A DNA stretch of 27,554 bases, from positions 1-27,554 of the IMG/VR virus record IMGVR_UViG_3300034523_000046; one strand, given 5' to 3'. Of the stretch, positions 1-27,554 are shown piece after piece. Positions within the stretch are counted from its first letter, which is position 1. Every line of letters begins with the position of its first letter. Source of the stretch: a virus. The notes under the pieces are model-generated. The model saw nothing but the letters and a program-made list of their open reading frames with translations, searched no databases and was not told the origin of the DNA. A program made the position numbers and the translations under genes.

Positions 1-131
1 TGCCGTCCCACAGTGGGCCGCATTCTCACTTATTTTCCAGGTCCAGGCCACAAACGCTGGTGAATGCTCCCACGAGCAGCCGGCGTCCTGAGCTTTTCCA
101 ACACAGTTAGTGGAGAGATCACCTTGTACTC

Positions 132-227
132 TTCTAACACCCCTGAAAACCACGGAATAGGGCCTTCAAGGGAGCTGACACCCAGAATTCTAACAGATTT
201 CTAACAGTGTTCTAACAGTTCTAACAC
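132..227. repeat. TTCTAACAG/C iterated motif
   Basis: The 9-mer TTCTAACA followed by G or C starts at 132, 188, 199, 210 and 219, and recurs at 576 and 585. Starts 188, 199 and 210 are 11 bp apart, about one helical turn, and the last member of each cluster follows at 9 bp. The function is unknown. A role in packaging, concatemer processing or protein binding at the genome end is an inference from position only. Confidence 0.75.
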
Positions 228-252
228 CCCTTATTTTCGAGGGTAGCGCACC

Positions 253-289
253 GCTTTCTATGGTTCGTTACCACTCCACCATAGAAAGC
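253..289. repeat. 12-bp perfect inverted repeat
   Basis: GCTTTCTATGGT at 253-264 is the exact reverse complement of ACCATAGAAAGC at 278-289, with a 13-nt loop. No T-run follows, so it does not look like a terminator. T7-like phages use hairpin-forming sequences near terminal repeats in concatemer processing. That role is possible here but unproven. Confidence 0.7.
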
Positions 290-323
290 CTCCAAGGCAC
301 CTCTAAGCCCTCCCAGGGATCAC

Positions 324-963
324 ATAAGGATCTCATTAGGGACAGGTATCAGATGAGGCTGTAGGCGCTCCTCGGGGCTACTCAAGGTGTGACCGTAGGT
401 GGGTCCCTTTGAGAATCTGAGAGAAAAATCTGAGAGCCCATCTCACTCAGTGCCCTCAGCGGCTACCCCCCGTACCCCTACTGCCCACCTGGGGGGCCTC
501 CTTGCCTCCCCTCGGGCCACCCTAAGGCCACCTCCTGGGCTCCTCACAGTCACTAACTCATTGATTCATAAGGGATTCTAACAGTTCTAACACTGGGTAG
601 ACCTAAGGGATCTATGGGTTATCCGAGGGTTATCAGTAGGCTTGACCATAGGTAAATGCTATTGGGCATTGGGGAGGGCATAGGGAGGGACTATTGGTTC
701 ACCTATGGGTGTTCCTATCTGTAAGTAGACCCTAAGGCCTCCTTGTGTTCCTCCTTGTGTTCCTCCTTGTGCTCCTCATTGGAGGCCCTACATAAGGAGA
801 CCCATTAGAAGGCTATAGGAGCGCATAAGGGCCTACATAAGGTCGTCTATGGGTTATCTAAGGGTAAGGCTTAGGGTAGGGCTCTAAGATGGCCTATAGG
901 GGCTAAGGGTGTCTCATAGCTTCTGTCTTGTTTGTGTCTACAATTCATAGTAATAATCTAAGG
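324..963 (+). repeat. Dispersed CTAAGG/ATAAGG motifs (SRL-like)
   Basis: Eleven copies of CTAAGG or ATAAGG, all on the plus strand, start at 324, 522, 568, 603, 732, 792, 825, 837, 858, 903 and 958, along with related CTATAGG and CTATGGG words. The phrase CTATGGGTTATC occurs twice, near 612 and 847. T7 has an array of CCTAAAG heptamers next to its left terminal repeat, so this may be the counterpart. Confidence 0.6.
738..773. repeat. 12-bp tandem triplicate CCTCCTTGTGTT
   Basis: Units lie at 738-749, 750-761 and 762-773. The first two are identical and the third has one change (CCTCCTTGTGCT). A partial continuation (CCTCATT) follows. It probably arose by slippage and no function is evident. 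Confidence 0.8.
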
Positions 964-993
964 GTCATCTAAGTAAATCTTTTGGTAACCCTA

Positions 994-1022
994 TTGACTT
1001 AAACCCTAAGTCACTGTTTAAT
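994..1022 (+). promoter_or_regulatory. Host sigma70-like early promoter 1
   Basis: TTGACT at 994-999, a 17-bp spacer and TTTAAT at 1017-1022 each match the sigma70 consensus boxes at five of six positions. It points at the early genes and is followed about 50 nt downstream by a boxA-like element. It is in the place of the T7 A promoters, which host RNA polymerase uses right after DNA entry. Confidence 0.65.
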
Positions 1023-1072
1023 GGCCTCACTCCAGACGGAAAGCCAGCAACACTAAGCCTCCTCTGAGTACC

Positions 1073-1085
1073 GCTCTTTAACAAC
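1073..1085 (+). promoter_or_regulatory. boxA-like element 1
   Basis: GCTCTTTAACAAC matches the bacterial rRNA leader boxA (core GCTCTTTAACA), the RNA site bound by NusB/NusE (S10) in antitermination complexes. It lies in the predicted leader of early promoter 1. The word CAGCAACAC precedes it at 1045-1053, as also happens before the second copy. Confidence 0.55.
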
Positions 1086-1251
1086 ACCATATGCGTATAC
1101 CACGGGTCTAATCCCTAAGGTTATCAAGGGTCTGCACTGGGCCTTGGTCCTACGCCTCACTCAGTGGGCATCATTAGGACTGACATACAGGCAGACCGTC
1201 GAGCTAAGTGTAAGACCGGCAGGCATCAAGGCGATAACTTAGGGATACCAC

Positions 1252-1280
1252 TTGACAGACTTAGGGAATACGCATAGGAT
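1252..1280 (+). promoter_or_regulatory. Host sigma70-like early promoter 2
   Basis: A perfect TTGACA at 1252-1257, a 17-bp spacer and TAGGAT at 1275-1280 (four of six matches to TATAAT) form the best host promoter candidate in the window. The predicted start near 1287 lies about 155 nt before the first early gene. Confidence 0.7.
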
Positions 1281-1304
1281 GAGCGCCAAGACAGCAACAC
1301 CAAC

Positions 1305-1317
1305 GCTCTTTAACAAC
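1305..1317 (+). promoter_or_regulatory. boxA-like element 2
   Basis: GCTCTTTAACAAC, identical over 13 nt to the copy at 1073-1085, sits about 20 nt after the predicted start of early promoter 2. CAGCAACAC at 1292-1300 precedes it. Having the same pair of words behind both promoters argues that it is functional rather than accidental. Confidence 0.6.
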
Positions 1318-1347
1318 TTGAAGACAATCAGATAGTGATGACGATGG

Positions 1348-1398
1348 TTCATTAGGTGATGCACCTTAGGGTTTAGCTTTAGGGTGCATCCCAATGAA
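1348..1398 (+). ncRNA. Early leader hairpin, RNase III site candidate
   Basis: TTCATT (1348-1353) pairs with AATGAA (1393-1398). GATGCACCTTA (1358-1368) pairs with TAGGGTGCATC (1380-1390), with one G-U pair and a loop of 11 nt. This long imperfect stem lies just before the first early gene, where T7 has the RNase III site R0.3. No T-run follows, so processing or mRNA stabilisation is more likely than termination. Confidence 0.55.
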
Positions 1399-1426
1399 CG
1401 CAACGTAACGTAACGCAACGTAACGC
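1397..1426 (+). repeat. AACGC/AACGT pentamer tandem repeat before first early gene
   Basis: Six consecutive AACGY pentamers run from 1397 to 1426, and another AACGCAATG overlaps the start codon at 1444. Related AACGCAANNN decamers occur before the genes at 1923 and 2267. The shared leader element may act on translation or mRNA stability. The function is unknown. Confidence 0.75.
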
Positions 1427-1443
1427 AATGGGAGGTCAACGCA

Positions 1444-1725
1444 ATGACTCTAACTGCTGAACTTAAGGAATACACGCTGGACACTGGCCGTCGAATCTAT
1501 GCGGACAATGCGCCCTGCAAGATCACAGAGGCACCACGTAGTAACTCTGTGAGTGGCTACGGGAGCTGCCTACCAACGCAATACATGGTGCATTACCTGG
1601 GGCGCTGGCGTCGGGTATACGCAATGTGCTGGTCTAATGTGGCGAGCTTGTACATTAAGGACAAGTCCGCTGATAAGGGACGCATCTTTGTGGACATCTA
1701 TGAGGGCTCGCACGGTGCTAACTAA
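1444..1725 (+). CDS. Early small protein, unknown function (93 aa)
   Basis: This is the first gene after the host promoters, so it should be made immediately on infection. GGGAGG at 1430-1435 gives a Shine-Dalgarno sequence 8 nt before the ATG. The protein is basic and polar, with a central aromatic stretch (residues about 47-66, rich in W and Y) and three cysteines. I see no signal peptide, membrane segment or known motif. In T7-like phages this place is held by small, fast-evolving proteins against host defences or host enzymes, and a host takeover role is inferred from position only. Its end overlaps the next gene by 11 nt, suggesting coupled translation. Confidence 0.65.
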   Translation: MTLTAELKEYTLDTGRRIYADNAPCKITEAPRSNSVSGYGSCLPTQYMVHYLGRWRRVYAMCWSNVASLYIKDKSADKGRIFVDIYEGSHGAN

Positions 1726-1876
1726 ACGTCAAGTCGCATGGGCTAAGCAACACGACTGGTATGTATGCCTTCGGGAGGACGGTGCTGTAATGGTCCGTGA
1801 TTATACCGAAGAGGGCGCACAGACCTTTAAGGCCTTCACGGATTACCGGGAGTTAAGAGCCTGGGCGGGATACTGA
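1715..1876 (+). CDS. Early small protein, unknown function (53 aa)
   Basis: The frame is open further upstream, but that part is the shadow of the preceding gene. I choose GTG at 1715 because TGAGGG (1701-1706) lies 8 nt before it. ATG at 1700 is the alternative and has a weak ribosome site. The protein begins MLTKRQVAWAKQHDWYV, then has a charged, aromatic body and ends in AWAGY. No motif is recognised. It overlaps the preceding gene by 11 nt and is followed by AACGC repeats that form the leader of the next gene. The start is uncertain; the reading frame after about 1725 is more secure. Confidence 0.55.
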   Translation: MLTKRQVAWAKQHDWYVCLREDGAVMVRDYTEEGAQTFKAFTDYRELRAWAGY

Positions 1877-1880
1877 GAGT

Positions 1881-1910
1881 AACGCAATACAACGCAAAGT
1901 AACGCAATGA
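1881..1910 (+). repeat. AACGCAANNN decamer repeat before gene at 1923
   Basis: Three decamers, AACGCAATAC, AACGCAAAGT and AACGCAATGA, lie in tandem. The last overlaps the GAGGT ribosome site of the next gene. The same word precedes the genes at 1444 and 2267. Confidence 0.75.
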
Positions 1911-1922
1911 GGTACGCACACT

Positions 1923-2198
1923 ATGTTAATCCTTGGGACTAATCTAACTCGCGCTCTTCAAGAAGAAGCTAAACGCCTCTATGTGCATCGCTTTACAGGG
2001 GATCATAAGCCCTTCTGGGCAACCCGCCCGATGCCTAATGGTAAACCCTATCCGGTCCAGTTTGCAGATGATGCAGATTGGCTCGCTAATACCTACTTTG
2101 AGGTCACTAAGAAGGGCACCTTCAGCCGTCGAGTGGTCCACTGCCAGAGTAACCCAACATGGCCCTATAACCCTGAGTTGCGCTCTAAGAGTGCCTGA
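1923..2198 (+). CDS. Early small protein, unknown function (91 aa)
   Basis: The ATG follows GAGGT at 1909-1913. The protein has an amphipathic N-terminal part (TNLTRALQEEAKRLYVHRF), a central aromatic/proline part around residues 31-45, and a basic C-terminus. Nothing looks membrane-bound, and I recognise no family. It sits between another small early gene and ardA in the host-transcribed block, with an AACGC repeat leader on both sides. A host-directed early role is likely by position, but no specific activity can be read. Confidence 0.65.
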   Translation: MLILGTNLTRALQEEAKRLYVHRFTGDHKPFWATRPMPNGKPYPVQFADDADWLANTYFEVTKKGTFSRRVVHCQSNPTWPYNPELRSKSA

Positions 2199-2224
2199 GT
2201 GGGTCATGTAGCAATACCGCAACT

Positions 2225-2254
2225 AACGCAATGAAACGCAAAGTAACGTAAGAG
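2225..2254 (+). repeat. AACGCAANNN decamer repeat before ardA
   Basis: AACGCAATGA, AACGCAAAGT and AACGTAAGAG lie in tandem just before the ardA start. The middle unit is identical to one at 1891-1900. No strong Shine-Dalgarno sequence is present here (only AGAG near 2251-2255), so the repeat itself may matter for translation. Confidence 0.7.
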
Positions 2255-2266
2255 AGTAACAGTCAA

Positions 2267-2881
2267 ATGAAAATCTATGCAGCCTGCTTGGCCTCCTACA
2301 ACAACGCCACTCTACACGGTCAGTGGTTTGACCTGGACGACTACGCCGATGAGTTTGACCTGGAACAGGCCATTGAGCGTGAGGTCCTAATGACCAGTCC
2401 GTTCCCTAACGTCACCGTTGCGTGCCCACACTGTGAGACAGCGCGCCGGGGCATGGGGGTCGCTGAGGGTCACAGCTTCACGGGGTTCTATGCGTGCTCG
2501 CACTGTGATGGCTACGGGAACCATACGAGCGCCGAGGAGTGGGCTATCCACGACTACGATGGTGAGGGCCTCAGTGGGTTCGGAGAGTATCCAGACCTGG
2601 GCGAACTCATGGAGCACAAGCGCCTCTATGAGGAGCACGGGGACGCATGGCTGGCCTTCAAGTCCTGCTTCGGGGACTCAGTGACCGAGGACGACTTTGA
2701 GAACGCCTACCGGGGACAGTACGAAAGCATGGCGGACTTCGCTGAAGAGTGGATGACCGAGTGCCACGGGCTTAAGGGAGACGAACCGTTCTTCTACTGG
2801 ATCGACTGGGAGCGGGCCGCACGGGACCTGGAGGTGGATTTCACCTTCTGTGATGGCTATGTGTTTTATAGCTGCTGGTGA
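2267..2881 (+). CDS. ardA: ArdA antirestriction protein with Cys4 insertion
   Basis: ArdA proteins mimic bent B-form DNA and block type I restriction-modification enzymes. The N-terminus (IYAACLASYNNATLHGQWFDL), the central EEWAIHDYDGEGL near residues 90-102, the FENAYRGQYESMADFAEE segment near 144-161 and the late WERAARDLEVDFTF match the family, and the protein is strongly acidic. It has 204 residues, against roughly 165-180 usual. The extra length is an insertion at about residues 50-88 containing CPHC (53-56) and CSHC (77-80), a likely zinc site not usual for ArdA. It sits in the early block where T7 encodes Ocr, an unrelated DNA mimic with the same job. A strong terminator follows. Confidence 0.88.
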   Translation: MKIYAACLASYNNATLHGQWFDLDDYADEFDLEQAIEREVLMTSPFPNVTVACPHCETARRGMGVAEGHSFTGFYACSHCDGYGNHTSAEEWAIHDYDGEGLSGFGEYPDLGELMEHKRLYEEHGDAWLAFKSCFGDSVTEDDFENAYRGQYESMADFAEEWMTECHGLKGDEPFFYWIDWERAARDLEVDFTFCDGYVFYSCW

Positions 2882-2900
2882 TCTTGTAGAGTGCCTGGAT

Positions 2901-2936
2901 AAGCCTCATGCGAGACGTTTCGCCTGGGGCTTTTTT
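2901..2936 (+). terminator. Rho-independent terminator after ardA
   Basis: AAGCCTCATGCGA (2901-2913) pairs with TCGCCTGGGGCTT (2920-2932), with one G-U pair and one mismatch and a 6-nt loop. A run of six T follows at 2931-2936. It lies between the host promoters and all downstream early genes, including the RNA polymerase gene. Confidence 0.75.
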
Positions 2937-2987
2937 GTGACACCACGAGGGTAATTGACTGTGAAACGAGCATAAGGAACTGACACT

Positions 2988-3470
2988 GTGAGCATTTTCC
3001 CGTTTACCACTGACATTGAGCCGCTATTAGCCAATCTGGACGGAATACCTATCGACCCTGAAGTCCAGTTCGCCAATGAGTTCAAGGCACTGTTAGATGG
3101 TCCTGGGGAGCTATGGGGGCCACAGGCCACGGGGCGCTCGAAGCTGGCAACACGGCTGTACTTCGCGGGGTGGTCTCGCGCTGAGCTGGAGTCTGTAGGG
3201 CTCAAGCCAAAGGACGTGGAGAACTTTCGGCGCAAGTACAAGCTGACATTGGGAGGCGCAGGGAGGCCTAAGGGAATCCCTCAGTCAACCGTAAGGCAAC
3301 CGGAGGGTAATACCATCAAAGACATTCTTGCTACTGCTGAGGCCCGTAGGGTGGCACTCACAGCACAGATCGAATTGAAACGCCTGGAGACTGAGCAGCT
3401 CGAACAGGAGCTTGCGCAGATCGAAGAGGCAATCAAGGCCATGCAACCTAACGAACAACCGGTGATTTGA
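2988..3470 (+). CDS. Coiled-coil protein, unknown function (160 aa)
   Basis: The start is GTG at 2988, with AAGGA at 2973-2977 about 10 nt upstream. Residues about 50-85 could form a helix-turn-helix-like unit (LYFAGWSRAELESVGLKPKD, then a basic RRKYK). It is followed by GRPKG, which resembles an AT-hook core. Residues about 115-150 form a charged coiled coil rich in E, Q and L. Together these suggest a DNA-binding, self-associating protein, but I recognise no family and the inference is weak. It is the first gene after the ardA terminator and no good promoter is visible before it, so it probably depends on read-through. It ends just before the oxygenase gene. Confidence 0.7.
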   Translation: MSIFPFTTDIEPLLANLDGIPIDPEVQFANEFKALLDGPGELWGPQATGRSKLATRLYFAGWSRAELESVGLKPKDVENFRRKYKLTLGGAGRPKGIPQSTVRQPEGNTIKDILATAEARRVALTAQIELKRLETEQLEQELAQIEEAIKAMQPNEQPVI

Positions 3471-3482
3471 AGAGGAGCCATG

Positions 3483-4211
3483 ATGCACGTATTGACTTCC
3501 ACGGGCGTAGCCATCCCGACTGTCGATAAGTACCACAACGAGATACGCCCACTCATCAAGACGATCAAAGCATTAGGTGATGAGGCTGAGCGAGTACACG
3601 GGCTGACCTGGGGCATGGAGGTTGAAGGTGCCCCGGTCCTGGAGACACTCCAGAAGTTTGTCACAGAGTACGGTCGGGAGGGCTCTCAGAGGCCCTTCTC
3701 AAGCGGGATCTACTCGATACCCTTCCTGACCCCTGAGTATTGCGATGCGCTGCTCACAGAGGTCGCTGCGATGTCCTTTGAGGTTAACCCTGATGAGGAG
3801 GCAGAAGTTCAAATCCCTGAGATTACCTTGGCGGATACCTGCCCAACGCTGCACAGTTGCCTGCACGGACTGTTCAACAACGTGGTTAACCCACTGACAA
3901 AGGTACTGTATCAACTGGAGCAAGCCCGAATGTCGAGCATCCAGTTCGCTCAGTACACCCCTGAGAGCACCGCGCACGGCAACTGGCACCACGATAGGGA
4001 TTCTGACATTACACTGGTGGTGGCCCTAAGTGACTTCCATAAGGGCGGTGGCACTGCGGTTAAGCCTCAGGGCTTAGGGGAGCCCTTTGTGGTCCCACAG
4101 TTGCCTGTAGGTCACGCTATGCTCTTCCAGGGTAGCAGAACGCTACACAAGGGCCTGCCTGTTACTGAAGGCGCGAGGAACCTTTTGGTGTTCTGGAGCG
4201 AGCTGAAGTAG
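3483..4211 (+). CDS. 2-oxoglutarate/Fe(II)-dependent oxygenase
   Basis: The C-terminal half has the double-stranded beta-helix signature of this superfamily (prolyl 4-hydroxylase-like): the HxD iron ligands H169 and D171 within GNWHHDRDSD, the GGGTAV turn, the distal ligand H222 in RTLHKG, and R232 (GARNLLVFW) for the 2-oxoglutarate carboxylate. The N-terminal 70 residues are unassigned. Such enzymes hydroxylate proteins, nucleobases or small molecules using O2 and 2-oxoglutarate. The substrate here cannot be read. ATG 3480 is also possible, but GAGGAG at 3472-3477 fits 3483 better. The 3' end overlaps a minus-strand reading frame by 50 bp. Confidence 0.85.
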   Translation: MHVLTSTGVAIPTVDKYHNEIRPLIKTIKALGDEAERVHGLTWGMEVEGAPVLETLQKFVTEYGREGSQRPFSSGIYSIPFLTPEYCDALLTEVAAMSFEVNPDEEAEVQIPEITLADTCPTLHSCLHGLFNNVVNPLTKVLYQLEQARMSSIQFAQYTPESTAHGNWHHDRDSDITLVVALSDFHKGGGTAVKPQGLGEPFVVPQLPVGHAMLFQGSRTLHKGLPVTEGARNLLVFWSELK

Positions 4212-4371
4212 GCTCTTCGGTGCAATCGTAGTCGAAGTGCTCACGGGCCACAGCGGCCTCGTAGTCTTCAACAAGGTGAGGACTAAGCGCAGGGACCTTT
4301 GAACCTTTAGGAATGGCGAACCGAGACAGTGCGGAGAGACCTTGTTTGCTGGTTCCTGCGGAGTGTTTCAT
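4162..4371 (-). CDS. Probable minus-strand small protein (69 aa)
   Basis: The plus strand has a 212-bp gap between genes at 4212-4423, unusual in this packed genome. On the minus strand this gap holds a frame starting at ATG 4371, preceded 8 nt upstream by AGAGG. The protein starts MKHSAGTSKQGLSALSRF and continues with SPHLVEDYEAAVAREHFDYD, a balanced, protein-like composition. The last 17 codons overlap the oxygenase gene tail to tail. The frame is open upstream to 4464, but the ribosome site supports 4371. I see no clear promoter and no known family. All other genes in the window run left to right, so this is either a rare antisense gene or a relic. Confidence 0.5.
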   Translation of the reverse strand: MKHSAGTSKQGLSALSRFAIPKGSKVPALSPHLVEDYEAAVAREHFDYDCTEEPTSARSRTPKGSSRLQ

Positions 4372-4423
4372 GTGGCGTGCCTCTTTGAATCCAGTATCGA
4401 CGTGAGAATAGGTTAGTACAGAA

Positions 4424-4669
4424 ATGACTGATAACGCAACGGGCCGGAATATCCGGTCTATCAAGTTTTACTGCACGGTTCCCGTGGTCACCCAGGGCAA
4501 GCTGAGTGGGTCGGAACTGAAGTCCACCTACCACAGCCAGGGCGATGACCAGGAGCTGAGCTACAGCATTGACACAGGTCCTACAGGGACATTGACGGTC
4601 ACTGTGGGTTCCACCGAATACGTTTACAAACTCTCTGACATAGTGGGGCGCGTGGAGGTCGCACTGTAA
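4424..4669 (+). CDS. Small protein, unknown function (81 aa)
   Basis: The protein has a basic N-terminal part and then alternating polar and hydrophobic residues with many T, S, G and V (residues about 45-75), suggesting a small beta-rich fold. The ribosome site is weak (AGG within AATAGG, about 14 nt before the ATG), so the start is tentative. The stop codon overlaps the start of the Bro-N gene in TAATG, which points to translational coupling. I recognise no family. Confidence 0.6.
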   Translation: MTDNATGRNIRSIKFYCTVPVVTQGKLSGSELKSTYHSQGDDQELSYSIDTGPTGTLTVTVGSTEYVYKLSDIVGRVEVAL

Positions 4670-5526
4670 TGACGATGAAATTCGTTAAGCAGAACTTCAT
4701 GGGAATCGAGCTGGATGTGCTCATTGGGCATCCTGATTACCGCCTTCTGTTTGTGGCTACGCAGGTCGCAAGGGCGGCTGGTCTGAAGAATCCAAGCAAT
4801 GCAGTTTGGAGCTACCGTCGGACTGAGCCGGAAGCACCAGTGCTGACCCTCGGTGAAGTCTCCCAAAATCTGGGAGACCTACCTAAAGACCCATCTGGCA
4901 GGTCTGCGCAGAAGAGCACTGCTCTTATGTCGGACTCAGATGCCTACCAGATGCTGCTACGGGGCCACGCTCCAGCATCTGAGCCCTTCCGCAAGTGGGT
5001 CACAGATGAGGTTATCCCTTCCATTGTTAAGACTGGCACCTACAACATCCACGAAAGTGAGACCAAGGAAGCCCAGCAGTTCGCGGGGGAATTCGCACAG
5101 CTCCACTCGGCTATCTCTGAGCTGACCAGTGAGGTCATGAGTCTCAAGGAGATCATCGCGGGCTTCCAAAAGTCCTCACTTGTAGCGGCCTCTGGTGCGC
5201 CTGCGAAGAGCCCATATGAAGGACAGCCTGCTGCGGCGGTGTGTGACCCTGCTGGGTTCAACAAGTCGCTGTACAACGAGCTGACCAGTGTGGTCCTGGA
5301 TCAGGCGGCTGCTGAGCGGATGCTCAGGCGTGTGGTCATCGACATGGACATCCGGCTGGGTCGCCTATGGGCTAAGGAGGACGGACGGCCTCTCAAGGAA
5401 TTTGTCTCAGCCGGACAACGCCGCAAGTGGAATTTGTTTCCTCAGAAGTGGCTTCAAGATCACATGACACGCAAGTTCTACCAGGACACCATCCGGTCGG
5501 TTCTCAGCCAGAAAGCAGTTAGCTAA
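4669..5526 (+). CDS. Bro-N domain protein (phage antirepressor-like)
   Basis: Residues about 1-115 match the Bro-N domain of phage antirepressors and baculovirus BRO proteins: an FMGIELDVLIGHPDYRLLFV strand region, VARAAGLKNPSNAVW, and the typical SDSDAYQMLLRGHAPASEPF and WVTDEVIPSIVKTGTY near the end. Such domains bind DNA. Residues about 125-155 form a coiled coil (LHSAISELTSEVMSLKEII), and the C-terminal 110 residues are a separate unassigned domain. GGAGGT at 4654-4659 supports the ATG at 4669. An alternative ATG lies two codons on. In temperate phages such proteins relieve repression. In a lytic T7-like genome the role is unclear, perhaps host or prophage gene control. The gene ends just before the phage promoters that drive RNA polymerase. 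Confidence 0.82.
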   Translation: MTMKFVKQNFMGIELDVLIGHPDYRLLFVATQVARAAGLKNPSNAVWSYRRTEPEAPVLTLGEVSQNLGDLPKDPSGRSAQKSTALMSDSDAYQMLLRGHAPASEPFRKWVTDEVIPSIVKTGTYNIHESETKEAQQFAGEFAQLHSAISELTSEVMSLKEIIAGFQKSSLVAASGAPAKSPYEGQPAAAVCDPAGFNKSLYNELTSVVLDQAAAERMLRRVVIDMDIRLGRLWAKEDGRPLKEFVSAGQRRKWNLFPQKWLQDHMTRKFYQDTIRSVLSQKAVS

Positions 5527-5540
5527 CGCTCGGCAGCGCG

Positions 5541-5563
5541 TAAAAACCCTCACTTTAAGCGGA
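5541..5563 (+). promoter_or_regulatory. Phage RNA polymerase promoter 1
   Basis: The core TAAAAACCCTCACT is followed by TTAAG. Counting as in T7, +1 is A at 5558 and +2 is G. The core equals T3 promoters from -12 to -4 (ACCCTCACT). It is 174 nt upstream of the polymerase gene. Confidence 0.9.
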
Positions 5564-5609
5564 GGGGCCTAAAGGTTACATACACAAGGAGCCCTCTTTA
5601 GGTCCCTCC
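5561..5609 (+). ncRNA. Leader hairpin after promoter 1
   Basis: A 14-nt arm at 5561-5574 (GGAGGGGCCTAAAG) pairs with CTTTAGGTCCCTCC at 5596-5609, with one G-U pair and a 21-nt loop. It begins four nucleotides after the predicted start. No T-run follows, so mRNA protection or RNase III processing is more likely than termination. Confidence 0.65.
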
Positions 5610-5637
5610 CTGAGTGTAGTGATGGTGTGGTTGGTTT

Positions 5638-5660
5638 TAAAAACCCTCACTTAAAGGGGG
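5638..5660 (+). promoter_or_regulatory. Phage RNA polymerase promoter 2
   Basis: The core TAAAAACCCTCACT is followed by TAAAG, placing A at 5655 as +1. It is the second of two promoters directly before the RNA polymerase gene, 97 bp after the first. Confidence 0.9.
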
Positions 5661-5678
5661 ACCCAGAGTCCCTCTTTA
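5652..5678 (+). ncRNA. 5' hairpin of transcript from promoter 2
   Basis: TAAAGGGGGAC (5652-5662) pairs with GTCCCTCTTTA (5668-5678), with one G-U pair and a CCAGA loop. In RNA started at 5655 the first eight nucleotides would be paired, giving a blocked 5' end. Confidence 0.65.
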
Positions 5679-5731
5679 GGATTTCTTAAAGATTCCTCTC
5701 TAAGACCATTAAGACATTAGGATTATTTCTG

Positions 5732-8404
5732 ATGCGCGCACTGCTGCCTGAAAAACACGACTTTACCGACATCAAAGAGTCGCAAGCTGCTTTCAACACA
5801 CTGTCCAAACTGTTCGGTCAAGACCTTGCAGTGCAACAACTGGCGCTCGAACACGAGGCCTATGAGCTTGGTGAGCAGCGTTTCGCAAAGAACCTTGAGC
5901 GCGCCATTGAGGCAGGCGAATACTCCGACACTGCGCCCGCTCAGCCACTTCTGACAGCCTTGGTCCCTCGGTTCATCGCTCGATACAACGAGTGGCTTGA
6001 GTACCAGAACACCAAGGTCCGCCGTAAACACGTAGCCATTGAGGAGTTCCGCAAGCTAAGCCCTGAGATTGCCGCTGTCGCAACCCTGAAGCGCGTCCTG
6101 AGTCTCCTGGCCGTCTCTGGTACAGGGGCTTCGGTACAACGAATTGCCATTGGTCTTGGTCGGACCATCGAAGATGAGATGCGCTTTGGGCGTATCCGTG
6201 AGGAGGAGGTAGAACACTACAAGCGCTTTGTGCGCCCATCCTTGGATAAGCGCAACGGCCAGCTCTACAAGAGGGAGTACCTCAAGGCCGTCGAGAAGAA
6301 CATGCTTGAGACCGGCAAACTGTCTTCCCAATGGATCGCCTGGGAGAAGGATGAGGCCAACCTGGAGAACGATAAGCGCTTCCAGGTGGGCATCAAGCTC
6401 ATGGAGATTCTCATCGAGTCTACCGAGTTGATCGTGGTCCGCCGCGACTACGCAGGGGACTCCAGAAGGGACCAGGAGATCGTTGAGCTGCACCCTGAGT
6501 GGGTCAAGAAGATGGGCGAACGGGCCTTCAACCTTGCAGGCATCGCGCCGGTCTACCAGCCTTGCGTGGTCCCTCCCAAGAAGTGGACAGGGGTCAAGGG
6601 TGGCGGCTACTGGGCACGAGGTCGTAAGCCCCTGAACTTCATCCGTGTGCGCAACCGTAGAGCCCTGGAGCGCTACCGCGATGTGGACATGCCTGAGGTC
6701 TATGAGGCCGTTAATCTCGCCCAGGAGACCGCCTGGACCATCAACAAGAAGGTCCTGGAGGTAGCCAACGAGCTGGCCCTGTGGCAAAACGTGCCGATCA
6801 AGGACTTCCCATCGCTCAGCGGTGAGCCTCTCCCGGAACGCTTTGACCACATGGACGATGATGAAATGGTTCTCAAGCAATGGAAGCGTGAGGCATCCAA
6901 GGTCTACCGCCGTGAGCGCGCCCGGACCTCCCGCCGTCTGCGCTTCGAGTTCATCATCGAGCAGGCCAACAAGTTCAAGGACTATGAGGCCATCTGGTTC
7001 CCCTACAACATGGACTGGAGGGGTCGGGTTTACGCAATCCCAGCGTTCAACCCTCAGGGCAACGATATGACCAAAGGCCTGCTGATGGCAGCCGAAGGGG
7101 CACCTATCGGGGTCGAGGGGATGAAGTGGTTAGCGATCCACGGGGCGAACACTGCCGGAGTCGATAAGGTGTCCTTCAACGACCGCCTGAAGTGGGTCGA
7201 GGACAACAAGGCGATGATCCTGGCGTGCGCTGAGGACCCACTGGGCTGCACTTGGTGGATGGACAAGGATTCTCCGTTCTGTTTCCTGGCGTTCTGCTTC
7301 GAGTGGGCGGGGGTCGAGAAGGACGGGATCAACCATGTGTCCGCTCTGCCTATTGCCTTCGACGGGTCCTGCTCAGGGATTCAGCACTTCAGTGCAATGC
7401 TTAGGGATGAACGTGGTGGCCGCGCTGTGAACTTGGTTCCAAGTGAGCAGGTGCAGGATATCTATAAGCTGGTCGCAGAGGAGGTTAACAAGCGCCTGAA
7501 GGCCGACTTCGAGAACGGTACGCCGAACAAGGCGGACACCAAGGCCAACGAGAAAACCGGTGAGATTCGCGATGTTCTGATCCTGGGCACCAAAACGCTG
7601 GCCGCTGGCTGGCTGGAGTACGGGGTCACCCGGAAAGTGACAAAACGGTCCGTGATGACCTTGCCTTACGGCTCCAAGGAGTACGGCTTCAGTGACCAGC
7701 TCCTGGAGGACATCATCAAGCCTGCCGTGGATGCAGGGGAGGGCACGATGTTCACCGACCAGGGCCAATACGCTCGCTACCTTGCGAAGCTGATTTGGGA
7801 CTCTGTGAGCACCGTAGTGGTGGCCGCTGTGGAGGCGATGAACTGGCTCCAATCGGCAGCGAAACTCCTGGCAACCCCAGTTGTTGACAAGAAAACCAAG
7901 GAGGTCCTGAAACCTTGTCTGCCTGTTAGCTGGACGACCCCTGACGGGTTCCCGGTTTGGCAGGAATACTTCAAACCCGTGAAGCGCCGCATCGACCTGA
8001 TGTTCCTGGGAACGCACCGCATGGAGGCTACCGTAGTCGTCAAGGACTCGGCGGAACTCGATGCCCGCAAGCAGGAAGCAGGTGTCTCACCAAACTTTGT
8101 TCACTCCCAGGACGGCAGTCACCTACGGAAGACCGTAGTCAAGGCTAACCGCTCCTACGGGATCAACTTCTTCGCCCTCATCCATGACTCCTTCGGCACC
8201 ATCCCCGCGTATGCAGGGCTGATGTTTAAGGCCGTCCGGGAAACGATGGTGGAGACCTACGAAAACAACGATGTCCTGGCCGAATTCCGGGAGGAGTTTA
8301 TGGACCAGCTACATGAAACCCAGCTTGAGAAAATGCCCGCGCTCCCTCGTTCTGGGGACCTGGACATTCGCTTGATCCTCGAATCTGATTTTGCATTCGC
8401 ATAA
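5732..8404 (+). CDS. 1: T7-like single-subunit RNA polymerase (gp1)
   Basis: This 890-residue enzyme (T7: 883) transcribes phage class II and III genes. Family motifs are clear: WRGRVYAIPAFNPQGND, the catalytic aspartate in DGSCSGIQHFSAMLRDE, the O-helix KRSVMTLPYGSKEYGF, the second catalytic aspartate in LIHDSFGTIPA, and the C-terminal DFAFA. In the specificity loop, aligned from the C-terminus without gaps, the positions equal to T7 R746, N748, R756 and Q758 are R753, D755, R763 and E765. Asp at the 748 position is as in T3 and fits the C at -11 and -10 of the promoters here. ATG 5732 has AGGA about 10 nt upstream. Two of the enzyme's own promoters lie just upstream. Confidence 0.98.
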   Translation: MRALLPEKHDFTDIKESQAAFNTLSKLFGQDLAVQQLALEHEAYELGEQRFAKNLERAIEAGEYSDTAPAQPLLTALVPRFIARYNEWLEYQNTKVRRKHVAIEEFRKLSPEIAAVATLKRVLSLLAVSGTGASVQRIAIGLGRTIEDEMRFGRIREEEVEHYKRFVRPSLDKRNGQLYKREYLKAVEKNMLETGKLSSQWIAWEKDEANLENDKRFQVGIKLMEILIESTELIVVRRDYAGDSRRDQEIVELHPEWVKKMGERAFNLAGIAPVYQPCVVPPKKWTGVKGGGYWARGRKPLNFIRVRNRRALERYRDVDMPEVYEAVNLAQETAWTINKKVLEVANELALWQNVPIKDFPSLSGEPLPERFDHMDDDEMVLKQWKREASKVYRRERARTSRRLRFEFIIEQANKFKDYEAIWFPYNMDWRGRVYAIPAFNPQGNDMTKGLLMAAEGAPIGVEGMKWLAIHGANTAGVDKVSFNDRLKWVEDNKAMILACAEDPLGCTWWMDKDSPFCFLAFCFEWAGVEKDGINHVSALPIAFDGSCSGIQHFSAMLRDERGGRAVNLVPSEQVQDIYKLVAEEVNKRLKADFENGTPNKADTKANEKTGEIRDVLILGTKTLAAGWLEYGVTRKVTKRSVMTLPYGSKEYGFSDQLLEDIIKPAVDAGEGTMFTDQGQYARYLAKLIWDSVSTVVVAAVEAMNWLQSAAKLLATPVVDKKTKEVLKPCLPVSWTTPDGFPVWQEYFKPVKRRIDLMFLGTHRMEATVVVKDSAELDARKQEAGVSPNFVHSQDGSHLRKTVVKANRSYGINFFALIHDSFGTIPAYAGLMFKAVRETMVETYENNDVLAEFREEFMDQLHETQLEKMPALPRSGDLDIRLILESDFAFA

Positions 8405-8417
8405 AGGAATCCCTCTT

Positions 8418-8543
8418 ATGTACTTCGAAAAGATGACCAGAAGGACTGCTGAACGCCGCTCTTTTGAAGAGCACAAGAGCCTTAAAGTACGCAAAGGCAA
8501 GATGCACAAAACTAAACGTCTGACCCGTGGGGAGTGGAACTGA
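8418..8543 (+). CDS. 1.1: gp1.1-like small basic protein (41 aa)
   Basis: The ORF starts at ATG 8418 after an AAAGGAA ribosome site and encodes 41 residues beginning MYFEKMTRRTAERRSFEEHK, with a strongly basic C-terminal half (KVRKGKMHKTKR). T7 gp1.1 (42 aa) has the same size and place, starts with the similar FEKMTKRS and is likewise basic. Its function is not established in T7. The stop codon overlaps the ligase start in TGATG, so the two are probably translationally coupled. Confidence 0.82.
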   Translation: MYFEKMTRRTAERRSFEEHKSLKVRKGKMHKTKRLTRGEWN

Positions 8544-9553
8544 TGGCTGTACAGGAAGTTGTCCTCAATACAAAACCGGCTCAACCCGTCCCGTACAACG
8601 AGGCGGCAGTGCTGAAGGTCCTCAATGAGTCCTACCTGATCGCTGACACCAAGGAGGATGGCGTCCAGTTGAATCTGCTGGTCCGAAACGACCTGGGGTC
8701 CGCTGTCGTGGACTTCCTGAGCCGTGCCGGGAAGCGCCTACCGGCCCTCCAGGATGCCTACCGTGTGGCCCTGAAGAGTGAGCTGGTATTCAGCAAACTC
8801 CTGGCGGATGACCGCTGCATTTACCCTGATGGCTTCATGGTCCAGGCGGAAATCGTCACCACTGGGCAGCCAGCCGAGGTGACAGCGGGAAGCCTGAGGC
8901 GCGTGGCTAATCGACTCGACCTGAGCACTATCGAAATCCATGTTTTTGGTGTTGTACCATTGGATGTCGTCGAGTCCGGTGAGGACCACGATGTCACCCA
9001 CGGGGTGATGAAGTATCACGTCGAGGCGATAACTGCCCTGCTTCAACTGCATGTCCCCCAGATCAAATGGTCTGCCGTGGAGACAATCGACGTGTTCACT
9101 CGGGAAGAGCTACAGCGGGTCTATGAGGTCCGCCGAGCCAACGGTAAGGAAGGCTTGGTTCTCAAGGACCCTAACGCCATCTGGAAGCGCGGTAAGAAGG
9201 TCGGCCAGTGGAAGATGAAACCTGAGGAGTCTATCGACGGAAAAGTCGTTGGGCTCGTCTGGGGGACTCCAGGCCTGGGCAATGAAGGCAAGGTGATCGG
9301 CTTCGAGGTGGAACTTGAGGACGGCCATGTCGTAAATGCCTGTGGACTGACTGAAGAACAGAAGACCGCGTTTACCGAAGCTGTAACCGGTGAGCGGATC
9401 GGTGACCAGTTCTTCCCGTTCACTTGCCCCATCAACGTGTTTGAGGGTTGGGCTGTAGAGGTAGGCTACATGGAGCGATTCCGGGACGGTAGCCTGAGGC
9501 ATCCAAGTTATAACCGGTGGCGGGGCATAAGCGACCCCCTCACCAAGGAGTAA
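8543..9553 (+). CDS. 1.3: ATP-dependent DNA ligase (gp1.3)
   Basis: The enzyme seals nicks, such as those between Okazaki fragments, by an enzyme-AMP intermediate. The nucleophile is K37 in TKEDG (motif I). Motif IV is EGLVLKDP, motif V is QWKMKPE, and the OB-fold segment GLVWGTPGLGNEGKVIGFEV and the end GSLRHPSYNRWRG match T7 ligase closely. Length is 336 residues, T7 359. Motif I normally reads KxDGxR; here it reads KEDGVQ, so the usual Arg is Gln. I choose ATG 8543 with GGGGAG at 8529-8534. GTG 8534 in the same frame is less likely. It is the last clearly assigned enzyme of the early block, as in T7. Confidence 0.95.
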   Translation: MAVQEVVLNTKPAQPVPYNEAAVLKVLNESYLIADTKEDGVQLNLLVRNDLGSAVVDFLSRAGKRLPALQDAYRVALKSELVFSKLLADDRCIYPDGFMVQAEIVTTGQPAEVTAGSLRRVANRLDLSTIEIHVFGVVPLDVVESGEDHDVTHGVMKYHVEAITALLQLHVPQIKWSAVETIDVFTREELQRVYEVRRANGKEGLVLKDPNAIWKRGKKVGQWKMKPEESIDGKVVGLVWGTPGLGNEGKVIGFEVELEDGHVVNACGLTEEQKTAFTEAVTGERIGDQFFPFTCPINVFEGWAVEVGYMERFRDGSLRHPSYNRWRGISDPLTKE

Positions 9554-9557
9554 GCAA

Positions 9558-9803
9558 ATGGGGAAATTGGGCGGTTGGCTTGTATTCATTGCGTACTGCA
9601 CTCTTTGCTACATAGGGGAGCAGCAGCGCTGGAACGAAACGATTAGTTTCGGAAAATGGGTAGCCTTAAGCGTGACCTTCGCGGTCCTCTTCATGGCGTT
9701 TAGCCTGGACCTCGAATGCACCAAAGGCATCAAGCGTTTCTTTACAGAGACCTACGAGGAAAAGATGGCCCGCAAGGCCGCTGAAGCCAAGAAGTCCCGA
9801 TAA
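9558..9803 (+). CDS. Small membrane protein, unknown function (81 aa)
   Basis: The ATG follows AAGGAG at 9546-9551. Two hydrophobic segments (residues about 6-20 and 33-50) are separated by a short polar loop with EQQRWNE, and the C-terminal 30 residues are basic and helical (MARKAAEAKKSR). It is therefore probably a two-pass inner-membrane hairpin with a cytoplasmic tail. It has no recognised family. Its place right after ligase and before a terminator corresponds to the end of the T7 early operon. Exclusion, host energetics or envelope roles are possible but speculative. Confidence 0.75.
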   Translation: MGKLGGWLVFIAYCTLCYIGEQQRWNETISFGKWVALSVTFAVLFMAFSLDLECTKGIKRFFTETYEEKMARKAAEAKKSR

Positions 9804-9821
9804 GCCCCTATCTCCTGCTGT

Positions 9822-9862
9822 AAACAAAGGGTCGTCTCTTAACTGGGTCGGCCCTTTTGTTT
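9822..9862 (+). terminator. Terminator at end of early block (TE-like)
   Basis: AAACAAAGGGTCG (9822-9834) pairs with CGGCCCTTTTGTTT (9849-9862) through 13 pairs with one G-U pair and one bulged T. The 3' arm ends in a T-rich tract continuing TTGTTTGTCTG. It follows the ligase block, the place of the T7 early terminator TE for host RNA polymerase. Confidence 0.8.
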
Positions 9863-9906
9863 GTCTGAATGCTTAGCTTCCTAATAATTAGTTTTGGGTG
9901 GCAATT

Positions 9907-9929
9907 TAAAAACCCTCACTGGTAGCGGA
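9907..9929 (+). promoter_or_regulatory. Phage promoter 3 (start of class II genes)
   Basis: The core TAAAAACCCTCACT is followed by GGTAG, with +1 at A 9924. GCGGA (9925-9929) pairs with TCCGC (9934-9938) around ACGA, so the RNA begins with a small hairpin. Confidence 0.9.
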
Positions 9930-9963
9930 ACGATCCGCGAAGACATTCACCAGGGAGGACCGA

Positions 9964-10242
9964 ATGGAAAACAAACCGACTTTCTATCTGCATCACAACC
10001 GTGGCGTGCCAAAGCTGGCCTTCACGATCCGCAAGGACCGGCAAATCCGACTGGTCCACACAAAACCCTTCAACAAGGTCGTCATTAGCCGCTCCTGCGG
10101 AACGACCTTCATTGTCACGAAAGGACTGTGCCAGACCGTTCAACGCCTGGGCCGCCTGAAGCTGACTCCCTACACCGGCAACTGGCCCGTGTTCGCACTC
10201 ATCTGGACACGTTTCAAGGAGGTAATTGGATATGACGACTGA
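9964..10242 (+). CDS. Class II small protein, unknown function (92 aa)
   Basis: The ATG follows GGGAGGACCGA. The protein is basic, starts MENKPTFYLHHNRGVPKLAF, has a patch rich in K/R and T in the middle and ends in GYDD. There is no membrane segment and no motif I can name. It is the first gene under phage promoter 3, ahead of a nucleotide kinase and gp2. T7 has small genes of unknown role in the corresponding interval (1.4-1.6). I cannot assign an exact counterpart. The 3' end contains the AAGGAGGT ribosome site of the next gene and overlaps its start by 11 nt. Confidence 0.75.
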   Translation: MENKPTFYLHHNRGVPKLAFTIRKDRQIRLVHTKPFNKVVISRSCGTTFIVTKGLCQTVQRLGRLKLTPYTGNWPVFALIWTRFKEVIGYDD

Positions 10243-10423
10243 CTTTCTGCACAACGAACTCAACACCGGCGACAACATCGTGTTCATTCACCCCCGCCAT
10301 CGCCATCTGGTCGTAGGGCAGGTCAAGCGGGTCCTTCCGCAAAAGTTGGAAGTGGTCTTCACGAACGACAGCGGGAAGCCTGACTACACCTTCCGTTGGC
10401 CGGAGGACTGCATCCGTGTTTAA
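10232..10423 (+). CDS. Class II small protein, unknown function (63 aa)
   Basis: I choose ATG 10232 because a full AAGGAGGT lies at 10216-10223, 8 nt upstream. A TTG two codons earlier is open but unsupported. The protein (MTTDFLHNELNTGDNIVFIH...) alternates strands and turns, with NTGDNIVFI and LVVGQVKRVL resembling a small SH3-like or KOW-like barrel, but this is only an impression. It overlaps the preceding gene by 11 nt and the kinase start by 8 nt, so the three are probably translated as a coupled unit. Confidence 0.75.
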   Translation: MTTDFLHNELNTGDNIVFIHPRHRHLVVGQVKRVLPQKLEVVFTNDSGKPDYTFRWPEDCIRV

Positions 10424-11066
10424 GCCGATCCTCGCCCTTAACAGCATCCGGGGGAAGTCCGGCAAAGACACCCTAATCGAGCACATCCAGGCGCACGGCC
10501 TGAAGGTCCACCGCGTGGCCTTTGCGGACACCCTGAAGCGTGAATGCTCCCAGGTGTTGGACATGAAGATGGCCCGTTGCTACGAGGAGCAGATGCACGG
10601 CCCTGAGAAAGACAAGCTCACGAGCCTGCTCCGCATTGAGCGTCTGGCGCCCAGCTATTACCTCCAGTGGCTAATGGCTCGGTACACAACTGAGCAAGAG
10701 CGTTCTGCTCCCCGGTCCCTGCGCTGGCACCTCCAGCAATACGGCACGGAGTACATCCGCGAGTACCTGGGCAAGCAGAGCTACTGGCTGGACCAGGGCC
10801 TGATGGATGTCCAGAAAGGCCATTCCGACCCGTCCGTGGACGTCGTGGTGGTCACCGATATGCGACTTCCCAACGAGTACACCGCCCTGTACAGCGCAGG
10901 CGCCCGTGTGATCCGCATCATTCGCAACTGGCACATCCCCGAGGTGGACACCGTGCCGTATCACCAGTCTGACATCGCCCTCATGGCGCATCCCTTCGAC
11001 GCACTCGTGGTGAACGAGTGGGGAAAACCTGAGGCCATGTTCGACCAGATCAAGGAGTTTCTATGA
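10416..11066 (+). CDS. Deoxynucleoside monophosphate kinase
   Basis: This enzyme phosphorylates dNMPs released from host DNA to dNDPs, feeding phage DNA synthesis. The N-terminus has a strand and P-loop (LALNSIRGKSGKDTLIE, residues 6-22) with the GKD variant typical of T4 gp1-type dNMP kinases. Near residues 143-170, VVVVTDMRLPNEYTALYSAG followed by RVIRIIR is the usual family signature. Length is 216 residues. The start is GTG 10416 with GGAGGA at 10402-10407. T7 has at this place gp1.7, a nucleotide kinase without this classical fold, so the phage appears to do the same job with a different enzyme. It overlaps the gp2-like gene in ATGA. Confidence 0.85.
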   Translation: MFKPILALNSIRGKSGKDTLIEHIQAHGLKVHRVAFADTLKRECSQVLDMKMARCYEEQMHGPEKDKLTSLLRIERLAPSYYLQWLMARYTTEQERSAPRSLRWHLQQYGTEYIREYLGKQSYWLDQGLMDVQKGHSDPSVDVVVVTDMRLPNEYTALYSAGARVIRIIRNWHIPEVDTVPYHQSDIALMAHPFDALVVNEWGKPEAMFDQIKEFL

Positions 11067-11230
11067 GCGACAACAACAAGGAAGTTCTGGGCCTGTTCAA
11101 GGCAACCGTGACCGTTAAGGGTCACCTGGAGGAAGTCCCTGTGTGGGCTGAGGACCTCGACAAGGCCCTGGAACAGGCTGAGGCCGAATACGGCGAGGTC
11201 GAACGGGTTCGCCCAGTGGTTTCCCCGTGA
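11063..11230 (+). CDS. 2: gp2-like inhibitor of host RNA polymerase
   Basis: T7 gp2 (64 aa) binds the jaw of the host RNA polymerase beta-prime subunit and blocks sigma70 open complex formation. This 55-residue protein aligns over nearly its whole length: FKATVTVKGHLEEVPVWAE matches FWATVESSEHSFEVPIYAE, DLDKALEQAEAEY matches TLDEALELAEWQY, and EVERVRPVV matches EVTRVRPCV. R48 and R50 correspond to T7 R56 and R58, which contact the host enzyme. The N-terminus and the loop before the arginines are shorter. It starts at ATG 11063, overlapping the kinase stop, after AAGGAG at 11052-11057. The Pseudomonas beta-prime jaw as target is inferred. Confidence 0.88.
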   Translation: MSDNNKEVLGLFKATVTVKGHLEEVPVWAEDLDKALEQAEAEYGEVERVRPVVSP

Positions 11231-11379
11231 AAGCCGGGGTGTTGTTCAACTGGCGATCCCTTTGGATCGGCGCTCACTACTCAACCTACAACAAACGTCT
11301 CTGCCTCAATCTGATCCCGTGCGTGACCATCTGGGTCTGCGGGAAGGGAGGTAAGACCCCGCAAAAGGAGTACCGCTGA
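11227..11379 (+). CDS. Small protein, unknown function (50 aa)
   Basis: The frame begins at GTG 11227, overlapping the gp2 stop by 4 nt (GTGA), and has no clear ribosome site of its own. Coupled translation from gp2 is therefore likely. The protein reads VKAGVLFNWRSLWIGAHYST and continues with a hydrophobic LCLNLIPCVTIWVC segment of about 14 residues and a basic tail. The middle could touch a membrane but is short for a span. The composition and tight packing argue for a real gene. No function is assigned. Confidence 0.65.
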   Translation: MKAGVLFNWRSLWIGAHYSTYNKRLCLNLIPCVTIWVCGKGGKTPQKEYR

Positions 11380-11380
11380 T

Positions 11381-11758
11381 ATGAACCGTGCGCAGGGTAA
11401 ACCGCGTGCCAAACCAGATGGCTACCTGCACCTTCAAAACTACTCAGTGACCCGCGCTTCTGGCATGGCTGGAGCGTTGTTCAACTACCTGATGACCCCT
11501 CGGCAAGAGGAGATCGTCGAGGCTGCTTTGCTGGAACTGGCCCAAAAGCAGGACTTCAGCGTCAACCCACGCCCAGTAGCGATCTTCAAGCATGACTGCT
11601 GGAGATTCGACAAGGACTTCCTGGCCGTAGTCTTCAAGCCAATCGTTTACGGCACCTTCAAATTGATCCGCCAGAACGCCTCCGAGCGCATGGCTATCGC
11701 GATCAACCGTGAGTACCTGCAAACCGAGGCCGCGAAGGTCAACTGGCCCAAGTCCTGA
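11381..11758 (+). CDS. Unknown class II protein (125 aa)
   Basis: The ATG is 10 nt after AAGGAG (11365-11370). After a basic N-terminal tail rich in R, K and P, the sequence is globular and mostly helical (SGMAGALFNYLMTPRQEEIVEAALLELA and onward), with an aromatic middle (HDCWRFDKDFLAVVF) and a helix containing ASERMAIAINREYLQ. No motif or family is recognised. It is the last gene before phage promoter 4 and SSB, so it sits among takeover and replication genes. Function unknown. Confidence 0.75.
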   Translation: MNRAQGKPRAKPDGYLHLQNYSVTRASGMAGALFNYLMTPRQEEIVEAALLELAQKQDFSVNPRPVAIFKHDCWRFDKDFLAVVFKPIVYGTFKLIRQNASERMAIAINREYLQTEAAKVNWPKS

Positions 11759-11761
11759 AGT

Positions 11762-11784
11762 TAAAAACCCTCACTTGTAGTGGA
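11762..11784 (+). promoter_or_regulatory. Phage promoter 4 (before SSB)
   Basis: The core TAAAAACCCTCACT is followed by TGTAG, with +1 at A 11779. AGTGG (11779-11783) pairs with CCACT (11790-11794), so the transcript again begins in a stem. Confidence 0.9.
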
Positions 11785-11825
11785 ACGAACCACTGCCCCA
11801 ATTCGCTCAAGATAAGGAGTATCTG

Positions 11826-12524
11826 ATGAGTGCTGCACCAAAAAAGGAATACCTGTTCACTCCGGTAGGTGTCGTTGAGCCCTACTGCTACATCGCCAAG
11901 GCTGACTTCGGCCAGGGCAGCTTCGCGACCGAGCGTGGCAAGTACAAAGTGAACCTCACCGTTCCCACCGAGAAAGCCCAGCCGCTGATCGACAAGATCG
12001 TCGCGCTGTACGAGTCGGACTACGCCAAGCGTCTGGCCGAGTACAAAAAGAACCCACCTAACGTGCCGAAGGGCAAGAAGCCACCTAAGGCTCCTTACCA
12101 AGGCGACCTGCCTTTCGTTGAGAACGACGATGGCACCGTAACCTTCCGCTTCCAGTCGTATGACCGCTATGAGCGTGACGGCGAGGTCATCATGAAGCCC
12201 CTGAAGGTCGTGGACGCCAAGGGCAAGCGCATCGAGAAGGTGCCGAACATCTCCGGTGGCTCTGAGGGCAAGTGCCGTTTCAGCCTGTTCGCCTACGGCT
12301 GGTCCAACGTGGCCGGTGCCTCCGTGAAACTCCAACTGGACAGCTTCATGCTGACCAAGCTGGTCGAGTTCTCGGCAGGTGGTGACGACTGGGGCGGCCA
12401 GGAGGAGGACGGCTATGTGGCCTCTGAGTCCAACGAGGGCTCTGGCAAGTCCGATTGGGACAACCAGGAAGAGTCCGATAGCTACGACTCCGGCGATGAT
12501 GTTGACGATAACGGGGACTTCTAA
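11826..12524 (+). CDS. 2.5: Single-stranded DNA-binding protein (gp2.5)
   Basis: gp2.5 coats ssDNA, stimulates annealing and docks onto the polymerase and primase-helicase. Length is 232 residues, as in T7. The OB-fold core runs from about residue 10 to 190, with family segments such as YIAKADFGQGSF, KYKVNLTVP and CRFSLFAYGWSNVAGASVKLQ. The last 45 residues are an acidic tail (NQEESDSYDSGDDVDDNGDF) ending in Phe, the feature that binds partner proteins and competes with DNA in T7 gp2.5. AAGGAG at 11814-11819 precedes the ATG. The gene is the first under promoter 4, which fits a protein needed in large amounts. Confidence 0.95.
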   Translation: MSAAPKKEYLFTPVGVVEPYCYIAKADFGQGSFATERGKYKVNLTVPTEKAQPLIDKIVALYESDYAKRLAEYKKNPPNVPKGKKPPKAPYQGDLPFVENDDGTVTFRFQSYDRYERDGEVIMKPLKVVDAKGKRIEKVPNISGGSEGKCRFSLFAYGWSNVAGASVKLQLDSFMLTKLVEFSAGGDDWGGQEEDGYVASESNEGSGKSDWDNQEESDSYDSGDDVDDNGDF

Positions 12525-12989
12525 GTGCCCGCCGTCAGAAGCCGAGCGTATGCCCTGGCAAAGGGCGCAGGCAAGGTAACAGCCTACCGTTCCGGTCTTG
12601 AGGAAAAGATCGCTGCACAACTGGAGGCCGCTGGTATTCCCGTGGCCTTCGAGCAGTACAAGCTCAAATACGTGGTCCCTGCCAGGGAGGCAACCTACAC
12701 GCCAGACTTTGTGCTGCGTAACGGGATCATCGTGGAGTCGAAAGGCATCTTCGATGTAGAGGACCGCAAGAAGCACCTCCTGATCCGCGAGCAACATCCA
12801 GACCTGGACATCCGATTCGTCTTCTCGTCGTCTCGGTCGAAGCTCTACAAGGGCTCCAAGACCTCATACGCCGAGTGGTGCGAAAAGAACGGCTTCCAGT
12901 TTGCCGACAAGTTGATCCCGTCAGCGTGGCTGCGTGAGAAGACCAAGGCTATCCCCGAAGGCATCTTGATTGCGAAAGGAGGCGCATGA
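12525..12989 (+). CDS. 3: Endonuclease I, Holliday junction resolvase (gp3)
   Basis: T7 gp3 resolves branched DNA and helps break down host DNA. The active-site set is visible: E25 in SGLEEK, D61 in YTPDF, and E71 with K73 in VESKG, matching T7 E20, D55, E65 and K67. The long identical block DRKKHLLIREQHP and the segment FVFSSSRSKLYKGSKTSY confirm the family. Length is 154 residues, T7 149. The start is GTG 12525, two nucleotides after the SSB stop, with GGGG at 12513-12516 as a weak site, so coupling to SSB translation is likely. The stop overlaps the lysozyme start. Confidence 0.95.
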   Translation: MPAVRSRAYALAKGAGKVTAYRSGLEEKIAAQLEAAGIPVAFEQYKLKYVVPAREATYTPDFVLRNGIIVESKGIFDVEDRKKHLLIREQHPDLDIRFVFSSSRSKLYKGSKTSYAEWCEKNGFQFADKLIPSAWLREKTKAIPEGILIAKGGA

Positions 12990-13414
12990 TGGCCGGTGTG
13001 AAATTCAAGGAACGAAGCATCACAAAGTACCTCGTGGTCCATTGCGCGGCCACTAAGCCCAGCATGGATATTGGGCTGCGTGAGATTCGCCAGTGGCACC
13101 GTCAGCGCGGCTGGCTGGACATTGGGTATCACTTTGTAATTCGCCGTGATGGAACCGTGGAGCTGGGCCGCCCAGTGAACACCATTGGTGCCCATGTAGC
13201 GGACCACAACTACGAATCCGTGGGTATTTGTCTGGTAGGTGGAATCGACGCCACAGGTGCCCCAGAGAACAACTTCACGGATGCCCAGTTCAAGTCCCTG
13301 CGCGAGCTGCTGGACAAACTCAAGGTGGACTACCCGTCCGCAAAGATCGTAGGTCACCGCGACCTCGACCGTAATAAAGCCTGCCCTTCCTTCGACGTGG
13401 GCTCCTGGCTCTAA
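12989..13414 (+). CDS. 3.5: N-acetylmuramoyl-L-alanine amidase (T7 lysozyme, gp3.5)
   Basis: The enzyme cuts the amide bond between muramic acid and L-alanine in peptidoglycan. In T7 it also binds the phage RNA polymerase and tunes transcription. Zinc ligands are H18 (VVHCAAT), H123 (VGHRDL) and C132 (ACPSF), with catalytic Y47 and K130. The block REIRQWHRQRGWLDIGYHF is nearly that of T7. At 141 residues it is about 10 shorter than T7 at the C-terminus, ending DVGSWL. ATG 12986 is also possible, but 12989 is better spaced from GGAGG (12978-12982) and gives the T7-like MAGVKFKERS start. Confidence 0.95.
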   Translation: MAGVKFKERSITKYLVVHCAATKPSMDIGLREIRQWHRQRGWLDIGYHFVIRRDGTVELGRPVNTIGAHVADHNYESVGICLVGGIDATGAPENNFTDAQFKSLRELLDKLKVDYPSAKIVGHRDLDRNKACPSFDVGSWL

Positions 13415-13428
13415 CCCTAAACCATACC

Positions 13429-13482
13429 CCCATAGGCGCAACTGTCACCCCTACACAAGGGCGGCATAAGTGTGCCTATGGG
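13429..13482 (+). ncRNA. Intergenic hairpin after lysozyme
   Basis: CCCATAGGCGCA (13429-13440) pairs with TGTGCCTATGGG (13471-13482), 12 pairs with one G-U, enclosing 30 nt. There is no T-run after it, so RNase III processing or mRNA stabilisation fits better than termination. Confidence 0.6.
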
Positions 13483-13504
13483 TCCTTGACATTGGAGTTA
13501 AAAC

Positions 13505-15728
<2,224 letters not shown>

Positions 15729-15753
15729 TTAACCGCAACCAAGGAGAGGACCC

Positions 15754-17829
15754 ATGATCGTCTCGGACATTGAGACGGATGGGCTTCTTGAGGATGTCAC
15801 CAAGTTTCACTGTGGCGTGACCATCGACTTCCACACCAGGGAGGTCACCAAGTATCGACCAGACGACTTCAAGGCCTACATCAAGGCACTTGAGATGGAA
15901 GCAGCGAAGCCAGATGGCCTGATTGTCTTCCACAACGGTATCAAGTACGACCACGCTGCACTCGACAAACTCAAGCGAGCCCTGACCGGCAAGCGCCTGA
16001 ACATCCCCCGCAAGAAAATCTTCGACACCCTCGTCGCCTCCCGCCTGCTGTTCGCCAACATCAAAGACCGTGACGGTGCCTTACTGCGCTCAGGGAAACT
16101 CCCTGGGAAGCTCTTCGGCTCCCACTCTTTGAAGGCCTGGGGTTATCGCCTGGGCGTGCTGAAAGGCACCTATGGCGAGCAGGAAGACGCCTGGGCGGTC
16201 TTCACCGAGGAGATGCTCGACTACTGCGTGCAGGACGTGCAGGTAACCACTCTGCTGATGGAGAAAATCATCAGTGATCCCTACTACTTCCCTAAGGATG
16301 GGGGAGCCTGGGACGCAATGCTGGCTGTCCGCCTGGAGCATGAATGCGCCTGGACGCTGGCACAGATGGAACGCAACGGCTTCCCCTTCAACGAGAAGGG
16401 CGCCGAGAAGCTATTCATCGAACTCGCAGGGAAGCGCTCCGACCTCCTGATAAAGCTGATCCGTACCTTCGGGTCCTGGTATCAACCCAAGGGAGGCACA
16501 GAGCTGTTCTTACACCCACGGACGGGTAAACCGCTGGAGAAATACCCACGGGTCAAGTACCCGAAGGTAGGCCAGATATGGGTCGGGGAGGGCACGAAAC
16601 GGCGCAAGGATAAGCGCGAGACCTGTGCAGGGGCTCCCTATACCCCAATTGAACACATCACGTTCAACCCGGCGAGCCGACCCCACCTCATCAAAGTCCT
16701 CAAGGATGCGGGCTGGGTCCCCACGGAGTTCACCGATGGTGGTGCTCCGAAGGTGGACGATGAGGTCCTCGAAGGGGTGAAGGTAGCGGACCCGAAGGCC
16801 CAAGCGGCAATCGAGCTGGTCCGTGAATACCTGATGATCCAGAAGCGGATCGGCCAGTTGGCAGAAGGCGACAACGCATGGATGCGTATGGTCGGCAAGG
16901 ACGGCTTCATGCACGGCTCTGTGAACCCCAATGGGGCTGTAACAGGACGTGCGACCCACGCCTTCCCCAACATGGGCCAGGTTCCAAGCTCGACGGCCCC
17001 TTACGGCCCTGAGTGCCGGGACCTCTTCGGTGCGATCTACGCGAGACACCTACCCGGATGGCAGGAAGCCGTCCAGGTGGGCATCGACGCCTCGGGCCTT
17101 GAGCTGCGCTGCCTGGGCCACTTCGGGGTTCCTTTCGACGGCGGTCAGTACGCAGAGACTGTTCTCAACGGGGACATCCACTGGGTCAACGGTATCGCTG
17201 CCGGTATCTGCCCGAACGAACCTCGGGACAAGCACAACGAGTACCACGAGGCACGGAGGGCAATCGCCAAGACCTTCATTTATGCGTTCCTTTACGGGGC
17301 CGGTGATGAAAAGGTCGGCGGGTTTGTGGGTGGTGGCAAGGCCGAAGGCAAGGAGCTAAAGAAGGCCTTCCTTGAGAACACCCCAGCTATCTCGGGCCTG
17401 CGGGCCGCGCTTGAAGAGTCACTACTTGAGTCGCAGACATGGAACGCCACGCTCAAGAAGTTCGACATCAAGTGGAAGCGCCGGTACATCAAGGGACTCG
17501 ATGGACGCAAGGTCCACGTCCGGTCGCCACATAGTGCCCTCAATACCCTCCTGCAATCAGCCGGTGCCCTTGTCTGCAAAGCCTGGGTGGTCGAGCTGGA
17601 GCGCCTGCTCATGGAAGAGCACGGACTGGTCCATGGATGGGACGGAGACTTCTGTTTCATGGCTTGGGTCCATGACGAGGTTCAGGTAGCCGCAAGAAAC
17701 CCTCAGATCGCTCAGATCATCTCCGACGCAGGCCAGCAGGCCATGCGCAATGTTCAACAACTCTTCTCATTCCGTTGCCAGCTCGACACCGAAGCAAAGG
17801 TCGGCGGGACGTGGAAGGACTGCCACTAA
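15754..17829 (+). CDS. 5: DNA polymerase, T7 family A (gp5)
   Basis: This is the replicative polymerase with 3'-5' exonuclease, 691 residues (T7 704). Exonuclease motifs are DIET (D5, E7), the FHNGIKYD region and DYCVQDVQVT. Polymerase motif A is IDASGLELR, motif B is RAIAKTFIYAFLYGAGDEK with the R, K and Y of the O-helix, and motif C is WVHDEVQV. The protein ends in CH as in T7. The thioredoxin-binding loop region (YQPKGGTELFLHPRTG to AGAPYTP) is present, but the stretch before AGAPYTP is about 8 residues shorter than in T7 and very basic (TKRRKDKRE). A host thioredoxin clamp is therefore likely, with an altered loop. AGGAG precedes ATG 15754. Confidence 0.97.
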   Translation: MIVSDIETDGLLEDVTKFHCGVTIDFHTREVTKYRPDDFKAYIKALEMEAAKPDGLIVFHNGIKYDHAALDKLKRALTGKRLNIPRKKIFDTLVASRLLFANIKDRDGALLRSGKLPGKLFGSHSLKAWGYRLGVLKGTYGEQEDAWAVFTEEMLDYCVQDVQVTTLLMEKIISDPYYFPKDGGAWDAMLAVRLEHECAWTLAQMERNGFPFNEKGAEKLFIELAGKRSDLLIKLIRTFGSWYQPKGGTELFLHPRTGKPLEKYPRVKYPKVGQIWVGEGTKRRKDKRETCAGAPYTPIEHITFNPASRPHLIKVLKDAGWVPTEFTDGGAPKVDDEVLEGVKVADPKAQAAIELVREYLMIQKRIGQLAEGDNAWMRMVGKDGFMHGSVNPNGAVTGRATHAFPNMGQVPSSTAPYGPECRDLFGAIYARHLPGWQEAVQVGIDASGLELRCLGHFGVPFDGGQYAETVLNGDIHWVNGIAAGICPNEPRDKHNEYHEARRAIAKTFIYAFLYGAGDEKVGGFVGGGKAEGKELKKAFLENTPAISGLRAALEESLLESQTWNATLKKFDIKWKRRYIKGLDGRKVHVRSPHSALNTLLQSAGALVCKAWVVELERLLMEEHGLVHGWDGDFCFMAWVHDEVQVAARNPQIAQIISDAGQQAMRNVQQLFSFRCQLDTEAKVGGTWKDCH

Positions 17830-17844
17830 TCCAGGGAGGACCCT

Positions 17845-18135
17845 ATGTCCAAATCGTTCGATGTAAACGTGTCGTTCAACTTTCGTGCTGTCTTCAGTGA
17901 GGAGGACCTGACTGAGCTGGAACACTGGGTCGCTGTACGAGCAACCATTGGTGCAGAGCACCCAGCCGATGCTCACATCCTGAAGCTGCACGCTGAGGGG
18001 AACCATGAGGCGATCTGCCGGTTCCTCGTGAAGGACTGCGTTAAGCATATGCGCCAGTTGATCCTCGATGAGGCTCCGGCTCTACAGTTCAAGAACATCT
18101 CGCCGTTCACCACGGAGGTTAAGGCCCGTGGATGA
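17845..18135 (+). CDS. 5.5: gp5.5-like protein, nucleoid silencing antagonist candidate
   Basis: This is a 96-residue protein right after DNA polymerase, as T7 gene 5.5 (99 aa). The N-terminal SFDVNVSFNFRAVFSEED parallels T7 FKVSFDVTAKMSSD, and EGNHEAICRFLVKDCVKHMRQ parallels the T7 QFLTHGMEGLMTF helix region, followed by a similar C-terminal part. T7 gp5.5 binds H-NS and relieves its silencing. If the host is Pseudomonas, the target would be an MvaT/MvaU-type protein, which is inference. Overall similarity is moderate. GGGAGGA precedes ATG 17845, and the gene overlaps gp5.7 by 8 nt. Confidence 0.72.
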   Translation: MSKSFDVNVSFNFRAVFSEEDLTELEHWVAVRATIGAEHPADAHILKLHAEGNHEAICRFLVKDCVKHMRQLILDEAPALQFKNISPFTTEVKARG

Positions 18136-18337
18136 ATACCTAAAGCTCCTCTTCACGATGAAGATGGAGCCCAAGACCTTCAAATCAAACTACGCCAGGG
18201 ACCATGCCTCGGAGATCGCGGAAGCGGCCTCTCGGGGCCACCTGACGTGCCTAAACGGATGTGGGATCAACGCTGGAGTCTGGACGGTTACAGCTCGTGG
18301 CGTGCGCCTACTTAAACACTTCGGGAGGATCGTATGA
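18128..18337 (+). CDS. 5.7: gp5.7-like inhibitor of stationary-phase sigma transcription
   Basis: The protein has 69 residues, the same as T7 gp5.7, which blocks transcription by the RpoS holoenzyme. Conserved parts are EYLKLL at the start, PKTFKSNYARDHASEIAEAA with SRGHLTCL, then VWTVTARGVRLLK, against PKTFQSNYVRNNASLVAEAA with SRGHISCL and WEITASGTRFLK in T7. The start is GTG 18128 with GGAGG at 18114-18118, 9 nt upstream. The frame is open further upstream only as a shadow of gp5.5. It overlaps both neighbours by a few nucleotides. Action on the Pseudomonas RpoS system is inferred. Confidence 0.87.
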   Translation: MDEYLKLLFTMKMEPKTFKSNYARDHASEIAEAASRGHLTCLNGCGINAGVWTVTARGVRLLKHFGRIV

Positions 18338-18621
18338 ATCTCTGCAAGGACTGCAAGCACTTCGCCTTGGACGGCAAGACCACTTTGTGTAACGCGACAG
18401 CTATCAGCCTGATCGACGGCGAGGTCCGCCACTCGGTAGACCACTGCACCAAAGCCCGTGGCCGCAGTGGCCGCTGTGGCCTGGATGGTCGCCTGTTCGA
18501 GCAGCGCGTGGACATTCTGGTCGTTGAGGACTTGGAACCACAAGCCGAGCAACCCAAGACAAGCCGTAAGCCCCGCACACAGAGAGGTCAGAAGGAGGTA
18601 GCTGATGTCCAAGCAGAGTAA
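18334..18621 (+). CDS. Cysteine-rich zinc-binding protein, unknown function (95 aa)
   Basis: The protein starts MNLCKDCKHF and has cysteines at 4, 7, 19, 38 and 48, with histidines in between, in the pattern CxxC...C...C...C, likely a zinc-binding module. The middle, RHSVDHCTKARGRSGRCGLDGRLFE, has the look of small zinc-finger proteins common in tailed phages that have no known role. The C-terminal 30 residues are polar and probably disordered. ATG 18334 overlaps the gp5.7 stop (ATGA), with GGGAGGA about 10 nt upstream. It lies where T7 has gp5.9, an inhibitor of RecBCD, but I see no resemblance to it. Confidence 0.75.
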   Translation: MNLCKDCKHFALDGKTTLCNATAISLIDGEVRHSVDHCTKARGRSGRCGLDGRLFEQRVDILVVEDLEPQAEQPKTSRKPRTQRGQKEVADVQAE

Positions 18622-19558
18622 GCGCATTGCGCTGCTGCTGGATGGTGACTACCTACTGTTCTCCGCTATGTCTGCCGCCGAGGAGGAGGTGGACTGGGGT
18701 GACGACATCTGGTCCCTCCAGTGCGATCACAACAAGGCCCGCTCGATCCTGAGGGCCGACATCAACAGCATCCGGGAGCGCCTCAAGGAGTTCCATGACG
18801 CCAAGCTGGTGATGGTCTTTTCCACTGCAAACGGTGAGGACAACTGGCGAAAGCAAGTCCTGGAAACCTACAAGGCCAATCGCAAAGGAAAGCGTAAGCC
18901 GGTCGGATACCCGGTGCTGCTCCAGGAGCTGCTGGACGACAACGAAACCTACTACCGGACATTCCGCTGGAATGGCCTGGAAGGGGACGATGTGATCGGC
19001 ATTCTGGCGACACACCCGGAGTACCTGGACGTGGATGAAGCGATCCCTGTGTCGTGTGACAAGGACTTCAACACGATCCCAGGCCGGTTCTACTGGCTGA
19101 CGAACAACAAGGTGGTCACCAACTCAGTGGCCGATGCCAACAAGTGGCACATGTACCAGACCATCAAGGGCGACACCACGGATGGCTACGGCGGGATTCC
19201 AGGGATTGGCGAGCAGGTCGATGGAGTGCCTCTATTGGAATGGCTGGATGACCCAACCTATTTCTATCAGGCCTACAAGACCCTCAAGTCCGGCCCACGG
19301 AAGGGCCAGGAGGTCGCGTACTGGACCAGTTGCACACGCGCTGAATGGCCGGAGCTGAATGGAGCTGGCCCGGAATACACGCCTTCCAAGTGGGACTGCA
19401 TCGTCTCCCTGGCAAAGCGGCAGGGGATGACTGAAGAACAGCTCATCGCCCAGGCCCAGGTCGCTCGAATCCTGCGCCATGAAGACTTCTGCTGGGAAAC
19501 CATGCGGCCAATCCCTTGGCTGCCTAAAGGTCGTCAGCGGCAAGTCCTGCCTGCCTGA
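18605..19558 (+). CDS. 6: 5'-3' exonuclease (gp6)
   Basis: T7 gp6 removes RNA primers and degrades host DNA together with endonuclease I. This 317-residue protein (T7 300) has the FEN/PIN-type carboxylates: LLLDGDYLLFSA at the start, the basic YKANRKGKRK, LEGDDVIGI, SCDKDFNTIPGRFYW, and GDTTDGYGGIPGIG (the helix-hairpin-helix region). AAGGAGGT at 18592-18599 places the start at ATG 18605, 17 nt inside the previous gene. It is the last gene before phage promoter 5 and the virion gene block, the same as in T7. Confidence 0.95.
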   Translation: MSKQSKRIALLLDGDYLLFSAMSAAEEEVDWGDDIWSLQCDHNKARSILRADINSIRERLKEFHDAKLVMVFSTANGEDNWRKQVLETYKANRKGKRKPVGYPVLLQELLDDNETYYRTFRWNGLEGDDVIGILATHPEYLDVDEAIPVSCDKDFNTIPGRFYWLTNNKVVTNSVADANKWHMYQTIKGDTTDGYGGIPGIGEQVDGVPLLEWLDDPTYFYQAYKTLKSGPRKGQEVAYWTSCTRAEWPELNGAGPEYTPSKWDCIVSLAKRQGMTEEQLIAQAQVARILRHEDFCWETMRPIPWLPKGRQRQVLPA

Positions 19559-19561
19559 ACA

Positions 19562-19584
19562 TAAAAACCCTCACTTTAAGCGAA
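19562..19584 (+). promoter_or_regulatory. Phage promoter 5 (before gp6.5)
   Basis: The core TAAAAACCCTCACT is followed by TTAAG, with +1 at A 19579. It starts 4 nt after the exonuclease stop codon. Confidence 0.9.
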
Positions 19585-19630
19585 GGGGGCCTTAAAGCTA
19601 CCTATCAGGTTCCAGCTTTTGGGGCTCCCT
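19584..19630 (+). ncRNA. Leader hairpin after promoter 5
   Basis: AAAGCT (19594-19599) pairs with AGCTTT (19614-19619), and the stem continues through AGGGGGCCT (19584-19592) with GGGGCTCCCT (19621-19630), including a mismatch, a bulge and G-U pairs. The loop is 14 nt. The stem sits directly before the gp6.5 ribosome site. Confidence 0.55.
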
Positions 19631-19641
19631 AAGGAGGCTGA

Positions 19642-19899
19642 ATGCTGTCCGCTCTGAAGTATCACCTGGAGAACCCCGAGGACATCCCCGCGATTCCCAA
19701 CGCCTCCGCTGAGTTCCTTTATGCCCGTCTCAACCCGGCCTACATGATGCGCCTGGGGCTGCTGGATGACCTGCGCAAAGCCGGGTTCTCCGAGCAAGCA
19801 ATCCTCGGGTTCATTGAGGGAGTCAACGCTGCCTGCGAGATCGTTGAACAGATGGTCATCGCCCAGGAACAGCGGCTGGAGGATCAACAAATCACCTAA
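19642..19899 (+). CDS. 6.5: gp6.5-like protein (85 aa)
   Basis: The protein matches T7 gp6.5 (84 aa) along its length: LENPEDIPAIPNASAEFLYARL parallels [20 protein letters not shown], and the later AILGFIEGVNAACEIVEQ parallels ILGFIQGLQYASNVID. The function is not established in T7. It is helical and soluble, with an acidic C-terminus. AAGGAGG lies 4 nt before ATG 19642. The stop codon is part of the TAAGGAG ribosome site of gp6.7. Confidence 0.85.
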   Translation: MLSALKYHLENPEDIPAIPNASAEFLYARLNPAYMMRLGLLDDLRKAGFSEQAILGFIEGVNAACEIVEQMVIAQEQRLEDQQIT

Positions 19900-19908
19900 G
19901 GAGAAACC

Positions 19909-20199
19909 ATGTGTTTTAGCAGCAAGGTTAAGACCCCTAAGGTCAGCAGCAATATCCCGGCCCCAACGCCTGTGCTCGAAGAGTCCCCCAAAGGGGTCGA
20001 GTTCGGTGCAGACGACAAGGCCGACAACGACAACGACAAGGGCGATAGCACCAAGAAGATCACCAGGATCGACTTGGAGGGCGACTCTTCGGAGACCCCA
20101 AGTGCGTTAGCCACTGCTACCAGCACCAAGCTGAAGAAGTCCCAAATGAGCGGCGCTGCGGTCCGTAAGAGCCTCAGCAAGAAGGCCTCAAGTGTGTGA
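19909..20199 (+). CDS. 6.7: gp6.7-like virion protein (96 aa)
   Basis: T7 gp6.7 (88 aa) is a minor virion protein ejected into the cell at infection. The same start is seen here, MCFSSKVKTPKVSS, and also the middle VEFGADDKADNDNDKGD. The C-terminus is basic and serine-rich (SGAAVRKSLSKKASS), as in the T7 RMKSSIRKSAF tail. The low-complexity, charged make-up suits an unfolded protein that passes through the tail. AAGGAG precedes ATG 19909. The 3' end overlaps the next gene by 8 nt. Confidence 0.87.
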   Translation: MCFSSKVKTPKVSSNIPAPTPVLEESPKGVEFGADDKADNDNDKGDSTKKITRIDLEGDSSETPSALATATSTKLKKSQMSGAAVRKSLSKKASSV

Positions 20200-20623
20200 C
20201 GTAATGCTCCACTTCCGGGAGGAGGGGGAGGAGATGCTTGGTAAGGAACTGATCCCCAGGGTCATCCAGGAAACCCCAGAGATGTCCTGGTCAGTTCCTC
20301 CCCATCTGGCGGCCCTGCGTTTAATCAAAAGCACCGAAGAGAACGACCGATGGGAGATCACCGCAAGGGATTCCTCAGGCCAGCTCGTGGGCTACGCAGT
20401 GGTCGTGGAGGACTTCGACAGCAATGTCGGACCTGTAGCAGGCGTCCAGTGGATGTATGTCTGCCCTGAGGCCCGTGGTGGCCTGGGGGCGACTCTGTTC
20501 CAGGGCATCGTCAAAGCGGCTCGCTATGAGCAATTGAACATCGTTGCGTACACGCGCCGGACTGGCGTGGGGAAGTACGAACTGACTTACACAAGGCTTA
20601 AGCCAAGGAGTGGCAATGGGTAA
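20192..20623 (+). CDS. GNAT-like acetyltransferase in the place of gp7
   Basis: The C-terminal half resembles the GNAT fold: a strand ending VAGVQWMYVCPEARGGLGATLFQG has the V-x-P-E-x-R-G-x-G acetyl-CoA loop, followed by a helix and the YTRRTGVGKYELTY strand. Length is 143 residues. It occupies the T7 gene 7 position between gp6.7 and gp7.3. The acceptor substrate is unknown. The start is uncertain: GTG 20192 gives MCDVMLHF and is 6 nt after AAGG, while ATG 20234 lies right behind a GGAGGGGGAGGAG run. The segment between them (LHFREEGEEML) looks coding, so I favour the long form. Confidence 0.7.
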   Translation: MCDVMLHFREEGEEMLGKELIPRVIQETPEMSWSVPPHLAALRLIKSTEENDRWEITARDSSGQLVGYAVVVEDFDSNVGPVAGVQWMYVCPEARGGLGATLFQGIVKAARYEQLNIVAYTRRTGVGKYELTYTRLKPRSGNG

Positions 20624-20897
20624 GAAAATCAAGAAGGCAGTAAAGAGCGTCACCGGGGCAGTAAATAAGGTGGCAGGTGGTGCGATAGGCGCAGCGTTGG
20701 GTGCTGACAAGGATAAACCTAAAGCGGCCCCCGTTGACCCAGCACCTGCCCCTGCTCCGGCACAGGTGGTCGAGGCACCAAAGGAAGATGCTTCCGAGGA
20801 GGACCCAGCCACTGAGAGTGCAAAGAAGGCTGCTCGTGCCCGTGGCAAGCGAGGTCTGTCCGTCGCTCGCTCGTCCGGTAGCGGCCTGAATATCTGA
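20616..20897 (+). CDS. 7.3: gp7.3-like tail/virion protein (93 aa)
   Basis: T7 gp7.3 is a virion protein needed for tail assembly and is ejected at infection. The match is clear at both ends: MGKKIKKAVKSVT against MGKKVKKAVKKVT, and ESAKKAARARGKRGLSVARS followed by SGSGLNI against ESGRKRARAGGKKSLSVARS and SGGGINI. The middle is a proline/alanine-rich acidic linker (PAPAPAPAQVVEAP). I choose ATG 20616, 5 nt after AAGGAG (20605-20610); an in-frame GTG at 20610 is unlikely. It overlaps the GNAT gene by 8 nt and is followed closely by the portal gene. Confidence 0.92.
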   Translation: MGKKIKKAVKSVTGAVNKVAGGAIGAALGADKDKPKAAPVDPAPAPAPAQVVEAPKEDASEEDPATESAKKAARARGKRGLSVARSSGSGLNI

Positions 20898-20910
20898 GGG
20901 AGGCGTTACC

Positions 20911-22515
20911 GTGGCTGAAGCTCGCAAAGGCTTCGGCGCTAACGGTGCGAAAGCAACATACGACAAGCTGGTCGCAGACCGAGCCCCGTATGAGACACGG
21001 GCCGAGAACTGTGCGAAGTACACGATCCCGGCTTTGTTCCCGAAGGCGTCCGATAACGCCTCCACAGACTACACAACCCCATGGCAAGCCGTAGGCGCTC
21101 GTGGCCTCAACAACCTGGCATCGAAGCTGATGCTTGCCCTGTTCCCCTTAGCGCCCTGGATGCGCTTGACCATCTCCGAGTTCCAAGCCAAGCAGCTCCT
21201 CAATGACCCCCAAGGCCTCGCCAAGGTGGACGAGGGGCTGTCGATGGTTGAGCGGATTCTCATGTCGTTCATGGAAGCGAACAGCTACCGTCCGACCTTC
21301 TTTGAGTCTCTCAAACAGTTGATCGTGGCGGGCAACTGCCTGCTGTACATCGCTGAGCCAGAAGACGGCAAGTTCAACCCTCCGAAGCTGTACAAGCTGT
21401 CGCAGTACGTCTGCCAGCGCGATCCTTTCGGTAATGTGCTCCAGGTCATCACGGTTGACCGTGTGGCCTATGCGGCTCTGCCGGAGGACGTTCGGAACAG
21501 CCTGGATGGGGACCACGAGCCGGACGAGGAGATCGAGGTTTACACCCATGTGTACCTGGACGATGAGTCCGGTGACTTCCTGAGCTACCAAGAGATTGAC
21601 GGCAAGGAGGTCGAGGGCACAGACGGCCAGTATCCCGCGACTGGATGCCCATGGATTCCCGTTCGCTACGTCAAGATGGACGGTGAACACTATGGCCGAT
21701 CCCACTGTGAGGAATACCTCGGGGACTTGAGGTCCCTGGAGAACCTCACTGAGTCCATCGTCAAGTTCGCGATGATTAGCTCGAAGATCGTCGGCATGGT
21801 GAACCCCAACGGGATCACTCAGGTACGCCGCCTCGTGAAGGCGCAGACCGGCGACTTTGTGCCTGGGCGTAAGCAGGACATCGAGTTCCTACAGCTCGAA
21901 AAGGCAGCGGACTTTACGGTCGCGAAGAACGTGGCAGATGCCATTGAGGCGCGCCTGTCGTACTGCTTCATGTTGAACTCAGCGGTCCAGCGGCATGGCG
22001 AGCGTGTCACTGCCGAAGAGATCCGCTATGTCGCCGGGGAGCTGGAAGACACGCTGGGTGGGGTCTACTCGATCCTTTCCCAGGAACTTCAGCTCCCCAT
22101 CGTGAGAGTCCTCCTGGTCCAACTCCAGGCCACCTCAATGATCCCGGACCTGCCGAAGGAAGCCATCGAGCCGACTGTGAGCACCGGTATGGAGGCGCTC
22201 GGTCGCGGGCAGGACCTCGACAAGCTCACCAACTTTGTCAACGCGATCATCCCGATCAGCCAAATGCAGGACCCAGACCTCAACACCTCGAACCTCAAGA
22301 TTCGCATCGCGAACGCCTTGGGCCTCGATACGGCTGGCCTACTGCTCACCGACCAAGATCGCGCAATGGCTCAGGCCAAGCAGATGGTCGCAGATGGTGG
22401 CTCTGCCGCTGCTCAAGGCATTGGCGCAGGCGTGGCCGCTCAAGCTACAGCAAGCCCCGAGGCCATGCAGTCCGCTATGGATACCGCTGGTGTCCAGGTG
22501 AAGCCGCTGGGCTAA
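20911..22515 (+). CDS. 8: Portal (head-tail connector) protein (gp8)
   Basis: The dodecameric portal is the DNA entry and exit channel of the head and the docking site for terminase and tail. At 534 residues (T7 536) it matches the T7 connector in order: the N-terminal ARKGFGANGAKATYDKL, RAPYETRAENCAKYTIPALFP, then GLNNLASKLMLALFP, WIPVRYVKMDGEHYGRSHCEEYLGDL split over the wing region, and a C-terminal AQKQMVADGG-like helical end. The start is GTG 20911 after GAGGGAGG (20896-20903). Phage promoter 6 begins immediately after the stop codon. Confidence 0.95.
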   Translation: MAEARKGFGANGAKATYDKLVADRAPYETRAENCAKYTIPALFPKASDNASTDYTTPWQAVGARGLNNLASKLMLALFPLAPWMRLTISEFQAKQLLNDPQGLAKVDEGLSMVERILMSFMEANSYRPTFFESLKQLIVAGNCLLYIAEPEDGKFNPPKLYKLSQYVCQRDPFGNVLQVITVDRVAYAALPEDVRNSLDGDHEPDEEIEVYTHVYLDDESGDFLSYQEIDGKEVEGTDGQYPATGCPWIPVRYVKMDGEHYGRSHCEEYLGDLRSLENLTESIVKFAMISSKIVGMVNPNGITQVRRLVKAQTGDFVPGRKQDIEFLQLEKAADFTVAKNVADAIEARLSYCFMLNSAVQRHGERVTAEEIRYVAGELEDTLGGVYSILSQELQLPIVRVLLVQLQATSMIPDLPKEAIEPTVSTGMEALGRGQDLDKLTNFVNAIIPISQMQDPDLNTSNLKIRIANALGLDTAGLLLTDQDRAMAQAKQMVADGGSAAAQGIGAGVAAQATASPEAMQSAMDTAGVQVKPLG

Positions 22516-22538
22516 CAAAAACCCTCACTGGTAGAGAG
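22516..22538 (+). promoter_or_regulatory. Phage promoter 6 (before scaffold)
   Basis: CAAAAACCCTCACT followed by GGTAG differs from the other promoter cores only at the first base (C instead of T at -17). +1 is A 22533. It abuts the portal stop codon. Confidence 0.88.
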
Positions 22539-22597
22539 ACACACGGTTAAGCCGATGAAAGCCCGGATAACTGCCCGTGCCCGTGTGTTTCTCCTAC
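22531..22597 (+). ncRNA. Long 5' leader stem-loop before scaffold gene
   Basis: GTAG-AGAGACACACGG (22531-22546) pairs with CCGTGTGTTTCTC-CTAC (22581-22597) with one bulge, bringing the predicted RNA 5' end close to the scaffold ribosome site (22609). The 34-nt loop region contains further GC-rich words. Confidence 0.65.
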
Positions 22598-22618
22598 CAC
22601 TCAACAACGGAGAACCTA

Positions 22619-23485
22619 ATGACTGATATTTATGCCGAGTTCGGTGTGAACAACGCCGTTATGACCTCTGCGGATCAAGCTGAACACGAACAGAACATGT
22701 TGTCGCTGAACGTGGATGCCCGCGATGGTGACGATGCAATCAACCTCGTCGAGCCAGAAGACGCTCCCGAGGAAGGCGGCGAGCAACCCCAGGATGCCGA
22801 TGAGCCTACCGATGGCGGCGAAGGGGAGTCCACCGAGGAATCCGGTGGTGAACCGGAGGAGGGCTTCGAGCTGCTCCCCGAGGCACCAGACGACCTCAAA
22901 GAGGCCAGCGCGGCCATCTCAGCGTATGCGGACGGATTCACTGCGCTCCGAGACCAAGCGATCAAGAACGGCCTGACTGAGGAGATCGCAGCGCGTATCG
23001 AAGCCGAGTACGAGGAGGGTGGCATCTCTGAGGCTTCCTACAAGGCCCTCGAAAAGGCAGGTTACTCCCGGCAGTTCGTAGACAGCTACATCCGTGGTCA
23101 AGAGTCCATCGCGGACCAGTTCGTTGCCAAGGTGGTCGAGTACGCAGGCGGCAAGGATCGCTTCGACAAGATCATCAAGCACATGCAGACCACAAGCCCA
23201 GAGTCCACTGAGTCTCTCTTCGAGGCCATCGAGCGCCAGGACCTGAAGGCGATCCGCACGATCATCAACCTGGGCGTCCAGAGCCACACCAAGAAGTTCG
23301 GCAAAGCCCCGGCCCGTAGCCTAACCAAGGCTGCGCCTGCTGCTCCTGCCAAGCGCTCGGCTCCAGTGGCTGAAGGCTACGCCTCTCGCCAGGAAATGAT
23401 CCGTGACATGAGCAAAAGCGAGTACCGATTAGACCCGGCTTTCCGAGCCAAGGTCGAAGCGCGAGTCGCCGCAAGCACCTTCTGA
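22619..23485 (+). CDS. 9: Capsid assembly scaffold protein (gp9)
   Basis: The scaffold directs prohead assembly and leaves before maturation. The protein has 288 residues (T7 307) and starts MTDIYAEFGVNNAVM. It is very acidic in the first 100 residues (EDAPEEGGEQPQDADEPTDG), helical in the middle and basic at the C-terminus (KKFGKAPARSLTKAAPAAPA, then YASRQEMIRDM), the usual order for T7-like scaffolds whose C-terminus binds the capsid protein. I choose ATG 22619 after GGAG (22609-22612), not an upstream open codon inside the leader hairpin. It lies between portal and capsid as in T7. Confidence 0.92.
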   Translation: MTDIYAEFGVNNAVMTSADQAEHEQNMLSLNVDARDGDDAINLVEPEDAPEEGGEQPQDADEPTDGGEGESTEESGGEPEEGFELLPEAPDDLKEASAAISAYADGFTALRDQAIKNGLTEEIAARIEAEYEEGGISEASYKALEKAGYSRQFVDSYIRGQESIADQFVAKVVEYAGGKDRFDKIIKHMQTTSPESTESLFEAIERQDLKAIRTIINLGVQSHTKKFGKAPARSLTKAAPAAPAKRSAPVAEGYASRQEMIRDMSKSEYRLDPAFRAKVEARVAASTF

Positions 23486-23493
23486 CACCGATT

Positions 23494-23516
23494 TAAAAAC
23501 CCTCACTTTAAGGGAC
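23494..23516 (+). promoter_or_regulatory. Phage promoter 7 (before capsid)
   Basis: The core TAAAAACCCTCACT is followed by TTAAG, with +1 at A 23511. It corresponds to T7 phi10, the strong promoter of the major capsid gene. Confidence 0.92.
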
Positions 23517-23556
23517 ACAGAGGCCTCCAGGTAAACCCTGGGGCTTGTCTGTGCCC
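23512..23556 (+). ncRNA. 5' leader hairpin before capsid gene
   Basis: GGGACACAGA (23512-23521) pairs with TCTGTGCCC (23548-23556) with one bulged A, and an inner CCAGG (23527-23531) pairs with CCTGG (23537-23541). The stem starts at the second nucleotide of the predicted transcript. Confidence 0.65.
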
Positions 23557-23609
23557 GCTCGAAAAGGAAGGCCCTGGGATGGGGCCGTGGAAATTACAAG
23601 GAGTTCTCA

Positions 23610-24635
23610 ATGGCAACTATGAAAGGTCAACAAGTCGGTAAGAACCAAGGGAAAGGCTCTGCCGATTCTGATGCGTTGGCTCTGTTCCTGAAGGTCTTCG
23701 GTGGCGAGGTGCTGACTGCATTCGCTCGCCGCTCGGTGACCATGGACAAGCATATGGTCCGCACCATCCAGAACGGTAAGTCCGCACAGTTCCCTGTGAT
23801 GGGCCGTACCGGTGCCGCTTACCTGAAACCAGGTGAGTCCCTGGACGACAAACGTGGCGAGATCAAGCACACCGAGAAGGTCATCACCATTGACGGCCTG
23901 CTGACCTCGGACGTTCTGATCTTCGACATTGAAGACGCTATGAACCACTACGACGTGCGTTCCGAATACTCGGCGCAACTCGGTGAGGCTCTGGCGATTG
24001 CGGCTGACGGCGCTGTGCTGGCCGAGATGGCTGCTCTGTGCAACCTGCCAGCCGGTGCCGATGAGACCATCGCTGGTCTGGGCAAGGCGACCGTCCTGCA
24101 AGTTGGCGACAAGGCTGCCTTGAACGCTGACGCAGAGGCCATGGGTAAGGCGATCCTGAAGGGTCTGACCATTGCCCGTGCTCGCCTGACCGCTAACTAC
24201 GTTCCTTCCTCGGACCGTAAGTTCTACACCACGCCAGATAACTACTCGGCAATCCTGGCGGCCCTGATGCCGAACTCGGCCAACTACTCGGCTCTGATCG
24301 ACCCAGAGACCGGCAGCATCCGCAATGTGATGGGCTTCGAGGTCATCGAGGTTCCTCACCTGACCGTGGGTGGTGCTGGTGACGATCAAGCCGGTACTAA
24401 CAAGAAGCACGCCTTCCCAGCCACTGCAACCTCGACCGCCAAGGTGGCCCTGGACTCCGTTGTGGGTCTGTTCAATCACCGCTCGGCTGTCGGTACGGTC
24501 AAGCTGAAGGATATGGCCCTGGAACGTGCTCGCCGTGCCGAGTACCAAGCCGACCAGATCATCGGCAAGTACGCGATGGGCCACGGTGGCCTGCGCCCTG
24601 AAGCAGCAGGTGCCCTGATCTTCAACGTGGCTTAA
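23610..24635 (+). CDS. 10A: Major capsid protein (gp10A)
   Basis: This HK97-fold shell protein has 341 residues (T7 gp10A 345). It begins [20 protein letters not shown], close to the T7 start, and contains the family segments [38 protein letters not shown] and the later [18 protein letters not shown], with a C-terminal domain ending [14 protein letters not shown] lies about 8 nt before ATG 23610. The T7 gene makes a minor form 10B by frameshifting near the end; I see no slippery heptamer here. Promoter 7 and its hairpin drive it, and a terminator follows 15 nt after the stop. Confidence 0.97.
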
Positions 24636-24649
24636 CGGCCCGCTCCCCG

Positions 24650-24689
24650 AACCCCTTTGAGTCCGCAATGGCTCTTAGGGGTTTTTTTT
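24650..24689 (+). terminator. Terminator after capsid gene (T-phi-like)
   Basis: AACCCCT (24650-24656) pairs with AGGGGTT (24677-24683), with an inner helix GAGTC (24659-24663) to GGCTC (24670-24674), then eight T at 24682-24689. T7 has its phage polymerase terminator T-phi at the same place, between genes 10 and 11, with a similar AACCCC/GGGGTT stem. Confidence 0.88.
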
Positions 24690-24715
24690 ATCTTTGGAAA
24701 ACACAAGGAGAACTT

Positions 24716-25309
24716 ATGGCTCGCAGCTTTGAGTCAAACCTTGAGACTTCTGATGAGCTGGCAGCAGTCAACGACATGCTTGCGTCCATTGGGGAAAGCC
24801 CAGTGAACACCCTGGAGGGCAGTGCTAACGCGGACGTCGCGAACTGCCGTCGAATCCTCAACGGGGTCAACATGGAGGTCCAATCCCGTGGCTGGACTTT
24901 CAATATCGAAGAGGACGCCACGCTAACGCCCGATGCGTTCTCGAAACTCATCAACTGGATGCCCGACTACCTCTCAGTGAAGGCCCAGGATGGCACAAGT
25001 GTGTACGTCAATCGGGCTGGCTATGTGTACGACCGCACAGCTAAGACAGACCAGTTCACGTCGAGTATTACGGTCAATCTGATCCGCCTGAAGTCCTTCG
25101 ATGAGATGCCTGTGCAGTTCCGCACTTACATCGTCGCCAGGGCAGCTCGGCGGTTCAACATCCGGTTCTTCGGGGCCGCTGAGATCGAGGCCTCGCTCCA
25201 GGTAGAGGAGCAGGAGGCTTGGCAGGCAGTCCAGGAATTCGAGCTGGACTATGGCGACTTCAACATGCTGGACGGTGACGCCTGGGTCGCTGGCCGCCTG
25301 ACACGGTAG
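24716..25309 (+). CDS. 11: Tail tubular protein A (gp11)
   Basis: gp11 forms the adaptor ring between portal and tail nozzle. The protein has 197 residues (T7 196). Family features include the start [21 protein letters not shown], the segment [32 protein letters not shown] and the late [21 protein letters not shown] choose ATG 24716, 5 nt after AAGGAG. The open frame reaches back through the terminator, which has no supporting ribosome site. It ends 9 nt before gp12, whose ribosome site GGAGG follows the stop. Confidence 0.95.
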
Positions 25310-25318
25310 GAGGTCCTC

Positions 25319-27554
25319 ATGAGCCTCGTATCGCAATCGGTCAAGAACCTTAAAGGCGGCGTCAGTCAGCAACCGGAAATCCTACGATTCCCCAACCAAG
25401 GCTCTATCCAGATCAATGGGTGGTCTTCAGAAGCCGAAGGGCTCCAGAAACGGCCTCCATCCCGGTTCATTAAGTACCTTGGGCCAGACACCATGTGGGC
25501 AGGCAAGCCTGCTGTGCATCTCGTTAACCGGGACCGTGCGGAACAATATCTCGTGGTGTTCACGGGGAGTGGTATTGACGTCAGAGACCTCTCAGGTAAT
25601 GCCTATCCGGTCAGGGGTTACAACGGGTATGCCAACTGCGCGAACCCGCGTGACGACCTGCGGATGGTGACGGTTGCCGACTACACGTTCGTGGTGAATC
25701 GGAACCGGCAGGTGACCCTTGCGGGAGCCCTGACGCAGCCTGGGTATCCACGCCTGGAGTCCAGGGCAATCATCAACGTTCGTGGTGGTCAATACGGGCG
25801 AACCCTTAAGGTCGCAATAAATACGTCAATCGACGGTGCCCAGGCAGTCGTTGCGCTCCCTGATGGCTCGGTCGCTTCGCACGTTAACGAAACGGACGCC
25901 CAGGTCATTGCCAACAAGATTAGGGACCAGTTGAACTCCAAACTGGGCTCTGCTGGATGGTCCGCACAGTCCGGCCCTGGGTGGGTGGTCATCAATGCCC
26001 CGGCCAACGACAGTATCCGTTCAATTGCCACGGCGGACGGCTATGCGAACCAGTTGATAAACGCTTTCGTCTATCAGGTGCAGTCCTTCTCGAAGCTGCC
26101 CAGCCAGTGCGTGGATGGCTATCTCGTGGAGATCACGGGGGAAGCGTCCAGGACTGGGGACAACTACTGGGTTCGCTATGACGCCTCTGGGGCAGTCTGG
26201 AGGGAAACCGTAAAGCCAGGGATCGTTGCAGGGCTTGATCCTCTCAGCATGCCGCATGCGCTTATCCGAGCCGCTGATGGTCAGTTCGACTTCGCACCGC
26301 TTTCCTGGGGCACGCGGGCGGCTGGTGACGATAAGACAAACCCGATGCCCAGCTTCACGGACGCCACGATCAACGATGTGTTCTTCTTCCGAAACCGCTT
26401 AGGGTTCCTCTCGGGTGAGAACGTGGTGATGAGCCGAACGTCCAAATACTTCGACTTCTTCCCGGCTTCTGTAGCGGAACTCAGCGACGATGACCCTATC
26501 GACGTTGCGATCAGCCACAACCGCGTGTCCATCCTCAAGTACGCTGTGCCGTTCTCCGAGCAGCTCCTGCTTTGGAGTGACCAAGCTCAGTTCGTGTTGA
26601 GTAGCTCCGGCGTCCTCTCACCGAAGAACATCCAGTTGGACCTCACCACTGAGTTCGATGTGAGCGACAACGCTCGACCTTTCGGCATTGGCCGTGGGGT
26701 CTACTTTGTGAGCCCTCGGGCATCCTACAGCTCCATCAAGCGGTACTACGCGGTCCAGGACGTTAGCGATGTGAAGTCCGCTGAGGACATATCGGCCCAC
26801 GTTCCGAGCTATGTGCCGAACACCGTGTTCGCCCTTCACGGCTCAGGTACGGAGAACTTCCTGACCGTTCTGAGTGACAGTGCCAAAAACTGCGTCTTTA
26901 TCTACAAGTTCCTCTACCTGGATGAGCGTGTTGCCCAGCAGTCCTGGAGTCACTGGGATATGGGCGATGGGGTCGAGGTACTGAGCGCCGTGTGCATTGG
27001 GTCGTTCATGTGGATGGTGCTTCGCCGCCCTGGCGGGATCACCTTGGAGCGCGTCCAGTTCACCAAGGGCACCCTGGACTACAGCAATGAGCCATGGCGT
27101 GCCTACATGGACATGAAGGTCCAAGTGAAGCCGACCCTGTTCAACGATGACGAGTATGTGACCAGGATAGACCTGCGGAAAATCTACGGGTTTGCACCTG
27201 GGGAAGGGGACTTTTGGACCCTTTCAGAGGACGGAGTGTTCCGCCTCCACGAGATGCCAGCTGGTGGATGGGCCACGGACCCTTTCCTGAAGATTGACGG
27301 CAACGTGACCTCGAAGTTTGTCGTGGTTGGACGGGCCTACGAGTTCACCTACGGGTTCTCCAAGTTCCTCATCAAGCAGACCGCCGATGACGGGTCGTCA
27401 AGCACCGAAGACATCGGACGGCTACAGCTCAGACGCGCCTGGGTGAACTACGAGGACTCAGGGTCCTTCCAGATCGTGGTGGATAACGGCTCGGTCCAGT
27501 TTAGCTACGACATGGCGGGTGGTCGCCTCGGTTCCTCGGTGTCCGTGGGCGAAC
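25319..27554 (+). CDS. 12: Tail tubular protein B, nozzle (gp12), partial
   Basis: gp12 forms the hexameric tail nozzle below gp11. ATG 25319 follows TAGGAGG at 25307-25313. The start MSLVSQSVKNLKGGVSQQPE, then NGWSSEAEGLQKRPPSRF, is close to T7 MALISQSIKNLKGGISQQPD, and ANPRDDLRMVTVADYTFVVN follows as in T7. The frame runs open for 745 codons to the window end. T7 gp12 has 794 residues, so about 50 residues are probably missing on the right. It is cut by the window edge, not broken. Confidence 0.95.
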   Translation, partial: MSLVSQSVKNLKGGVSQQPEILRFPNQGSIQINGWSSEAEGLQKRPPSRFIKYLGPDTMWAGKPAVHLVNRDRAEQYLVVFTGSGIDVRDLSGNAYPVRGYNGYANCANPRDDLRMVTVADYTFVVNRNRQVTLAGALTQPGYPRLESRAIINVRGGQYGRTLKVAINTSIDGAQAVVALPDGSVASHVNETDAQVIANKIRDQLNSKLGSAGWSAQSGPGWVVINAPANDSIRSIATADGYANQLINAFVYQVQSFSKLPSQCVDGYLVEITGEASRTGDNYWVRYDASGAVWRETVKPGIVAGLDPLSMPHALIRAADGQFDFAPLSWGTRAAGDDKTNPMPSFTDATINDVFFFRNRLGFLSGENVVMSRTSKYFDFFPASVAELSDDDPIDVAISHNRVSILKYAVPFSEQLLLWSDQAQFVLSSSGVLSPKNIQLDLTTEFDVSDNARPFGIGRGVYFVSPRASYSSIKRYYAVQDVSDVKSAEDISAHVPSYVPNTVFALHGSGTENFLTVLSDSAKNCVFIYKFLYLDERVAQQSWSHWDMGDGVEVLSAVCIGSFMWMVLRRPGGITLERVQFTKGTLDYSNEPWRAYMDMKVQVKPTLFNDDEYVTRIDLRKIYGFAPGEGDFWTLSEDGVFRLHEMPAGGWATDPFLKIDGNVTSKFVVVGRAYEFTYGFSKFLIKQTADDGSSSTEDIGRLQLRRAWVNYEDSGSFQIVVDNGSVQFSYDMAGGRLGSSVSVGE

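Follow-up and report, generated by a model that had tools for sequence, protein, structure and literature searches.

The early leaders of most T7- and SP6-type phages sampled, including both early leaders of a phage of the genus Warsawvirus, carry boxA, the RNA signal that keeps bacterial RNA polymerase elongating along rRNA genes. Its conservation in the leaders of both types shows selection on the element, which has the features of an RNA signal linked to host promoters. We consider it fairly probable that this rrn-type boxA loads the Nus complex on the early host polymerase, as a general processivity and Rho-resistance trait of T7- and SP6-type phages that have an early polymerase gene. A broader reading is put forward tentatively, in which these leaders would make rRNA-style Nus complexes without any phage protein and so shield early transcription, with a terminator metering gene 1 in Warsawvirus. 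T7 is among the best-studied viruses, yet its boxA is unannotated in the public records consulted. If the element works as proposed, the host Nus machinery helps to explain early expression before the phage polymerase exists, and the leader would be a protein-free counterpart of the lambda N system.

Early region of the Warsawvirus window

The window, that is, the whole stretch of DNA analysed (27,554 nt of the IMG/VR record IMGVR_UViG_3300034523_000046), matches the Pseudomonas phages 3MF5, phTUNSm and phTUNSv at 95-99% over its left 6.2 kb and is, from its sequence, a Warsawvirus (Studiervirinae, T7 group). Its early region has the layout of the Studiervirinae, with host promoters at the left end, an early phage RNA polymerase, phage promoters and a terminator after gene 1. 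Two host-type promoters are predicted on the + strand: promoter 1 (TTGACT-17-TTTAAT, 994-1022; start site near 1028; weight-matrix score 11.7) and promoter 2 (TTGACA-17-TAGGAT, 1252-1280; start site near 1286), the latter found by both the consensus scan and the weight matrix. The 3MF5 record annotates putative host promoters at the equivalent places.

The sequence-only reading of this DNA had claimed an identical boxA at both host promoters, and the exact 13-mer GCTCTTTAACAAC indeed occurs twice, at 1073-1085 and, followed by TTGAAGAC, at 1305-1317, both on the + strand and, counted from the predicted start sites, at about +45 of promoter 1 and +19 of promoter 2. There is no further copy in the window, and the + strand count expected from base composition is 0.0002; matches with two mismatches occur at chance level. 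Both boxes fit the published rrn-type consensus GYTCTTTAANA (PMC5725501), are identical to the boxA of a Pseudomonas 16S rRNA leader, and lie in the transcribed leaders 3' of the host promoters, not inside them. They are conserved in 3MF5, phTUNSm, phTUNSv and L008. The first copy is not followed by the TGGA extension described below.

Other elements of the ribosomal signal are less complete. A boxC (GTGTGGG, TCTGTGTGGG-like) follows boxA in the 16S leaders of E. coli and Pseudomonas and is absent 3' of both window boxes when the sequence is read by eye. The binding of SuhB is much weaker on RNA devoid of boxC and the boxA-boxC linker (PMC6614801), and therefore the full rrn transcription antitermination complex (rrnTAC) may not form here. 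The window shows no evident boxB-like hairpin 5' of its boxes, an Rfam search of the leader gave chance matches only, and a collection scan with CGCTCTTTAACAAC alone retrieved, among the matches listed, nothing informative on function. No antiterminator family was found by Pfam among eight early ORFs, although N proteins are hard to detect.

From promoter 1, 415 nt of untranslated leader precede the first ORF, and 127 nt separate the second boxA from this ORF. This interval contains a long predicted hairpin (1341-1407, + strand), inside a -41.3 kcal/mol fold of 1318-1430, whose position is that of the T3 RNase III site R0.3, annotated downstream of boxA in the T3 record; a similar processing role may be supposed by analogy. 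The antirestriction gene ardA follows (2267-2881, + strand; Pfam PF07275, E 1.1e-28), with a predicted intrinsic terminator 3' of it (2901-2936, + strand). A gene with an antirepressor-like BRO-N domain (4669-5526) is also found in the early region of this lytic phage. Gene 1 (5732-8404, + strand) encodes a single-subunit phage RNA polymerase of 890 aa, recognized by Pfam (PF00940, PF14700) and tblastn. It is preceded on the same strand by two predicted phage promoters, AAAAACCCTCACTTTAAG (5541-5562, motif at 5544; this motif has seven copies in the window) and AAAAACCCTCACTTAAAG (5638-5660, motif match at 5641), in the place where the 3MF5 record annotates phage promoters, and by a 13-bp hairpin (5650-5680, + strand) that scores poorly as a terminator (d -44.9) and is perhaps an RNase III site. 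Ligase Pfam matches occur downstream of gene 1 (8534-9550), followed at the position of the T7 terminator TE by a predicted intrinsic terminator (9829-9864, + strand; d-score 12.7). A second further strong terminator on the + strand (24652-24681, d 36.8) lies in the place expected for the late terminator of T7-type phages.

Distribution of boxA in T7- and SP6-type leaders

An exact boxA is present in the early leaders of T7 (813), T3 (781), K1F, K11, gh-1, phiPSA2 and phiYeO3-12, and in those of nine further relatives infecting Pseudomonas or Dickeya. The leaders of SP6 contain two exact copies and one with one mismatch, and Era103 carries GTTCTTTAACA. The element was not found in phiKMV, LUZ19, Fri1, P-SSP7 and VP4. 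Among 85 IMG/VR loci of T7 or SP6 type, picked by polymerase similarity and reaching 1 kb or more beyond the 5' end of gene 1, GYTCTTTAANA occurs upstream of gene 1 in 69, a proportion to be read with the bias of this sample to enteric phages and its near-duplicates; several of the remaining loci have one or two mismatches or are truncated.

The motif is strongly biased in place and strand. In 99 loci, the regions upstream of gene 1 (386 kb) contain 105 forward and four reverse matches and the downstream regions (795 kb) three, and there is no match to the reversed motif. Of the four reverse matches, three themselves belong to leftward leaders (- strand; L192 at 408, L194 at 425 and L196 at 370), near the left end in a placement like that of T7 A0, with a predicted leftward promoter 16-17 nt before the box (scores 9.7, 12.9 and 15.3). 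The distances from promoter to boxA are mostly 10-100 nt.

The flanks of the motif are close to random across 67 distinct contexts, but conservation extends beyond the searched 11-mer into T-N-TGGATA; as the sites were selected by columns 1-11 of the motif, these later columns are the independent evidence of conservation. The extension resembles the boxA of the E. coli rrnB 16S-23S spacer, GCTCTTTAAAAATCTGGATCAAG. Base 13 of the box is C in Pseudomonas phages and T in enteric phages, and the idea that it tracks the host was rejected because the Dickeya phage BIM BV-99 has C and Pf1 ERZ-2017 has T; by sequence, this base follows lineage. In addition, the leaders of T7 (L137, about 765-786), T3 (L138), K1F (L143) and their IMG/VR relatives, 18 distinct sequences in all, share a hairpin some 40 nt 5' of boxA with an invariant loop ACACTGAAA and a covarying stem (covariation 0.705, against 0.170 after shuffling and at most 0.138 after sliding). 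The order in ribosomal operons is boxB then boxA (PMC6614801), which the hairpin-boxA order of these leaders matches, and the hairpin is a possible boxB-like element.

A rightward boxA is absent from some near-complete T7-type genomes (L163 and L194), and the element is, judging from these genomes, not essential in every T7-type phage. The polymerase of L163 is 90% identical to that of T7, and this genome, a natural exception, has three good A promoters but no boxA.

No boxA is annotated in the early leader in the public records of T7, T3, gh-1 and 3MF5. In the open-access papers searched, we found no description of a boxA relying on host factors only in T7- or SP6-type early leaders; the subscription and older literature may differ, and the T7 boxA may already have caught the attention of specialists. 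In the passages found of a host screen, nusB knock-down is discussed as protective against lambda, and T7 is not mentioned there (PMC7553319).

Proposed role of boxA and the passage to gene 1

In ribosomal operons, boxA is both necessary and sufficient to form the rrnTAC (PMC10250234), and the reconstituted complex decreases intrinsic and Rho-dependent termination in vitro, the former with SuhB (PMC6614801). By analogy, boxA emerging in the phage leader RNA would bind host NusB-S10. Together with NusA, NusG and perhaps SuhB, NusB-S10 would make the host polymerase processive and Rho-resistant, as on rRNA operons. The modified polymerase would then run through the hairpin-rich untranslated leader and the early genes as far as gene 1, at a distance of about 4.5 kb, and this effect would need no known phage antiterminator protein. 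Given the length of the phage leaders and their lack of translation, Rho protection together with general processivity would be the simplest role, and the ardA terminator would be affected secondarily, if at all. In the broader reading, boxA leaders, some with a boxB-like hairpin, would follow the main early host promoters, the leftward ones included, and the shield would cover Rho and pausing, perhaps also transcription-driven genome entry. In Warsawvirus, the modified polymerase would pass the ardA terminator more often than an unmodified one, and partial passage would leave ardA transcribed more than gene 1.

The obstacle itself, claimed by the sequence-only reading as a good intrinsic terminator, is well supported. 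The element at 2901-2936 consists of AAGCCTCATGCGAGACGTTTCGCCTGGGGCTT followed by a T tract, with a core hairpin of -14.9 kcal/mol, and although a simple consensus scan did not pick it up, its d-score (16.3) exceeds that of T7 TE (3.2), and when 1029-5731 was dinucleotide-shuffled 200 times, no shuffle equalled it and the best reached 4.3. It is also present in 3MF5, phTUNSm and L008, and diverged homologues occur in L007 (1502-1533) and L006 (2108-2139), the L006 copy being weak (d -4.1). An initial view that L006 and L007 lack the terminator, taken from a hairpin directly 3' of ardA that is devoid of a T tract, was rejected because the diverged terminator lies about 150 nt further on. Between this terminator and gene 1 (2937-5731), the best sigma70-like promoter scores 8.3, less than the mean of the shuffles (9.9), which agrees with the earlier claim that no good host promoter is found there, in terms of consensus and not as proof of absence. 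With the same weight matrix, T7 A1, A2, A3 and C score 10.6, 13.4, 13.0 and 11.1, T3 C 14.9 and the SP6 promoter 12.2; T7, T3 and SP6 have promoters scoring 11-15 just before gene 1, unlike the window. As no promoter above background lies between the terminator and gene 1, the first polymerase RNA probably crosses the terminator, as had been proposed.

How it does so can be explained in more than one way. A serious possibility, to which we also give tentative weight, is that termination is incomplete and that a little read-through makes the first phage polymerase, which then uses the phage promoters at 5544 and 5641. With two such promoters between the terminator and gene 1, a small leak could be enough to set off autocatalysis with no need for antitermination, and gh-1 and phiPSA2 likewise have promoters ahead of gene 1, where a terminator is annotated. 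Such a leak leaves the conservation of boxA unexplained; boxA would be unneeded for the gene 1 step, in a manner compatible with a general role elsewhere. For the gene 1 step, therefore, a leak together with the two phage promoters is an account as good as help from boxA.

The sequence-only reading had gone further, in that the phage would recruit the Nus machinery so that early transcription reaches gene 1. This proposal is supported in part by the identity of boxA with the ribosomal signal and by its conservation, and help with read-through is plausible given the lowering of intrinsic termination by the rrn complex (PMC6614801), whereas the link between boxA and the terminator is not supported. 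In phTUNSv, ardA is lost together with the terminator and the beginning of the following ORF through a deletion of about 1 kb (window 2223-3230) with short CGCAA repeats at both ends, yet both boxes remain. Most boxA-bearing relatives, with dozens of T7-group leaders among them, have no comparable terminator before gene 1, even with a count that is an upper bound, several of the "strong terminators" called in the early regions of T7 and T3 being RNase III sites or weak-tailed hairpins. In addition, leftward leaders carry boxA and do not lead to gene 1. Therefore, boxA did not arise for passing this terminator; it is more general than the ardA terminator and, by its distribution, probably older. 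A boxA serving chiefly for host read-through of this terminator, with partial termination setting the ratio of ardA to gene 1, thus appears unlikely, even though the terminator is strong and conserved, lacks an above-background promoter behind it and could be weakened by the rrnTAC. Nevertheless, the terminator may meter gene 1 and boxA may ease its passage, and a high ardA and low gene 1 ratio is a fair inference from the sequence.

The leftward leaders, with no gene 1 downstream, and the several copies of boxA in some lineages could also be explained by a decoy, where abundant early boxA RNA would titrate NusB-S10 (and SuhB) and thereby reduce host rRNA synthesis and ribosome assembly. With one to three boxes per phage genome against very abundant rRNA leaders, and with a location just after promoters that suits a role in cis, this is quite unlikely. 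Translational control, in which NusB-S10 on boxA would block ribosomes at the first early gene, has a precedent in suhB and a ParE-like gene, both repressed through a boxA in the mRNA leader (PMC5725501); the surveyed sites are no more than about 50 nt from the start codon, whereas 127 nt and a strong hairpin separate the second window box from the first ORF, which makes this mode very improbable. Finally, chance matches to a motif of just 11-13 nt, found at chance level once two mismatches are allowed, have a practically negligible probability, already refuted as they are by conservation, by the 0.0002 exact copies expected in the window and by 105 leader matches against three downstream.

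Comparison with known boxA leaders and terminators

A close parallel to the favoured reading, a Nus-dependent processivity signal, is the nut-like site of bacterial rrn operons (boxB-boxA-boxC), where the exact boxA likewise lies in an untranslated leader a short way 3' of the promoter. The leaders of T7, T3 and K1F type have a hairpin upstream of boxA, possibly boxB-like, and the phage linker resembles that of the E. coli spacer boxA. In contrast, the phage boxA precedes protein-coding early genes, the window is without boxC, and Warsawvirus is without an evident boxB-like hairpin. The likeness is known here from sequence, and dependence on Nus factors would be its functional counterpart.

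Lambdoid phages use boxA together with N, and the lambda nut sites likewise place a boxA for host NusB-S10 in a phage leader ahead of early genes. In lambda, boxA comes before boxB and the phage protein N is required, whereas in T7-type leaders the hairpin, if present, comes before boxA and no antiterminator is known.

Indeed, rrn-type boxA is already known outside rRNA operons, at suhB, at a ParE-like gene and in CRISPR arrays. The leaders of CRISPR arrays likewise have boxA in a non-rRNA leader, where it aids distal transcription, and a boxA grafted on a synthetic array increased distal transcription about 10-fold (PMC7862264); they differ in preceding a non-coding array and in being cellular. 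In our collection, L237 and L241 have a bacterial boxA with the phage-type extension shortly before CRISPR-like repeats, and L239, L243 (Xenorhabdus), L244, L245 and L246 (Pseudomonas) have copies outside any detected rRNA gene, some of them with a phage-type TCGGAAT or CTGGA extension. The suhB-type leaders also carry boxA in an mRNA leader, with the difference that the box is near the start codon and repressive; the suhB boxA lowers expression, showing that Nus factors can repress too (PMC5725501).

As for the terminator, the Pseudomonas phage gh-1, of T7 type, likewise has an annotated minor terminator, Te1, between its host promoters and gene 1. However, Te1 overlaps the phage promoter phi1 and scores d -6.5, whereas the Warsawvirus terminator follows ardA and scores 16.3.
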